Below the pieces are notes generated by a model. That model saw only the letters and a list, made by a program, of their open reading frames with translations, did no database searches and had not been told where the DNA came from. A stretch of DNA of 64,000 nt from Xenococcaceae cyanobacterium MO_188.B32 (GTDB lineage: Bacteria > Cyanobacteriota > Cyanobacteriia > Cyanobacteriales > Xenococcaceae): assembly GCA_030065635.1 (NCBI GenBank), contig JASJDJ010000002.1, positions 1 to 64,000 on the forward strand, in the 5' to 3' direction. Of this stretch, positions 1-64,000 are shown in pieces. The position numbers and the translations under genes are program-made. Every line of letters starts with the position of its first letter. Position 1 is the first letter of the stretch.

Positions 1-160
1 CGCGCAATGGAGCTTCTATTACCCCTAACTTAAGGCTCACATCCATAGATTAAAGAAGATTAAAGCTCCATTCGCGCCCCGCAGGCACCGGAGGGGCTGT
101 CTCTTGAGGTTTCCTCAAGAGTTTATACGCCCCGTTCGTTAAAAGGCGGTGTAACGGTGA
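1..160 (-). mobile_element. Element A, partial: structured non-coding insertion related to B, C and D
   Basis: No gene is present. Read on the minus strand, the piece contains a GGGGC/GCCCC outer helix enclosing a CTCTTGAGG-AAA-CCTCAAGAG hairpin, with the same flanking words (GTATRAACT and AGACAGCCCC) as element C at 4485-4520. A second long hairpin pairs plus-strand positions 6-15 (AATGGAGCTT) with 63-72 (AAGCTCCATT); C has an equivalent hairpin with different bases at 4785-4862. The element runs off the window start, and its inner boundary, near 155-165, is not clear. The part corresponding to C 4520-4780 seems to be missing. Confidence 0.55.
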
Positions 161-169
161 CCAATAGAC

Positions 170-838
170 TTATTTACCTTGAACTTTTGTCTGCCAAGAA
201 CTATTCCATTGCTCGATCGCTTTAATCAACTGTAGCGGTTGTTCGACTAAAAAGTCTGGTTGTTGCTTGGCTAAAACCTGCTTAGAATTAAATCCCCAAG
301 CTACTGCTACTACAGATATTCTGCTCTTTTGTGCCGAGCGAACATCTCTTGTTTCATCCCCTACATAAATTATATCTGCTCGGTTAATTTTCCTTTTTCT
401 AATAACTTCATTAATTACTCTATGTTTGCTAAAAATAGTTGTTTCTGCATAAATAAAATCAAATAGAGAACCCAAATGATGATTATTTAACACAATTTTG
501 ACGTTTTTTTCGGTATTAGAAGTAATAATCCCTAAACGATAGCCTCGATATTTTAGCTTAAATAAAACTGACTCAATTCCCAGTATTGGTTTGACTCGAT
601 CGATGTCTTTGCCTAATTCTATTTGGATTCTTTTAAACAAGAAAGGAATTTTAAATAAGGGAATTCCTGCCTGTTTAATTATTTCCCAGGAACTTAAGTC
701 TTTTAGTTTTAATAATTCATCTCGCTCGAGAGGTTTATAATCAAATTCCTTTGCCAATTGATTGGCAAGATTAACAAGTGCATGGTAAGTATCGGCTATC
801 GTGCCGTCAAAATCAAAGACAATTATTTTGTCATTCAT
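170..838 (-). CDS. HAD-superfamily hydrolase (phosphoglycolate phosphatase-like)
   Basis: A 222-residue soluble protein of the haloacid dehalogenase fold. Motif I is visible at the N terminus (DFDGTIADT, nucleophile and acid/base Asp), motif II as IITSNT, and motif III/IV as YVGDETRDVRSA near residues 155-167. The helical cap between motifs I and II is the type seen in phosphoglycolate phosphatase and related small-metabolite phosphatases. The substrate cannot be read from sequence. The ATG start is clear. The gene ends only about 10 bp from element A, so its terminator region may have been replaced by the insertion. It points the same way as queG but is separated by about 60 bp. Confidence 0.85.
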   Translation of the reverse strand: MNDKIIVFDFDGTIADTYHALVNLANQLAKEFDYKPLERDELLKLKDLSSWEIIKQAGIPLFKIPFLFKRIQIELGKDIDRVKPILGIESVLFKLKYRGYRLGIITSNTEKNVKIVLNNHHLGSLFDFIYAETTIFSKHRVINEVIRKRKINRADIIYVGDETRDVRSAQKSRISVVAVAWGFNSKQVLAKQQPDFLVEQPLQLIKAIEQWNSSWQTKVQGK

Positions 839-899
839 TGAACTTTAATAATGGGTGAGGAGTAAGGTAAAAAATTAATGTAAATTGTGAATTTTAGGC

Positions 900-1853
900 T
901 CAAGTTATATTGAGCCCTGACTTTAGATTAGCACAAGCATTGCGTCGTAGCATTTGCGGTTTTATTCTTCTTAGAGCGGATGCACGAAAACGATAATCCC
1001 ATGCTGTTTCAGAAATGTTAGCTAATTCTTTTAACTTGGGTTTGACGTTTTCAGGATAGGGCTGAAAATCTTGAATATCTGTTTCTTTAGCAAAACGCTG
1101 ATTCCAGGGACAAACATCTTGACAAATATCGCAACCAGCTACCCAGCCAGACATTCTTGAAGCTATGAATTCTGGCAATTTTTCTGCTCTGTTTTCGATC
1201 ATATGATAGGCGATACAACGATTGGCATCGACTACAAAAGGTTTGGTAATAGCTTGGGTAGGACAGGCTTCTAAACATCTAGTACAAGTTCCACAATGAG
1301 AAGTATGGGGTTTATCTGGAGCTAACTGCAAATTCGTTAAAATTTCTCCTAAAAAAACCCAACTACCATATTCGCGAGTAATCAAATTGCCATTTTTGGC
1401 AATCCAGCCAATTCCCGCTCTTTCTGCCCAAACTTTATCTTGTATGGGACCAGTATCGGCATAGTAGCGAGTTTGTATCTTATCTCCTTGAGTTTGCAAC
1501 CATTTACTCATTTTTTTGAGTTTTTGGTGCATCACTTTATGATAGTCTCTTCCCCAACCATAGCGAGATATTTTGCCGTATTCTCGCTCATTTGAATGTT
1601 GATGGGGAGTGTAATAATTAAGAGCAACACAAATTACAGAACTTACTTCTGGCATACAAGCCGTAATTTCGCTGCGTTTTGGATTTGCCATCCATTCCAT
1701 ATCTGCATGGTAGCCAAGAGCAAGCCATTGTTGGAGGCGTGTTTTAGTTAAGTTTTTTTGTTCTCCATCTACAGAAGCAATTCCTACTTTATGAAATCCT
1801 AAAGAATAGGCAAATGCTTTAATTTGACTGCGATCGATTTCCACAATAATCAA
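900..1853 (-). CDS. queG: Epoxyqueuosine reductase QueG
   Basis: About 315 residues. It catalyses the last step of queuosine synthesis, reducing epoxyqueuosine to queuosine in tRNA, using cobalamin and two [4Fe-4S] clusters. The ferredoxin-like cluster motifs are plain: CGTCTRCLEACP and CDICQDVCPWN. The conserved RYYADTGPIQDK and AGIGWIAKNGNLI stretches are also present. The longest frame opens with TTG at 1853; a GTG at 1844 giving MEIDRSQIKAFA is an equally good start. The C terminus has the usual HEAT-like tail (RRNACANLKS). The family assignment is secure. Confidence 0.93.
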   Translation of the reverse strand: MIIVEIDRSQIKAFAYSLGFHKVGIASVDGEQKNLTKTRLQQWLALGYHADMEWMANPKRSEITACMPEVSSVICVALNYYTPHQHSNEREYGKISRYGWGRDYHKVMHQKLKKMSKWLQTQGDKIQTRYYADTGPIQDKVWAERAGIGWIAKNGNLITREYGSWVFLGEILTNLQLAPDKPHTSHCGTCTRCLEACPTQAITKPFVVDANRCIAYHMIENRAEKLPEFIASRMSGWVAGCDICQDVCPWNQRFAKETDIQDFQPYPENVKPKLKELANISETAWDYRFRASALRRIKPQMLRRNACANLKSGLNIT

Positions 1854-1868
1854 TAGTTAACTAGATTA

Positions 1869-3206
1869 TTATCTAGTATGATTCATAAATTCCCAGCTAA
1901 CTTTATTTACTCTAGCTTTTAGCTTTAGTAAACTGACGACTTGCTCTAACATTTCTAATTCATCTCTACGTCCTTCTGACAGAAAATCTGCTTTAATTTC
2001 GACTTCGCTCAAGTCTTCCATATCCTCATCTTCTATATTTTTGCTCTGTATCGCTGTTAGTATTAATCCTTTTTCTCTAACTGATTTTAACAGTAACGCC
2101 AATACATGAGCTTCGCCTTCTGATTGACAGAGTAAACGACAACGATATCTAGTTGCTGTTTGCTGGGGTTCTACAAATTCTTTTTCTGATTCTACTTCTG
2201 GCGGTAATTTATTATCAGTTATGTTATTTCTCTCTATGTCGATTGATTCACTATGAACTATTACGGTTTCATCATCAATTTTGGGCTGAAATATTTGGAC
2301 TACAGGTCGCAAGAGTAAATTTGCTCCCACAACTGCTATGGTACCAAAATAGGCTTGTAACAAAAATCCCGAACCTACTAGAGAGCCAATGGCAGCAGCA
2401 CACCATAAAATAGCTGCCGTATTAATACCCCTGACACTGGTTCCTTCTCTTAAAATTACCCCTGCTCCCAGAAAACCAATTCCAGAAACTACCTGGGCTG
2501 CCACTCTTGTTGGGCTACTATCTCCAGGAATCATCGCTGCCATCATCACAAACATAGCTGCTCCTAAAGAAACTAGTACGTTTGTTTTGAGTACGGATCT
2601 GCTTTTTAACTTTGTGAGCGGGAAGTCCCCCATTTTTAATGGCGGGATGAGAGCGACTCGCGCGTTCCTTAGCTCGGGAAACCCGAGCAGGGTCGCTCGT
2701 CTTGACAATAAGAACCGAGAATCTTCATATACTAAGGCTTCTAGGCGTTGTATAATACTTGTGTACGAGACATCGAGCTATAAATTGCTGTAACTTCGTA
2801 CAATTAGCGCACCTTGAAAACTTGGATACGGGTTCGACTCAGGAGTTGAGTCGGTAAAAATCCAAACGTACAAAGATGTATGAGTATTTCCGAAATACGA
2901 GTAGTACCGCAGGACGTGCGGGGAAAGAAATTGTCTGTAAAGTCGTACTGTCGGGGATATGTGATAGCTGTCATATATCTAGATAAGTGGCATAGTACAG
3001 AAAGCTCTCAGTCGCGAGATTGGGAAGCCCTCGTTTTTAACGAGGGAGGAAGTCACCCATTGTCTTTCTATCCCAATACCTGCACCGAGAATAAATGCCA
3101 GGAAAAGGCGAATCGCAAAATCTATCCAAGTCATTATCGGTTTTTCATAATAAAGTCTCTGCATAAGCCCTCTAACTGCTACGATACTTCTCTTGAGTGA
3201 TATCAA
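1869..3206 (-). pseudogene. mgtC/sapB-family membrane protein gene, split by element B
   Basis: The N-terminal piece (3206 down to about 3056) encodes an MgtC start: a transmembrane segment followed by GAGIGIERQW. The C-terminal piece (below 2618) resumes with LKTNVLVSLGAAMFV, SGIGFLGAGVI and REGTSVRGINTAA, followed by a cytosolic ACT-like tail with an acidic insert. Between them lies 438 bp of element B, with stops in the mgtC frame. Joining 3056 to 2617 gives ERQWVTKLKSRSVLKTNVL with no frame change, which is the normal MgtC spacing. MgtC proteins act in Mg2+ limitation and acid stress. Candidate starts are 3206 or the ATG at 3134 (MTWIDFAIRL). The gene is probably inactive unless the element excises. 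Confidence 0.9.
2618..3055 (+). mobile_element. Element B: 438-bp non-autonomous IS200/IS605-like element with structured core
   Basis: The boundaries come from mgtC: it inserts after GTGA (2614-2617) and ends with AGTCA (3051-3055), uncertain by 1 nt. It holds no transposase. The 5' end is GCGGGAAG followed by an imperfect hairpin (2627-2645). Next is a nested hairpin, GAGCGAC/GTCGCTC enclosing GCTCGG-GAAA-CCCGAGC (2651-2699). A block shared with C and D follows (AATCTTCATATA, AAGGCTTCT, 2720-2742). Then come a hairpin CCGCA-GGACG-TGCGG (2907-2921), the word CGTACTGTCGGGG (2944-2956), CTAGATAAG (2979-2987), and an end hairpin CCCTCGTT/AACGAGGG (3028-3046). The class is inferred to be HEARO-like. 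The 106-residue frame inside has no family features. Confidence 0.75.
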
Positions 3207-3394
3207 TCAATTAAATTTGATTGATTAGACTTAAAGTTGATGAGGTAAATACAAGACTGTGTTTTAGTTTAAAGAAATATCTTGAGGTTAATAGTGTTGG
3301 TTAGGCAACGGAATTTAGTATAAATATATACTAAAATTACTACAACCCAGATGTCATTATATTTGTTGTTGGGAGAAATGAAGTTAAGTAGAGG

Positions 3395-4267
3395 TTAAAA
3401 ATTTTTTTTGTGTGCCAGTCTCAACTTAGCAGAACGAGAACGAGGATTGAGTTTTTGTTCATCTGCTCTAGCAGTGATGGGTTTTTTGGTAATTACCTGA
3501 AGTAACTCGCAGTCGCGAAACCGATGTTTAACAATGCGGTCTTCCAGACTATGAAAACTAATAATAGCAATAATTCCCTCTGGTTTAAGCCAATAGGGAG
3601 CTCGCTCTAAAAATCTTTCTAGAGATTGTAATTCTTGATTAACAGCGATACGTAAGGCTTGAAAAACACGAGTAGCTGGATTAATTCTGCCGTAGCGATA
3701 TTTAGCAGGAACAGCACGGGCGATCGCGTTAGCTAAATCGGTAGTAGTCTGGAAAGGACGCTCCCTGACAATTTGACGAGCAATACGCCGAGAAAACCTT
3801 TCTTCACCATATTGAAAGAATATATCAGCTAATTGCTTTTCTTGCCAATGATTGATAATCTCAGCAGCCGTAAGAGACTGAGTAGAGTCCATCCGCATAT
3901 CTAAAGGAGCAGAGTGGCGAAAACTAAAACCTCTTTCTGGCGTATCTAGTTGGGGAGAACTTACACCCAAATCGGCAATAATCCCATCAAATAACAAGTC
4001 TTGGGGTTGGTAGTCAGCATAGTTACCATGCCAAAATTGAATCTGTTGGGGATAGTACTGAGCCAGTCTAATTTTAGCTGCTGCGATCGCCTCTAGATCT
4101 CGATCGATCGCTATGACCTTAACTTTTTCGGCTGCCGCGAGAATTTGCTCACTATGACCACCACCACCTACCGTAGCATCTAAATACTCTCCTTCTGGAG
4201 CAATTTTTAATCCAGCCAGTAATTGGCGACTGAGAACAGATACATGACTAAAGCATTGATAATGCAT
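3395..4267 (-). CDS. rsmH: 16S rRNA (cytosine(1402)-N4)-methyltransferase RsmH (MraW)
   Basis: A 290-residue SAM-dependent methyltransferase that modifies C1402 in the ribosomal P site. The SAM-binding motif is [14 protein letters not shown], followed by [11 protein letters not shown]; the family signatures [36 protein letters not shown] and [14 protein letters not shown] are all present. Length is slightly short of the usual ~300 residues but complete. It begins with ATG at 4267. It is not beside ftsL/ftsI as in the dcw cluster of other bacteria, which is usual in cyanobacteria. Confidence 0.95.
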
Positions 4268-4368
4268 AAAATATAAGTCTCATTTATGCGAAGACCAAGA
4301 GTAAAATTATATAACTAGAGGGGCATAAAGGGTTTAGTTCAAAAGAGGTCTTCATAAGTCAATGCAAA

Positions 4369-4452
4369 ATGACAAATCAATTAGGTTTAGCTCTACAAAA
4401 TTATCAAACTGCTCTTGGCAATTTAGCGTGCGAGTGGGAAGCCCCGCGCTAA
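4369..4452 (+). pseudogene. Possible start of an ORF cut by element C
   Basis: An ATG at 4369 opens a short frame reading MTNQLGLALQNYQTALGNL, an amphipathic, TPR-like stretch, and runs into the left end of element C at 4434, where it stops at 4452. Joining 4433 to 5071 keeps the frame open for about 20 more codons, but that continuation lies antisense to the next gene and resembles nothing I know. It may be a relic of a longer gene or chance. Confidence 0.2.
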
Positions 4453-5070
4453 GAGCGTAGCATGAGCGTCGGGACGGGGCGTATGAACTGCGGAGGAGAC
4501 CTCCGCAGACAGCCCCTCATGAGAACGAGCGCGATAACCTGTCGGTCATAAATTTACAGTTTTGACACAGAATCTTTATGTAGCAAGGCTTCTGATTGCT
4601 GTACAATTTACTTGAGCGTATCAATGGGTCGCTAGCTACCGAAGATCGGATAAACAAAAACCTAAAGCTAGCAAGTACCTTGAAAATCAGACATATGGGG
4701 TTGCAACCAAGAAATAGTCTCGGTTGGAGACTCGGTGGTTGCGTAAAATGTTTGCCGTAATAAGGAATCATTTTGACGAGCGCGGGAAGGGGAGCTGAGA
4801 AGCCAATTGAATCGACTTTCGGATTCAGAGTTTAAACCTTTTAAAAGCTCCCCTTCTCCCCCCGCGTCGGCGAAAGACGCAAGGGAATGCGCGAGTCGTG
4901 AAAACTGTACCCAGGGACGCTGGGGAATGGAAACTGCCTGCTGACAGCGTACTGTCGGGGTTGAATAGTCTTGTACTGTTCATCTAGATAAGTGCTACGC
5001 AGGAATACCTGGTCGTGAGTCCAGGGAAGCCCGCGCTATACTGCTTGCAGTTAGCGTCGGGAGAACGTCA
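4434..5070 (+). mobile_element. Element C: 637-bp non-autonomous structured element related to B and D
   Basis: It follows GCGA (4430-4433), begins GTGGGAAGCCCC and ends GAACGTCA. Shared blocks appear in the same order as in B: a GGGGC/GCCCC helix enclosing CTGCGGAGG-AGA-CCTCCGCAG (4483-4519), then AGAATCTTTATGTA and AAGGCTTCT (4569-4592). It also has a long hairpin around GAAGGGGAGCT/AGCTCCCCTTC (4785-4858), a hairpin CCCAG-GGACG-CTGGG (4910-4924), CGTACTGTCGGGG (4948-4960), CTAGATAAG (4985-4993) and an end hairpin with CCCGCGCTA against TAGCGTCGGG (5030-5062). It has no credible coding sequence; an 84-residue minus-strand frame inside is not protein-like. Confidence 0.7.
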
Positions 5071-5080
5071 CAAGTTTTCT

Positions 5081-5497
5081 TTAGTGAGTTTGATGGCGGT
5101 AAAGATCGTCGCAGTAAGATGCCCAGCCAATACCTAACAAGCTAGTAGCTAAACCGGCAATGATACCTATAACTACCCAGCCTATTACTCCTAACCAATT
5201 AGTGATATCGTTAATTAAAGCAGTAATACCTTTAGCTGTAACGTAGGCAGTAAATGCACTGATTACAGTTACGATCGATAAATCTAGCAGAATAGAAATA
5301 ATATCTTTTTTTGACAATTCCTCATCAAAATAAATATTCCAAACAAGAGCACACATTGCTACATTGGCAATAGTCAAAAAGACTTGCTTAGAAATTTCCA
5401 GATTGGGTGTAGGTGTAGCGGTAACGACCCCAGTACCGAAAACCGTAGCTAAAATAGCAATAGATACCTGTTTTCTTTTATGATGTAGACTGCTCAC
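5081..5497 (-). CDS. Small membrane protein of unknown function
   Basis: I do not recognise this 138-residue protein. It has four hydrophobic stretches, at about residues 13-27, 39-54, 67-86 and 100-124, the last rich in Gly/Ile/Val (WLGVIGWVVIGIIAGLA). The N terminus is basic (HHKRKQ) and the C terminus is short and charged, so it should sit in a membrane with little outside it. The ATG start at 5497 is plausible. Its stop codon lies only about 10 bp from the right end of element C. It is followed on the same strand, about 125 bp further on, by the HPP-family gene, with no evidence of shared transcription. Confidence 0.6.
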   Translation of the reverse strand: MSSLHHKRKQVSIAILATVFGTGVVTATPTPNLEISKQVFLTIANVAMCALVWNIYFDEELSKKDIISILLDLSIVTVISAFTAYVTAKGITALINDITNWLGVIGWVVIGIIAGLATSLLGIGWASYCDDLYRHQTH

Positions 5498-5621
5498 TGT
5501 TTTTCTCTAAATCTATTTCACTGAAAAAACCATTGGACAAAACTTACTGCTATAGGATTGATTAGGTAGACTTATCCCCCTCAACAGATAATTTCTACAA
5601 AGTACGCTCATTGAATTTTAA

Positions 5622-6371
5622 TTAAAGCCAATGTATGGGATAAGATCTTCCTGGCATAAGGTTATTAAAAATTACAGTACAAATCAACAATATGATAGAA
5701 CCAAGTAGAACTGGTGTAAATAAAAAACTCCATTTAGCTTGACTCATTACTCCTACCAAAGCTACAGCACCACCAGGAGGATGTAAAGTTTTCGTAACTT
5801 GCATAAGTTTAATAGCAGTAGCTACCGACAAAGCCATTACCCAAGGTTCGGAGCCGAATAAGCTAACCATCACAATACTAACTATCCCACCTAAAAGATT
5901 GCCAAAAATTAAATTGCGTGGTTGTGCTAAAGGGCTATTGGGAACGGCAAAAACTAAGACAGCAGCAGCACCAAAAGGTGCAGCAATTAGAGGATAGCCG
6001 GAGCCAATACTTAGATAGGCTAATGCACCTATTCCCACGAAACTACCGAGATAGGAAAAAAATACTTGTTGGGAAGAAAATCTAGGTTGATAAGTCGAAC
6101 TACCATGAAGACTAGCTAGATATTTAGTTATTTTTGCCCAAGTATTTCTATAATTACGTTTTTTTCTCGCAGAATTTTGCTGGAGCTTTGTTAATTGATT
6201 TTGTAGTTCATTAATCTGTTGCTGTTGAATTTTAAGTTGTTGTTCATACAATTTCTTTATTTCTTGTTGTTTTTGGGTCATTAGTACAACAGAAGAAAAT
6301 TGCTTGGAGTCTGTTGAGTTATCAATTTCAGACTGCTCTACAGAATCATTATGAGTAGTAATATTGTTCAC
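5622..6371 (-). CDS. HPP-family integral membrane protein with N-terminal coiled coil
   Basis: 249 residues. The first ~70 residues are hydrophilic and Gln-rich, with a heptad-like run (KKLYEQQLKIQQQQINELQ) that should form a coiled coil. The rest is a four- to five-helix membrane domain with the HPP signature: YPLIAAPFGAAAVLVFAVPNSPLAQPRNLIFGN and KTLHPPGGAVALVGVM contain the diagnostic HPP tripeptide. Members of this family have been linked to nitrite transport in chloroplasts and cyanobacteria. The N-terminal coiled coil is extra compared with minimal HPP proteins (about 170-200 residues) and might mediate oligomerisation; that is inference. Confidence 0.8.
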   Translation of the reverse strand: MNNITTHNDSVEQSEIDNSTDSKQFSSVVLMTQKQQEIKKLYEQQLKIQQQQINELQNQLTKLQQNSARKKRNYRNTWAKITKYLASLHGSSTYQPRFSSQQVFFSYLGSFVGIGALAYLSIGSGYPLIAAPFGAAAVLVFAVPNSPLAQPRNLIFGNLLGGIVSIVMVSLFGSEPWVMALSVATAIKLMQVTKTLHPPGGAVALVGVMSQAKWSFLFTPVLLGSIILLICTVIFNNLMPGRSYPIHWL

Positions 6372-6562
6372 GATTAACTATTTCCAATAAGATTATTTTT
6401 TGCTGCTGTTGAGGAAGCTAAAGTGCAATTTTTGTATCATTTTACACTATATTCTAAATTTTAGGATAAGACATTATCCTGCTTTAATCAATAAATTTAG
6501 ATTTTTTTAAAACAGTATTATTGATTACACATTGATTTAATTATTTATACTATCCTCTTAAC

Positions 6563-6652
6563 ATGGCTCGAAGAAGAGACAATCCTAATTTTCAGAAGTT
6601 TAGGCATATTTCACGACTTCAAAACATTACGACACAAATGTATATTAGATAG
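6563..6652 (+). pseudogene. Short frame MARRRDNPNFQKF-, possible fossil of a small DNA-binding protein gene
   Basis: A 29-codon frame whose first 13 residues (MARRRDNPNFQKF) look like the start of small cyanobacterial ribbon-helix-helix-type or plasmid proteins, then loses resemblance and stops. No Shine-Dalgarno is present. It is probably a decayed gene. Evidence is limited to the N-terminal resemblance. Confidence 0.2.
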
Positions 6653-6728
6653 CAATAAAATTTACATAAAATTTATTTTTAGCTATTAAAATGTTCTTAT
6701 ATAGAAAAAATTATCCAATCATCAAGCT

Positions 6729-6756
6729 TAGTACGTACGTATATACTTACGTACTA
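6729..6756. promoter_or_regulatory. Inverted repeat TAGTACGTA-N10-TACGTACTA upstream of the dioxygenase gene
   Basis: A perfect 9-bp inverted repeat (6729-6737 against 6748-6756) about 95 bp before the ATG at 6849. Its spacing, with half-site centres about 19 bp apart, suits a dimeric regulator, and the internal ACGTACG makes it nearly self-overlapping. An operator role is inference. It is weak as a terminator, having no T-run. Confidence 0.35.
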
Positions 6757-6848
6757 GGTTGGTATTGGTCAATTTGCCTTGATTCAGGCACATATAGCGT
6801 TCCTCTATTTAGCTCTAAAATCAACCCAATCAAATAAGTGGCTAATAT

Positions 6849-7817
6849 ATGCAGTGTTTAGAACATCCTGTATTAGATATCAATAAATTTACTCTTCCTG
6901 CCAAATTTCTTACAGAAATCTCATGGCTCGCTCAAGAGATTTCTGAAAATAGAATGAATGATTGGAGTGCAATACAAAGTAGATTAAAAACAATAGTACA
7001 AGAAAAAATTCCTCGCTTAGAGGAATTAGGTATTCAGATTGTTCAAAGGCTTAACTCCGAACAGGGATTTGTAATTGTCAAAGGCTTATCTTTTCATCTA
7101 TATAAAAGACCCATAGCTGATTATTTATATCTTTCCTTAGCTGCACATTTGGGCAAGTTTACGGTTCATAGTAATTCAAAAAATGTAATTTGGGATGTTA
7201 CCCCCCGTCCTCTTTTAAATCAAAGAAAACCCACTTTTTCTGAACTTGATGCAGAAGCTCCTTTGCATATTGACTCTGCTTTTCGTCATAAACCTGAAGA
7301 ATATTTTGGTTTATTTGCCATAAAGTCAGCCAAAGAGGGAGGAAACAGCATCATTGTCAAAGCAAATGACTTGATTCAATCTTTACAAAGTTCTTCTTTT
7401 GGAGTGCAATGCTTGAGGATACTTCGCGAGCAAAATTTTCCTTTTCAGGTACCATCTGCTTTTGTAGGGGCAGGCAAATCTAATATTATCTTAGCTCCAA
7501 TTGTGGCAGATAAACCTTTGATTCGCTTTCGTTTAGACACGATTGAAGCTAGCTTTAAATGTTACCCAGAATTAGCAACTCCCGCTCGCTTATGGGCACT
7601 AGGCTATTTCGAGCGATTTATTAAGTCCTATGAAAATAAGATTGAATTTAAACTGACTGATGGAGATATGGTCTTTGTCAATAATCACAAAGTATTGCAT
7701 GGTCGTACAGCATTTTCTCAGAACGATCGCTTGCTTTTACGAGTAAGAATAGAGCAAAATTCTCAAGATACTTCAGAAATACAAAACTTAAACCAAAAGA
7801 TGAAAGTTATCGCGTAG
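6849..7817 (+). CDS. TauD/TfdA-family 2-oxoglutarate/Fe(II)-dependent dioxygenase-like protein
   Basis: 322 residues. The facial triad of the TauD/TfdA and clavaminate synthase-like group is visible: HID in APLHIDSAFRHKP (His and Asp), the distal His in NNHKVLHGRTAF, and the 2OG-binding Arg in LLLRVRIEQ. The preceding FGLFAIKSAKEGGNSIIVKA is the usual core strand region. Such enzymes hydroxylate or cleave small molecules such as taurine, amino acids or gamma-butyrobetaine; the substrate is unknown. The following transporter gene starts 57 bp downstream on the same strand, so the two may be cotranscribed. Starts ATG. Confidence 0.75.
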   Translation: MQCLEHPVLDINKFTLPAKFLTEISWLAQEISENRMNDWSAIQSRLKTIVQEKIPRLEELGIQIVQRLNSEQGFVIVKGLSFHLYKRPIADYLYLSLAAHLGKFTVHSNSKNVIWDVTPRPLLNQRKPTFSELDAEAPLHIDSAFRHKPEEYFGLFAIKSAKEGGNSIIVKANDLIQSLQSSSFGVQCLRILREQNFPFQVPSAFVGAGKSNIILAPIVADKPLIRFRLDTIEASFKCYPELATPARLWALGYFERFIKSYENKIEFKLTDGDMVFVNNHKVLHGRTAFSQNDRLLLRVRIEQNSQDTSEIQNLNQKMKVIA

Positions 7818-7874
7818 ATATATATAGATGAGAAGGAGTAAGATTGTCTCTTATATATATCTTGACTCAAATCA

Positions 7875-9428
7875 GTGAGGTACACTTCCATCGACAATTC
7901 AAAATCAACAATTCACCAAAGCTCCGTATCTTTACCTTGTCTATTTTGGACATTTTTTAAAATAGGTAGTACTTCATTCGGTGGGCTAATGTCGTTAATT
8001 GCCGTTGTAGAAAATGTAGTAGTTGAAAAAATGAAACTGCTCACCCATGACGACATACTAGATGGCATATCCTTAACAACTTTTCTTCCTGGCCCTATTT
8101 CTACTAATGTAGTAGTTTATGTCGGCTATCGTATCAAAGGAATCTGGGGGGCATTCGTTAGTTTATTTGGTGTAACTTTACCTTCTTTTGTCTTAGTTGT
8201 TGCCTTGGCAATACTCTATTTTAGAGTAGGCGAAATTACTACCATCCATAATATGTTTTTAGGCTTCACTCCTGCTGTTGCAGCTATTATTCTCAATACA
8301 GCATGGCAGATGAGTCGCAAGACACTAACTGAATGGCGTAAAGTAACTATTGCAATTATTGCTGCTTTACTTTTAATCACAGTAGGTGGTGTTTATATTA
8401 CTACATCTATTATCATTGTTTCTGGTGTAATAGGCTGGTTATTTTTGGGTAAATCTTACCCAAAAAAATCTTCCAGAAAAATCTTACTAAATCGCCAGCA
8501 TCATAACAATTTCCAGAATTACTGCTACTTATTGAATTCTTTTCCGTCACATCAACCTTTTTACCTGTATATTTGCGGTCTTTTAGCGGAAAAATTCTCC
8601 AAAACCAACAATATTGCTACGTTAAAGCCCTTTAGTCCACTTAAATCTAAATGGTCTTATCAAAAGGTCAAATTAAATCTGACTGAGCAAAATAATATTA
8701 ATTTAGACAATTATCAAATACTTAATCGATCGAAAAAAATTAGTTTATTTTCTTTATTATCTAGTTTTTTAATTTTTAAGTCTTTTGTTTTGAATAAAAT
8801 ATTAGCGAAAAAGAATCAACTAATTAATAAAAAAAACTTTTTTCTTTCTTTATTTCTGTTGCCTAGTGCATTATTAGCATATTTTGTTTCATCATTAATT
8901 TTTAAAAAATACATTATTATTCAAGTTTTTGTGACATTTGTAACTATCAGTGTCATGTTGTTTGGTGGTGCTTATGTAAGTATTCCTTTAATTCAAGAAA
9001 TTATCGTTCATGACTTAAACTGGTTGACACAACAAGAATTTACTTACGGTCTTGCCGTAGGTCAGATTACACCAGGGCCAATCGTCATTAGTGCTGCTTT
9101 TATCGGTTACAAGGTTGCGAATATATATGGTGCGATCGCTGCTACTTTTGGTGTATTTCTTCCACCATTTCTATTGATGATAGCAGGAGCCAATCTCTTA
9201 GAACTTTTTAAAAAATCGTCTGCAATTCAAGCAGCAATGAACGGCATTAGACCCGCAGTAATTGGTATGATTTTTGTGGCCTTCTGGATCGTCGGTAAGA
9301 CTGCCTCACCAAATTGGGTATCTGCTCTAATTTTTTTTGCTTCTTTATTTGCCCTAGTGCAGTGGCGTGTAAATGTAATCTGGATTATCCCCTGTGTTGG
9401 TTTGGCCAGCATACTTTTATACCATTGA
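7875..9428 (+). CDS. chrA: Chromate transporter (CHR family), two-domain type with long linker
   Basis: 517 residues, GTG start. Two homologous halves each carry the CHR signature: FKIGSTSFGG...TTFLPGPISTNVVVYVGYRIKGIWGA in the first, and FGGAYVSIPLI...GQITPGPIVISAAFIGYKVANIYGA in the second. The halves are separated by an unusual hydrophilic stretch of about 110 residues (roughly 190-300). CHR proteins export chromate by exchange; cyanobacterial members may have other anion substrates. The stop TGA (9426-9428) is the first triplet of element D. Without the insertion the frame would read three more codons (SQR) to TAA, so truncation is slight and function is probably kept. Confidence 0.85.
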   Translation: MRYTSIDNSKSTIHQSSVSLPCLFWTFFKIGSTSFGGLMSLIAVVENVVVEKMKLLTHDDILDGISLTTFLPGPISTNVVVYVGYRIKGIWGAFVSLFGVTLPSFVLVVALAILYFRVGEITTIHNMFLGFTPAVAAIILNTAWQMSRKTLTEWRKVTIAIIAALLLITVGGVYITTSIIIVSGVIGWLFLGKSYPKKSSRKILLNRQHHNNFQNYCYLLNSFPSHQPFYLYICGLLAEKFSKTNNIATLKPFSPLKSKWSYQKVKLNLTEQNNINLDNYQILNRSKKISLFSLLSSFLIFKSFVLNKILAKKNQLINKKNFFLSLFLLPSALLAYFVSSLIFKKYIIIQVFVTFVTISVMLFGGAYVSIPLIQEIIVHDLNWLTQQEFTYGLAVGQITPGPIVISAAFIGYKVANIYGAIAATFGVFLPPFLLMIAGANLLELFKKSSAIQAAMNGIRPAVIGMIFVAFWIVGKTASPNWVSALIFFASLFALVQWRVNVIWIIPCVGLASILLYH

Positions 9429-9965
9429 CATCCTCCCGCCACTAAAGTAGGGGGATTCCTAACCTCACGGTATTTAGGAGTTTCTGCTTCTTATCCTCTT
9501 ATCTAGCCCACTTTGGTTCAAGGGAAATGTTAATTTCTCCCACTGGTACTGACCCTGACAGAACGGTCGTCACGAGTGCCTGGGGTTTCCCCAGGCAACG
9601 CGACCTCACGAATCCACAGACATTTTGTTTTACTTCCACGCTATGCCCTAACGCAGAACGGACATCTCACGTTTCTGAGGTTTCCTCAGAAACCGTGTCC
9701 TCAGGATCTAAAGACTTATTTAGTTTTATTTTCTCTTTCTTAGACTATGTCGCCCCTGTTCTTCAGGTATTTTCTTTTGGTCGAGCATTCTAATTGGGGA
9801 GTTCCCAATTCTGCCTCTCGTGGCACACTTGGGTGCATTGGCATCTATATTGTACAACGTTCAAGATCCTTGCTATATGAAGATTTCACGTCAAAAATGT
9901 AAAGCTATGTCCGTTGACTTATCTCGCTCGTTTTCATCTCTCACTAAAAGTGAGGGTCTTTCCAC
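9426..9965 (-). mobile_element. Element D: 540-bp non-autonomous structured element related to B and C
   Basis: Read on the minus strand it follows GCGA, begins GTGGAAAG (9965-9958) and ends GGGAGGATGTCA (9426). Shared blocks are AATCTTCATATA with AGCAAGG, TTGTACAAT, CGTTCTGTCAGGGT, CTAGATAAG and an end hairpin of CCC(n)GGG type. It has two nested-hairpin modules instead of one: GGACA/TGTCC enclosing GTTTCTGAGG-AAA-CCTCAGAAAC, and GGTCG/CGACC enclosing GCCTGGGG-AAA-CCCCAGGC. It inserted at the very 3' end of chrA. The 88-residue plus-strand frame within it is not protein-like. Confidence 0.72.
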
Positions 9966-10000
9966 TCGCAAAGATAAAGTATGCTGATAGCACTTTGCTC

Positions 10001-11476
10001 TTAGCGTCTTAGTTGAGGTTCAAACTTTTCAAAATCGTAGCCTATGCCTGACTTATTACCAGGTCTTATTCTGACTAATGTTCCTCTCATATTGCGATCG
10101 CCTGAAGGTATAAATGTAATTTTATTGGTCGCTCCCTCAGCATAAAAAGAAGGATTAGCTAATGCTTCTTGTAAGTTTTGACGGCTAGAACCTAATTTAA
10201 GACTGCTCAATAATGCTTTGGTGGCATCGTAAGCCATGGCAGTACGCCAATTAACACTACCACCCCATAGTTTAAGAGCATTTCTAGAAAAATAACTTTG
10301 AGGACTAGCTTCTGGATACCAAGCTACCACTAACACCATGCCATTAACATCGATTTTTCCTTCTTTGAGAGTAGTATAAGTATTCATTGAGTGGTTGCCA
10401 AACAAAGTTAATCTTCCTTGATTAGCTTTAGCAACCTCGATAGCCTGATTGATTTTAAAGATAGATGGCGCTAGTAGTAAAGCATCTGCTCCATCGCTGA
10501 CCGCTCTAGAAGTAACTTGATAAGGATCGAAGTTGGGCGCAGAAAAATCGCATTTAGTTAGGGCAATTTTTCCACCTCGATCGTACAAGGTATAGATAAA
10601 TTCTTCCTTAAAAGAATTGCTTGCTGATGAGTTGGAATCACTGCAAATAGCAATATTAGTTTTACCGGCTGATTTAACAACATATTCAGCCAATTTATCT
10701 GCTAATCCTCTGGTACTGGGGGTTGTACGAAAGATGTAGTTTCCTAATTGGGTTAAATTTTTAGCAGCACTAGTAGGAGAAATCATTACCAAACCGCCCT
10801 GTTGATAAATAGGAGCAGCAGCTACAGATATATTGCTAGCGTTATGTCCAATTACGCCAAGAATTTTTTCATCTTTGACAAATTCAGTGGCAATTTGTCG
10901 GGCTAATTTGGGATTATTATCATCATTAGCAATTTGGACTTTAATAAATCTACCGTTGATACCTCCGCTTTGATTAATTTCTTGTTGCGCTTGAGCTACA
11001 CCACGAAGAATTTCTTTGGCTACATTCAAGTTACCACCGATAGGAACACTTACTCCAATTCTCAGTTCGTTTTTTTGGAGATTGGCGATCGCATTATTGG
11101 CATAAATTAATGCTTCTGGATCGTTGGCATATACTTGCAGAGATGAAAGGAATTGGGTATGAGCAGTGTTGTAGTCCCCATTAGCAAAGGCTATCATCCC
11201 TCCTTGTTTGGTAGGATTATTGTCTGCACTTACTAATATTTTTTCACCCAGACTCAAACGATCTTGAATGTTTATTTGTCTTTTGTTGCTCGAGCTATTG
11301 TTAAATAAACTATTGCTTTTTGCTGTTCGATCGACTTTATCGAGTTTAACTACAGCATTATTATTAGTCTCTTGATTGCTTACCCAAAAAATAAGAGGTC
11401 CAATTAGACTCAATATAATTACGTAAACGAAGAGAACAATGTTTTTTTTCTTAACGTTAACTTTTTGATCCCACAT
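10001..11476 (-). CDS. Periplasmic binding protein of branched-chain amino acid/amide type (Peripla_BP_6)
   Basis: 491 residues. A single hydrophobic segment at residues 12-33 anchors or exports it. Residues about 75-135 have a TPR-like feel (GMIAFANGDYNTAHTQF), then the type I periplasmic-binding fold begins: RIGVSVPIGGNLNVAKEILRGVAQAQQEINQSGGINGRFIKV and VIGHNASNISVAAAPIYQQGGLVMISPTS are typical LivJ/UrtA-like signatures. No permease or ATPase gene is nearby, so it may work with a transporter elsewhere or as a sensor. The membrane anchor and N-terminal extension are shared by a group of cyanobacterial proteins of unknown ligand. Its stop lies 35 bp from element D. Confidence 0.8.
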   Translation of the reverse strand: MWDQKVNVKKKNIVLFVYVIILSLIGPLIFWVSNQETNNNAVVKLDKVDRTAKSNSLFNNSSSNKRQINIQDRLSLGEKILVSADNNPTKQGGMIAFANGDYNTAHTQFLSSLQVYANDPEALIYANNAIANLQKNELRIGVSVPIGGNLNVAKEILRGVAQAQQEINQSGGINGRFIKVQIANDDNNPKLARQIATEFVKDEKILGVIGHNASNISVAAAPIYQQGGLVMISPTSAAKNLTQLGNYIFRTTPSTRGLADKLAEYVVKSAGKTNIAICSDSNSSASNSFKEEFIYTLYDRGGKIALTKCDFSAPNFDPYQVTSRAVSDGADALLLAPSIFKINQAIEVAKANQGRLTLFGNHSMNTYTTLKEGKIDVNGMVLVVAWYPEASPQSYFSRNALKLWGGSVNWRTAMAYDATKALLSSLKLGSSRQNLQEALANPSFYAEGATNKITFIPSGDRNMRGTLVRIRPGNKSGIGYDFEKFEPQLRR

Positions 11477-12001
11477 AGCTTTCTACCCCCATAGAATGCA
11501 GTAACTGCTCTAAATAAATTTATCAATAAAGCATATACTAATGTTAATGTTATCAATCAATACTTTGAGACAACCAAGTTATGTTGACGCGGTCATCTTC
11601 TTAATCTCTTCTTAACATACATTGCCATAGCCTCAAGATATTCCTATAAAAACGCTCTAGAGAGCAACCGTAAATTTACTAAAAATTTACCAAATAAGTA
11701 AATCCTATTTATGTAGTAAATTCCGTGATTATACGGTAAAAAAGTATTAACCTTCCAAGTCGTATATACAACCGCGACAAGCTCTGATTTTAGTTGCGTT
11801 TTATCTCAACTCAATAACTAGCGCAAAATCCTTATGTCTCCGCTCTTAAAATGAGTCTACATCATTTGTTTTCTGACATTCAATCTACAAACTACGAAGG
11901 GATGAATATTATTTGCTCTGAAACTTGTAGATTTAACGATATTCTAGTGCAGAATACGTAAATTATCTGTAATTAATTTAACAAAATTTTAAAGTTTAAT
12001 C
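11477..12001. other. 525-bp intergenic region between divergent genes
   Basis: It separates the divergent binding-protein and amidohydrolase genes. It is AT-rich, with no clear terminator or RNA gene. One 36-codon frame (11851-11961) begins MSLHHLFSD and has no ribosome-binding site or recognisable feature, so I do not call it. Confidence 0.4.
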
Positions 12002-13300
12002 ATGATACCCAAAGTCCCCTCTTACTGGTTGACTAATGCCCATGTACCAATATGCTCGCTCGCGCCCAATAGTTTTAGTTCACAAACACCAGAAGAGTTA
12101 TGTTTAGTCAATATAAAAATAGAACAAGGCACGATCGGTCAAATTCTGCCGAATAGTGTCAGTCTAGACGACGATATTGCCATAAATTTGCAGAAAAGCA
12201 TTGTTTTACCTTGTTTCATTGATGTACATACTCACTTAGATAAAGGCCATATTTGGCAGCGTTCTCCCAATTGCGATGGTACTTTTGCTACTGCCCTGGC
12301 TACAGCGATCGATGATGGACAAAAGTACTGGCAGCCAGAAGATCTTTATCCTCGGATGGAATTTGGGTTAAAATGCAGCTACGCGCATGGTACAAAAGCA
12401 ATTCGCACCCACCTAGATTGTTTCGATCGACAAGCAGATATTAGTTTAGAAGTTTGGCAAACTCTGCGATCGCAATGGATAAATAAAATTACTCTACAGG
12501 CTGTTAGCTTAGTTAGTCTGGACTATTATCAAACTGACGCTGGTGTTGCTTTAGCAGATAAAATTGCTGACATTGGGGGAATTTTGGGTGGGGTTGCTTA
12601 TATGAATCCCGAATTAGATGCTCAACTAGATACAGTATTTAAACTCGCTACAGCCAGAAATTTAGAGCTAGATTTTCATGCCGATGAAAACGGCGATCCT
12701 AATTCTATTTGTCTGCAAAAAATAGCTGAGACAGCTATCAGACATCAATTTACGGGGAAGATTACCTGCGGACACTGTTGTAGTTTAGCCGTTCAGTCAG
12801 CAGAAGTAGTTAAGCAAACGATCGATTTAGTTCGGCAAGCCAAGATCGCTATAGTCAGTTTGCCGATGTGCAATCTTTACTTACAAGACAGACAAGCAAA
12901 TACTACTCCTTATTGGCGAGGAGTGACTAAGGTAAAAGAGTTAAAACAGCACAATATTCCTGTAGCTTTTGCTAGCGATAATTGTCGCGATCCTTTTTAT
13001 GGTTTTGGCGATCACGATGTTTTAGAAGTATTTACTCAAGCTGTCAGAATTGCCCATTTAGATACACCTTACAGTAATTGGATTAACAGTGTTACCCAAA
13101 CACCAGCCGATTTGATGGGATTATCAACAGCAGGAAGAATTGCCGTAGGGTTACCAGCAGATTTAATTATTTTTAAAGCCCGTTATTTTAGCGAGTTATT
13201 ATCTCGTCCCCAAAGCGATCGTCTTGTTTTACGTGGTGGTAAGGAGATCGATACCACTTTACCAGACTACTCAGAATTAGATAATTTAATGATTAAGTAG
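12002..13300 (+). CDS. Cytosine deaminase-like amidohydrolase
   Basis: 432 residues, ATG start. Metal-binding and catalytic motifs of the CodA-type amidohydrolase group appear in order: FIDVHTHLDKGHIW (HxH), LDFHADENGD (His), ITCGHCCSLA (His) and AFASDNCRDPF (the metal Asp of the SDN motif). The small beta-sandwich domain is built from N- and C-terminal parts (LPADLIIFKA near the end). CodA deaminates cytosine to uracil; related enzymes act on isoguanine or other pyrimidine-like rings, so substrate is not certain. It stands alone between a divergent gene and a convergent one. Confidence 0.83.
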   Translation: MIPKVPSYWLTNAHVPICSLAPNSFSSQTPEELCLVNIKIEQGTIGQILPNSVSLDDDIAINLQKSIVLPCFIDVHTHLDKGHIWQRSPNCDGTFATALATAIDDGQKYWQPEDLYPRMEFGLKCSYAHGTKAIRTHLDCFDRQADISLEVWQTLRSQWINKITLQAVSLVSLDYYQTDAGVALADKIADIGGILGGVAYMNPELDAQLDTVFKLATARNLELDFHADENGDPNSICLQKIAETAIRHQFTGKITCGHCCSLAVQSAEVVKQTIDLVRQAKIAIVSLPMCNLYLQDRQANTTPYWRGVTKVKELKQHNIPVAFASDNCRDPFYGFGDHDVLEVFTQAVRIAHLDTPYSNWINSVTQTPADLMGLSTAGRIAVGLPADLIIFKARYFSELLSRPQSDRLVLRGGKEIDTTLPDYSELDNLMIK

Positions 13301-13346
13301 TAAGTAGAAGCCATCCATAATTTAAATCGCGGGTAGTTCACATTCT

Positions 13347-16300
13347 TCAAAAAATAGAATCAGAAAAAGAAGTGAATAGTTCACCTATTTCTAAACCATT
13401 CTTATCGATCTCGGAGTCCGTGACGCTAACTTCTAGTGGCTTTGACCAACCAATCTGAGCATCATTGTCGATGGCGCGAACTTGTAAAATATAGTCTCCA
13501 GGAGCGTCAGGATTCCAGTCAACGTTCCAACCGTCCGAATTATCTCTATCCTCAGAAATTAGTTCATCATTGAGCCAAAACTCTACTCGTTTTATTTGCC
13601 CTAAATAATCCTCCGCCGTTGCTTCTCGCTCAGACCAAGTCACATTGAGATTGTCATCTAACTGTTCTTCAAACAGCCAACCAGGATTGTCTGGAGTACC
13701 AGACAGAATACTGAGAGAACTTTGCTTCCATTCCATGGCAATTGGTCCGCGATTACCCGTATCCGAGGCATTGGCATTGATTGTGACTGTTTCCCCCACA
13801 CTAAAATTTTGACCGGCAGTTAAACCCACAATTTCTGCGGTGGGTGCTTGGTTGATGCTCCGATAGAGAGCAAAATTATCTGGGTCAGTAAAATCGTAAG
13901 CTTGAGAGCTATTGCGATAGACAGTCGGTAAGTCGGTCAGAGGATTGTGAATCATCCGCAAAAAAGAACCATCCGTTCCATTCAGGGTGACATCTCCTTG
14001 GGATAATTGGGAAAGATCGAGTGTCTTCGATTTGACGGCGTTTTTGAAGCTATCGAAGTCTGAGAATACGCCAGGTTGGTTACTATTTCCTTGTTCGCCA
14101 ATTTCGAGGGCAAATCCAGCGTAGTTATCCCCTACTGTGTCAAAAACATACTCTATTTCACTAGCATTTTTAACTCCGTTAGCCTGGGTTCTAAAAACTA
14201 GATTAATTGGTCGCAAAGCAATCCAAGTGTTTTCTAACTGAAAGAACCAAATACCCTCATCTTGAATTACCGTGCCAGTACCTCCTGGTGCTAAAGTTGG
14301 ATCGGGAGCCATAAAGTAGAAAGAGTTACCATCAGCAGGTCTTAACCAGAGAGCCATATTTTGATATTGGGCAATCCGATCCTCAAGGTTTTTAGAGGCT
14401 GCAAGATCGAGGGAACTAGTATTGGCACCAAAAAAATCTACCCCGCGAACAGAATTATCGACAGTTAATTTAAAGGTGGTCACATTCCAAAGTTCTGCCT
14501 GATAATCGCTAGGGGAGTCTGGTGCTACTAAGGTTCCTAGATGATAGGTGTTCCCGTAGTAGTTGGTTTCAAAATATCTTGGTGTATCAATGGCAGGAGT
14601 TTTGGGTTCAGATGGCTTAGAGGCAATGTCTTCTAAATAGGGTGATTTAGTGGCTAAAATCTCTATATGTTTGCTAAAGTCTTTTTGCGCAAGATCGACT
14701 ACAGCTTGAGGTGGTCTGTAACTACTTAAAAGAGCATGAATACTATTGCTCTTGTCAGGATCGGGATCGGATAAGGGTGAGTCGCCAAAATATAAGTGGT
14801 AGAAAGAAGCAGAACCATTAAAGGGAAGCTGAGGTGTAGTATTACGCAGATTTGTCCCCCCAAGACCACCACGGTAATATTTAAGGGCAGCAGCAGTAAA
14901 GTTTTGGTCTAAAGAGGCTTTAGCTGCTTTTTTGATTTTTGCTCCCTCGCCTTCTTCTGGTGCAAAATCATACATATTGAGGTTAGCTGCTGCTGTCCAG
15001 GCAAAATAGTTAGGAGAATCCCATTCTCTGATGCCAGTTTGCCAATTACTGGCTACTCTTTCAAGATAATTTTGGGCATAGCGATCGCGATTAACGGTAT
15101 TACCTGTTTCCTCTGCCATCAGGTAAATAGCTACTTCTCGCATTGCTTCTAAGTTATCGGTATTGCGGATATCAACCCAACTGTTGCGACCACTAGGTGT
15201 CCAGTTTTCTCCACCGACTAACTCTGGGTCTTTATCGGGATTATAAATCGGATTGGGTCGCCATAAAGGATCGCTATAAGCAATTCCCGTCTCCGCATCA
15301 ACCCAGTTATCGTCTACCCAAGTATCTGCCCCTAAATACATGGTATCGGTATAACTAGAGTCGAGATAATCCAGTCCCAAACTCTGACTTAATTGACCAA
15401 AATAAAAATATTTAGTTACCTGAGTTTTGAGAGTAAAGCTAGGGAAATAGTCTACACCTTGAGTTAAAAAAGATAAACTATCTCCACCCACATCGCCAGC
15501 TTGCAGAAAGTTTTTTGCTTGCTCGATCGAGTTACTGTTATTATTGGCAACACCCCAAATATAGGAAAGCATGGCACGGGGATAGGAGCGTTTTTCTTGC
15601 TCGAAAAATCTACCGCCGTAACTTGTCTTGCTTCCTTGTGCTGCAATAACCTGGTTATAACGCTTGATAAATTCGTTTTCCTGCTCCTCTGTCCAGCTTG
15701 TATTCAGAAACTGCTCGGAAACTGGATAGGGAGTAACATATATATATTCTGCTCCGTCAATTTCTTTCTTAAAGAAAAGCTCATTAGCAACAGTAGAACT
15801 AGAACTATAAGAATTATATGCCACTACATCTACTAGCCGTCCACCACCAGTAGCAAAGCCCACTTCCACCTTGCCAAAATCATTTAGGTTCAAGCCTGGG
15901 GCGAAAGTAGCAATGGGAGTCAATTCAGTCGAACTAAATCCATTCAAGTCCAGATCGAGCCATTGCTGAGTATTACCTACTGTCTGCATCCACCAATTAC
16001 CGTTATTAATTGGTTTAACAGAATTAGCAACTTGTCCGCGAATTATCCAAGCATTTAAAGCTTGACCTTTAGTATTGACCAATAGTTCACCAGTTTGTCG
16101 ATTATAGGCAAAAATTGGTTCTTCTTCACTGCCATTAGGAATAATATAGTCATTATTTAAGGCTGAGTCGGGATTATAAGTATAAACAGATTGACTTTCC
16201 GCAAAATTAGGGTCGTGAATTTGACCGAGGTAAAGCTGCAACTGCGCTAAATCATCGCGATCGATATCACCATCATTATCTGCGTCTCCAGTCTGCATAG

Positions 16301-19157
16301 TGGGAGTTCCGCCTAAATTTTGATAGGTATTCCAGCGAATGAAATCAGCAGCATCGGTACGATAGTCTAGATTAAAATCGGTTTTTTTGGTGATACCCAC
16401 ATGAATATCCTTAAGACCAATTTGAGCATCGTTAACATTGACATTGTTGCGGAGCAAATCTACATTAGTTCCACCACGCTGGAGAAAAATTTCAATCTCA
16501 TTAAATAGAGAATAATTGGGGTCTTGGTTGCGTGGTAATTGATTAACCATTTCACTAGGGACATAGTAGTCACCAAGTCGATTATTACCCCATTGCTCAA
16601 TATTCGTTGTTCCCGTGCCCGATCGATCGCGCCATAAAACTAGATTAGTATATTCTCGATCGAGATCGGCTGCGGTCATGGTTGCCTCAAAGTAAGCTTT
16701 CTTTTGCGCTTCTTTCTGAGGATCGCTACCGTCAATTTCCTGATTTTCTACATTAGCAGTGAGTTGAACGCGATCGGTACTAGCGACATTAAGACTAACA
16801 AATCTGCTTTCGGTTTCAAAAGATAAATCGTGTCCGAAATCAGGAGGCGGAGTTAATTCGGGGTCAGCTTGCACCATCGCCACTTGGACGTGAAACCTTT
16901 CCCGTGAGTTTTTGGCAACATCACTAAAAGTTTGGTAGCGGACTACTGCTACTTCATCCAATTTATTGATGCCAAACTGTCTCTTTCCTGAAGGATGGGT
17001 AGTTTCTGGATCGGGAATATTAAAAACTAAGTTATCAGCAAAAGAACCCCCACCTTCAGCAATCCGATTAGATAAAGCAAAATCAAAGTTACGCTGGTTG
17101 GGAGGGCGAAAAGCTATGCCCGAACCATTAATTGTCCAGTAATCAGAAGTATCTGCTGCAAAAGCACCAGTAGTAAAATCTTCATCAACGATAACCCCTG
17201 CACCTAGAGAATTGGGGCTAGTCAAGGCGATCGCTTCTGTGGGTGTACTAACTCCCGTATTAGTACGATCTACGATAACTCCTGCACCTAAAGAAGTAGG
17301 GCTAGTCAAGGCGATCGCCTCTGTGGGTTTACTCGCTCCCGTATTGCTATCATCACTTTGAATCGCTACAACTCTGTAGCGGAGAGCCCGATCTCTTGGT
17401 GCCATAAAATCTACCCATGCTTGTTGATTATGAATTGAACCCATACTCTGGCGAGGTCGATAAGCGATGGTTGTCCATTCACCACCCTCTATACTTCGTT
17501 CGACTCGAAAACCAATTTCATTAGTTGTTGTATCTTCCCAAGTAATCAAGACACTATCTTCTTCTGGCTGTACTTTTGCCGTTACCTTAATTGGTGCAGA
17601 AACTGAACCTAGAGGATCGGCAGTAATTACATCCCTAATGCCTCCAGCGTCAGTCCTTATACCACCCTCCGCATTATTAGCAATAAAAGCACTATCAATC
17701 AGATCGTTATTACCTGCTTTAGCATGACCTACCCATCCAGGGGTTTGATTCCAAGCACTGAGATGACCGTAATTATGTACATCGTAACCACCAAAATAAC
17801 CTGCTTCTCCAGAACCCTGAAGGTGAGTATTATTAGTTATCGCCACAGAATTAATGTCCGTACCACCGTGACGCTGCCACAAAATTCCCTCACCATCATT
17901 ACCAGGATCGGAACCAGTATTATTTAAGGTGTTACGATCGACCCAGATCGCTTTACCACTAAGATCGAAGGCGCGGGAAAGATTATCTGAAACCGAACCA
18001 CTACCCCCAGCTTGACTTTCTCTATAGCCATCTAGAGTAAGTTCATAAGTACCATCAAGACCATAAATAGCGGGAACATTTTCGGTTAAATATTCTCTTT
18101 CATTATGATTATTCCGAACAGTCATCCAAGTACCTGAAAGATCGTAACCTTTGTGACCGTGATTCCCAACCCAGTTATCTATAACCGCTACCCCTTCAGC
18201 ATAGTAACCAGCATCACTTTGATATGCCCCTAACATACTTTTATTGACATCGATACCGAGAGTTTTACCGTAATCAAACAATAAAGTACTTTCTGAATGG
18301 TTGTTAGTAATTTGATTGTATTTAAAGTTTTTCGTGCTAGGAGGTAAAGTATTATTAGCAACTAAGACTCGCGAACCATAAACGCCAATACGCGGTCCAA
18401 ATTTGGCCATGTAAAAGCCATCTTTGCCAAACCCTTCATCGATCGCATTATTAATAACTGCCGAATCTGTAAAACTACTACCAAAAACTAAACGACCTTT
18501 ACCTATACCCACTTCTGTACCCGATGTAGGCGAACCAGCAAAAGCATCCCAGGGATGAGTACCATCGGGTATGCGATTTGCCCAACTTGGTTTAACGCGA
18601 TCGCTTTTCCAACCCCCAGCAGTCGCCCAAGTTTCGCCCCATTCTCGCTCTGGTCCCCACCATAATGTTCCGCCAACCACATTAACCCAGACAAGTCCAA
18701 CATTGCTTACATCTTCGCTCGATTCATTTTCTGTGGGCATCAAGCCAATAAAATTCCAGTCGCGAGGAACTTCACCGCCTGCTTTGGTTTGCCAGGGAAA
18801 TTTAAAAGTGGTTAGCAAGTCTAAATTGCCATCATCTCTGGCAATGTTATCTTCTATAGGTGTAGCACCACGAATAACTACACCACTTTTGAGCATCAAT
18901 CCCCGACCATTGAAACCATCAGCGGGCATGGCAGAAAAATCATACTCGCCAGGAGGATAATATAGTACTCCACCTCCTTGGGCGTATAATTCATCCCGTG
19001 CATTTTCAAATTTGGCAAAATCATCAGAACCATTAGTATAAGTTCCCATATCGATCGTGTTATCCCACTTAATCTCATCAGTCCAGGCAGGATAGCCATC
19101 ATTGCCGTTGTAATAAGTCGCGATCGGATTATCTGTCGGTACTTTAGCCATCATCAT
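13347..19157 (-). CDS. Very large multidomain polysaccharide-active protein (beta-helix, FN3, dockerin-like, alpha/alpha-toroid, Ig)
   Basis: About 1,936 residues from an ATG at 19157 (MMMAKVPTDNP); a TTG at 19223 would add 22 residues but gives no clear signal peptide. The order below is in residues from 19223. A pectate-lyase-like right-handed beta-helix fills about 25-530 (GGGVLYYPPGEYDFS, then many N-rich turns). An FN3 domain is at about 535-630. Two 28-residue tandem repeats follow, then a beta-rich region. A dockerin-like calcium pair is at about 950-1000 (DYRTDAADFIRW and DADNDGDIDRDDL). A putative alpha/alpha-toroid plus beta-sandwich of lyase or hydrolase type fills about 1015-1740 (REWDSPNYFAWTAAANL). 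An Ig-like domain is at 1790-1935. A role in processing sheath or exopolysaccharide is inference. Confidence 0.75.
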   Translation of the reverse strand: MMMAKVPTDNPIATYYNGNDGYPAWTDEIKWDNTIDMGTYTNGSDDFAKFENARDELYAQGGGVLYYPPGEYDFSAMPADGFNGRGLMLKSGVVIRGATPIEDNIARDDGNLDLLTTFKFPWQTKAGGEVPRDWNFIGLMPTENESSEDVSNVGLVWVNVVGGTLWWGPEREWGETWATAGGWKSDRVKPSWANRIPDGTHPWDAFAGSPTSGTEVGIGKGRLVFGSSFTDSAVINNAIDEGFGKDGFYMAKFGPRIGVYGSRVLVANNTLPPSTKNFKYNQITNNHSESTLLFDYGKTLGIDVNKSMLGAYQSDAGYYAEGVAVIDNWVGNHGHKGYDLSGTWMTVRNNHNEREYLTENVPAIYGLDGTYELTLDGYRESQAGGSGSVSDNLSRAFDLSGKAIWVDRNTLNNTGSDPGNDGEGILWQRHGGTDINSVAITNNTHLQGSGEAGYFGGYDVHNYGHLSAWNQTPGWVGHAKAGNNDLIDSAFIANNAEGGIRTDAGGIRDVITADPLGSVSAPIKVTAKVQPEEDSVLITWEDTTTNEIGFRVERSIEGGEWTTIAYRPRQSMGSIHNQQAWVDFMAPRDRALRYRVVAIQSDDSNTGASKPTEAIALTSPTSLGAGVIVDRTNTGVSTPTEAIALTSPNSLGAGVIVDEDFTTGAFAADTSDYWTINGSGIAFRPPNQRNFDFALSNRIAEGGGSFADNLVFNIPDPETTHPSGKRQFGINKLDEVAVVRYQTFSDVAKNSRERFHVQVAMVQADPELTPPPDFGHDLSFETESRFVSLNVASTDRVQLTANVENQEIDGSDPQKEAQKKAYFEATMTAADLDREYTNLVLWRDRSGTGTTNIEQWGNNRLGDYYVPSEMVNQLPRNQDPNYSLFNEIEIFLQRGGTNVDLLRNNVNVNDAQIGLKDIHVGITKKTDFNLDYRTDAADFIRWNTYQNLGGTPTMQTGDADNDGDIDRDDLAQLQLYLGQIHDPNFAESQSVYTYNPDSALNNDYIIPNGSEEEPIFAYNRQTGELLVNTKGQALNAWIIRGQVANSVKPINNGNWWMQTVGNTQQWLDLDLNGFSSTELTPIATFAPGLNLNDFGKVEVGFATGGGRLVDVVAYNSYSSSSTVANELFFKKEIDGAEYIYVTPYPVSEQFLNTSWTEEQENEFIKRYNQVIAAQGSKTSYGGRFFEQEKRSYPRAMLSYIWGVANNNSNSIEQAKNFLQAGDVGGDSLSFLTQGVDYFPSFTLKTQVTKYFYFGQLSQSLGLDYLDSSYTDTMYLGADTWVDDNWVDAETGIAYSDPLWRPNPIYNPDKDPELVGGENWTPSGRNSWVDIRNTDNLEAMREVAIYLMAEETGNTVNRDRYAQNYLERVASNWQTGIREWDSPNYFAWTAAANLNMYDFAPEEGEGAKIKKAAKASLDQNFTAAALKYYRGGLGGTNLRNTTPQLPFNGSASFYHLYFGDSPLSDPDPDKSNSIHALLSSYRPPQAVVDLAQKDFSKHIEILATKSPYLEDIASKPSEPKTPAIDTPRYFETNYYGNTYHLGTLVAPDSPSDYQAELWNVTTFKLTVDNSVRGVDFFGANTSSLDLAASKNLEDRIAQYQNMALWLRPADGNSFYFMAPDPTLAPGGTGTVIQDEGIWFFQLENTWIALRPINLVFRTQANGVKNASEIEYVFDTVGDNYAGFALEIGEQGNSNQPGVFSDFDSFKNAVKSKTLDLSQLSQGDVTLNGTDGSFLRMIHNPLTDLPTVYRNSSQAYDFTDPDNFALYRSINQAPTAEIVGLTAGQNFSVGETVTINANASDTGNRGPIAMEWKQSSLSILSGTPDNPGWLFEEQLDDNLNVTWSEREATAEDYLGQIKRVEFWLNDELISEDRDNSDGWNVDWNPDAPGDYILQVRAIDNDAQIGWSKPLEVSVTDSEIDKNGLEIGELFTSFSDSIF
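17188..17355 (-). repeat. 84-bp tandem duplication inside the large protein gene
   Basis: Copies at 17188-17271 and 17272-17355 are close in sequence and each contains a HIP1 octamer (GCGATCGC). They encode two 28-residue units ending in SLGAGVIVD; the unit shared with the FN3 tail is PTEAIALTSP. The duplication is in frame. Confidence 0.85.
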
Positions 19158-19421
19158 TGATTGGAATTGTTGATAGTTAAAATGAAATAAGATAATAGTG
19201 GAGATAAACAAATAAAATGACAAGTAATACTGAATTAAATAAGGATAAATTGAAGATAGAAGGTTTTATTGTCAAAAATCTCAATATACAAAAAAATTCT
19301 CAGGCAAACTACTTTTGAGAGAGCAGACCCATAGAAGTAATATACAGAATATCTTTCCGCTCAAAAATTACCTTTATTAATATTTATAATTGGATAACTT
19401 GGATAACTTATTTATTACCTA

Positions 19422-21584
19422 TTAACGCTCCATAGCTTTACTAGTAACTTGCTCGACAGCTACAAATTGCGTAGAAGCATGAACTAATGATAGTAAAGGG
19501 CCTGTTTGTTCTGTACCGTTGACTCCTAAATCGCTGTGACATAGGAAAACTCTTTCTTCTGCCCTAGCTAATAAATCTCTGACGATACGCTGCAAACGCT
19601 GTTTATCCATCTCATAATCATCCTCTGGCATCCAACTACGTCCAGACCATTCTTGCAGAAATAGAGGTGCTGCAAAGAGGGTAGCTGCACCGCCTTTATT
19701 CCAAAAATGAGAAGATACATCGAGCCAAAATTGCCAGCGATGAGAAGAACGAAGGGAACGATATTGGAAAATATTAGCTAGGGTAACAGCACCTTGTTGA
19801 GTAGGAAATTGACGTAAGGGTAGAGGGTTAGCCGTAATTGTACCTCGGCGTAATAGTTGGATAAATTGAGCAACAGTAGCAGTTTGCGATTGGAAACTAG
19901 GTTCATTTTGTCGCAGTCTACGATCGACTTCCCAAAAATGTTGGGCAGTTTCCATCAATTCTCTTAATGCAGCTAAAAGATCGTAAGGTAAATCAATAGT
20001 ATTGCTAAAAAAGTGTTGAATGGCTCGGTCTAGTAACAAGATAGGATTGAGCCGAGATTGTTCTTGTAGTTGAGATTTGTGTTTCTCAATCCAAAGAGCG
20101 ATCGCGCTGTAAGCTTTACCTGCTTTATGTCCTAATCTGTCCCAACGAGAAAAAGATTCTATTGGTAATAAATAAGGTCGATCGGGATCGATATGATAGC
20201 AGTAATCGGCAAGTAACCCTGCCCGCACTGGATCGATATCTGGTATTAATTTTTCTGCTACCGATCGACGAGAGAGAATTACTAACATTTCAGCAATGGC
20301 ATCGCGATCGACTAATCTGCCCAAACCTGGATAAACTAGAGCTAGAAGAGTAAGTAAGGCTCTAATGGCAGGAGAACTAATTAAAGGACGTTGTTCGCTA
20401 AGAGGTTCGACGGGAATATCTCTAGCAGAAAGCATTTCGATTAAACTATAACGAGCAATTTCATCTAAACCAGGAGCAATCAGAGCTATTTCTGCTGGTT
20501 GTATTTCTCCTTGTTTAACTGCTTGAATGATTATATCGGCAGTTGTTCTTAATAGTTCTGCGCGAGAGATAGTTTGAATAGACTGTATCGAGTCTGGCAG
20601 AATACTAGGGAAAAAAGATTCACTACCTAAATTAGTTATGGTAGTGGCTAACTCTGGAAGTAATCCTCTATCTAGTGAGGGTAATTCTTCAATCTGACAA
20701 CGGCTAGCTAAACCTTCTAAGTAATTAGGATCGGCATTTAAACCCAAGCGGATTTTGCCGTCGGGGTTATAAGTAAAGACAGCAAATGCACCGCGATCGA
20801 TTAATAATTCAAATAAATCTCTGGCGATCGCTGGATAGTCATCGACATCATCAGCAAAAATAGCTTGATAACGGCGTACTAAATGCGATCTATAAGTAGG
20901 ATTGGGTAGTAAATAACGCCAATACAATTCATAAATAATGCCATAACTCAGCAATCCTCTCTGCAAGCACCAATAACGCCAATCTAGCAGCAATTGACCC
21001 ATTTTTTGCCACGATCGGCTATTTAATTGATTTTTTGGCTTATTGACTGCAACATCTAATTCTAAGTTAGGTAAACTCTCTTCTAAAATTGTGGGGATGT
21101 CTTCGGCGGGGATACCGCTTGCTCCTGCTAGTTGTAATAAATCTAAAGTTTGACGCACTAAGCGATATTCACTAACAGTTTGAATTAAAATATCCCACTC
21201 AGGTCGATCGCGCCATAATTTTGTGGCTAATTCTTGTTCTGTTTCTGGACGTAATCTGAGGGGAAATTGGGCTTTTAGCTTTAGTTGTTCAAATAATAAG
21301 GGCCAAAATAGCATTACCTCATCGGAAATAAAGCCTACGGGAGTTTTACAGATAACAGGATAAGTACCCTCTACCGCTAAAGACAAGCGATCGGCTAATT
21401 TGCGTCGGTTATTATTATTAGCAGCAAAAACTAATATAGCTGAAGTTAACTGTCTCTGAGGAAGGACTTGCCGAGATTTCTTGACTGGTTGAGTCAATTG
21501 TTTTCTCACCCATTTACAAAACTCTTGAGTCAAACGAGAGGTTTTACCCGTGCGAGATGTTCCTGTTATCCAAAGCATTGCCAA
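19422..21584 (-). CDS. P-loop protein of UvrD/AddB-like type (cyanobacterial recombination-associated family)
   Basis: 720 residues. A Walker A motif is at the extreme N terminus (GTSRTGKT, residues 8-15) and a Walker B-like IFADDVDD at about residue 240. The stretch ILVFAANNNNRRKL resembles helicase motif Ia, and the layout recalls the AddB/RecB-like inactive helicase subunits; these proteins are often annotated as 'recombinase family' in cyanobacteria. Motif III-VI helicase residues are not clear, and no nuclease Cys cluster is visible, so it may act as a structural or regulatory ATPase in DNA repair. Biochemical function is not known to me. Confidence 0.6.
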   Translation of the reverse strand: MAMLWITGTSRTGKTSRLTQEFCKWVRKQLTQPVKKSRQVLPQRQLTSAILVFAANNNNRRKLADRLSLAVEGTYPVICKTPVGFISDEVMLFWPLLFEQLKLKAQFPLRLRPETEQELATKLWRDRPEWDILIQTVSEYRLVRQTLDLLQLAGASGIPAEDIPTILEESLPNLELDVAVNKPKNQLNSRSWQKMGQLLLDWRYWCLQRGLLSYGIIYELYWRYLLPNPTYRSHLVRRYQAIFADDVDDYPAIARDLFELLIDRGAFAVFTYNPDGKIRLGLNADPNYLEGLASRCQIEELPSLDRGLLPELATTITNLGSESFFPSILPDSIQSIQTISRAELLRTTADIIIQAVKQGEIQPAEIALIAPGLDEIARYSLIEMLSARDIPVEPLSEQRPLISSPAIRALLTLLALVYPGLGRLVDRDAIAEMLVILSRRSVAEKLIPDIDPVRAGLLADYCYHIDPDRPYLLPIESFSRWDRLGHKAGKAYSAIALWIEKHKSQLQEQSRLNPILLLDRAIQHFFSNTIDLPYDLLAALRELMETAQHFWEVDRRLRQNEPSFQSQTATVAQFIQLLRRGTITANPLPLRQFPTQQGAVTLANIFQYRSLRSSHRWQFWLDVSSHFWNKGGAATLFAAPLFLQEWSGRSWMPEDDYEMDKQRLQRIVRDLLARAEERVFLCHSDLGVNGTEQTGPLLSLVHASTQFVAVEQVTSKAMER

Positions 21585-21622
21585 ATTGTAGGACGTACCT
21601 AGTACTTATCTACTAATAAATA

Positions 21623-22282
21623 TTAATCTATATAATCTACTACATCTTCAGTCGCATAACGAACTTTGGGCATGGTAGCGTATTTATCGTCAGCTGCTCT
21701 ATATCCAGCAGGGCAAACTACTACAGCACTATAACCTTGTTTGTCTAATCCTAAAACCTCATCATACTTGGCAGGAATAAATCCTTCCATAGGACAGGTA
21801 TCGATACCTAAAATGGCTGCACAAGTCATATAGAATCCTAAAGCAATATATGTCTGTCTAGCTGCCCATTCGTTTACATTTAAGGGATAAGGAGGATTTT
21901 TTAAATATCCTTTGACCATATCAGCATACCCTTGGAGATCGGATACAGGAATCCCCCGAACTTCAGACATTCTGGCTACATAGCGATCGATATCTTGATT
22001 ATCTACATCTTTTTTAATCGCCAAAACTACCAAATGAGAAGCTTCTACAACCTGTTTTTGTCCCCAAGAATGTTCTAATAATCGATCGCGAATTTGAGGA
22101 CTTCTAACTACAAAGAATTTCCAAGGTTGCAAGCCAAAAGAAGAAGGAGAAAGAACCAAGCTTTGTTCTAGAGTTTTCCAAACCGACTCAGGAATCTTTT
22201 TGGTTGGGTCAAACTTTTTAGTCGCGTAACGCCAGTAAAGTTGCTCTATAACTTGTTCTGGTGTTGATAATGTAATAGTCAT
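21623..22282 (-). CDS. Nitroreductase-family NAD(P)H-dependent flavin oxidoreductase
   Basis: 219 residues. FMN-binding features of the NfsB-like group are clear: RYATKKFDPTKKIPE at the N terminus, SPSSFGLQPWKFFVV, then LGIDTCPMEGFIPAKYDEVLGL and a C-terminal YRAADDKYATMPKVR. Such enzymes are FMN homodimers that reduce nitro compounds, quinones or related acceptors with NAD(P)H; the natural substrate cannot be told. It lies downstream of the ABC operon on the same strand but about 165 bp away, with a repeat region between. Confidence 0.88.
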   Translation of the reverse strand: MTITLSTPEQVIEQLYWRYATKKFDPTKKIPESVWKTLEQSLVLSPSSFGLQPWKFFVVRSPQIRDRLLEHSWGQKQVVEASHLVVLAIKKDVDNQDIDRYVARMSEVRGIPVSDLQGYADMVKGYLKNPPYPLNVNEWAARQTYIALGFYMTCAAILGIDTCPMEGFIPAKYDEVLGLDKQGYSAVVVCPAGYRAADDKYATMPKVRYATEDVVDYID

Positions 22283-22334
22283 AGCAAATAAAGTAAGGGT
22301 TTGCTGTTTTTATAATAGGATAAAGACAAAAGTT

Positions 22335-22435
22335 TCTATAGCCGTCCGCACCCTCCGACAGCACGGACAACAAGACCGTGCTTTGGTGACGGTATGTGGG
22401 CGATCGCGCAGTGCCAGGCTACGCCCGATCGCAAT
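22335..22435. repeat. Palindrome-rich repeat with HIP1 sites
   Basis: Between the nitroreductase gene and the ABC operon is a GC-rich patch with a GCACGG/CCGTGC inverted repeat (about 22354-22375) and a GCGATCGCGCAGTGCC-type segment closed by CGATCGC. Such patches are dispersed repeats in many cyanobacteria. A terminator role for the ABC operon is possible, but no T-run is seen. Confidence 0.4.
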
Positions 22436-22448
22436 ATCCAGTAAACTA

Positions 22449-23468
22449 CTAACCATAATAAAATTCGGCATTGGGCAATTTGCCCTGTAGTAGCTTAGGA
22501 TTTTTTTCCATCAGACGGGAAAACCAAAACTCTAAATCTTCTTGTGCTTCAACCGCCGTAACCATTTCTAGAGGTGTTTTCGCCAGGGAACGTTCAATTA
22601 CAGGTGCTTTCAATCCCAGAGATTTTGCTCCCAGTTGGGCTGCTTCAGAAGGGTTTTTAATTACCCAAGTAGTAGCATTTTTCAGTTCTAATTGCACTGC
22701 CTGAATTACTTCTGGATGCTGCTCGATAAGAGACGTTAAAGCTAAAGTTCCAGCTTGAGGAATACGGGGTTGTCGCCCAGTTGCTTTTCCCCATTCTTCC
22801 TGAAGATTCAACACGGTGCGTACTGGTGTACCTTTATTTTGACCTTGAATTTCGGCACTGCTACCTGCTGGTTCGGCAAGAAGGGCAACATCTCCTTCTC
22901 TAGCTAACAAGAACTGAACTGCTTGGGTAAAGTCAGTTGTATATTGAATGTCTAGCTCCTGTTCTGGATTTAATCCATTTTCACCAGCGAGATAAAAGAA
23001 TAATTGCGCTGGCAACCCTCCTCGGAAGGGAATCAAAATCTTTTTGCCTTTCAAATCTTCCCAACTGCTGATACTTTCATCTCCACTCCAGAGATACAAT
23101 ACGCCCCAGATTAAAACGTTGAGTAGCTTGAGGGGAACACCTCGCTGATAGAGATTCGCTGCTAAGGATGTAGGAGTAGCGGATATTTGCAGTTGACCAG
23201 AAACCATCTCGGCGCGGAGTTGGTCATGGGTTTTCCAAAGACGGAAATCAACTTCTCGCGCTAGAGATTGAATCTTCGGTTGTTCCGATAAGTACGCCAG
23301 CAGCACTGTAATTACAATGGGAGAACCCCCAATAGTTAATTTTCCTAGCTGTTGGTTCTGAGATGGAGAGGAATTTATACTATTACATCCCCACAGGTGA
23401 GAGGTTAACGTTAACCCTGTAGTTGCTGTAAGGAATTGTAAAAAACGACGGCGGTCAGAGGGAAACAT
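22449..23468 (-). CDS. ABC transporter substrate-binding lipoprotein, NitT/TauT type
   Basis: 339 residues. The N terminus has a twin-arginine-like motif (SDRRRFLQFL) and a hydrophobic run ending at a lipobox-like LWGC, suggesting export and lipidation. The body has the SsuA/ThiY-type two-lobed fold: SWEDLKGKKILIPFRGGLPAQL and the hinge following QAVQFLLAREGDVALLAEPAGS. Ligands for this family include nitrate, sulfonates, bicarbonate and pyrimidine precursors, so the substrate is open. It forms an operon with the ATPase and permease (27- and 23-bp gaps), though it is the last gene. Confidence 0.82.
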   Translation of the reverse strand: MFPSDRRRFLQFLTATTGLTLTSHLWGCNSINSSPSQNQQLGKLTIGGSPIVITVLLAYLSEQPKIQSLAREVDFRLWKTHDQLRAEMVSGQLQISATPTSLAANLYQRGVPLKLLNVLIWGVLYLWSGDESISSWEDLKGKKILIPFRGGLPAQLFFYLAGENGLNPEQELDIQYTTDFTQAVQFLLAREGDVALLAEPAGSSAEIQGQNKGTPVRTVLNLQEEWGKATGRQPRIPQAGTLALTSLIEQHPEVIQAVQLELKNATTWVIKNPSEAAQLGAKSLGLKAPVIERSLAKTPLEMVTAVEAQEDLEFWFSRLMEKNPKLLQGKLPNAEFYYG

Positions 23469-23475
23469 AATAAAT

Positions 23476-23503
23476 CAGTGAGCAGTTATCAGTTATCAGT
23501 TAC
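23476..23503. repeat. Heptamer repeats (CAGTTAT type)
   Basis: Four 7-bp units (CAGTGAG, CAGTTAT, CAGTTAT, CAGTTAC) fill the gap between the ABC ATPase and binding-protein genes; the array even supplies the ATPase stop codon. It belongs to the short tandemly repeated class seen elsewhere in the window. Confidence 0.7.
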
Positions 23504-24254
23504 TTTTGATGAAGTTAGGATGAGAAGCAATATTGTTCAGACGAAAGCATCTGCTGACTTGGGGTAGGCTGAGAAGTTGCGTAATTTCTCGATAGATATA
23601 GGCTTCATCTCTCACAACAGGAGATAGAGAAGATTGCCACTGATGTACTATCCGACTGGGAGAAGGTGACATTACTAAAATGCGATCGCCCAAGCGGACG
23701 GCTTCAGCCAGGTCATGGGAGATAATACAGGCTGCTAAATTGCGATCGCCTAATAATTTCAGTAATATTTCTTGAAATTCCCTTCTTCTGCCTACATCTA
23801 AGCCTTTGAATGGTTCATCTAGCAGGAGTAAATCGGGATTAATTGCCAAAGCTCTACCCAAAGCTACGCGCTGTTGCATTCCGCCACTAAGTTGATGGGG
23901 GTAATGATTAAGGGCTTGCTCTAAACCAAGCTGTTGTGCCAACTTTTGAGAATAGCGGTCGCGTTTTACTTGGGAAATACCTTGAGCTTTGAGTCCAAAA
24001 GCGAGATTTTGTTGAGTAGTTAGCCAGGGAAGCAGTCGGGGTTCTTGAAAAACGTAGCCAGTACCTGTAAACGTGTTATTCACTACACCAGAATTGGCAG
24101 TTATCAACCCCGCAGCAATTTTCATTAGAGTAGTTTTCCCACAACCAGAAGGTCCCGTTATGCAAAGGATTTGTCCTGGTGCTAGAGTGAGACTGACCCC
24201 ATCAAGAACGAGGTTAGGATCGTATTTGTAGTAGATGCGCTCGAGAACTAACAA
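23496..24254 (-). CDS. ABC transporter ATP-binding protein, nitrate/sulfonate type
   Basis: 252 residues with all ABC motifs: Walker A GPSGCGKTT (about 34-42), Q-loop VFQEPRLLPW, signature LSGGMQQR, Walker B LLLLDEPFKGLD and the H-loop IISHDLAEAV. It resembles SsuB/TauB/NrtD ATPases. It energises uptake through the neighbouring permease. The C terminus past residue 210 is variable and ends in the heptamer array, so the last few residues may be repeat-derived. Confidence 0.9.
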   Translation of the reverse strand: MLVLERIYYKYDPNLVLDGVSLTLAPGQILCITGPSGCGKTTLMKIAAGLITANSGVVNNTFTGTGYVFQEPRLLPWLTTQQNLAFGLKAQGISQVKRDRYSQKLAQQLGLEQALNHYPHQLSGGMQQRVALGRALAINPDLLLLDEPFKGLDVGRRREFQEILLKLLGDRNLAACIISHDLAEAVRLGDRILVMSPSPSRIVHQWQSSLSPVVRDEAYIYREITQLLSLPQVSRCFRLNNIASHPNFIKSN

Positions 24255-24277
24255 AGTTGAGAAAATTTAAAATATAT

Positions 24278-25105
24278 TTATTTAATATTCACTGTCATTT
24301 GGCTATGTTGCCAAGGTTCTAATTTTCGATGCAAAGGACGCAAAAGCAGATACTCAGACACCCAAATCGAGAGTACCACGACCGCTATCCAAGCCATGAC
24401 TTCATCGGTATCTAGGTTAATACGAGCTAGATTTAACTCCGCCCCAATGCCCATATCGGAAGATAATAGTTCTGCCATTACTGCTACTCGCCATGCCAAT
24501 CCCAGTCCTGCCACCAGAGAAGGAAAAATGTAAGAAAGTAAATGGGGCAAATAAAGATCGCTTAACAGCATATTTTGAGGCGTGCGAAACAGACTAGCCA
24601 TTTCTAACAAAGGAGTAGGAAAAGTTTGTATGGCTTCTACTGCACCCAAAAATATAATGGGTAAAGTAGTCACTGTAATAGTAAAAATGGGCACTCCATT
24701 GCCAGTACCAAACCACAGCAAAGCCAGGACAATCCAAGCAATAGGAGGAATACCCTGGAGTGCGCTAATAATGGGGCTAATTGCCTTTTTAAACCACAAT
24801 TTAATACCTGCTACAATGCCTAAAATAACTCCTAGTAAGAGAGCAAGAGTGAAAGCAGCCAGCAAATGAAAACTAGTAATTAAAAGAGCATTTTCTAATT
24901 TTCCCGTTGTAGCCAAACGCCAGATAGCAATCCCTGTTTCCCAGGGGGAAGGTAAAACTATAGAGCCATAGTGCATCGCCCCCAACTGCCATAAAATTAA
25001 AAAGATACCTAAACCAACTAGCTCAGGCAAAATAAGTTGCAAAGGACGCAGAGGATTTTTACTCCACAAAGTTGGGTTCATGGGATTTTTGATTGATATC
25101 CTCAT
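24278..25105 (-). CDS. ABC transporter permease, nitrate/sulfonate type
   Basis: 275 residues with about six transmembrane segments and the BPD_transp_1 EAA loop region (EMASLFRTPQNMLLSDLYLPHLLSYIFPSLVAG). The start MRISIKNPMNP is followed by a basic, Pro-rich cytosolic tail. It resembles SsuC/TauC/CmpB. First gene of the three-gene operon; its promoter must lie in the 226-bp region shared with the divergent porin gene, which suggests that solute crosses the outer membrane by that porin, as inference. Confidence 0.88.
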   Translation of the reverse strand: MRISIKNPMNPTLWSKNPLRPLQLILPELVGLGIFLILWQLGAMHYGSIVLPSPWETGIAIWRLATTGKLENALLITSFHLLAAFTLALLLGVILGIVAGIKLWFKKAISPIISALQGIPPIAWIVLALLWFGTGNGVPIFTITVTTLPIIFLGAVEAIQTFPTPLLEMASLFRTPQNMLLSDLYLPHLLSYIFPSLVAGLGLAWRVAVMAELLSSDMGIGAELNLARINLDTDEVMAWIAVVVLSIWVSEYLLLRPLHRKLEPWQHSQMTVNIK

Positions 25106-25331
25106 TAATCTTAGTAATGCTCGTATAAAAATTATCTTTTTGTCAAAAGACAGAACGTCAAACTTATACTATTTATCGTTCTACAGTGACTAAGGAGAGT
25201 TTTAGAACCGACTGTGACCAGTTGTCTTTTGACTCAGGCTGTTTTTGTTTTTTAGACTATCTCGATAGAAAACAATTCTCAGTTTTTAGTATTTTGCTAA
25301 AAACATTGAACTTAGGTGTGATGAGTCAATA

Positions 25332-26987
25332 ATGTTAAAAAATCAGTGGACTATTTTGGGACTCAGCTCCCTCGTTTTGTCTTGGATTTCTGGTCTTGAT
25401 AATAAAGCGATCGCTAGCGAAATTGAACTAAAAAACTCGATACAAGATTCTAGCCCAGAAAAAATTTTACTCGAGCAACTGGAATATCAATATTCCCCAA
25501 CATTACAACCATCAGCACAAATTAATTCCGTTTTTCAACTGCGAGATGTTTCCCCAGAAGATTGGGCTTATGAAGCATTACGGAGTTTAATCGAGCGTTA
25601 CAATTGTATTGCTGGTTTTCCCAATGGTACTTACCAAGGAGAACGAGTAATTACTCGCTATGAATTTGCTGCTGGTTTAAATTCCTGTTTACAACAAATA
25701 GAACGGTTGATTGCTGCTAGTGAAACTGTATTAGAAGAAGACATCTTAACTTTGCAACGCCTTGTCCGAGAATTTGAAGCGGAACTAGCCACCATAGGGA
25801 CTAGATTAGATAACTTAGAGGGTCGTACGGCTTTTCTCGAAGACAGTCAGTTTTCCACTACTACTAAACTGATAGGGGAGGCTGTTTTTAGTGCCAGTGG
25901 AGCTTTTGGAAACGAAAAAGCTAATAGTAGTGGGGAGGATATAGAAGACCAAATCGTCTTTAACAATCGAGTGCGCCTCAATTTTAATACCACCTTTACG
26001 GGCAAAGATTTATTGCAAGTCCGTTTAGATGCTCTCAATACCGTTCCTTTTGGCACAAATGTTACGGGGACGAATATGACTCGTCTCGCCTTTGAACGCA
26101 ATACCAATAACTCTCTGGTAATTGGTAAACTGTTTTACCGTTTTCCAGTGACAGAAAAACTGCGCTTTCACGTTGACGCTACCAGAGGTCGTTTTAATCT
26201 CAATGCTTCTAATAACTTCAACAAACTTTTTGCTAGCCCTATAACTGGTTCTATATCTCGTTTTGGACGGTTCAATCCCATTTATATTCAAGGGGCTGGA
26301 GGTACAGGTGTAACTGCTGTGTATGACTTTAGCGACTCTGTGAGTCTGACTTTAGGATATCTAGCGAGAAATGCTAACAATTCTGATGAGGGTAATGGAT
26401 TGTTTAATGGTTCTTACGCTGCTTTAGGACAATTAGCTGTCAAGCCTATTGACAATCTCGATATAGGTTTAACCTATGTCCGTGCTTACTATCCTCAAGG
26501 TCAAGCCTTTGTTTCAGGGTTGACAGGAAGCCGACTGGCAAACACCCCTTTTGGTCAAGTTGCCACTTCTACCGATCATTTTGGGGTTCAATCAAGCTTT
26601 CATATTAGTTCAGCTGTTACACTGTCGGGTTGGGTTGGCTTGACTTTGGCTAACGCAGAAACTAATGGTGTTGGTTTCAACGGTGCTAATGTAGAACAGG
26701 ATGATGAGGCAACAATTTTTAATTGGGCTATTACTTTGGGTGTTCCAGATTTTGGTAAAGAAGGAAGTCTAGCTGGGTTAGTAATTGGTAATCCCCCAAG
26801 AGTGACCAGCAATGATAGTAATCCTGAAAATAAAGATATCCCGTGGCATTTAGAAGGATTTTATCGTTATCCCGTGACGGATAATATTAGTATTAATCCT
26901 GGTTTGCTAGTTGTAATTAATCCCGAAGGAGATAATGATAACGAGACCATCTATGTAGGAACGATTCGCACTGTCTTTAAGTTTTAA
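25332..26987 (+). CDS. Outer-membrane porin of the cyanobacterial OprB/SLH (Som-like) type
   Basis: 551 residues, ATG start. A signal-like N terminus (WTILGLSSLVLSWISG) is followed by an SLH domain at about 70-130 (DVSPEDWAYEALRSLIERY and ITRYEFAAGLNSCLQQIE) that binds the cell wall. A coiled-coil linker (LQRLVREFEAEL) precedes an OprB-like beta-barrel ending with an aromatic residue (RTVFKF), the outer-membrane assembly signature. Such proteins carry inorganic ions or iron. It is transcribed away from the ABC transporter. Confidence 0.9.
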   Translation: MLKNQWTILGLSSLVLSWISGLDNKAIASEIELKNSIQDSSPEKILLEQLEYQYSPTLQPSAQINSVFQLRDVSPEDWAYEALRSLIERYNCIAGFPNGTYQGERVITRYEFAAGLNSCLQQIERLIAASETVLEEDILTLQRLVREFEAELATIGTRLDNLEGRTAFLEDSQFSTTTKLIGEAVFSASGAFGNEKANSSGEDIEDQIVFNNRVRLNFNTTFTGKDLLQVRLDALNTVPFGTNVTGTNMTRLAFERNTNNSLVIGKLFYRFPVTEKLRFHVDATRGRFNLNASNNFNKLFASPITGSISRFGRFNPIYIQGAGGTGVTAVYDFSDSVSLTLGYLARNANNSDEGNGLFNGSYAALGQLAVKPIDNLDIGLTYVRAYYPQGQAFVSGLTGSRLANTPFGQVATSTDHFGVQSSFHISSAVTLSGWVGLTLANAETNGVGFNGANVEQDDEATIFNWAITLGVPDFGKEGSLAGLVIGNPPRVTSNDSNPENKDIPWHLEGFYRYPVTDNISINPGLLVVINPEGDNDNETIYVGTIRTVFKF

Positions 26988-27009
26988 ATGATATGGCACT
27001 CTAGGTTTT

Positions 27010-27780
27010 CTAAATTTGCTGGCATATCAACTCTACTAATTCCCTAAATCCTTCTACTTCTGCTTTACTGGTAACATAAGTCGGCTGATGTTGTAATTGT
27101 TCTCGGTAGTGTAAGACATTAGCGACACCCACAGAGAAAGGAAATTGACTAGCCTCAAATAGAGATTCATCGTTAGGACTATCGCCTACTGTTACTACTT
27201 GTGTCGATTGTAGCTGAGGAAAATATTGACTTAAAACAGATTTTAAAGCGATCGCTTTATCTTGTCCTAAAGGTTTAATGTGGCACTGTACGGTACTGTA
27301 GGTAAAACTCCAACCTTCTTGTTGGCAGATATTATCTATCAGTTCTAATTCTGTGGTGGTTAATTCTGCTACATCAAAAGTCCAGTCAGTAAGACGAAAA
27401 CGATTATCCCTTGATTCTTTAAGATGAGGAAATTTAGATTGTAACAGTTGGAAAGTTTGAGCTAGTCTCTGACGATGTAAATCAATATTGTCTATTGCTG
27501 TGGTTAATCTACTAGTCAGAAATTGATTATCATAAAAAAGACCGCCATTTTCGGCGATCGCACCTTGAACGGGTAAATAGTGGGCGACTGCCTCAACCCA
27601 ACCCGCGGAACGCCCCGTAACGATAATTACATCTATCTCCGTTTGGGCGATTTTTTCTAAACTCTGTAAAAGTTCGGCTGTAAATTTTCCCTCCCTGGTA
27701 AGTGTTCCATCCATATCGGTAGCAATTAGACGTACATTTTTCCAGCAATTAGGGGAAGCTTCCGCAATCGATCGACTCAT
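27010..27780 (-). CDS. HAD-IIB (Cof-type/sucrose-phosphatase-like) hydrolase
   Basis: 256 residues. Motif I (ATDMDGTLTREG), motif II (VIIVTGRSAGW), a C2-type cap, and motif IV (VVTVGDSPNDESLFEAS) are all present. The family includes sucrose-6-phosphate and mannosyl-3-phosphoglycerate phosphatases and Cof-like phosphatases, so a sugar phosphatase role is likely but unspecified. It converges on the porin gene, 22 bp apart, and lies downstream of the psbN terminator. Confidence 0.8.
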   Translation of the reverse strand: MSRSIAEASPNCWKNVRLIATDMDGTLTREGKFTAELLQSLEKIAQTEIDVIIVTGRSAGWVEAVAHYLPVQGAIAENGGLFYDNQFLTSRLTTAIDNIDLHRQRLAQTFQLLQSKFPHLKESRDNRFRLTDWTFDVAELTTTELELIDNICQQEGWSFTYSTVQCHIKPLGQDKAIALKSVLSQYFPQLQSTQVVTVGDSPNDESLFEASQFPFSVGVANVLHYREQLQHQPTYVTSKAEVEGFRELVELICQQI

Positions 27781-27848
27781 TATGTATAATTCACCAGTTG
27801 ATTATCTCAGCTACAAAGCATTTTTAATAATGGCTTGACAAAAAATAG

Positions 27849-27868
27849 GAGTGGAAGACTTTCCACTC
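27849..27868 (-). terminator. Terminator hairpin after psbN
   Basis: GAGTGGAA-GACT-TTCCACTC forms an 8-bp stem. Read on the minus strand it is followed by CTATTTTTTG, a rho-independent-like end 24 bp past the psbN stop. Confidence 0.7.
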
Positions 27869-27891
27869 TTTTATTAATTGTTGCTTAGCAT

Positions 27892-28023
27892 TTAATCTTC
27901 ATGATCCTCAAACGGATCGCTTAATTCAGCCGATGGTGGACCAAAAGCTGTATAAATTGAATAGCCAGTAATGGCGACTACGATCGCGCCGATAGTGATG
28001 CTAAGAACTATTGCAGGTTCCAT
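27892..28023 (-). CDS. psbN: PsbN, small photosystem II assembly protein
   Basis: A 43-residue protein too short for many gene callers. One transmembrane helix spans about residues 5-27 (IVLSISIGAIVVAITGYSIY) and the tail FGPPSAELSDPFEDHED is the PsbN hallmark. PsbN is not a stable subunit; it helps assemble the photosystem II reaction centre and aids repair after photoinhibition. It is divergent from psbH, 84 bp away, the arrangement found in cyanobacteria and, within psbB operons, in chloroplasts. Confidence 0.97.
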   Translation of the reverse strand: MEPAIVLSITIGAIVVAITGYSIYTAFGPPSAELSDPFEDHED

Positions 28024-28107
28024 AAGTCAGATAAATAATGATTACTCTTCCTTTATAATATTACAGAAGATTACGAAAATTAGCTTAGATAGACTATTTG
28101 GTGGATT

Positions 28108-28311
28108 ATGACACAGCGTACTCGTTTGGGAGATGTCCTCAAACCTTTAAATTCAGAATATGGTAAAGTTGCTCCTGGTTGGGGAACTACTCCTTTGATG
28201 GGAGTATTTATGCTCTTATTTCTTGTTTTTCTGTTAATTATTCTGCAACTTTACAACTCTTCACTAATATTAGAAGGAGTTGATGTGGATTGGACTAGTT
28301 TGGGTCGTTAA
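28108..28311 (+). CDS. psbH: Photosystem II protein PsbH
   Basis: 67 residues. The N-terminal cytosolic arm [25 protein letters not shown], the single transmembrane helix ([19 protein letters not shown]) and the lumenal tail [11 protein letters not shown] match PsbH. PsbH sits beside CP47 and supports bicarbonate and QB-site stability. Followed by its own terminator. Confidence 0.97.
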
Positions 28312-28357
28312 GGCTCATCACCTCATAGCTCATAATAATAATAGATTAAGAAAAATA

Positions 28358-28381
28358 CCCCCGTTTTGTCGGGGTTTTTTC
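28358..28381 (+). terminator. Rho-independent terminator after psbH
   Basis: A CCCCG-loop-CGGGG stem followed by six or more T, 47 bp past the psbH stop and upstream of tatA. Confidence 0.85.
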
Positions 28382-28426
28382 TCAGGCAATAAATATAACT
28401 AAAGAAATTAAGCAGGATATCTCAAC

Positions 28427-28708
28427 ATGAATATCTTTGGTATTGGTTTACCAGAAATGGCTCTAATTATGATTGTGGCTTTACTGGTGTTTGGACCCAA
28501 AAAATTACCAGAAATTGGACGTAGTCTTGGCAAAGCTATTCGTAGTTTTCAAGATGCTTCCAAAGAATTTGAAAATGAATTTAAACGAGAAGCTCAACAA
28601 ATAGAAGAATCAATCAAAATGAGCGCGGAGTTAGAAGGAAAAAACAATACTCCAGAAAAAGCTGCTAAAGAGGAGGAAAATTCTCCTACCCCTTCAGAAC
28701 CAGGATAA
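28427..28708 (+). CDS. tatA: Sec-independent translocase protein TatA
   Basis: 93 residues. A short N-terminal membrane helix (LPEMALIMIVALLVFGPKKLPEIGRSLGKAIRSFQ), the Gly-Pro hinge at FGPKK, the amphipathic helix and an acidic, disordered tail fit TatA/TatE; length and the FGPKKLPEIGRSLGKAI motif favour TatA over TatB. It forms the pore of the twin-arginine translocase in thylakoid and plasma membranes. A weak AGCAGG precedes the ATG. Confidence 0.9.
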   Translation: MNIFGIGLPEMALIMIVALLVFGPKKLPEIGRSLGKAIRSFQDASKEFENEFKREAQQIEESIKMSAELEGKNNTPEKAAKEEENSPTPSEPG

Positions 28709-28727
28709 CCCAAAATATTATGTTTGA

Positions 28728-29447
28728 TTATTGCTTTACTTCACTGGTTTCAGGCTCTACTTCAAACTTATAACCAACTCCTCGAACTGTCTGGATAAAA
28801 GAGGGTTCGGCAACGTCAAGTTCGATTTTTTTACGAATTTGACCTATGTGAACGTCAACTACTCTTTGGTCGCCAACATACTCATAATCCCAGACATTTT
28901 GAATTAGTTCGTCTCGTCGCCAAACACGACCGGGGCGACTGGCTAAAAAGTGAAGTAGATCGAACTCTAAAGCAGTTAGCGTAATCAAGTCATTATTAAT
29001 TTTTACTTCTCGACGTACTGGGTCGATACTCATGTTATTAAACATTAAAGGTTGTTTTTCCGAAGCTGTAACTGTTCGCTGACGCTTCAGAATTGCTTTG
29101 ACCCGATATTCTAGTTCTTGTAAATCAAAAGGCTTAGTCAAATAATCATCTGCACCTTTGAGAAAACCTTCTTTTTTATCAGCAGCATCGGAACGACTAG
29201 TCAGCATGAGAATAAATACATCTGTTCGCTCTTGCATGTCTTCACATAGGTTATAACCCAAGGCATCGGGTAAATTGACATCCAGAATAACTAAATCTGG
29301 ATTGAATTGGTCAAACATCTTTAATGCGGACTGTCCATCGTCAGCTGACTCAACTTGATAATTTTTTTGGCTGAGAAAACGAAATATTAGGTTTCTAATT
29401 GCAGGATCGTCGTCTACAACCAGGATTTTAGCAGAGGACATATGCAT
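28728..29447 (-). CDS. OmpR/PhoB-type response regulator
   Basis: 239 residues. The receiver domain (about 5-120) has the acidic pair VVDDDP, the phosphoacceptor Asp in VILDVNLPD, the Thr/Ser in LMLTSRS and the Lys in YLTKPF. The winged-helix DNA-binding domain (about 135-235) has ALEFDLLHFLASRPGRVWRRDELIQNVW and VDVHIGQIRKKIE. No histidine kinase gene is adjacent, so its partner lies elsewhere. Convergent with tatA and followed upstream by psbA in the same direction; I do not recognise which cyanobacterial regulator it is, and it does not read like RpaA or RpaB. Confidence 0.88.
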   Translation of the reverse strand: MHMSSAKILVVDDDPAIRNLIFRFLSQKNYQVESADDGQSALKMFDQFNPDLVILDVNLPDALGYNLCEDMQERTDVFILMLTSRSDAADKKEGFLKGADDYLTKPFDLQELEYRVKAILKRQRTVTASEKQPLMFNNMSIDPVRREVKINNDLITLTALEFDLLHFLASRPGRVWRRDELIQNVWDYEYVGDQRVVDVHIGQIRKKIELDVAEPSFIQTVRGVGYKFEVEPETSEVKQ

Positions 29448-29624
29448 AATTTTGGCGCAAGAAAAACTAAAGATTCAATTAAGCCGTTAAAATAGGCAAA
29501 CCGAGTTTATACTCAGTCTTTTAGACAATTATCAACCCTAAAGTTTAAGAATGCCAATAACGTAGATCACTTAATCTAAATATTAACAATATATATTGCC
29601 ATAATGTTGAGAGATAGTTTCAGT

Positions 29625-29652
29625 AAAAAAACGCCCTTCTCGAGAAGAGCGT
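29625..29652 (-). terminator. Rho-independent terminator after psbA
   Basis: On the minus strand ACGCTCTTCT-CG-AGAAGGGCGT is followed by seven T, about 50 bp past the psbA stop. A strong, classic structure. Confidence 0.9.
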
Positions 29653-29705
29653 CATCAAAAATGTTACCAAGTATTTACTGATTGCCAGTATTTACTTAAT
29701 GTAAT

Positions 29706-30788
29706 TTACCCATTGATAGCAGGAGCGCTTATTGCTACGGGAGTTGCTTCTCCTGCTGCTAAATCTAAGGGGAAATTATGAGCATTACGCTCGTGCATTA
29801 CCTCAAAACCAAGGTTAGCGCGATTGAGCACATCAGCCCAAGTGTTGATTACATGTCCAGTTGAATCCATTATGGATTGATTGAAGTTGAATCCGTTAAG
29901 GTTAAAGGCCATGGTGGAAATTCCCATAGCAGTAAACCAGATACCAACTACAGGCCATGCACCTAAGAAGAAGTGTAAAGAACGGCTATTGTTAAAGGAA
30001 GCATATTGGAAAATTAAGCGTCCAAAATAACCGTGTGCAGCTACGATATTGTAAGTTTCTTCTTCTTGACCGAATTTGTATCCATAGTTTTGAGATTCAG
30101 TTTCGGTAGTTTCTCTTACTAAGGAAGAAGTTACCAAAGAACCGTGCATGGCGGAAAATAAAGCACCACCAAATACACCAGCTACACCCAACATATGGAA
30201 GGGATGCATCAAAATATTATGCTCTGCTTGGAACACTAACATGAAGTTGAATGTACCAGAGATTCCTAGAGGCATTCCATCGGAGAAGGAACCTTGTCCT
30301 AAGGGGTAGATGAGGAATACTGCTGTAGCTGCGGATACAGGAGCACTGTAAGCTACACAAATCCAAGGACGCATACCTAAGCGGAAGCTTAGTTCCCACT
30401 GACGACCCATCCAGCAGAAAACACCAATTAGAAAATGGAAAATGATTAACTGATAAGGACCGCCATTGTAAAGCCATTCATCTAAGGATGCAGCTTCCCA
30501 AATGGGATAGAAGTGCAAACCAATAGCATTAGATGAAGGTACTACCGCACCAGAAATAATGTTATTGCCATAAAGCAAAGAACCAGCAACAGGCTCGCGG
30601 ATACCATCGATATCTACGGGAGGTGCTGCTATAAAAGCAATAATGAAGCAGATGGTAGCAGATAATAGGCAAGGGATCATCAAAACACCAAACCAACCTA
30701 CATAAATGCGGTTGTTAGTGCTAGTAACCCACTGACAAAATCGCTCCCAGGTAGTGTAATTTTCTTGGTTACGTAACGTAGTTGTCAT
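29706..30788 (-). CDS. psbA: Photosystem II reaction-centre protein D1
   Basis: 360 residues, the standard D1 length. Functional residues are all present: Tyr161 (TyrZ), Asp170, Glu189, His190, His198 and His215, Ser264, His272, His332, Glu333, His337, Asp342 and the cleavage site after Ala344. It carries Gln130, the low-light or D1:1 type. Oddities are Trp126 (normally Tyr), Cys40 (normally Thr), Phe328 (normally Met) and Gly276 (normally Ala). It does not have the Ala286/Leu158 pattern of D1'. The likely promoter has TATACT 70-75 bp before the ATG, with a stem-loop in the leader. Confidence 0.97.
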
Positions 30789-30820
30789 TAGTATTATTAC
30801 GGTCGAATTGTGTTCAACTC

Positions 30821-30838
30821 AGCAAGTCATTACTTGCT
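30821..30838 (-). promoter_or_regulatory. Stem-loop AGCAAGT-N4-ACTTGCT in the psbA leader
   Basis: A perfect 7-bp palindromic stem with a 4-nt loop, 33-50 nt before the psbA ATG and downstream of a TATACT element (about 30850). It could be an mRNA-stability hairpin or an operator; the sequence alone cannot decide. Confidence 0.5.
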
Positions 30839-30994
30839 TATATTTAAGTATATTTACATCTATTTTAATTGAGACGCATTTTTTAGTTAAATTATTTATA
30901 TTTTTTTTTAATTAGTTTTCTAATTACTAATTTATTTTAAAACTATTAAATATTGTTTTTTAATATTAAAATTTGATGAAAAATATTCAATATT

Positions 30995-31600
30995 TTAAAT
31001 TATTTTACTTAACATTTTGATTTCTGCTGTACTTAATTCTCGCCATTGACCAGGTTGAAGAGTATTTAGACAAAATTTTTTATGAGGAGCGCGTTTATCA
31101 AAACCAATAGATACTCTAACTAATCTTAGAGTAGGGAAACCAACCGCAGCAGTCATGCGTCTTACTTGACGATTTCTACCTTCTGTTAAAGTAATTTCTA
31201 ACCAACAAGTAGGAATATTTTTCCGTTCGCGAATGGGAGGGTTTCTAGGTGGTAAAAATGGTTCTTCTGGTAGTATTTTTACCTGAGCTTTACGAGTAAA
31301 ATAATCTTTAATTTTGACCCCTTCTTGCAAAGTCTTTAAAGCTAACTGGTCGGGAATTCTTTCTACTTGTACCCAATAAGTACGAGGATGAGCAAACTGA
31401 CGATGAGCAAGGCGATGTTGCAAACGTCCACGATCGGTTAGTAATAGTAATCCTTCACTATCTAAATCTAATCTTCCCACAGGATAAATGGATGGTATGG
31501 GGATATAATCTTTTAAAGTTGGGCGTTTTTTTGCTCCGCTACTATGGTCGGTAAACTGACACAGTACACCGTAGGGTTTATAAAATAAAATACACTTCAA
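30995..31600 (-). CDS. RluE/RsuA-family rRNA pseudouridine synthase
   Basis: 201 residues. The catalytic motif is [15 protein letters not shown] (Asp at about residue 44) preceded by [11 protein letters not shown], and the C terminus has [15 protein letters not shown]. There is no N-terminal S4 domain, which matches RluE-type enzymes that make pseudouridine in 23S rRNA (E. coli position 2457). RluF or RsuA-like specificity cannot be fully excluded. Follows psbA upstream on the same strand by 200 bp, with the psbA promoter between. Confidence 0.85.
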
Positions 31601-31730
31601 AATGGTGGTTCGGTGAGGAGTATAAATAACTGTTTTTAGCTCTTAGCTTTTTTTAAATTAGATTATTGTATTGGTAATAGGGAATAGGAAATAGTCTGCC
31701 TTATCCAACCAGGTACAAGCCACCTAGGGC

Positions 31731-31770
31731 GAAAAAAAATTTAGTTGGAGTCCACGCTCCAACCAAATTT
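31731..31770 (-). terminator. Rho-independent terminator after rplY
   Basis: On the minus strand TTTGGTTGGAG and CTCCAACTAAA form a long stem followed by a run of eight T, ending the purA-rplY unit. Confidence 0.85.
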
Positions 31771-31806
31771 CTTCCTTCTGCTTTTTCAAGGTTTCGCCTG
31801 CTAAAT

Positions 31807-32430
31807 CTAAGCTTCTGGACTAGATTCAGCTGTAATGACTTCTGTTTCTCCTCCTTCTGTAGTCTTGCCAGCCATTTTTGATGGAGCAACGATCGAAAAA
31901 ACGATTCTTTCGGGATCTTCCATCACGGTAACTCCTTCAGGTAATACTACTTCACCCACAGTTAAATTAGTACCCAGTTCAAAAGTTGAAACATCAATGT
32001 CAATTGAATCAGGAATATTTTTAGGCACGCAGATGATGTTAAATTCAGTCAAACTTTGTTCTAAAACACCACCTTCTTTAACTCCAGCAGCTTCGCCAAC
32101 AATATTAACTGGTACAGTTAATTCTAGAGTTTCGCCAGCGGATACAGAGAAGAAACTTAGATGTAGTAAAGTTTTTTTCCAAGGATGAGCTTGCACTTCT
32201 CTAATAATTGCTCTACCATTCCAAGAAATATCAGGAATATTAATCTCAACTAGAGTATTATTGACCGCAGCGTTTCGTAGTAGAACTTGTGCATCTTTGC
32301 TTTTCATAGTCAGAGAAACAGACTCAGCACCATTGTGACCGTATAGAGCAGCAGGAATTAGGCCTTCACGACGCAAAGCTCTGGGTTTACTTCCTTCTGG
32401 TCTTTTTTGGCATTCGATTGTAATTGACAT
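31807..32430 (-). CDS. rplY: Ribosomal protein bL25 (Ctc form)
   Basis: 207 residues. The 5S rRNA-binding N-terminal domain (about 5-95, RPEGSKPRALRREGLIPAALYGHNG) and the C-terminal beta domain (about 97-185) make up the long TL5/Ctc form found in cyanobacteria. The tail is acidic, TTEGGETEVITAESSPEA. It lies 121 bp downstream of purA with a hairpin between. Confidence 0.92.
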   Translation of the reverse strand: MSITIECQKRPEGSKPRALRREGLIPAALYGHNGAESVSLTMKSKDAQVLLRNAAVNNTLVEINIPDISWNGRAIIREVQAHPWKKTLLHLSFFSVSAGETLELTVPVNIVGEAAGVKEGGVLEQSLTEFNIICVPKNIPDSIDIDVSTFELGTNLTVGEVVLPEGVTVMEDPERIVFSIVAPSKMAGKTTEGGETEVITAESSPEA

Positions 32431-32499
32431 AGTTTTTACTCAATAGTTAATAATTAAGGAATTTAAAGGGTTAATAAGGAGACAATGACAAGACACAAA

Positions 32500-32530
32500 G
32501 GTTGAAAGCTCTTGTAGACAACTTTCAACC
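32500..32530 (-). terminator. Inverted repeat between purA and rplY
   Basis: GGTTGAAAG and CTTTCAACC form a 9-bp stem with a 13-nt loop about 20 bp past the purA stop. It has no T-run, so it might be a weak terminator or processing site. Confidence 0.45.
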
Positions 32531-32551
32531 ATACTGATTGAGGGAGATAAC

Positions 32552-33904
<1,353 letters not shown>

Positions 33905-33992
33905 CTAAAGTTTACACAAACTCTTATTATGATTAGTTGTAGTGGAGGATGTCAACCTTATTGGGAGAAAGTCGACCAAGAGAAAAATAAAA

Positions 33993-34370
33993 ATGACTCA
34001 AGAACCTCATCGATCGGATAATGAACTCAGACTGAAAGAAGAAGAGCGTCGTCTTGCTGCTGTTAATTGGAATGCTAAACTGAGGCGTTTGACTGAGGTG
34101 ATTTACTATCTGACTGGAGCACTCATAGTTTTATTACTTATAAGAGTAGTATTGAGTTTATTTGGTGCTAACCCAGAAAACAAATTTGCTAGTTTTATTT
34201 ATGGCTTGTCAGCAACGTTTATTGCTCCTTTTCTCGATCTTTTTCCTACCCCTGCTTTAGGTAATTTTCAGTTAGAAATTAATACTCTGGTCGCTCTTGG
34301 CGTATACGGACTTTTAGCCTGGCTTGTAGTTAGATTAATTTGGCTGGGTTTTAGCCGTCCTTATGGTTAA
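33993..34370 (+). CDS. YGGT-family membrane protein
   Basis: About 125 residues from the ATG at 33993 (MTQEPHRSD); an in-frame start at 33942 is possible but begins with non-conserved residues. Two to three membrane helices with the YGGT-type spacing (IRVVLSLFGANPENKFASFIYGLSATFIAPFLDLF). Cyanobacterial and chloroplast YlmG/YGGT proteins affect division or thylakoid organisation. Divergent from purA. Confidence 0.8.
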   Translation: MTQEPHRSDNELRLKEEERRLAAVNWNAKLRRLTEVIYYLTGALIVLLLIRVVLSLFGANPENKFASFIYGLSATFIAPFLDLFPTPALGNFQLEINTLVALGVYGLLAWLVVRLIWLGFSRPYG

Positions 34371-34391
34371 AAAAAGCAATTTTTAACGATA

Positions 34392-34736
34392 TTAAGCTAC
34401 TTGCAGAACTCTTACTGAGTAATAGTTTTTCCCATAGTTGCTACTAGGAGGCTCTTCTTCTTCGGGGTACACTTCTGTTTCTAGTGCTGGCACTAACATC
34501 GAATCTGTCCCTCTGACAATCATTGTTCCTTGCGCCAAAGCATCTCGCCATTGACAACCAGTTCGCCAAGCACAGAATTTGGTTGTGTTCCACCGAGGAT
34601 TGGGTGGAAAACCGACAAAGCCAGACCGAAGAGCTGCATGATTTTCTCTGGCAATATTAGTAGCAGCGCTCACTTTGTCTGTTAAATCGACTACCATGAG
34701 GTGGCGATTTTGAATAGGTTTAAACACAGACCTCAC
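34392..34736 (-). CDS. Conserved cyanobacterial protein of unknown function
   Basis: 114 residues, soluble. Readable features are FVGFPPNPRWNTTKFCAWRTGCQWRDALAQGTMIVRGTDSMLVP, with two Cys, and an acidic stretch PEEEEPP. The pattern looks like a conserved hypothetical of cyanobacteria, but I know no function. Convergent with the YGGT gene. ATG start at 34736. Confidence 0.65.
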   Translation of the reverse strand: MRSVFKPIQNRHLMVVDLTDKVSAATNIARENHAALRSGFVGFPPNPRWNTTKFCAWRTGCQWRDALAQGTMIVRGTDSMLVPALETEVYPEEEEPPSSNYGKNYYSVRVLQVA

Positions 34737-34852
34737 CCCCTTTATAATTAAAAGATTCTTCTATATATATAAATTTTATTACTTATGTTGCAAAATGTTA
34801 AACTGTAGGATACTTGTAAAGTTATAAGTATAATTCGTTACCAAATAATAAT

Positions 34853-35575
34853 TTATTCGCCAAAACGATATCCTTTGCCATAAACAGTATGAATGAGCTG
34901 TTTTTCGGATTTTGTCTCTATTTTACGCCTCAAAAGTCTAATTAAAGCAGCTAAGACATTACTACTTGGTTTTTCATGATCTTTCCATAAATGTTGATAT
35001 ATTTCTTGATGAGTTAGTAGCTGTCCGGGATGACGCATAAATAATTCTAGAAGTTGAATTTCTTTTTCTGACAAACTAATAGCTTTTCCTTGACGGTAAA
35101 CTAGTTGATTTTCACTATCTAGTTCTAAATCTGCTATTTTTAAGGGAGTCAATGGTGATTCTATTTTTTCCGCGTTGGTTGTATCCGTTTTTGTGGAAGT
35201 ATGAGTTTCCCAGTTAGGCGATCGTCTGAGTAAAGCCCTGACTCTAGCAAGTAATTCTCTTAACTCAAAAGGTTTAACGAGATAATCGTCTGCCCCAGCA
35301 TCTAAACCGAGAACGCGATCGTCAATGGTATCTTTAGCAGTCAGAAATAAAACAGGAGTTGTTATAGAAAGAGAGCGCAATTCCTGGCAAAGTTCAATAC
35401 CAGATTGTTGCGGTAACATCCAATCAAGAATTAGTAAGTCATAATTGTTATTTAAGGCTAGTTCTTTTCCCTTTGCACCATTATCTGCCACCTCTACTTG
35501 ATAACCCTCGCGAGATAGTACTCGACTTAAAGGCTCGGTTAATTCTGCTTCATCATCAACTAAAAGAATTTTCAT
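34853..35575 (-). CDS. rppA: OmpR-type response regulator, RppA-like
   Basis: 240 residues. The receiver has LLVDDEAEL, the phospho-Asp in LLILDWMLPQQSG, LFLTAKD and YLVKPFELREL; a Thr/Glu/Lys linker precedes a winged helix (LSEKEIQLLELFMRHPGQLLTHQEIYQHLW, SSNVLAALIRLLRRKIE). The N-terminal half is close to Synechocystis RppA (NrsR-like), which regulates photosynthetic genes by redox or Ni2+. The usual kinase gene is not beside it, so it is an orphan here and the symbol is tentative. Divergent from hisG. Confidence 0.7.
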   Translation of the reverse strand: MKILLVDDEAELTEPLSRVLSREGYQVEVADNGAKGKELALNNNYDLLILDWMLPQQSGIELCQELRSLSITTPVLFLTAKDTIDDRVLGLDAGADDYLVKPFELRELLARVRALLRRSPNWETHTSTKTDTTNAEKIESPLTPLKIADLELDSENQLVYRQGKAISLSEKEIQLLELFMRHPGQLLTHQEIYQHLWKDHEKPSSNVLAALIRLLRRKIETKSEKQLIHTVYGKGYRFGE

Positions 35576-35851
35576 TGGCTGGTTAATTGTTGATGGTTGA
35601 TAGAACGTTGCTGAATCAAATTCGTCAGACGCTTACATTAGATTGGGATACGCTCTCCAAAATTATTATCTTTTTTATCCAACGATCGGCAATAAAACAA
35701 AAGCTAAAAACTAAAAGCTACAAACCGTATTACTAATAGTTTCAGATATTAATTCCCTGGTAACTGGTAACTGATACCAATAACTAAGGTAAGCTGGTTC
35801 ATAGTCAGTAATTTTTACTCTTAATCGATTTCAATTAGGTTTTTCTGGTCC

Positions 35852-36499
35852 ATGATTACTATTGCCTTACCCAAGGGCGCACTCTTAACTGATAGCATCA
35901 ATTTGTTTAAAAATGTAGGTTTAGATTTTAGTGCTTTTCTAGATAAAAGCAATCGCCAACTGCAAATTAGCGATCCTACAAATACAGCTAAAGGACTACT
36001 AGTTAGAGCGCAAGATGTTCCCGTTTATGTAGAATACGGTCAGGCGCAGTTAGGTATTGTTGGTTATGATGTTCTGCGAGAGAAACAGCCTGAAGTGGCT
36101 AATTTAGCCGATCTCAAATTTGGTTATTGTCGGATGTCTGTAGCTGTACCCGAAACCAGTCCCTATCGAAGCTCGGTGGAATTACCTCCTCATGGCAGAG
36201 TAGCGTCTAAGTCTGTCAATTGTGCCAGGGATTATTTTCGCAGTATCGATTTACCCGTAGAAATAGTACCTTTGTATGGTTCAGTAGAATTAGGGCCAAT
36301 TACAGGAATGTCTGAGGCGATCGTCGATTTGGTTTCTACTGGTCGTACTCTTAAAGAAAATGGTTTAATCGAAATTGATGTTCTCTACGAAAGTACAGCT
36401 AGACTAATTGCTCATCCTTTAAGTTATCGTCTCGACCGAGATAATCTCTCCAATTGGATTGAGAAATTGCGCTCCGCTTTGCTGTCAGCTATCGAATGA
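35852..36499 (+). CDS. hisG: ATP phosphoribosyltransferase, short form (HisG-S)
   Basis: 215 residues. The first step of histidine synthesis. The short form has only the catalytic domain ([52 protein letters not shown]) and needs HisZ as regulatory subunit, not seen in this window. Start ATG at 35852, inside a leader containing repeat-like GGTAACT heptamers (35758-35771). Confidence 0.95.
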
Positions 36500-36521
36500 C
36501 CGCTAAATAGTCACGGAATAA

Positions 36522-36666
36522 CTAGGGTAAGCGCAAGAAAAATTGAGCCAAAATGTGGTATGGAGCAAGGATTACGATCGTATTAAGCCTTGACTCAGGA
36601 CTATTGCCATTAGTTCTTAATATTGTTGATAATACTCCCTCCTTATTGATTCTTGCGCTTACCCTG
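36522..36666. mobile_element. MITE, about 145 bp with 16-bp inverted ends and 9-bp target duplication
   Basis: Terminal inverted repeats AGGGTAAGCGCAAGAA (36524-36539) and TTCTTGCGCTTACCCT (36650-36665) are exact. The flanks carry the direct repeat ACGGAATAA at 36513-36521 and 36667-36675. It contains no open frame. This is a non-autonomous DNA transposon; a 9-bp duplication is typical of IS4/IS10-like and other DDE elements, so the parent is unknown. Confidence 0.85.
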
Positions 36667-36686
36667 ACGGAATAATACTTGGATTA

Positions 36687-37199
36687 CTATACAAAAGTAA
36701 AACATTGTCTAACTTCTTCTAGATCGATTCCCAAAAATTTTCTCATTTCCCCTACTGTTTTATTTTCATAAGTTTTAAAGTCTATCTGATTGATATTTTT
36801 TACTTTAAGTTTTCTGCCATAATCAAACGCTATTTTCAATAGCTCAAATTGTTGACGCTCGAACTTATACTGTTTGGGATACAGTAAATTAGATAAAATT
36901 TTAAAAACTGCTAAATGAAATCGATTGGTTTTAATATCGCTACCCATGGTAAAACCGACTACAAAAGCCTCGTCAAGCAAAGATATACCTCGATCCAGTA
37001 GAATATGTAAACAATCATGATTATAAAGATTTATTTTTCCAGGTAAAGGAAAAATACTCTCTGGATTTTCCAGTAACCAAACCATAAAAGGAATGTCTGA
37101 TTGTTCATCACCATTAATGCTTTGCAGACAAGATTTAAGAGTCCGAGCGGATTTATAAATACTCGAATCTCTATCTAATTTCACTGTACTAGTAACCAT
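36687..37199 (-). CDS. Coq4-like protein (HDxxH-x11-E motif)
   Basis: 170 residues. The stretch NLYNHDCLHILLDRGISLLDE holds the COQ4 metal motif HDxxH(x)11E exactly (His-Asp-Cys-Leu-His, eleven residues, Glu). The sequence around it is helical, as in COQ4. In eukaryotes COQ4 acts in coenzyme Q ring modification, binding Zn2+. Cyanobacteria make plastoquinone by a different route, so the role here is unknown. It overlaps the next membrane-protein gene upstream by 19 bp, suggesting coupled translation. Confidence 0.65.
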   Translation of the reverse strand: MVTSTVKLDRDSSIYKSARTLKSCLQSINGDEQSDIPFMVWLLENPESIFPLPGKINLYNHDCLHILLDRGISLLDEAFVVGFTMGSDIKTNRFHLAVFKILSNLLYPKQYKFERQQFELLKIAFDYGRKLKVKNINQIDFKTYENKTVGEMRKFLGIDLEEVRQCFTFV

Positions 37200-37483
37200 T
37201 TATAAATTCCAAAACTATCAACAAATATAAATAAAGAAGCAGAATAAGCTATCAAAGTCGTATCTTTCATGAGGATGCTAGAGAAAAGCATTTGAACAGA
37301 ACTCATTCCCAAAAAAATGAATCCATATTTACTTAAATCTGTATTAGATGCTAGTAGCACTCCTCCTAGTAAGGCAAAAAAACTACTTGATAATTTCAAA
37401 AAATCCGTTGTTGGATATCTTTTTTTAGGTTTTACTTTTGGTTTTATTGTTTTGATTTTCATTGTTCGTCCTATTTTTGCCAA
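37181..37483 (-). CDS. Small membrane protein paired with the Coq4-like gene
   Basis: 100 residues. A strongly basic N-terminal tail (KIKTIKPKVKPKKR) is followed by three or four hydrophobic segments (about residues 28-46, 51-69, 75-97). I recognise no family. The 3' end overlaps the start of the Coq4-like gene by 19 bp, so they probably form one transcript. A second ATG seven codons in (MKIKTIK) is an alternative start. Confidence 0.55.
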   Translation of the reverse strand: MAKIGRTMKIKTIKPKVKPKKRYPTTDFLKLSSSFFALLGGVLLASNTDLSKYGFIFLGMSSVQMLFSSILMKDTTLIAYSASLFIFVDSFGIYKWLLVQ

Positions 37484-37900
37484 GTATAAATTATCTTTTA
37501 TTGTTCGATCGCATATTTGAATCAGGACTGAATGTGATCTAAAGTTTTATTTATTAAAATAAATCCTTTCAATTAAAATAATAGTTTTTGAATTTAAGGA
37601 AGTAAATTGGCAAAAACTCAGAATTAGTAGATTAAAATAGCATTAAATAAAAAAAATATAGATAAAAAAAGAGTAAAGCTATGACTGCATAAGCCTCTTT
37701 AGCTACGTAAAATCATCCGAGTTGGCGAAAAAAGATGACGAGCCATAGCAGACTTAGATAAGCAATAAGCTAGAATCAACATTGAGGAGAAACATCTTTT
37801 TGTTATGTTTCGCTCACTTTCTTAGTTATTTGCTCCCAGATTCGTCGATGGGGTAATTTTCGTAAAATAGAATTCAGTTATCTCAGTAGTTAAAAATACA
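37484..37900. other. 417-bp intergenic region upstream of clpR
   Basis: AT-rich between the divergent small membrane gene and clpR. No gene, RNA or hairpin terminator could be recognised. It should contain the clpR-clpP promoter. Confidence 0.4.
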
Positions 37901-38590
37901 ATGAATTCATCAATCCAAGCTGTTCAAGCTCCCTACAGAGGAGATGCTTTTTACCGAACTCCACCCCCAGACTTACAGTCTCTCTTACTAAAAGAGCGAA
38001 TTGTTTATCTGGGAATGCCCTTATTTTCTTCAGATGACATAAAACGAAGATCGGGTATAGATGTAACTGAGTTAATTATTGCTCAACTGCTCTACTTACA
38101 ATTTGATAACGCAGAAAAACCCATATATTTTTACATCAATTCTACGGGTACTCCTTGGTATCCCGAATATGGTTTCTATGGTTATGAAACCGAAGCTTTT
38201 GCTATTTGCGACACCTTAAACTACATTAAGCCTCCAGTCCATACTATTTGTATCGGTCAGGCTATGGGGACAGCAGCTATGATTCTCTCCTCAGGAACTA
38301 AAGGCTGTCGTGCTAGCTTACCTCATGCTACGATTGTACTCAATCAACCTCGCAGTGGTACAAGAGGTCAAGCAACAGATATTCAAATCAGAGCTCAAGA
38401 AGTACTGATCAATAAAAGAAGTACTTTAGAAATTCTCTCCAAAAACACCGGTCAACCGATCGATAAGATTGCCAAAGATACAGACCGCACTTTCTATATG
38501 ACTCCCGAACAAGCAAAAGAGTATGGCTTGATCGATCGAGTTTTAGAAAGTAGTAAAGAGTTACCTAAAACTCTCAGTCCCGTTGGTTAA
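37901..38590 (+). CDS. clpR: ClpR, catalytically inactive ClpP-like protease subunit
   Basis: 229 residues of the ClpP fold. The nucleophile serine of the GxxxSMG motif is lost (IGQAMGTAAMIL) and the catalytic His is replaced (LPHATIVLNQP, Asn where ClpP has His), which marks ClpR. ClpR forms mixed rings with ClpP3 and the partner chaperone ClpC in cyanobacteria. It is followed by clpP 32 bp downstream in the same operon. Confidence 0.95.
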   Translation: MNSSIQAVQAPYRGDAFYRTPPPDLQSLLLKERIVYLGMPLFSSDDIKRRSGIDVTELIIAQLLYLQFDNAEKPIYFYINSTGTPWYPEYGFYGYETEAFAICDTLNYIKPPVHTICIGQAMGTAAMILSSGTKGCRASLPHATIVLNQPRSGTRGQATDIQIRAQEVLINKRSTLEILSKNTGQPIDKIAKDTDRTFYMTPEQAKEYGLIDRVLESSKELPKTLSPVG

Positions 38591-38622
38591 TTGTCGTTTA
38601 ATTAAAGAAAAAGTAAAAAATT

Positions 38623-39222
38623 ATGCCTATTGGTATTCCTCAAGTTCCCTATCGTTTTCCTGGTGGTCAATACGAACAGTGGATCAGCATTTACAATCGT
38701 CTTAGCCTAGAAAGAATTTTGTTTTTGGGGCAAGAAGTAACCGATGGTATGGCGAATGCTCTCGTAGCTCAATTGCTCTATCTAGATTCTGATGACCCCA
38801 GTAAACCAATTTATATGTATATCAACTCTCCTGGTGGTTCGGTAACTGCTGGCTTGGCAATTTACGATACCATGCAACACATCAAGTCTGAAGTGGTCAC
38901 TATTTGTGTTGGTTTAGCTGCTTCGATGGGAGCCTTTTTGTTGGCTGGAGGAACAAAAGGAAAACGCTTAGCACTTCCTCACTCAAGAATTATGATCCAC
39001 CAACCTTTGGGAGGAACTCAAGGTCGCTCTCAAGCTACAGATATTGAAATTGAGGCTAGAGAAATTCTGCGGATGCGCGATCAACTAAATCAAATGTTGG
39101 CACTTCATACAGGACAGCCTATAGAAAAAATTGAAAAAGATACCGACCGCGATTATTTTATGTCGGCAGAGGAAGCTAAAGAATATGGTCTGATCGATAA
39201 AGTAATTGAAGAAAGACCATAG
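38623..39222 (+). CDS. clpP: ATP-dependent Clp protease proteolytic subunit (ClpP3 position)
   Basis: 199 residues with the intact catalytic set: Ser in [10 protein letters not shown], His in [11 protein letters not shown] and the downstream Asp in [21 protein letters not shown]. The position after clpR matches clpP3 of other cyanobacteria. It forms the active part of the ClpP3/R core that degrades substrates delivered by ClpC. Confidence 0.95.
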
Positions 39223-39291
39223 TCAGTTATCACCTCAACAGTTATTAGTTATCAGTTTTTGGCTGTTGTATAGAACAGATAAATCCTATAA

Positions 39292-39311
39292 GGGCGAACC
39301 GCGGTTCGCCC
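39292..39311. repeat. 20-bp perfect palindrome GGGCGAACCGCGGTTCGCCC
   Basis: Located between clpP and the M16 gene, where both transcripts converge. This GTAGGGGCGAACC-type palindrome is a dispersed repeat in many cyanobacterial genomes and may end transcription from either side, though T-runs are absent. Confidence 0.6.
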
Positions 39312-39329
39312 CTACGATGTTATTGTCTA

Positions 39330-40835
39330 CTAACTATTTGAAGGTTGAGGAATAGAAATATCTACTGTTTTGACTTCTCCTAAGTGACTGAGGGCTGAGC
39401 TTATTTCTTTTGTGTCACCGACAATTAAAGTTACAATTTTCTCTGGTTTTAGATATTCTCGAGCGACTCTTTGAATATCTTCTACGGTTGTTTCTTGAAC
39501 TCCTTGCTGATACTGAAAAATAAAATCTTCAGGATAGTCATAGTATTCATAACGCATCAAACGGGATAAAGTTTGACTGGGACTTTGAAAATTAAACACA
39601 AAGGAATTAAGAATTGATTCTCTAGCGTTAGCTAGTTCTTCCTCTGTAATAGGATTAGTGCGTAGTTTTTCAAATTCAGTCAATATAGATTGAATAAAGG
39701 GAACAGTAGTATCAGTTCTAGTTTGTCCTCCAGCAAAAAATCTGCCTTGATAATCGTAATTAGGATTCCAAACTCCATAAACACTGTAGGCAAGTCCCTG
39801 ACGCGAGCGAATTTCATTAAATAAGCGTCCAGCAAAACCATTCATGACCCCGTTTAACACACTCAATTGAGGATAGTCAGGGTTTCTGAAAGTACCACCT
39901 AAATGTCCTAATAGAATATTACTTTGAGTTAAATTGGGTCGATCGATTGTGAATATGCCACTTTCGTATTTTTGAGTTGCGGGAGGAACGGTTAATTCGG
40001 GAGGAGTAGAATTAACTTGCCAATCAGCAAAAGTCTCTTCAATTAATGCTTTCATGGCTGTTGGTTCAAAATCGCCTACAATACCCAGAATTATGTTTTC
40101 AGGACGAATATACTGCTCGTAGAAACTAATTATGTCTTCGCGAGAAATATTATTTAAAGTTTGATACTCTACTGTACGGGCATAAGGGCTGTTTACGCCG
40201 TAAATTAACTTATTAAATTCTCTTTTAGCAATATCTCCAGGACTATCATTCCGACGAGCGATCGCTCCTTCTTGCTGTCTTTTGGCTAAAACTATTTGTT
40301 CTGGTGCAAAAGCAGGTTCTTGAATCACCTCTGCATATAGTTTAAATACCGTCTCTAAATCTTCAGTCAGGGTACTAAAACTGGCATCAGCAGCAGTAGT
40401 TCCTATTTGGGTTTCTATGCTAGCAGCCTTTTGCTCTAAGATGGTATTTAAGCGCTCGGGGGGATGAGACTTAGTACCACCACTCCGCATGACTGTACCC
40501 ACTAGCTGGGCTAATCCTACCAACTCGGCAGGTTCATAACGAGAACCAGTACGAATTAAAGCTTTCCCTTCAACTAGAGGCAAATCGTGGTCTTCTACTA
40601 AATAAACTACCATGCCATTGTCTAACTGGTAGCGGTCGTATTCTGGTAACTGTACTTCTGGGGTTGGAGAAAATTCTAACTCGGTATAATGCTTAGGAGT
40701 CTGGGCTGTAGCAGGTAAACGAAACAAAAATAATAACAAAACTGCTATTATTCCTAGATTTAGCCATTTAATTATCTTTTTTGATTTATGTTTACTCATA
40801 GGTTTAAGTTTAAGCTGTAGTCGATGGACGTGCAA
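39330..40835 (-). CDS. M16-family peptidase-like protein lacking the zinc motif
   Basis: 501 residues with a signal-anchor (WLNLGIIAVLLLFLFRLPATAQT), so probably periplasmic or membrane-bound. Both M16 halves are present, including the R/Y substrate-binding pair NEIRSRQGLAYSVYG. The HxxEH motif is replaced at the equivalent site (GLAQLVGTVMRSGG), so by itself it should be inactive. Such subunits usually pair with an active M16 protein, whose gene is not adjacent here. Confidence 0.8.
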   Translation of the reverse strand: MHVHRLQLKLKPMSKHKSKKIIKWLNLGIIAVLLLFLFRLPATAQTPKHYTELEFSPTPEVQLPEYDRYQLDNGMVVYLVEDHDLPLVEGKALIRTGSRYEPAELVGLAQLVGTVMRSGGTKSHPPERLNTILEQKAASIETQIGTTAADASFSTLTEDLETVFKLYAEVIQEPAFAPEQIVLAKRQQEGAIARRNDSPGDIAKREFNKLIYGVNSPYARTVEYQTLNNISREDIISFYEQYIRPENIILGIVGDFEPTAMKALIEETFADWQVNSTPPELTVPPATQKYESGIFTIDRPNLTQSNILLGHLGGTFRNPDYPQLSVLNGVMNGFAGRLFNEIRSRQGLAYSVYGVWNPNYDYQGRFFAGGQTRTDTTVPFIQSILTEFEKLRTNPITEEELANARESILNSFVFNFQSPSQTLSRLMRYEYYDYPEDFIFQYQQGVQETTVEDIQRVAREYLKPEKIVTLIVGDTKEISSALSHLGEVKTVDISIPQPSNS

Positions 40836-40900
40836 ACTAAGATAACTCGTATATACTCAAAACGAATTGAATTGCACTGAGTATAAAGAAAATCTAGCTT

Positions 40901-41992
40901 ATGTCTCAACCAGTAGTTTATATTGCGATTACTAGTCATGGTTTTGGTCATGCTGTCCGTGCTGCATCGGTAGCAGGTATGTTACAAAAATTAGCTCCTG
41001 AAATCGAACTTATTTTTGCCACTACTGCACCAAAATGGTTGTTAGAGTCCTACGTTCAGAGAGATTTTCGCTATCATCCCCGTATTTTTGATGTAGGGGT
41101 AATTCAAAGCGATAGTTTGCATATGGACAAAAAAGCTACTTTGGCTAAAATGCAGCATATTTATGCCGAAAGAAACTCAATTATTACTGAAGAAGTAGAT
41201 TTTATCCAGGCAAACAATGTTGGGTTAATTTTAGCCGATATTCCTCCTTTAGCTGTATCTATTGCACAAGCTGCTGGTGTTCCTTGTTGGATGATGAGTA
41301 ATTTTGGTTGGGATTTTATTTATCGTGCTTGGGGAAATGAGTTTTTAGAAATTGTGACATGGATTGAAGAGTGTTATCAACAATGTGATCGCCTTTTTCG
41401 CTTACCTTTAGCTGAACCTATGAGTGCTTTTAATCATGTTATTGATGTTGGTTTAACTGGGGGTATACCTCGTTATAGCGAAGCAGAACTGAGGGCTAAA
41501 TTTGAGATTACCGCCACGAAAGAAAAGACCATTTTACTCACTTTTGGTGGTTTAGGACTGCAAGCTATCCCCTATGATAACTTACCAAAATTTGCTGACT
41601 GGCAATTTATCACTTTCGATCGTCTTGCCCCCTCTGTGTCCAATCTCGTTAAAGTAACAGACAGTCAATATCGTCCAGTAGATTTTATGCCTATTTGTGG
41701 GCGAGTTTTTTCTAAACCAGGATATAGTACTTTTGCTGAAGCTTTACGTCTGGATGTGCCTATTGTTTCTCTAACCCGCGAAGACTTTGCCGAAGCTTCT
41801 ATTTTGCTAGAAGGTATTCAAGATTACGCCCACCATCAAATTGTTTCCACAGCAGAATTTTTCCAAGGAAATTGGGACTTTATGCGACAAAAATGTCAAC
41901 CTCCTCGTAAACAAGATTCCCTGCCCAAAAATGGTGCAGAAACTATAGCAAGATCTATAGTTGACTACTTTTCTACTGACGGTAATAGTTAA
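40901..41992 (+). CDS. Glycosyltransferase-like protein (GT-B fold)
   Basis: 363 residues. The N-terminal Rossmann-like motif ITSHGFGHAVRAASVAGML resembles MurG-type and UDP-glycosyltransferase GT-B enzymes and the N-terminal part of arabinokinase-like proteins. The second half has TILLTFGGLGLQAI and the donor-site-like CGRVFSKPGYSTFAEALRLDVPIVSL. No membrane segment. Sugar donor and acceptor are unknown. Divergent from the M16 gene. Confidence 0.7.
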   Translation: MSQPVVYIAITSHGFGHAVRAASVAGMLQKLAPEIELIFATTAPKWLLESYVQRDFRYHPRIFDVGVIQSDSLHMDKKATLAKMQHIYAERNSIITEEVDFIQANNVGLILADIPPLAVSIAQAAGVPCWMMSNFGWDFIYRAWGNEFLEIVTWIEECYQQCDRLFRLPLAEPMSAFNHVIDVGLTGGIPRYSEAELRAKFEITATKEKTILLTFGGLGLQAIPYDNLPKFADWQFITFDRLAPSVSNLVKVTDSQYRPVDFMPICGRVFSKPGYSTFAEALRLDVPIVSLTREDFAEASILLEGIQDYAHHQIVSTAEFFQGNWDFMRQKCQPPRKQDSLPKNGAETIARSIVDYFSTDGNS

Positions 41993-42046
41993 TAATTTAC
42001 AGCAGTTTTCAATTGAATTGACTACGCTTATGATTGGCTGGTTTTT

Positions 42047-42074
42047 AGCTAATAGCTATTAGCTATTAGCTAAT
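42047..42074. repeat. Heptamer array AGCTAAT/AGCTATT
   Basis: Four 7-bp units (AGCTAAT, AGCTATT, AGCTATT, AGCTAAT) that also form a dyad, in the gap between the glycosyltransferase and ribokinase genes. Confidence 0.7.
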
Positions 42075-42148
42075 GATCGAGTTTAATCATGTGGTCTACC
42101 CAACAGCAAAAGCGCAGTAAGAGTTCAGAACTCCGAACTCCTATCTAA

Positions 42149-43069
42149 TTAAGATTTTGCGGATAACATGGTCATAAATCTTTCTCGATCTGGTAACGAA
42201 GGTTGTGCGCCATTTTTGGTTACAGATAATGCCCCGGCAATGTTGCCCCATTCTACTGCTTCTCTTAGGGATTTACCCGAAGCTAAAGCAGCAGCTAAAG
42301 CACCATTAAAAGCATCTCCCGCAGCTACTGCGTCTACCACTCTGACAGGGATAGGTTTAACCCAAAAACTGTCTTCTCCCGTGCTGCAAAAAGCTCCCTG
42401 ATTGCCTAAAGTTATAATTACTTTTTTAGCACCCATTTGATGGAGAAAAGTTGCTGCTTGTCTGGCGGTAGTGACACCATCTACGGTAAAGCCGACTAAT
42501 TGACTTGCTTCTACCTCATTAGGAGTAATTATATCAACTAGTCGATAAAGCTCATCTGGCAAATTGGATTTGGCAGGAGCAGGATCGAGAATGAGACAGC
42601 AACCACTAGCATGGGCATCCCTCGCAGCAGCTAAAATGCTAGACATAGGGACTCCCAGTTCTAACATAGCTACCTTTTTTTGCGGTAATAAGGCTCTAAA
42701 TTGTGCTAATTCTTGCTCTCCCACTAAACGATTTGCTCCCGCGGCACAGGCGATCGTGTTGTGACCCTCTTCATCTACATTAATAGAAGCTATCCCTGAA
42801 TGAATATGAGGATTAACGGTAATTTTATCTGTTTGTACTCCTGCTATTCGTAAATTTTGCAGTAGAGTTTGACCGAAATTGTCATCACCGATTTGACCGA
42901 TCAAATGGACTGGAATGCCCAGTTTAGCTACGGCTACAGCTTGGTTAGCTGCTTTACCTCCAGCAGCGGTAAAAAAGCGATTGCCAATTACTGTTTCCCC
43001 CTTGATTGGTAAGTGAGGAACCTCTACTACTAAGTCGATATTAATACTGCCAAAGACAACGACGCTCAT
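42149..43069 (-). CDS. rbsK: Ribokinase (PfkB family)
   Basis: 306 residues. The PfkB signature is present: the N-terminal GSINIDLV and GGKAANQAVAVAKLG, and the ATP/catalytic site DAVAAGDAFNGALAAALA with the catalytic Asp. Ribose is the probable substrate, making ribose-5-phosphate; other PfkB sugars cannot be excluded from sequence alone. No ribose transporter genes are nearby. ATG start. Confidence 0.88.
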   Translation of the reverse strand: MSVVVFGSINIDLVVEVPHLPIKGETVIGNRFFTAAGGKAANQAVAVAKLGIPVHLIGQIGDDNFGQTLLQNLRIAGVQTDKITVNPHIHSGIASINVDEEGHNTIACAAGANRLVGEQELAQFRALLPQKKVAMLELGVPMSSILAAARDAHASGCCLILDPAPAKSNLPDELYRLVDIITPNEVEASQLVGFTVDGVTTARQAATFLHQMGAKKVIITLGNQGAFCSTGEDSFWVKPIPVRVVDAVAAGDAFNGALAAALASGKSLREAVEWGNIAGALSVTKNGAQPSLPDRERFMTMLSAKS

Positions 43070-43258
43070 GCTCTTGATATCTGAAAATAAATTAAATGCT
43101 GTTGGCTGAGTTGTGTTTAATAAGGTTGTTTCCCATAAGTATGTTGCAATTTTAGCCTGGAGTAAACGATCTTCCCATTTCTTAAGAAAAACCCACCAAT
43201 TATACTAAAAAAATATCTGGAAACTACGATAGCAATTAGCTATTTATAGGAGAGTTGA

Positions 43259-44851
43259 GTGGGCATAAAAACTGTTAATCATTTTACCTCTGAACTGACA
43301 AATCGCTTCAAACAGCTACAAAGTAAATTACGCGATCGCTGGCAAAGTTTTGATACTTTTGACCAGGATAATTACGATATACTAGTTGTTCCCTCTTATA
43401 GCATCGATCAGTACGTTGGGCAAAAAGTCGCAGGATTTTTACATTATGAAGAAAGATTGTTATTTTCTTTGATCCGTTTGCGGAAGCCCCATACAAGGGT
43501 AATTTATGTCACAGCTCTCCCTCTCTGTCCGATTATTATCGATTATTATTTACAACTTCTGCCCGGTATTCCTTTCTCTCATGCTCGCAATCGCCTGCTC
43601 TTACTCAGTACCTACGATGCTTCTCTTAAACCTCTAACTCAAAAAATTCTCGATCGCCCTCGTTTGGTAGATAGAATTCGCTGTGCTTTAAGACCAGATA
43701 AGGCTTTTATGGTTTGTTTTAATTCTACCGAACTGGAGCAAGAATTATCTGTCAAACTAGGAATTCCTTTACTCGCTTCTTCTCCTGACTTACTTTATTG
43801 GGGCTCAAAAAGCGGTAGCCGAGAAATTTTTGCTGATTGTGACATTCCTCATCCCGACGGCAGTCGTTTGGTTAAAAATCTTGAAGATTTATTACAAGAA
43901 ATAGTCAATCTTTGGGCAAGACAACCCCAACTGCAAAGAATGGTAATCAAGCTTAATGAAGGCTTTTCTGGGGAAGGGAATGCCCTCCTCAATCTCACAG
44001 GTATTAAGCATTATGCTCCTCATAAAGTAAGTAACCATCAAACCATTAAGGCACTAAAGGGACAGTTAGAGCAACTAAGTTTTCAATCGGAAACGGAAAC
44101 TTGGGCAAACTTTAGTGGACGTATTCCCGAATTAGGGGCAATTGTCGAAGCTTTTATCGAAGGAGAAGAAAAGCGATCGCCTAGTGTTCAAGGTTATATC
44201 ACGCCATCAGGAGAAGTAGAAATTCTCTCTACTCACGATCAAATTTTAGGTGGTGCGGATGGTCAAATTTATCTTGGTTGTTATTTTCCTGCTGCTGCTG
44301 ACTATCGAATTCAACTACAGGAGTTAGGTATTAAAGTAGGACAAGCTTTAGCTGCTAAAGGGGCAATGGAGCGTTACGGAGTTGATTTTATTACTGTTCG
44401 TCAACCTGGTACTAATAAATGGGATATTCAGGCGATCGAAATTAATTTACGCAAAGGGGGTACCACTCACCCCTTTATGGCCCTCAAATTTTTAACGAAT
44501 GGTACTTATGATTACGCTACAGGTTTATTTCTCAGTCAGCAGGGTCAGCCCAAATATTATATCGCTTCCGATAATTTGCAAAAAAAACAATATTGTGGTC
44601 TATTACCCAATGACTTAATGGATATTATTGCTCAGGAACGATTGCATTTTGACAGTAGTACTCGTACTGGTAGCGTTTTTCATCTGATGGGAGCATTATC
44701 AGAATTTGGCAAATTAGGCTTGACTAGTATTGGTAATTCCCGCGAACAAGCTCAAGCAATTTACGACCGTGTTGAGGCTGTTTTGGACAAGGAAACAGCG
44801 ATGACTATAGATGAATCAGAACAAATTTCTAGTGTACCTATTAGTTGGTAG
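43259..44851 (+). CDS. ATP-grasp ligase, PGM1/carboxylate-amine-ligase-like
   Basis: 530 residues, GTG start behind AGGAGAG. The ATP-grasp core starts near residue 180; glycine-rich and metal-site stretches are VIKLNEGFSGEGNALLN, VEAFIEGEEKRSPSVQGYI and IQAIEINLRKGGTTHP. The first ~150 residues form a distinct N-terminal domain (QDNYDILVVPSYSIDQY). The closest kin I know are PGM1-type peptide ligases, which join a carboxylic acid to an amino compound; the real substrates here are unknown. Stands alone downstream of the divergent rbsK. Confidence 0.65.
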   Translation: MGIKTVNHFTSELTNRFKQLQSKLRDRWQSFDTFDQDNYDILVVPSYSIDQYVGQKVAGFLHYEERLLFSLIRLRKPHTRVIYVTALPLCPIIIDYYLQLLPGIPFSHARNRLLLLSTYDASLKPLTQKILDRPRLVDRIRCALRPDKAFMVCFNSTELEQELSVKLGIPLLASSPDLLYWGSKSGSREIFADCDIPHPDGSRLVKNLEDLLQEIVNLWARQPQLQRMVIKLNEGFSGEGNALLNLTGIKHYAPHKVSNHQTIKALKGQLEQLSFQSETETWANFSGRIPELGAIVEAFIEGEEKRSPSVQGYITPSGEVEILSTHDQILGGADGQIYLGCYFPAAADYRIQLQELGIKVGQALAAKGAMERYGVDFITVRQPGTNKWDIQAIEINLRKGGTTHPFMALKFLTNGTYDYATGLFLSQQGQPKYYIASDNLQKKQYCGLLPNDLMDIIAQERLHFDSSTRTGSVFHLMGALSEFGKLGLTSIGNSREQAQAIYDRVEAVLDKETAMTIDESEQISSVPISW

Positions 44852-44891
44852 GAGATAATAGTTAATTATTTTTTGTGATGTTAGCTAAATT

Positions 44892-45944
44892 TTAATTAGG
44901 AAGTAGTAGTGTTAATTGTTTGTTGTATTCTAGCGACCTTAAATGATGGCATGAACCGTTGTTTAAGTATTCTTGAATATCTTGATAAATCTTTTGGGCG
45001 ATAGTTTTAGCTAAATTGACTGGAACTGCATTTCCTACCATTTTATAACCATGATTTATATATTGATACTTAAAAATAAAATCATCTGGAAATGTTTGTA
45101 TTCTGGCACATTCTCTCACAGATAATCTTCGATAAGGCTTAGGCGACAAAGGATCGAAAATTCGTTTATCTTTCTCAACAAAAATCATTTTATTTGCTTG
45201 AGGATGAATTGGTGCGTGTCTTCCCCCTGCTTGAATTGTAAATGACGGTTCTTGCCAACTTCTTACTCTATTTCTTGACATATAAATACTGGAAAAGCCT
45301 GTATCTATGTATTCGTGATTTGGTATTGTGTGATGAATTGTTACTTTATCTTTAAATTTATTAGGTTCAACTGACCACAAATCATAAATTGCATCTTTTA
45401 AAGTTAATCCTGGATTGTTATGTTTGGGGAATTGAAATGTACCACCTAACTTTTCATGATAGCCAACAATAATGACTCTTTTTCTATCTTGAGGAACATT
45501 AAAATCATTACTGTTTAAAAGCTGATAAGAAATTTCATAGCCAATCTTTCTAAATTGATTAAGTATATTTGTAAAAGCCTTGGTATGTCTGGAAGCCAAT
45601 ATTCCTCTTACATTTTCTGCTAAAAAGAAAAGAGGTTGTTTATCTTCAACAATTCTAATATATTCATAAAAAAGCTTACCTCTGCTATCATTGATTCCCC
45701 GTCCTGCACCTGCTTCACTCCAACTTTGGCATGGGGGTCCACCAATTATTCCTAGACAGTCGGGAATTTCTTTGGACTTTATATCTTGAATGTTTCTCCG
45801 CTCTAAATGTGTTTTTTGATGATTAAATTTATAAGTTTCCCAAATGGATTTATCGTATTCGTTAGCCCAGATCACATTAAATCCAGCTAGACTAAAACCT
45901 AAGTCTAAACCACCGCAACCAGAAAATAAAGATACTATATCCAC
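44892..45944 (-). CDS. C5-cytosine DNA methyltransferase of a type II restriction-modification system
   Basis: 350 residues with conserved motifs in order: I SLFSGCGGLDLGFSLAGF, IV GGPPCQSWS (catalytic Cys), VI FFLAENVRGIL, VIII QDRKRVIIVGY, IX RRLSVRECARIQTFPDDF and X YKMVGNAVPV. It methylates cytosine C5 in its target. Position 18 bp downstream of the endonuclease gene on the same strand fits a cognate pair. The target cannot be read directly; the partner's family suggests GGCC. Confidence 0.9.
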   Translation of the reverse strand: MDIVSLFSGCGGLDLGFSLAGFNVIWANEYDKSIWETYKFNHQKTHLERRNIQDIKSKEIPDCLGIIGGPPCQSWSEAGAGRGINDSRGKLFYEYIRIVEDKQPLFFLAENVRGILASRHTKAFTNILNQFRKIGYEISYQLLNSNDFNVPQDRKRVIIVGYHEKLGGTFQFPKHNNPGLTLKDAIYDLWSVEPNKFKDKVTIHHTIPNHEYIDTGFSSIYMSRNRVRSWQEPSFTIQAGGRHAPIHPQANKMIFVEKDKRIFDPLSPKPYRRLSVRECARIQTFPDDFIFKYQYINHGYKMVGNAVPVNLAKTIAQKIYQDIQEYLNNGSCHHLRSLEYNKQLTLLLPN

Positions 45945-45962
45945 TTAATTAAACTTTTTCTT

Positions 45963-46826
45963 TTATCTCGCATAGTTGATAATTCTAACATTAATCATGT
46001 TAGCGGGGTTGTTAGGAGATTTTATCTGAGCTTGGTTTATTTTCAGTTGAGAACTAGCCATTGATTCAATAGCAGTTCTACTTTTACTAGATAAAGATAA
46101 ATACTTAGTTTCTGAGCAGATAGCAATTAATTGAAAATTAGAATTAGGATCATAATTAAGATTTAAATAATTGTAAACTTCAAAAGGGTTATCTATTCCC
46201 CACATACCTCTAATTCTTAAATAAGTTATACCTAGAGGATCTACTTTATTAACCCGACCTAATTCTTTACTTTCTGCAAATTCTATTCCAGGTATAGTAA
46301 TAACACCAGCAGAAATTTGATTTTTAATTCTTTCGTAGTATTCTGCTTTAGCTGCATAACAATCTCCGTAAATCATCCAGAGTAAATGAAGCTTTTTTGC
46401 TTTAAAAATTCCAATAGTATAGATAATGTCTTTTTCGCTCCAGTCTTCACAATTACGACAGTCCTTTGTAATCATAGGACTGTCTGCAAGCAATTTGGAT
46501 TTGGGATAAGAACTATTAAGAGCAAGTTTAGACTTTAATTTGTCAATTTTTTTTACTTCCACCGCATCACCATTTTTGATAATTAAATCTGGTGGATTGT
46601 TTTTATTACCTAGCCAAGAAAAAGTTTCACTATGAATTTTAGCCGTAAGGCTAAGATTGTTTTCAGTTAATGTATTGGCAAAAGCATCTTTAATAAACTC
46701 TTCTAGGGCATCACCAACTGCATTAATTCTATTATTACTCTTACTTTTGTAGTGACTGAGCAAATCTGGTATGGGATTGTTGACAATATTGATAATTGCT
46801 TGCAGTATATCAGTCATCGGTACCAA
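45963..46826 (-). CDS. Type II restriction endonuclease, NgoPII-like
   Basis: 287 residues. The N terminus (ILQAIINIVNNPIPDLLSHYKSKSNNRINAVGDALEEFIKDAF) resembles the NgoPII family, and the PD-(D/E)xK-type core is visible as NPPDLIIKNGDAVEVKKID (Asp and Glu-x-Lys). It cuts unmodified DNA; NgoPII enzymes act at GGCC, so that target is inferred. The gene is upstream of its methyltransferase. It may have been acquired by transfer, as R-M systems usually are. Confidence 0.75.
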   Translation of the reverse strand: MVPMTDILQAIINIVNNPIPDLLSHYKSKSNNRINAVGDALEEFIKDAFANTLTENNLSLTAKIHSETFSWLGNKNNPPDLIIKNGDAVEVKKIDKLKSKLALNSSYPKSKLLADSPMITKDCRNCEDWSEKDIIYTIGIFKAKKLHLLWMIYGDCYAAKAEYYERIKNQISAGVITIPGIEFAESKELGRVNKVDPLGITYLRIRGMWGIDNPFEVYNYLNLNYDPNSNFQLIAICSETKYLSLSSKSRTAIESMASSQLKINQAQIKSPNNPANMINVRIINYAR

Positions 46827-46856
46827 AACTCAGTCACATTAACTTAAAGCATAATA

Positions 46857-47468
46857 CTAATTAACTAATTCTGAATTAAATTCATTAAAAGAGCGACGTT
46901 TTAATTCTACAGATTCAGACCGGGGTAAGAGATTAAATACTTCTCGCAAAGCATCATCTACTTCTTCGTAGGGGATTTGTCCGGACTTATCCAATACTAC
47001 TTCACCTTGTCGATCTAATACTACAGTCTGAGGCACTATTCCTTTATAGTAATATCCTGGTTCTACGGGGGTGTAGCTAGATTTAAAGGGAATAGAATCA
47101 ACACTAATAGGAATAATACTAGCATTGCGATCGTAATATTCTTGTATCTTGGAAACTACCCCAGAAAATTTTTTACAATCGCTACTGTCATCGACATAAA
47201 AAACCAATATAGCTGGCATTTGACGCTGGAGAGATTCAGCTAAACTGAGACGGGGAGGTACTAGAGAGCCATTACCAGCAAAAAGAATAAAAATATTACC
47301 TTCATAGCGATCGTCATTGATGCTAGCAGAGGCTGGATAGTTCGACCACCAAGGAAAACTTATTAAAGCTATTAACAAGGGCAGAAAACAAAATTTAACT
47401 AAAAATTCCCTTCTTTGTTTCTGCTCGATCTCTCTGGAAAATAAAAATTTCAATTTAGCCCAAATCAT
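46857..47468 (-). CDS. Thioredoxin-like thylakoid protein (photosystem I accumulation factor-like)
   Basis: 203 residues with one N-terminal transmembrane segment (about 25-45, FLPLLIALISFPWW) and a lumen- or stroma-facing thioredoxin-like domain (MPAILVFYVDDSSDCKKFSGVV, GIVPQTVVLDRQGEVVLD). The redox CxxC is reduced to a single Cys (DSSDCKK), so it is probably not an active disulfide reductase. It resembles a cyanobacterial protein required for photosystem I accumulation, as I recall it; that link is only a family resemblance. Confidence 0.6.
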   Translation of the reverse strand: MIWAKLKFLFSREIEQKQRREFLVKFCFLPLLIALISFPWWSNYPASASINDDRYEGNIFILFAGNGSLVPPRLSLAESLQRQMPAILVFYVDDSSDCKKFSGVVSKIQEYYDRNASIIPISVDSIPFKSSYTPVEPGYYYKGIVPQTVVLDRQGEVVLDKSGQIPYEEVDDALREVFNLLPRSESVELKRRSFNEFNSELVN

Positions 47469-47621
47469 TTTTTAATTTTAGTTTTGCTTAATTTAGTTTT
47501 TGAGGTTGTCAAAATTAATTATCTACTGTTTGACAACAATCTTTAGAATAGACTTGATATGACTGCTAAAATTCGCTAACTATTAAAAAAGGAAAAATTA
47601 GCTAGATAGACAAAAGACAGG

Positions 47622-48098
47622 GTGACTCAAGACCAGCAAACCAATAGATTTAAAACTAAATCAATTCCAGCACAAACTAGGCTAGCAAATACATATTATA
47701 GTCTTTTGGGTCTACATCCATCGGCTTCGATGTTGGAGATTCGACGTAGTTATCGCCAACTCAGTAAGAAATATCATCCAGATACTACCAACTTTTCGGC
47801 AGCGGTAGCCAAGGCAAAGTTTCAGCAAATAAATGAGGCTTATGCTACTTTAAGTAATCCAGAAAGGCGATCGCTCTACGACCTCAAAATTGGTTACTCT
47901 CGTATAAATGTTATTCAAGCTCCTCCTGAGTGGGAACAATCACCAGCAGAAAAATGGTCAACTACGGCTTATCTAGACCCTACTGACCGTCCTCTTTCTT
48001 CTGGAGAGATTTTTGTCTTAGTACTTCTCGGTCTTACTTTTGTTGGTTGTCTGTGTTTGGTTTTAGCAGTGGCATATTTACGAGGTGTACCGCTTTAA
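47622..48098 (+). CDS. J-domain (DnaJ-like) membrane-anchored protein
   Basis: 158 residues, GTG start after a GACAGG site. The J-domain is at residues 25-90 (YYSLLGLHPSASMLEIRRSYRQLSKKYHPDTT) with the HPD tripeptide needed to stimulate Hsp70. A C-terminal transmembrane helix (IFVLVLLGLTFVGCLCLVLAV) tethers it, so it likely recruits DnaK to a membrane. It lacks the Gly/Phe and zinc-finger regions. Its C terminus lies just before the DUF3143 gene, which starts 38 bp further downstream. Confidence 0.88.
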   Translation: MTQDQQTNRFKTKSIPAQTRLANTYYSLLGLHPSASMLEIRRSYRQLSKKYHPDTTNFSAAVAKAKFQQINEAYATLSNPERRSLYDLKIGYSRINVIQAPPEWEQSPAEKWSTTAYLDPTDRPLSSGEIFVLVLLGLTFVGCLCLVLAVAYLRGVPL

Positions 48099-48135
48099 AT
48101 CGTTTATACTATCTTTGATTAACGATCTCGATAAT

Positions 48136-48408
48136 ATGATATTACCCGACGCAAAAACGCCTCTATACAGTCATCCTTTGCCCGATATAGAAAAATGGCT
48201 TGCCGAACTTGGCTGTCAGCAAGACAAAGATAATCTTCATTGTTGGCAGATAGACAAAAAAGACTGGAAGGCAGAAATATGTCTAGAAGTGGAAGAATTA
48301 ACTGTACGTTACCTAGAAGCTAAAGACACGGGAGAGGATCTAACTCGCTCTTTTAAATATTCTCTCAGTCGCCAAGATATTGAAGCAGCAGTTTTTTCTG
48401 GCCCTTAG
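48136..48408 (+). CDS. DUF3143-family protein
   Basis: About 90 residues from the ATG at 48136 (MILPDAKTPLYSHPLPDIEKWL); an in-frame start at 48085 would overlap the J-protein gene and add non-conserved residues. The conserved core is YSHPLPDIEKWLAELGC and NLHCWQI, with an acidic helix LEVEELTVRYLEA. Family function is unknown. It forms an operon with the J-domain gene, as in other cyanobacteria. Confidence 0.75.
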   Translation: MILPDAKTPLYSHPLPDIEKWLAELGCQQDKDNLHCWQIDKKDWKAEICLEVEELTVRYLEAKDTGEDLTRSFKYSLSRQDIEAAVFSGP

Positions 48409-48413
48409 CTTTT

Positions 48414-48476
48414 ACATTTACCATTGAACATTAAACATTAAGCATTGATAAATGACAATTGATAAATGTTTAATGT
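48414..48476. repeat. Heptamer array of CATTGAA/CATTAAA type
   Basis: Repeated 7-bp units such as CATTTAC, CATTGAA, CATTAAA, CATTAAG and CATTGAT run from 48414, then AAATGAC, AATTGAT, AAATG reverse the sense. The array lies between the convergent DUF3143 and uppS genes. Confidence 0.65.
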
Positions 48477-48510
48477 TCGGGAGTTTCATGGTTTAGAAAA
48501 CAGAATTTGA

Positions 48511-49260
48511 CTATATTTTGCCAAAGCGTCTTTCTCTCTGCTGATAAGCGAGTAAAGCTTTGTGGAATTCTACGCGATCGAAATCGGGCCATAAAGTCTG
48601 AGTAACATAAATTTCAGCATACGCCATCTGCCAGAGTAAAAAATTGCTCAGACGCATTTCTCCACTAGTACGAATAAGTAAATCGGGATGAATTATTCCT
48701 TTTGTGTAAAGATGATTCTCAAAAATAGCTTCATTAATTTCTTCTGGCTGAAGAGAACCTTCTTTAACTAAAGAAGCGATCGCTCGACAGGCTTGAATAA
48801 TTTCCTGTCGCCCTCCGTAATTGGTCGCTACTGTAAATTGGATACTAGAATTATCTGCTGTATCCTTCATCGATCGCTCGATTTGTTTTTGGAGTGATGG
48901 AGGTAAAGCTGCTAAATTACCGACAAAACGAATTCTGACATCTTCTGCCATCATTTCATTTAGTTCTCTTTGTAAAACTCGCTCAAAGAGGGTCATTAAA
49001 AACTGTACCTCTTCCATGGGCCTACCCCAATTTTCTGTGGAAAAAGCATAAGCTGTAAGAGCAGGTATTCCCCAATCTTTACAGCAACGAAGTAAGTCTT
49101 TAAGAGCATCTACACCCTTCTGATGCCCCATAATGCGGGGTTTTCCTCTTTGTTTAGCCCAACGACCATTTCCATCCATAATTACCGCTACATGCTTGGG
49201 TAGACGGTTTTGTTCTAAATCGACAGGTAACTCTTGTAAAGCAATTGGCTTGGCAGTCAT
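48511..49260 (-). CDS. uppS: Isoprenyl transferase (undecaprenyl diphosphate synthase)
   Basis: 249 residues. cis-Prenyltransferase motifs: [25 protein letters not shown] (Asp for Mg2+), [21 protein letters not shown] and [24 protein letters not shown]. It makes the lipid carrier for peptidoglycan and O-antigen. Downstream of cdaA, 64 bp away, and transcribed with it, the usual cdaA-uppS order. Confidence 0.95.
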
Positions 49261-49324
49261 TATCTAAATAATGAATTAATCCTAATTAATTCCCCATTAG
49301 ACTTTATCAATAAAATTTCGTTAA

Positions 49325-50233
49325 TTATTTTTTTTCTTGAGAAGTTGATGAGGGTAGGCGAAAAATACGCTGGAGTATAATTCGTCCTTGAAAACCGATT
49401 TTACGGCTAATGCGAACCGCATCTCTTTCTACTGTAGGCGAAAATCTAGCTTGAAGTAATTCTTTAAGTTTACTACTGGTTAAAGGTCGATTTAGAATAC
49501 CCTTCTCGGCTAAAGATATCGACCCTGTTTCTTCAGAAACAACAATACACAAGCAGTTTTCTAGTCTTTCTGTCATTCCCATTGCTGCGCGATGACGAGT
49601 TCCTAATTGGCGAGAGGCAGTACGTTCGGATAAGGGTAAGATAACAGCAGCCGAAACTATTCGAGAACCTCGAATCAAAACAGCACCATCATGTAACAAA
49701 GTTGTGGTTTGAAAAATAGTTTGCAATAATTCTTTAGATACTTCCGCATTAAGATTGACTCCTGGAGAAACAAAATCTTCCTCTTCTAGAGAACCGCTAA
49801 CTTCAAGCAGAATTAATGCACCTGTTCGATTTTGGGACAATTCTTTAACTGCATCGACAATCTGGTCGACAACACTATCTGGCTGGACACTCGGTCTTGC
49901 CGAAGCTTTAAACAACTGAATTAATTCTCCCCGACCAATTTGTTCGAGAAAGCGACGAAATTGGGACTGAAAAATAACTGCCATAGCTACCGCAGCCCCT
50001 AACACTAGTTTTTCGAGGAGAAATCCCAACAAGTTTAGCCCCAGTCTTCTGCTGACTACTGTGGCTAACATTAGTAAAATAAAACCTCTCACCATCCATA
50101 AACTACGTCGTTCTCCTTCTCCAATTACGAGAAGAAGAACATAACTCAAGGCAAGAACCAATCCAATGTCAATGGTATAGGGCAGCCAGGAGGGTATCCA
50201 ACTTAAGTCAGGAACAAAACCCGACGACTCCAT
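49325..50233 (-). CDS. cdaA: Diadenylate cyclase CdaA
   Basis: 302 residues. Three N-terminal membrane helices (about 20-85, then QSQFRRFLEQIGRGEL) and a DAC domain with the catalytic DGAVLIRG and RHRAAMG motifs. It makes the second messenger c-di-AMP from two ATP, which controls potassium and osmotic balance in many bacteria. The extension IFRLPSSTSQEKK is a hydrophilic tail. ATG start 50233. Confidence 0.93.
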   Translation of the reverse strand: MESSGFVPDLSWIPSWLPYTIDIGLVLALSYVLLLVIGEGERRSLWMVRGFILLMLATVVSRRLGLNLLGFLLEKLVLGAAVAMAVIFQSQFRRFLEQIGRGELIQLFKASARPSVQPDSVVDQIVDAVKELSQNRTGALILLEVSGSLEEEDFVSPGVNLNAEVSKELLQTIFQTTTLLHDGAVLIRGSRIVSAAVILPLSERTASRQLGTRHRAAMGMTERLENCLCIVVSEETGSISLAEKGILNRPLTSSKLKELLQARFSPTVERDAVRISRKIGFQGRIILQRIFRLPSSTSQEKK

Positions 50234-50476
50234 TATTTTTTGTATTTAAGCTATAAATGATTTGCAAATTACTATGCTCTAGGATCGAAGACCTGGTTAA
50301 CAATATCTACTTCAAGCGAAAAAAGCGATCGCTTTCTCTGTGAATACCCAGATAAAATCGGGCAGAGAAAACAGCTATTGTTAGCAAAGAAGATTTAACC
50401 TGAGTCTAGATGCTAGCCTATAAGCTAACCTATCATTTGTTTTCAGTCACTTGAGACAGTGCCACTAGAGACATTG

Positions 50477-51883
50477 CTAAGAGTGACTATCATCTGAATT
50501 AATCAGTCTTTCTGGCAAACAGTCTTGCCTGAGTAAATCCTGATAACCTTCTCTTTGTAAGATGAGATTAGCTTCACCTTGATGGACTAAAACTGCTGCA
50601 GGACGACCAATACGATTATAGTTGGATGCCATGCTGTAGTTGTAAGCCCCGGTACTCAACACTACCAAGACATCTCCTGGTTCTGTTGAGGGAAGTAAAG
50701 CATCTTTAATTATGACATCGCCAGATTCACAATGTTTACCTGCTACGGTCACTTTTTCTGTCAATGGTGCCGACATACGATTAGCCACTACTGCTCGATA
50801 GAGAGACTGATAGGTAATTGGACGAGGATTATCTGACATCCCCCCATCAACAGAAATATAAGTACGAACCTCAGGAACTTCCTTACGGCTACCTACCATA
50901 TAAGCAGTGACACAAGCAGAACCAATTAGCGAGCGTCCAGGTTCGGCAATTAGCTTTGGTAGAGGCAACTGGTATTGATTACAAGCTGACTCTATGGCTT
51001 TAGCTACAGCTTTGACCCATTCCTCAATTGTGGGTGGATCGTCGGCTTCAGTATAGCGAATACCTAACCCACCGCCAACATTTAATTCTGTTATGGTTAA
51101 ATTGTATTCTTGGGCTTTTCTCATCCATTCTACTAACACAATTGCTAAATCTTGGTGAGGCTGACGTTCAAAAATTTGCGAACCGATATGAGCGTGTAAG
51201 CCAATACAATTGAGGTGCGATCGTTGAGTTAGGTAATTAAAAACTTCTTCTAGCTCATTGGGATCGAAGCCAAACTTACTATCTAAATGACCAGTACGAA
51301 TATATTCATGAGTGTGACATTCAATGCCAGGAGTAAGGCGAAGCATGATGCGAACCGATTTTGCTTCACTCTGGGCTGCAATGGCTGAGAGAGTTTTTAA
51401 CTCTAGCCAGTTATCGACGATGATAGTACAATCGCAATCCACAGCATATTCTAGTTCCTCAGCAGATTTATTATTGCCATGGAAGTAAATGCGTCCGCTG
51501 TCTACTCCCGCCTGTAGAGTAGTGTATAGTTCGCCTCCAGAAACAACATCAAAGCCTAAGCCTTCACTGTCGATGACTCGACAGACTGCCAGACAACTCC
51601 AAGCTTTGGAAGCGTAGATAACTTGAGATTGACCACTGTAGTATTTTTTAAAGCTTTCTCGATATTGGCGACAAGCTGTTCTTAAGGTTTCTTCGTCTAA
51701 AACATAAAGAGGAGAGCCGAATTGCTCGACCAATTTACTCAGATCGCAGCCACCAATTTCTAGACAGTCGCTACTGTTTACTTTGGCGGTTAGAGGGAGC
51801 AAAACTTGATTGGGGGAAGATAAGGTTGTAGTAGGTAAATAGCGATATCCAGAGTTTTCCTGGCTGATATCTGTGATTAACAT
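50477..51883 (-). CDS. lysA: Diaminopimelate decarboxylase
   Basis: 468 residues. PLP-dependent group IV decarboxylase: VIYASKAWSCLAV holds the PLP lysine, with HAHIGSQIF, NVGGGLGIRYT, EPGRSLIGSACV and CESGDVI. It makes lysine from meso-diaminopimelate. Length slightly above the E. coli enzyme because of a ~45-residue N-terminal stretch, usual in cyanobacteria. Divergent from rimI. Confidence 0.95.
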   Translation of the reverse strand: MLITDISQENSGYRYLPTTTLSSPNQVLLPLTAKVNSSDCLEIGGCDLSKLVEQFGSPLYVLDEETLRTACRQYRESFKKYYSGQSQVIYASKAWSCLAVCRVIDSEGLGFDVVSGGELYTTLQAGVDSGRIYFHGNNKSAEELEYAVDCDCTIIVDNWLELKTLSAIAAQSEAKSVRIMLRLTPGIECHTHEYIRTGHLDSKFGFDPNELEEVFNYLTQRSHLNCIGLHAHIGSQIFERQPHQDLAIVLVEWMRKAQEYNLTITELNVGGGLGIRYTEADDPPTIEEWVKAVAKAIESACNQYQLPLPKLIAEPGRSLIGSACVTAYMVGSRKEVPEVRTYISVDGGMSDNPRPITYQSLYRAVVANRMSAPLTEKVTVAGKHCESGDVIIKDALLPSTEPGDVLVVLSTGAYNYSMASNYNRIGRPAAVLVHQGEANLILQREGYQDLLRQDCLPERLINSDDSHS

Positions 51884-51904
51884 AGTGCAGTTTTTGTTCG
51901 GTTA

Positions 51905-52552
51905 TTGAGACCCAAAAAGTCTATCTTTTTAAGTGTACAATTGAAGATTGTGAAATTATTAACTATTAAGCCACTTACCTACCAACTTTTGGCAAAAGCA
52001 GTTGAATTAGACAAGTTATGTTTTGGTGGATTATGGTCAAAACAAGCTTACTCTAGGGAAATAGACAGCCCTAATAGTAGTTTACTAGTTTTGTCTTATC
52101 AAAAAGAACAAGAGTTAGTAAGGGACAATGAGCTACAAAACACTAAATTAGACCAAAAAATTATTGGTATTGGCTGTTTGTGGGCAATTGTTGATGAAGC
52201 ACATATTACCTTACTGGGAATTCATCCCCATTATCGGGGTCAGAAACTGGGCAGATTATTATTGTATATTTTGCTGCAAGATGCTGTCGATCGCCAACTA
52301 AAAAGGGCAACTCTAGAAGTAAGTGTCAATAATCAGCCAGCTATTTCTCTCTATCAAAAATTTGGCTTTGAGATAGCAGGAAAACGCAAAAACTATTATC
52401 CAACCACAGGAGAAGATGCCCTAGTTTTATGGTTAAAAGGATTAGATCGACCAGAATTATCCAAAAAACTAGTTGGTTGGCAGGAGCAAATAAATCGGCA
52501 GCTTAGTCATTATTCCTGGCAAATAGAAAAGACAATTTTTACTAATAGATAA
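51905..52552 (+). CDS. rimI: Ribosomal-protein-alanine N-acetyltransferase-like (RimI) GNAT
   Basis: About 200 residues. The first likely start is the GTG at 51950 (VKLLTIKPLTY), since the TTG at 51905 adds a non-conserved leader. The acetyl-CoA motif LLGIHPHYRGQKLGRLLL and EVSVNNQPAISLYQKFGFEIAGKRKNYY match RimI. Cyanobacterial versions are longer than E. coli RimI, with an extra hydrophilic segment (LVLSYQKEQELVRDNELQN) between strands. Divergent from lysA and upstream of clpC. Confidence 0.85.
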   Translation: MRPKKSIFLSVQLKIVKLLTIKPLTYQLLAKAVELDKLCFGGLWSKQAYSREIDSPNSSLLVLSYQKEQELVRDNELQNTKLDQKIIGIGCLWAIVDEAHITLLGIHPHYRGQKLGRLLLYILLQDAVDRQLKRATLEVSVNNQPAISLYQKFGFEIAGKRKNYYPTTGEDALVLWLKGLDRPELSKKLVGWQEQINRQLSHYSWQIEKTIFTNR

Positions 52553-52629
52553 AACAAGAAAATAGCTACATCTTGAGGCTGTGTTAGAATCAGCTTACAA
52601 GGGCAAGCAGCAGGTTATGGATATAGGTC

Positions 52630-55098
52630 ATGTTTGAACGCTTCACAGAAAAAGCTATTAAAGTGATTATGCTAGCCCAGGAGGAAGCACGCCGCCTGGG
52701 ACACAACTTTGTCGGCACAGAACAAATCCTTCTGGGCCTAATTGGCGAAGGAACTGGTGTCGCAGCCAAAGTACTGAAATCTATGGGCGTTAATCTAAAA
52801 GACGCACGGATCGAGGTCGAAAAAATTATTGGTCGCGGTTCTGGTTTTGTGGCGGTGGAAATTCCTTTCACCCCAAGAGCCAAAAGAGTTCTAGAGCTTT
52901 CTTTAGAAGAAGCTCGTCAGCTAGGACACAATTATATTGGCACAGAACATCTACTTCTCGGTTTAATCAGAGAAGGAGAAGGAGTAGCTGCCAGAGTACT
53001 AGAAAACTTGGGAGTTGACCTATCTAAAGTCAGAACTCAAGTAATTAGAATGCTAGGAGAAACAGCAGAAGTTGGTGCTCCTACTGGGGGAGGCGGTAGA
53101 AATAAAACCCCAACCCTGGATGAATTCGGTTCTAATCTGACTCAGTTGGCTTCAGAAAGTAAACTCGATCCAGTTGTCGGTAGACAAAAGGAAATCGAAC
53201 GGGTAATCCAAATTCTAGGTCGCCGTACCAAAAATAACCCAGTTCTGATTGGAGAACCAGGGGTTGGTAAAACAGCGATCGCGGAAGGTTTGGCGCAAAG
53301 AATCGCTAATAAAGATATTCCCGATATTCTCGAAGAAAAACGAGTTGTTACTCTCGATATCGGTTTGCTGGTAGCAGGAACTAAATATCGGGGTGAATTT
53401 GAAGAACGACTCAAAAAAATTATGGATGAAATTCGCCAAGCAGGAAATGTCATCCTGGTAATTGACGAAGTTCATACTCTAATTGGCGCAGGGGCAGCCG
53501 AAGGCGCGATCGATGCAGCCAATATCCTCAAGCCAGCTTTGGCAAGAGGAGAACTGCAATGTATTGGGGCAACAACCCTCGATGAGTATCGTAAACATAT
53601 CGAGAGAGATGCAGCCCTAGAGCGTCGTTTCCAACCAGTAATGGTCGGCGAACCTACTGTAGAAGAAACTATAGAAATTCTTTACGGTTTGCGGGAACGT
53701 TACGAACAACACCATAAATTGAAAATTTTAGATGAAGCTTTAGAAGCAGCAGCTAAATTATCAGACCGCTATATTAGCGACCGCTATTTACCAGACAAAG
53801 CCATTGACTTGATCGATGAGGCTGGTTCGAGAGTCCGTTTGATTAACTCTCAACTGCCTCCCGCAGCTAAAGAGTTAGATAAAGAACTGAGAGAAGTCCT
53901 CAAGCAAAAAGACGATGCCGTCAGGTCTCAAGACTTCGATAAAGCTGGAGAATTGCGCGATCGCGAAATGGAGATTAAAGAGCAAATTCGTTCGATCGCC
54001 TCAGCGAAAAAAACTGAAGGAGAAGGAGGAGATCATTCTCCTTTTGTCGATGAAGAAGAAATCGCTCATATCGTTGCTTCTTGGACTGGTGTACCAGTTA
54101 ACAAAATTACTGAATCTGAATCAGAAAAACTGCTGCACATGGAGGATACTCTCCATCAGCGCATTATAGGTCAAGAAGATGCAGTTAAAGCGGTATCTCG
54201 CGCTATCCGTCGTGCTAGAGTAGGTCTGAAAAATCCTAACCGCCCGATCGCTAGTTTTATCTTCTCCGGTCCTACTGGGGTTGGTAAAACTGAATTGACC
54301 AAAGCTTTAGCAGCCTATTTCTTCGGTTCAGAAGAGGCAATGATTCGCCTCGATATGTCTGAATATATGGAGAGACATACTGTTTCTAAATTAATCGGTT
54401 CTCCTCCTGGTTATGTAGGCTACAACGAAGGTGGTCAGCTAACCGAAGCAGTACGCCGTCGTCCTTACACTGTGGTGCTATTCGACGAAATCGAAAAAGC
54501 CCACCCAGATATCTTTAATATGCTGCTGCAAATTTTAGAAGACGGTCGTCTTACTGATGCTAAAGGAAGAACAGTAGACTTCAAGAATACCCTGCTAATT
54601 ATGACCTCGAATATTGGTTCTAAGGTCATTGAAAAAGGTGGTGGTGGTCTTGGTTTTGAATTTGCTGATAACGAAGCCGAATCTCAGTACAATCGGATTA
54701 AATCTTTAGTTAACGAAGAACTGAAAAACTACTTCCGTCCCGAATTCCTTAACCGTCTAGATGAAATTATTGTCTTCCGTCAACTGAACAAAGAAGAAGT
54801 CAAAGATATTTCCGAAATCTTACTCAAGGAAGTCTTTGCTCGTTTGACAGAACAAGAAATTACTCTAGAAGTGACCGATAAATTTAAAGAACGTCTGATC
54901 GAAGAAGGATTTAATCCTGCCTACGGTGCGCGTCCTTTGCGTCGAGCCATTATGCGCTTGTTAGAGGATGTATTAGCAGAAGAGATTCTTTCCGGTCGTG
55001 TTGGCGAAGGCGATGTAGCGATGGTAGATGTGGATGAAGAAGGCAAAGTTAAGGTAATTCCGCAAAAGACAGAACCCGAATTGTTACCTTCATCGTAA
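52630..55098 (+). CDS. clpC: ClpC ATPase, Clp protease regulatory chaperone
   Basis: 822 residues. Order: two Clp_N repeats (about 1-140, [19 protein letters not shown] and its repeat), AAA1 with Walker [12 protein letters not shown] domain ([33 protein letters not shown]), AAA2 with GPTGVGKT and a C-terminal D2-small domain. It is the HSP100 partner of the ClpP/R core encoded at 37.9-39.2 kb. ATG start 52630; terminator directly after. Confidence 0.97.
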
Positions 55099-55135
55099 AC
55101 TCTGAAGCTCAAAAATTGATTTAATAAAAATTTAG

Positions 55136-55168
55136 GGTAGAGAAGTCAACTTCTCTACCTTTTTTTTC
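55136..55168 (+). terminator. Rho-independent terminator after clpC
   Basis: A 10-bp stem GGTAGAGAAG/CTTCTCTACC with a four-base loop (TCAA) followed by eight to nine T, 38 bp past the clpC stop. Confidence 0.92.
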
Positions 55169-55583
55169 AAAGCTTATGCCTTGTTAGGGTATGGAAAACA
55201 GAGTACTATAGCAGTACGTAATTTATATGAGGACGTGAATTATAGGGTTTGCTAATGGCTAATGGCTAATTGCTAATCGCTACTTTACCTTGAGATGTCC
55301 TAACTTTTGTTGGTATTGCTATACTTTGTCAAGATTGATTTGAGAAATAAGGTAATTAAATTTTTTCCCGTGTCTTTCTTGTCTCATCTCAAGCCATCAT
55401 TTCAAAATTGACAGACTATTAAGTAGGTAGGCAAATTTATTTGTATATTTTAAGACATAGCCCTAATTATCTTTTCTCCCCTGCTCCTCTGCCCCTACAA
55501 GGGTATGTTTTTTATAATTCCTTGAAAGCTCCTCTGCCCCCCTGCTAATTTTTAAAGTACACGGGTTTATTTTGCTTAGGTAC
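55169..55583. other. About 415-bp intergenic region with heptamer repeats
   Basis: Heptamer units GCTAATG, GCTAATG, GCTAATT, GCTAATC sit at 55251-55278. A CTCCTCTGCCCC motif occurs twice in imperfect form (about 55484 and 55531). No gene or clear hairpin is visible. Confidence 0.45.
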
Positions 55584-56084
55584 TTACTGGTCGTTTTTGG
55601 GCGAAGGACTCAAGATAAGATCGAATGGTTTATCATATCTTGCATAAACTAAACATGGTTGTTGGCCACAAACGACGGAATGTTTTGTACCACTCGGTAA
55701 ATTGAGATAAGAGTCTGGTGCTAAATTCTTTTTGCTTCCGTCATCAGCAATATAAGTAAACTCGCCCTCGCTCCAAAAGAGAACCTCCCGACTGGTATGA
55801 GAATGATGGGGAAAAAGATAACCCGCAGGTAAGCGAATGGCAACCTCTGAAGCTCCTGTGGCTGGGTTGCCACTCAGCACGGCAACTTCTGCTCCTTCTG
55901 GAATTCCTTCTAGAGGTTTCCAGGTTAAAGTTGATGGATCGACAATTTCACTGTTAGTATTCTCTACTGAAAGGGCGGATGAAGAAAGAAATAACATTCC
56001 TGCCAACAAGACCGCCAGAATAACCGCAGTTCTGATGAATTTGAATGTTACTATTTTTGCTTGTTTTAAAGTTTGAGATATCAT
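55584..56084 (-). CDS. Exported cupin-domain protein
   Basis: 166 residues with an N-terminal membrane/signal segment (AVILAVLLAGMLFLSSSALS) and a cupin core: GYLFPHHSHTSREVLFWSEGEFTYIADDGS (metal-binding His residues HHSH), then YLNLPSGTKHSVVC. Short beta-barrel cupins of this class are often secreted and bind metal; function unknown. Strong SD AAGGAGAAACACC before ATG. It is the last of a run of same-strand small genes. Confidence 0.75.
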   Translation of the reverse strand: MISQTLKQAKIVTFKFIRTAVILAVLLAGMLFLSSSALSVENTNSEIVDPSTLTWKPLEGIPEGAEVAVLSGNPATGASEVAIRLPAGYLFPHHSHTSREVLFWSEGEFTYIADDGSKKNLAPDSYLNLPSGTKHSVVCGQQPCLVYARYDKPFDLILSPSPKNDQ

Positions 56085-56198
56085 GGTGTTTCTCCTTATA
56101 ACTGCTCAATAAATAATTAAAATTGTGAAGTGAGTGAGTGAGTTAGTTAGTTAGAGAGCGATGAGAAAAAACTAGATAGGTTTTTTGGTCGAACCAGG

Positions 56199-56267
56199 TT
56201 AATTTGAACTTCCCCTATAATTGCTTCCCGCTAAGGCAATTTGAGTGCTAAGGGTTTGTTTAGTCAT
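56199..56267 (-). CDS. Possible 22-residue peptide gene
   Basis: A 22-codon frame opening MTKQTLSTQI, with a strong Shine-Dalgarno (GGGAGGC, 7 nt before the ATG). Too short to be sure; its clear SD and position in a run of small minus-strand genes are the evidence. No membrane segment or known family. Confidence 0.35.
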   Translation of the reverse strand: MTKQTLSTQIALAGSNYRGSSN

Positions 56268-56332
56268 GGTTTTGCCTCCCAATTAGTTTCTGTATAATTC
56301 GACTTGTTTGTATCTGTGGAAAGTAGTTATTC

Positions 56333-56512
56333 CTAAAAGACAAAGTTCACTGTTAACGTTGGATAAGCTTTTCCCATCAATGCAACTTTTTTCTGCTCAC
56401 CAAGAAATTCACTATAGTCGGCTAAGTTATCAAGTCCGATCGAAGTGAGCAAAATTTCTGCTCCTAACCAAAGGATAATTTTTAACCATAGTTTTTTCCA
56501 TTGAATTTTCAT
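56333..56512 (-). CDS. 59-residue small membrane protein
   Basis: This frame is too short for usual gene-calling cut-offs but is well supported: the ATG follows AAGGAGGGAATT, an excellent SD. The sequence opens MKIQWKKLW and has one hydrophobic helix at about residues 10-25 (LKIILWLGAEILLTSIGLD), then LADYSEFLGEQ. I recall small cyanobacterial proteins with an LADYSE-type motif, but no function. Not a HLIP, since there is no ExxN/R chlorophyll motif. Confidence 0.65.
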   Translation of the reverse strand: MKIQWKKLWLKIILWLGAEILLTSIGLDNLADYSEFLGEQKKVALMGKAYPTLTVNFVF

Positions 56513-56765
56513 AATTCCCTCCTTAGAGTTAGTTTGAGGGAAGGAGAATAATTTGGTTAGAATTGCTGCAAAAGTTGCAATTCTCTCAGTTGAGTGCTTA
56601 AGTGGTAGATCGAGGACTAAGCAATTAAACTTGATACTTTTAGTGTGCTGTAGCTATTAGATAGTGTCCAGGAAAGATCGCAACTTAAGCAGGTAACTTA
56701 GTAAATAACTGATTATTCTTTTTAGTTAGATACTATGGTTCTAATTGTCTTTCAGTAAGTTCAGC

Positions 56766-57023
56766 TTAAATTTCAACAAAAAGCCGATCTTGACAAAATT
56801 TTTCTGGTGTCGAGATAGCAATAGATTTTTCTGGCTTCTCGGTAGATATAAACTCCTCTTCAATAAAACTAGTATAAAAGGTAGTTAATTTCATCAGTCC
56901 ATCGGCGATTTCTTCTAGTCGGGTTTCAATCAGTTCACTTTTAGCTTGGACAAAGGGTTGGTTATGGTAAGTTATTTCTAAATTTACACTAGCAGTGAAT
57001 GTGTCTAGTTTGTCTTGAGCCAT
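56766..57023 (-). CDS. 85-residue protein of unknown function
   Basis: A soluble, acidic protein (SELIETRLEEIADGLMKLTTFYTSFIEEEF) with no recognisable domain. It is preceded by GGAGAGGAGAAACTT, a strong SD next to the ATG, so translation is likely. It is the first of the four same-strand small genes (85, 59, 22 residues, then cupin). No family known to me. Confidence 0.6.
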   Translation of the reverse strand: MAQDKLDTFTASVNLEITYHNQPFVQAKSELIETRLEEIADGLMKLTTFYTSFIEEEFISTEKPEKSIAISTPEKFCQDRLFVEI

Positions 57024-57517
57024 AAGTTTCTCCTCTCCGTCAATACTGATAAGTCTGAATTTGGATTTTTTAATTACTTTTTTGCTGGGACTTTGGACAA
57101 AATTTGAATTTCTGTCTTTATTTTTATTCGTTAGTATTATGCAGTTAGCCTGGGGAAAGAAAAAGGGGAAAAATTCAGGTGGTTTCTGAAGAGCAGACGG
57201 GTTAAACCATGTCTGTTGCTTTTAGTCCTCAGGGTGACACCTCAATCACTTTTTTTCTCAAGTCCAAGTTTTAAACTGTATATTTGTAGTCTGCCAATAT
57301 TGCCAAGTTTATACCAGGCAAAATAACAAGTTAAGCAGACAACTTAAGAGCCAATTTTACTTACAACTACCAATACTAATTACCAAGCATTTTGTGAGAC
57401 TTACAGAATCTAGGGATCTAAATCAAAAGGCAACTTAAGCCTCAATTCGCCTTAATATAGAAGCAAAAGGCAAGCAAATCGGGCACAATCTTTCGATCGC
57501 GACTTCCCCCTCCTACC
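57024..57517. other. 494-bp region upstream of the STAND gene, with a WD40 fossil
   Basis: Between the divergent 85-residue gene and the STAND gene. It contains a degenerate WD40 blade at about 57194-57271 and probably the promoter of the STAND gene. No terminator is visible. Confidence 0.5.
57194..57271 (+). pseudogene. Fossil of a single WD40 blade
   Basis: The frame reads QTG-stop-TMSVAFSPQGDTSITFF. This matches the start of a WD40 blade (GHTGWVxSVAFSPxG) with one stop in place of the Trp codon region. It then degenerates and stops at 57271. It lies 250 bp before a 14-blade WD40 gene and probably reflects decay of an older copy. Confidence 0.6.
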
Positions 57518-60500
57518 ATGCTTAATTTCCATCAACGGTCAAAACGCAAACGGGGAGTAATTCTCTCTCCCGTTGGTTGGCAGCGTCTCCAGTCGGCTCA
57601 AAAACAATCAGAAACAGAAGCAAACGGAGGACATCCCTACACTCTAGAAGACTTAAATGAGTTAACGGGACTCAGTTCCCATACTCTCACCAAAGTACGT
57701 CGGCGCAAAAGTCCTATAGATAAGCGTTCGCTAGAAGACTACTTTAATGCTTTTAATCTTACCCTCACTCCTAGTGACTACACTAGACTAACTTCGGCAA
57801 CACAAATCCCCAGCGAACGAGTAATTCCCCGTCAACAAGATTGGGGAGAAGCGATCGATGTTTCCGTATTTTATGGTCGCACTTCAGAACTAGCTACGTT
57901 AGAAACATGGATTCAAACCGCTCGTTGTCGCTTGATAGCAGTCTTAGGTATGGGAGGCATTGGCAAAACCGCTTTAGCAGTCAAAATAGCCCAACAGCTT
58001 CAGGAGCAGTTTGAATATGTAATTTGGCGCAGTTTACGCAACGCTCCTCCTCTAAAAACTCTTTTGGGCGAGCTAATCTCATTTTTATCAGGAGGGCAGG
58101 AAACCGAAGCAGAAATTAAGTCACTCCTTCAGTGTTTGCGCTCCTCTCGCAGTCTAGTAATTTTAGACAATGTCGAGACAATTTTACGAGCGGGCGATTG
58201 CGCTGGACAATATCGAACTGGCTATGAAAATTATGGTCAACTATTCAGGTTAGTGGGGGAAACTGCCCACTCTAGCTGTCTGATGCTGACTAGTAGAGAA
58301 AAACCCGCTGAATTTGCTGCCCTAGAAGGAATAGAGTTATCAGTTCGCTCTCTACAGTTAAAAGGTTCTGCCGAGGCTGCCCAAAAATTAATTCAAGCCA
58401 AAGGATTATCTGGTTCAGAGCAACAGCAGCAACTGTTATGCTCTCGCTATGGTGGTAATCCTTTGGCTTTGAAGATTGTAGCTACTTCGATACAAGACTT
58501 ATTTGATGGTGAAATTGAGGCATTTTTAACTCAAGACACGGCAGTTTTTAACAGTCTTCAAAAATTGCTAGACCGACAATTTGAACGTCTTTCTGATTTA
58601 GAGAAGACGATTATGTATTGGTTAGCAATTAATCGAGAGTGGACGACTATTGCTGAGTTATTAGAGGATATTGTGCCGAAGGTTTCTAAAGGAAACTTAT
58701 TAGAAGCTCTAGAATCTTTGATTTGGCGAAGTCTTATTGAAAGACAAGCGGGTAGTTATACTCAACAGCCAGTAGTCATGGAGTATGTCAGCGATCGCTT
58801 AATTGAGCAGGTAACTTGCGAGCTTACCCAGGCTAATTCTCTCCTACCCCCCTGTCCTTCCGAACCTTTACCCCTTTTCCATCGTCATGCACTGCTTAAA
58901 ACTACCGTCCAAGACTATGTTAGAGAGAGTCAAATTCGCCTCATATTAGAACCGATCGCTGCTCGACTACTTACTACTTTTGGTTCTCTCACGGCGATCG
59001 CACAGCAAATCCAGAAAATCTTGCAGTTATGGCGAGATTCACAGATATCATTATCTGGCTACGGTGGTGGGAACTTAATCAATCTTGCTCATAGTCTCCA
59101 CATAGATTTAACAGGCTATGACTTTTCTGGCCTGAGGATCTGGCAAGCTTATCTTCAAGGAGTAAATTTACAGCAAGTCAATTTTGCCTACGCCGATCTA
59201 GCCAAGTCAGTTTTTACTCAGACCTTCGGGAGTATTTTAACTGTAGCTTTCAGCCCTAATGGCAAATTCTTAGCTATAGGAGATACTAAAGGAGATGTTC
59301 ATCTCTGGCAAGTTACTCCATCGCGATCGCTCTTGACTTTTCAGGGACATACTAGTTGGGTTTTATCACTAGCCTGGAGTCCCGACGGCAATATACTTGC
59401 TAGTAGTTCCTATGATAAAACCATCAGGCTTTGGAATCCTCTTACAGGTCAATGCGTAAAAACTTTTACAGGACATACCAATTGGGTTTTATCAATAGCC
59501 TGGAGTCCTGATGGCAATATGCTTGCTAGTGGGGGGGATGACCAAACCATCAGGCTGTGGGATGTCCGTAAGGAGAAATGCCTTAAGATTTTATCTGGAC
59601 ATACTAATTGGGTTATGTCAGTAGCCTGGAGTCCTGATGGCAATATACTTGCTAGTGGGGGGGATGACCAAACCATTAGGCTGTGGGATGTCCGTAAGGA
59701 GAAATGCCTCAAGATTTTATCTGGACATACTAATTGGGTCAGATCGGTAGCAATAAGTCCTGATGGACAAACTATTGCCAGTGGAAGTGACGATCGAACA
59801 ATCAAACTCTGGCATCTCCATACCGGTCGATGTCTCAAAACTTTAACGGGACATACCTATTGGGTCTCATCGGTAGCTTGGAGTCCCAAAGGACAAAACC
59901 TTGCTAGTAGCTCTCATGACCAAACCATCAAGCTTTGGGATGTTAATAAAGGAAAATGTCTCAAAACTCTACATGGGCATACTAAATGGGTATGGTCATT
60001 AGCTTGGAGTCCCGATAGTAAGGCTCTTGCCAGTGGCTCTTACGACCAAAGTGTAAGACTTTGGAATCCTAGCACGGGTCAATGTCTCAAAAATTTGCAA
60101 GGCTATACCAATTGGATATTTTCAGTTTCTTGGAGTCCTGATGGACATATAGTTGCCAGTAGCAGCGAGGATCGAACTGTAAAGCTCTGGGATATACGAC
60201 AAAGAAAGTGCCTCAAAACCTTGTTTGGACATACTGGTCTAGTTGGGTCGGTAGCAATAAGCCCCGACGGAAAAATAGTTGCCAGTGGCAGTGATGACCA
60301 AACCGTCAGACTCTGGGATACCGAACGGGGTAGGTGCCTTAAAACTTGCACTGGACATACTGGTTTGGTTTGGTCAGTAGCAATAAGCCCCGACGGAAAA
60401 ATAGTTGCTAGTGGCAGTAACGATCGAACTGTAAAACTCTGGGAAATAAGTACAGGTCAATGTTTGCTCTCTTTAGAAGGACATAGTGATTCAGTTCATT

Positions 60501-61084
60501 CTGTAGCATGGAGTCCTGACGGACACATCATCGCTAGTGGTTCTTACGATCGAACTGTGAGGTTATGGAACCCCAAAACAGGTCGATGCTTGCTCTCTTT
60601 ACATGGGCATGAAAATTGGATTAGGTCAGTAGCCTTTAGTCCCGACGGACAAACTCTAGCCAGTGGGTCTTATGACCAAACTGTTAGACTTTGGAATATC
60701 GATCGAGGTAAATGTTTCAAAATCTTGCAGGGGCATAAAAGTCATGTTTGGTCAGTAGCCTTTAGTCCCGACGGACACATCATCGCTAGTGGCAGTGAAG
60801 ATCGCACTATCAAACTCTGGGATGCTAAACAAGGTAAATGTCTCAAAACCTTGGAGGGACACGACAGTCAGGTTTGGTCGGTAGCCTTCAGTCCTGACGG
60901 ACAAACCCTAGCCAGTAGTAGTTCTGATGAAACAATTAAGCTTTGGGAGCTTAAGACAGGTGAATGTCTGACAACTTTGAGAGCTGCACGACCCTATGAA
61001 GAAATGAATATTACGGGTATAACTGGTTTAACCGAAACTCAAAAAGAAACTTTGAAAGTTTTAGGAGCAGTGGAAAAGAAATAA
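57518..61084 (+). CDS. NB-ARC STAND protein with 14 WD40 repeats
   Basis: 1,188 residues. Order: an N-terminal helical, HTH-like domain (about 1-110; YTLEDLNELTGLSSHTLTKVRRRKS); an NB-ARC ATPase with Walker A GMGGIGKT (144-151), Walker B-like SLVILDNVE and winged-helix region to about 450; a pentapeptide-like linker (GYDFSGLRIWQAYL, about 530-570); then 14 WD40 blades (about 575-1155), enough for two 7-bladed propellers. STAND proteins sense a ligand through their repeats and oligomerise on activation; in cyanobacteria many control signalling or defence. Blades 3 and 4 are almost identical in DNA. Confidence 0.93.
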   Translation: MLNFHQRSKRKRGVILSPVGWQRLQSAQKQSETEANGGHPYTLEDLNELTGLSSHTLTKVRRRKSPIDKRSLEDYFNAFNLTLTPSDYTRLTSATQIPSERVIPRQQDWGEAIDVSVFYGRTSELATLETWIQTARCRLIAVLGMGGIGKTALAVKIAQQLQEQFEYVIWRSLRNAPPLKTLLGELISFLSGGQETEAEIKSLLQCLRSSRSLVILDNVETILRAGDCAGQYRTGYENYGQLFRLVGETAHSSCLMLTSREKPAEFAALEGIELSVRSLQLKGSAEAAQKLIQAKGLSGSEQQQQLLCSRYGGNPLALKIVATSIQDLFDGEIEAFLTQDTAVFNSLQKLLDRQFERLSDLEKTIMYWLAINREWTTIAELLEDIVPKVSKGNLLEALESLIWRSLIERQAGSYTQQPVVMEYVSDRLIEQVTCELTQANSLLPPCPSEPLPLFHRHALLKTTVQDYVRESQIRLILEPIAARLLTTFGSLTAIAQQIQKILQLWRDSQISLSGYGGGNLINLAHSLHIDLTGYDFSGLRIWQAYLQGVNLQQVNFAYADLAKSVFTQTFGSILTVAFSPNGKFLAIGDTKGDVHLWQVTPSRSLLTFQGHTSWVLSLAWSPDGNILASSSYDKTIRLWNPLTGQCVKTFTGHTNWVLSIAWSPDGNMLASGGDDQTIRLWDVRKEKCLKILSGHTNWVMSVAWSPDGNILASGGDDQTIRLWDVRKEKCLKILSGHTNWVRSVAISPDGQTIASGSDDRTIKLWHLHTGRCLKTLTGHTYWVSSVAWSPKGQNLASSSHDQTIKLWDVNKGKCLKTLHGHTKWVWSLAWSPDSKALASGSYDQSVRLWNPSTGQCLKNLQGYTNWIFSVSWSPDGHIVASSSEDRTVKLWDIRQRKCLKTLFGHTGLVGSVAISPDGKIVASGSDDQTVRLWDTERGRCLKTCTGHTGLVWSVAISPDGKIVASGSNDRTVKLWEISTGQCLLSLEGHSDSVHSVAWSPDGHIIASGSYDRTVRLWNPKTGRCLLSLHGHENWIRSVAFSPDGQTLASGSYDQTVRLWNIDRGKCFKILQGHKSHVWSVAFSPDGHIIASGSEDRTIKLWDAKQGKCLKTLEGHDSQVWSVAFSPDGQTLASSSSDETIKLWELKTGECLTTLRAARPYEEMNITGITGLTETQKETLKVLGAVEKK
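59471..59722 (+). repeat. Near-identical 126-bp tandem repeats encoding WD40 blades
   Basis: Copies at 59471-59596 and 59597-59722, in frame, differ at only a few bases over most of their length (for example the shared run from GATGACCAAACC to GACATACTAATT). Both encode GGDDQTIRLWDVRKEKCLKI. They represent a recent blade duplication. Confidence 0.9.
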
Positions 61085-61102
61085 CCAATTTTGTCGGGGT
61101 AT

Positions 61103-61699
61103 TTAAACTTTGGGCAGTGTTACTTTACGGGGTTGATTTTGATATTTACCTTTTCTGTCTTCGTAAGTTGTTTGACAGGGTTCACCTTCAAAGAACAGTA
61201 ATTGTACTACTCCTTCATTAGCATATATTCGACAATCCGCATTAGAAGAATTAGAAAATTCTAAAGTTAAGGAACCAGACCAGGAAGCCTCGGCAGGAGT
61301 AATGTTGGCTATTAAACCGACTCTGGCATAAGTCGATTTTCCCAGACAAATAGCAGTTACGTTAGGAGGCATTTGTAGTTTTTCTAGAGCGACCCCTAAA
61401 CCATAACTGTGTGCCGGAATAATAAAATAATCTCCATATTCATCATGTTGCAAGGGAACTGGTTCTAAGTTTTGCGGATTAAAGTTTTTCGGATTGACGA
61501 CAGTACCAGGAATATGCTTAAAAACTAGTAACTCAGATTTATCTAAGCGAAGATCGTATCCATAAGAAGATAATCCGTAACTTAAGGCTGGAACGGTTGC
61601 TCCGGATTCTAATCTCACTTCTCTCACTAATTTTTCTTCAAAAGGGGTAATCATCCCCTTTTTTGCTTGTTCGATTATCCATTTGTCATTTTTGAGCAT
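61103..61699 (-). CDS. dcd: dCTP deaminase
   Basis: 198 residues. It deaminates dCTP to dUTP for dTMP synthesis. The family motifs are PFEEKLVRE, SYGLSSYGYDLRL, FIIPAHSYGLG, AICLGKSTYARVGLIANITPAEASWSG and the C-terminal Gln-type tail EGEPCQTTYEDRKGKYQNQ. The bifunctional dUTP-producing form cannot be told apart with certainty. ATG start 61699; its 3' end faces the STAND gene, 18 bp apart. Confidence 0.93.
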   Translation of the reverse strand: MLKNDKWIIEQAKKGMITPFEEKLVREVRLESGATVPALSYGLSSYGYDLRLDKSELLVFKHIPGTVVNPKNFNPQNLEPVPLQHDEYGDYFIIPAHSYGLGVALEKLQMPPNVTAICLGKSTYARVGLIANITPAEASWSGSLTLEFSNSSNADCRIYANEGVVQLLFFEGEPCQTTYEDRKGKYQNQPRKVTLPKV

Positions 61700-61775
61700 A
61701 AAATAAATTTATCCTAGTACCTATATACTTATGTTTTAGCCAGTATTAGCACAACAGAATAAATCTATCATTACT

Positions 61776-61970
61776 ATGCCAGGTCTAAAAAATCTTCTTA
61801 TTACTTTATTAATAACTATCTCCATCAACTCGATCGATCTTGGTGGTGAGTTTGCTGGTGAAATGTATTTGAAAGGAGAAGTCGAGCGAGAACTGTCTTT
61901 AATTGGGGTAGAACAGTCTGGTATCGATCGAACTATAGATAAAAGCACTGGTACTATTGTAACTAAATAA
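61776..61970 (+). CDS. Possible 64-residue exported protein
   Basis: ATG frame beginning MPGLKNLLITLLITISINS, a hydrophobic, signal-like N terminus, followed by a short acidic tail. There is no SD. It fills the otherwise empty 61700-62092 gap. No known family; it may be chance. Confidence 0.3.
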   Translation: MPGLKNLLITLLITISINSIDLGGEFAGEMYLKGEVERELSLIGVEQSGIDRTIDKSTGTIVTK

Positions 61971-61983
61971 TATGAAAGATAAG

Positions 61984-62086
61984 TTGTTAGTGGTTAGTGG
62001 TTAGTTGTTAGTTATTAATACTCACTACTCGCTACTCGCTACTCTACAAACTAAAAGCTAAAAGCTAATAGCTAATAGCTAATAGC
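61984..62086. repeat. Three adjacent heptamer arrays (TTAGTGG, CTCGCTA and AGCTAAT types)
   Basis: 7-bp units run in succession: TTAGTGG x2, TTAGTTG and TTAGTTA; CTCACTA and CTCGCTA x2; then AACTAAA, AGCTAAA and AGCTAAT x3. All have period 7 but different units, with phase changes between them. This is the densest short-repeat patch in the window. Confidence 0.85.
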
Positions 62087-62092
62087 TTCGAT

Positions 62093-62614
62093 CTAAGCGT
62101 TCAAATCTTGAAAAGCAAAACGAATTTGTTCCAAACGTCTACGGTTTACTCCTAAGTCAGATTCTCCTAAGCGAGATGCCGAACGCAAATGAATCACTTT
62201 TTCATCTGGAGGAAAATAAAATTCTAGATCGTCGATAAAACCAATAAGTCGACTTTCAGATTGAGCATAAATGTAATTGTCTGTCTGTTCGACAACCTGG
62301 GTACGGGGAACAACCGTAAGTACTTTTAGTAAAGTTTCTCTGGCTGTATCTAAATCTGTATCGTAAACGATAGGGGCAATGAGATGAGAATCATCAGCGT
62401 CTTGACTGAGGACACAATTGGGAGAATTAGGACAAGAAGATAAATGACCTTCATTGACTCCTAAGCTATCGGGAGCATGACCGGCAAAAATGTTCTTGAC
62501 TATCGGCAATGCTGCTATTTGAGAGGAGGGAATAGCCCAAGCAGTAGTAGGGAGAATAAAGCTACTGGTGAGGACAATTAATATTCCTAAAATAGTTGAG
62601 ATAAAACGGTACAT
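62093..62614 (-). CDS. DUF1499-family exported protein
   Basis: 173 residues with a signal-like N terminus (ILGILIVLTSSFILPTTAWA) and the DUF1499 core (HLSSCPNSPNCVLSQDADDSHLIAPI). DUF1499 proteins have been found in cyanobacteria and plants, function unknown. ATG at 62614, next to the truncated tnpB whose coding region begins 18 bp beyond on the other strand. Confidence 0.8.
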   Translation of the reverse strand: MYRFISTILGILIVLTSSFILPTTAWAIPSSQIAALPIVKNIFAGHAPDSLGVNEGHLSSCPNSPNCVLSQDADDSHLIAPIVYDTDLDTARETLLKVLTVVPRTQVVEQTDNYIYAQSESRLIGFIDDLEFYFPPDEKVIHLRSASRLGESDLGVNRRRLEQIRFAFQDLNA

Positions 62615-62631
62615 TTGTTGTTGATTGTTAA

Positions 62632-63300
62632 TTGTTGATTATTTTATCTTTAAGATTAGATTTAGGGTTCGGTAAGTTTGTAGCTACCAGTGATGGCGAA
62701 GAGATTACAAGACCTCGGTTTTTCAAAATATTACAGCGCAAGCTTGAATTGCTGCAACGTAGACTAAGAAACAAGCAAAAAGGTTCTAATAATCGGCATA
62801 AGTTAAACCAGAAAATAGCTAGACTACATCAGCGTATATCCGATACTAGAAAAGACTGGCATTTTAAGCTAGCTCATCATCTCTGTGATGGTGCTGGCAT
62901 GATATTTGTAGAAGATATCAACTTTGTCTCGTGGGCTAGAGGGATGCTTTCTAGTTCTTCCGCCGATGCGGGATTCGGTCAGTTTGTGAACATCCTGCAA
63001 TGGGTATGCTGGAAGAGCGATACCTACTTTGGCAAAGTAGATAAAAATGGTACTTCTCAAACTTGCCCAAACTGTGGCGCACATACAGGCAAGAAAGAAT
63101 TAGAAGTTAGAATCCATAATTGCCCTGAGTGCGGATATTTTACTACGCGAGATGTAGCAGCAGCCCAGGAAGTGAGAAACCGAGGGATAAAGGCGGTCGG
63201 GCAGATCGTCTCAGAAAATGTCTGTGGACTCAGAACGACGGGGAGTATCACACGCGATGCTCTAGTTGGTGGGGAACGAAGCAGAAAACTAGCATCATGA
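62632..63300 (+). pseudogene. tnpB (IS200/IS605 family), N-terminally truncated
   Basis: A 222-codon frame. Homology starts at RuvC-I (LDLGFGKF), so the roughly 170-residue N-terminal part is missing. The rest is whole: RuvC-II Glu in IFVEDINF, zinc-finger pairs CPNCG and CPECG, and RuvC-III in TRDVAAAQEVRNRG. TnpB is the RNA-guided endonuclease of IS200/IS605 elements, and its RNA lies at the gene's 3' end. Missing N-terminal parts should prevent activity. No tnpA is seen. The junction lies next to heptamer repeats at about 62620-62643. Confidence 0.85.
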
Positions 63301-63340
63301 GGTGCTAGAATCCCGCGTCAAGGAGCACGGGAGTATGTCA
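63228..63340 (+). other. tnpB 3' region with right-end hairpin
   Basis: From the tnpB end to GTCA at 63340 (CACGGGAGTATGTCA). The hairpin CCCGCGTCAAGGAGCACGGG lies at about 63312-63331. The element ending GTCA matches those of elements B, C and D. In TnpB elements this is where the omega RNA scaffold ends and the guide begins. Confidence 0.55.
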
Positions 63341-63454
63341 ATCAGGAGGTACATTTGATGGCAGTTACTGGTGACTGGGAAGAAAATGACGCTTGTATGC
63401 CCTAATCCCTGAAACCGACGAATTATGTACCTTATAAGTCTAAGAATTGCTAGA

Positions 63455-64000
63455 TTACTTTAATTGCAAAGCATGAAGAATAGAACCAATTAATCCTACT
63501 TGAGGATTGAGAATAATATGAAGAGGAATTTTGTCTAGCAATGGACTCATTCTTCCTTTTTCTTTAAAAGCTAATAAAAAACGTTCTTCTTTCATTAGAG
63601 GCAAAATTTTAGCAGCAATACCACCAGCAATATAAATACCGCCATAGGGAAGAAAGTTGAGAGCTAGATTGCCTGTCTCTGCACCATATGCCTCAACAAA
63701 TATTTCCATAGTTTTGATGCAAAGAGGATCGCTCCTATTAAGAGCAGCTTGACTGATAATAGCAGCAGCATCGATCGTTTTGTTTTGTTGTTGTTCCCAA
63801 CTCCGAATTTTATCACCTATTGCCGAGGATTCTCGCTCAAAATTAGAGTCTCGTAGATATTGATAAATATTCACAATTCCTTGACCAGAAACTACCCTTT
63901 CTACAGAAATATGTTCTTGGTTAAGTTTAGTTTGTAAATACTGTAAAAGGTCAATTTCTATTTGATTACGGGGAGCAAAATCTGTATGTCCTCCTTCTGA
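63455..64000 (-). CDS. glk: Glucokinase, 3' part (runs off the window)
   Basis: The C-terminal part of the bacterial glucokinase family; the frame stays open to position 64000, so the N-terminal half is outside. The visible part has SEGGHTDFAPRN (glucose-binding), SVERVVSGQGI and NFLPYGGIYIAGGIAAKI. It phosphorylates glucose with ATP. A complete protein would be about 340 residues. The GTG at 63874 is internal and is not the start. Confidence 0.9.
   Translation of the reverse strand, partial: SEGGHTDFAPRNQIEIDLLQYLQTKLNQEHISVERVVSGQGIVNIYQYLRDSNFERESSAIGDKIRSWEQQQNKTIDAAAIISQAALNRSDPLCIKTMEIFVEAYGAETGNLALNFLPYGGIYIAGGIAAKILPLMKEERFLLAFKEKGRMSPLLDKIPLHIILNPQVGLIGSILHALQLK

Follow-up and report, generated by a model that had tools for sequence, protein, structure and literature searches.

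What does a cyanobacterium do with a single, very long polypeptide in which modules that elsewhere are separate proteins, two of them with enzyme-like folds, are strung together? The question arises from the minus strand of the window (the whole stretch of 64,000 nucleotides analyzed here), where the reading of open frames gives between positions 13347 and 19223 one frame of 1958 codons opening with TTG. To our knowledge, little is understood of the way in which sheath and slime polymers are cut, remodeled or released by the cyanobacteria that produce them, and only a handful of the enzymes have been identified. The reading that we prefer, with a probability of roughly 0.4, is that of a secreted two-headed modifier of the acidic exopolysaccharide or sheath of the cell itself.

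The end of the gene had been given in the initial annotation as 19157, which is the first of three tandem ATG codons, the third being at 19151. In the comparison with the homologue from a second Xenococcaceae bin (G014), the segment preceding the ATG codons shows no conservation at the protein level (27% identity over 11 aligned codons, with Ka/Ks near 1.3), the remainder is conserved, and the third ATG is the only one of the three common to both sequences; translation therefore probably starts at about 19151. The most likely coding sequence extends from this ATG to a TGA and encodes 1934 residues. No signal peptide is seen when the sequence following this conserved start is read by eye rather than by a predictor, in line with the initial annotation, which had noted the lack of a classic one. 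The neighboring genes in the window, amidohydrolase-like and nuclease/helicase-like by eye, look unrelated to polysaccharides. The coordinates of all features are collected in Table 1; the sandwich past the toroid, the Big_7 repeats and the linker duplication, as well as the existence of the modules as separate proteins elsewhere, were absent from the initial annotation.

Table 1. Features of the multimodule gene. Positions are those of the window; residues (res) are counted from the TTG of the 1958-codon frame.
Feature	Position	Strand	Basis
Most likely coding sequence, third ATG to TGA, 1934 residues	13347..19151	-	Frame and conservation; open frame back to TTG 19223
Right-handed β-helix module, res 23-540, pectate-lyase/epimerase superfamily	17604..19157	-	Sequence matches
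FN3-like segment, res 541-640	17304..17603	-	By eye; without Pfam FN3 match
Tandem duplicated linker, two 27-codon copies, 81% identical	17178..17342	-	Sequence matches
Orphan middle module, first part, res 670-948	16380..17216	-	Pfam and PDB searches without credible match
Dockerin-like double calcium-loop motif, res 949-1000	16224..16379	-	Below Pfam cut-off
Middle module, last part, res 1006-1149	15777..16208	-	Conserved in separate proteins
α/α toroid, res 1150-1515	14679..15776	-	Alignment, AlphaFold2 model, fold searches
NTDN motif (N1354, N1357), candidate carboxylate-neutralizing Asn of a uronate lyase	15153..15164	-	Alignment; compared with PL33/PL35
Y1406, candidate acid/base Tyr	15006..15008	-	Alignment
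Antiparallel β-sandwich after the toroid, res 1516-1795	13839..14678	-	Alignment, AlphaFold2 model, fold searches
H1561, His in three fusion homologues only	14541..14543	-	Alignment
Ig-like region, matched by Big_7 in two stretches (best: res 1868-1915)	13404..13838	-	Pfam
C-terminal tail ending ELFTSFSDSIF, possible type I secretion signal	13350..13403	-	Common to LamG proteins of the same bacterial family

That a single polypeptide is encoded, as initially claimed, agrees with the unbroken frame and with the G014 bin, where the same order of modules is repeated over residues 23–1700 with 82% identity and without a stop until the contig ends. A third copy, from the genus of the window (G001), covers residues 1431–1938 at the edge of a contig and is likewise 82% identical. 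The upstream neighbors of the G014 copy, one of them glycosyltransferase-like by eye, differ from those of the window. Ka/Ks ratios between the window and G014 were obtained for seven segments up to residue 1700, the Big_7 region and the tail lying outside the comparison: 0.10 for the helix, 0.18 for the FN3-like segment, 0.16 and 0.29 for the first and last parts of the middle module, 0.05 for the dockerin-like motif, 0.065 for the toroid and 0.094 for the sandwich as far as residue 1700. The toroid helices, 87% identical, are thus the most constrained large segment. The fused protein is under purifying selection over its comparable part and, since the fusion also recurs in G014, it is a maintained gene. 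The source genome is fragmented (281 contigs), which speaks for an artefact of assembly or frame joining adjacent genes, but the presence of the fusion in a second bin and the purifying selection on all seven compared segments make this explanation highly improbable.

The helix, the middle module with its dockerin-like motif and the toroid with its sandwich are separate proteins elsewhere in cyanobacteria and are joined here together with Ig-like repeats. Of 386 phylum genomes searched, 25 (24 besides the genome of the window) match the toroid region and 12, again including its own, the helix region; the other 11 helix genomes comprise eight with stand-alone proteins, two with fusions to a Wzy-like protein (G027 and G395) and one with a weak match (G079, E 6 × 10−5). 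Helix and toroid are both present in 2 of these 11 genomes (G059, G202), to be compared with a toroid in 24 of 385 overall, counts that are too few to mean anything. The middle region has no match in the other 385 of the 386 phylum genomes, and a search of 60 genomes of relatives recovered it, besides G014, in G004, G010 and G044. There it forms separate frames of 687–722 codons, without a signal peptide by eye, that begin at about residues 672–683 of the fusion, within some 25 residues, past the duplicated linker, the second copy of which runs into sequence near the N-terminus of these separate proteins. As their start falls right behind the tandem duplication, the seam of the fusion is still visible. 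The genome of the window itself contains a further copy of this module, 66% identical (contig C200, L057:4908-5936); its 343-codon frame, with an early stop and no clear start, is probably a pseudogene. The stand-alone toroid frames measure 606–685 codons, the 162-codon fragment of G319 and the split frame of G036 being excluded. Their N-termini, read with a regular expression and a hydropathy window instead of a predictor, contain a hydrophobic stretch in 25/25 cases and a lipobox-like motif in 13/25. The thioredoxin-like gene adjoining the toroid in L058 and L060 was discarded as looking like shared chromosome order.

For the toroid, an alignment of 29 sequences was built from the window, its two fusion homologues and 20 nearer and 6 distant stand-alone relatives, leaving aside the duplicate loci L013-L015, L017, L039 and L040 and the 154-residue fragment L032. 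The longer half of the split frame (L011, G036) was used, and the distant matches in G007 and G014:C49 served as neighborhoods only. The nearer relatives are 37–46% identical to the window and the protein of Nostoc sp. PCC 7524 is 34% identical. The AlphaFold2 model calculated from this alignment (pLDDT 80, pTM 0.86) presents a helical toroid followed by an antiparallel β-sandwich. Compared with the PDB by Foldseek, its best row is a PL33 hyaluronan lyase (E 1.7 × 10−7) and the 17 rows that reach E 0.001 or better are without exception polysaccharide lyases of toroid-plus-sandwich type (PL33, PL17, PL12, PL15 and what we take to be PL8, a label that we likewise assume for the hyaluronate lyase row of VIA-align), in support of the toroid-like region proposed initially. 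The TM-scores of the PL33 rows are modest (0.34–0.41), so that kinship to one lyase family is not secure. VIA-align ranks first a GH105 hydrolase (Z 11.7, 255 residues), aligned over the toroid alone, and returns a hyaluronate lyase, aligned across the two domains with 479 residues (Z 11.2), as well as a PL35 chondroitinase (Z 10.8, 421 residues), a Z of 11 being within reach of unrelated helical models; PL33 is not among the best 50 matches listed. The predicted membership of the toroid-plus-sandwich fold class looks secure.

The sequence libraries searched return no enzyme for this fold. The toroid profile finds nothing among PDB sequences up to an E of 10, Pfam and NCBIfam assign none of the 29 members to a credible family, and hhalign against eight cyanobacterial Hepar_II_III proteins gives a probability of 0.1. 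Across Pfam, NCBIfam, PHROGs and PDB sequences (NCBIfam and PHROGs being searched with the whole protein, NCBIfam also with the 29 toroid members), no enzyme family exceeds the cut-off for any module, and the AlgE match of the helix described below is the sole enzyme-like match retained. In these libraries, the domains hence do not resolve to one known enzyme family. The Pfam matches G2P_X_C (14/29 members, best E 5 × 10−4, 16.7 bits against a cut-off of 25 in one member), YopE and crAss_CARGO2 and the NCBIfam match ChrS (3/29) were put down to chance because they concern the wrong kind of protein and are short or sub-threshold. A literature search of titles and abstract openings found the protein named in no title.

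The candidate active site was located by comparison with PL33 and PL35. Two published reports (PMC11848413, PMC12088678) give as catalytic residues N238, Y291 and H444 for PL33 and N192, Y246 and H401 for PL35, which corresponds to 53–54 residues from Asn to Tyr. In the window protein, N1354 and N1357 of the NTDN motif (residues 1354–1357) stand 52 and 49 residues ahead of Y1406. The column of Y1406 contains Tyr in all 28 aligned sequences that cover it; among the nearer sequences covering the site, N1354 is Asn in 22/22 and N1357 in 21/22, with Gly in L007. The six distant relatives have TENH at the place aligned with NTDN, and a shift of the alignment by one residue would, as we read it, pair their Asn with N1357. 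From the fold match and the retained Asn/Tyr pair we infer that the toroid is a candidate uronate lyase. The third residue is less constant: His occupies the H1561 column in the fusions of the window, G014 and G001 only, 20 of the stand-alone relatives having Gln there and the other 6 Ser. H1561 lies 155 residues past Y1406, the corresponding spacing being 153–155 in PL33/PL35 and 142–147 in the stand-alone relatives. Conversely, H1252 and H1409, both conserved in the nearer stand-alone toroids and the latter nearly constant, are replaced in the fusion by Phe and Trp. The exchange seen at H1561 and H1409 may mean that the catalytic His has moved, or it may be coincidental. Overall, of 160 columns with at least 95% conservation in the 20 stand-alone toroids, the fusion keeps 121 (42/53 once the distant relatives are added), and its toroid-plus-sandwich keeps 55 of the 70 highly conserved D/E/H/K/R/N/Y/C/Q columns of the stand-alone relatives.

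Domain-wise structure prediction, suggested as a check in the initial annotation, was successful for the toroid half, whereas residues 23–1155 (16 sequences) gave a poor model with a pLDDT of 37, which was kept out of the fold searches. The β-helix assignment of the N-terminal module is supported by sequence matches: residues 55–136 match AlgE4 in the PDB sequence search (E 7 × 10−6) and the family profile matches the AlgE4 entry 2pyg (E 1.3 × 10−7) on the N-terminal cap and a weak later stretch. At the level of sequence, this agrees with the pectate-lyase-like helix initially proposed. PF12708 is matched by 10 of the 12 helix members, the helix of the window not being among them. The pattern Tyr-x-x-Asp-x-His of AlgE is absent from 12/12 aligned helices; Asp-x-His occurs in the two fusion helices only (DVH at residue 481 of the window protein), and there position −3 is not Tyr. 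The fusion helix retains 58 of 146 conserved columns, mostly Gly or structural residues, the polar ones including D349, N350, R417 and D443.

Among the remaining parts, the Big_7 Ig-like repeats near the C-terminus are matched by Pfam (E 1.2 × 10−10). The FN3 domain of the initial annotation can be followed by eye as a segment but has no Pfam FN3 match at E up to 1. As for its dockerin-type calcium loops, the motif is conserved among the related middle-module proteins but scores 15.2 and 16.5 bits, under the Pfam cut-off of 22.9. Cohesin matches over the cut-off were obtained in 3 of 4 genomes tested, including that of the window, where the matching protein (contig C14, L136:898-2628) has dockerin-like repeats and an FKBP-like end by eye and no signal peptide seen by eye. 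A pairing of the dockerin-like motif with this cohesin-like protein is possible.

These binding-type modules, Big_7, dockerin-like and (by eye) FN3-like, flank both enzyme-like folds and could also belong to a non-catalytic matrix protein in which the two folds now serve as sugar-binding domains of an adhesin or sheath scaffold. Such a protein is a real possibility in view of the strong divergence of the helix, the sandwich His missing from the stand-alone toroids, and the LamG-type domains of three proteins with the same tail, one of which also has FG-GAP-like repeats by eye. A toroid that had become a mere binding domain does not sit easily with its Ka/Ks and identity to G014 and with the retention of most of its conserved functional-type columns, and here we continue to favor an exported modifier of the polysaccharide of the cell.

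Links with polysaccharide synthesis come from the separate modules. In G027 and G395, a β-helix follows an O-antigen-ligase/Wzy_C-type domain within one frame (Wzy_C E 1.3 × 10−12 in G027, by similarity in G395). These Wzy-like membrane proteins with a β-helix, in frames of about 1000 codons (L045:400-3417 and L046:418-3405, respectively), are possibly polymerases with a built-in polymer editor. As for the toroid, a Wzy-like gene lies directly upstream of it, with a slight overlap, on plasmid pNOS7524.01 of Nostoc sp. PCC 7524 and in G127, and in G379 and G319 Wzy-like fragments are found next to the toroid, which in G319 is truncated; the Wzy-like proteins adjacent to toroids are 38–47% identical to the G027 domain. 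The pair on pNOS7524.01 (L138:5923-8680) is annotated as "O-antigen ligase family protein" and "hypothetical protein". An Anabaena cylindrica plasmid carries another toroid gene, related but shorter (L139:6950-7834). Either module may hence be the direct partner of one Wzy-like subfamily, by fusion for the helix (G027, G395) and as neighbor for the toroid (Nostoc, G127). The association is limited in extent: a Wzy-like neighbor is present in 5 of 25 toroid stretches (4 records, fusion loci excluded) and absent in 20, and a Wzy-like partner is present in 2 of 11 helix stretches and absent in 9. Among 24 chosen genomes, mostly carriers of toroid or helix, there are six Wzy-like copies at E below 10−60, of which two (G127, G027) are next to a toroid or helix and the other four are not, and the genome of the window has no relative of the Wzy-like protein. 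This partnership, seen at the level of gene order and sequence, would tie helix and toroid units to an exopolysaccharide in a way that is suggestive, not general.

The same links bear on a third explanation, a digestive enzyme for foreign polysaccharides such as algal alginate or ulvan. The alginate lyase families PL15 and PL17 among the structural rows would fit such an enzyme, as would the dockerin-like motif together with a cohesin-like protein in the same genome; we nevertheless hold it to be unlikely, given that no utilization cluster is apparent by eye beside the gene and that some relatives adjoin a biosynthetic, Wzy-like protein.

As regards export, type I secretion is a plausible route. 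A signal peptide is likewise missing from the G014 homologue and, by eye, from the related middle-module proteins. Two type I HlyD adaptors of the genome of the window score above the curated cut-off, a number also reached by 1 of 14 control genomes; ABC transporters are present in 7/7 genomes and 14/14 controls and are uninformative. The C-terminal tail resembles the ends of the middle-module LamG proteins of G004 and G010 and of an FG-GAP-like/LamG protein of G010, the LamG domains being a Pfam match in one of the three and seen by eye in the others; none of the three has a signal peptide by eye. The last of these proteins (L132:2054-5584), FG-GAP-like by eye with two LamG-like domains, ends in LFTSFSNSIL, a tail identical to that of the G004 middle-module protein and nearly so to that of the window. 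That the tail follows LamG in the relatives but not in the fusion is a hint that it has a role of its own. In the G001 homologue the tail is a different one, which weakens the argument for export from the shared tail. A degenerate pattern of the tail occurs at 44 places in 27 genomes of the family; among 30 examined, four end frames of at least 500 codons, two end 68-codon frames and the others end shorter frames or a TGG. In the genome of the window, a shorter pattern is found at 7 places, against 2 for the reversed control, and the one long frame ending in this way is that of the window.

A two-headed modifier of the cell's own acidic polymer would work as follows. The protein would leave the cytoplasm without a signal peptide via a type I (ABC/HlyD/TolC) system, and calcium would aid its folding outside the cell. 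The Ig-like and dockerin-like parts would anchor it to the matrix or to a partner, while the cleft of the toroid would bind a chain containing uronic acid and cut it by β-elimination assisted by the Asn/Tyr pair; the β-helix would act on the same chain, which it might epimerize, cleave or only grip. The new polysaccharide-degrading or sheath-modifying enzyme suggested in the initial annotation is a reasonable proposal in view of the predicted uronate-lyase fold of the toroid and of the Wzy-like links of both folds in some other genomes, but the helix lacks the AlgE motif. A bolder extension, which we regard as rather doubtful, is that the toroid founds a new group of polysaccharide lyases (or epimerases), whose exported and lipoprotein forms, distributed among cyanobacteria, trim what one particular Wzy-like polymerase makes; the fusion would then have added the helix, the second trimming domain carried by the same polymerase elsewhere, and its catalytic His would now sit in the sandwich instead of the toroid. 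What is new is the way in which known folds are combined, together with a sequence family that has no counterpart in the libraries searched; the novelty lies more in this toroid family and in its Wzy link than in the chimera. This protein and its stand-alone relatives, the one of Nostoc sp. PCC 7524 among them, can be named as candidates, for which a putative active site and a possible polymerase partner are proposed.

Comparing the protein with known systems, the closest parallel over the whole length of the two domains is offered by the heparinase II/III-like families PL33, PL35, PL12 and PL17 and by PL8, which have the same toroid-plus-sandwich fold and a close spacing from Asn to Tyr. In contrast to these lyases, no sequence similarity to them was found by Pfam, NCBIfam, PDB or hhalign searches, the fold is here part of a 1934-residue multimodule protein, and none of the 26 stand-alone relatives has, at the H1561 column, a counterpart of the sandwich His found in PL12/17/33/35. 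The mannuronan C5-epimerases AlgE of Azotobacter likewise begin with a β-helix-type module, whose counterpart here matches AlgE4 in its N-terminal cap. A published account (PMC7385640) describes AlgE as modular enzymes exported by an ABC transporter, with Tyr149, Asp152, His154 and Asp178 as catalytic residues; the protein of the window differs from them in the absence of Tyr-x-x-Asp-x-His and of RTX-type R-modules by Pfam. Finally, the stand-alone toroids, such as WP_051039249.1 of Nostoc sp. PCC 7524, are homologous to residues 1150–1795 and differ in being unfused and, for the 20 nearer ones, in carrying Gln at the position of H1561.
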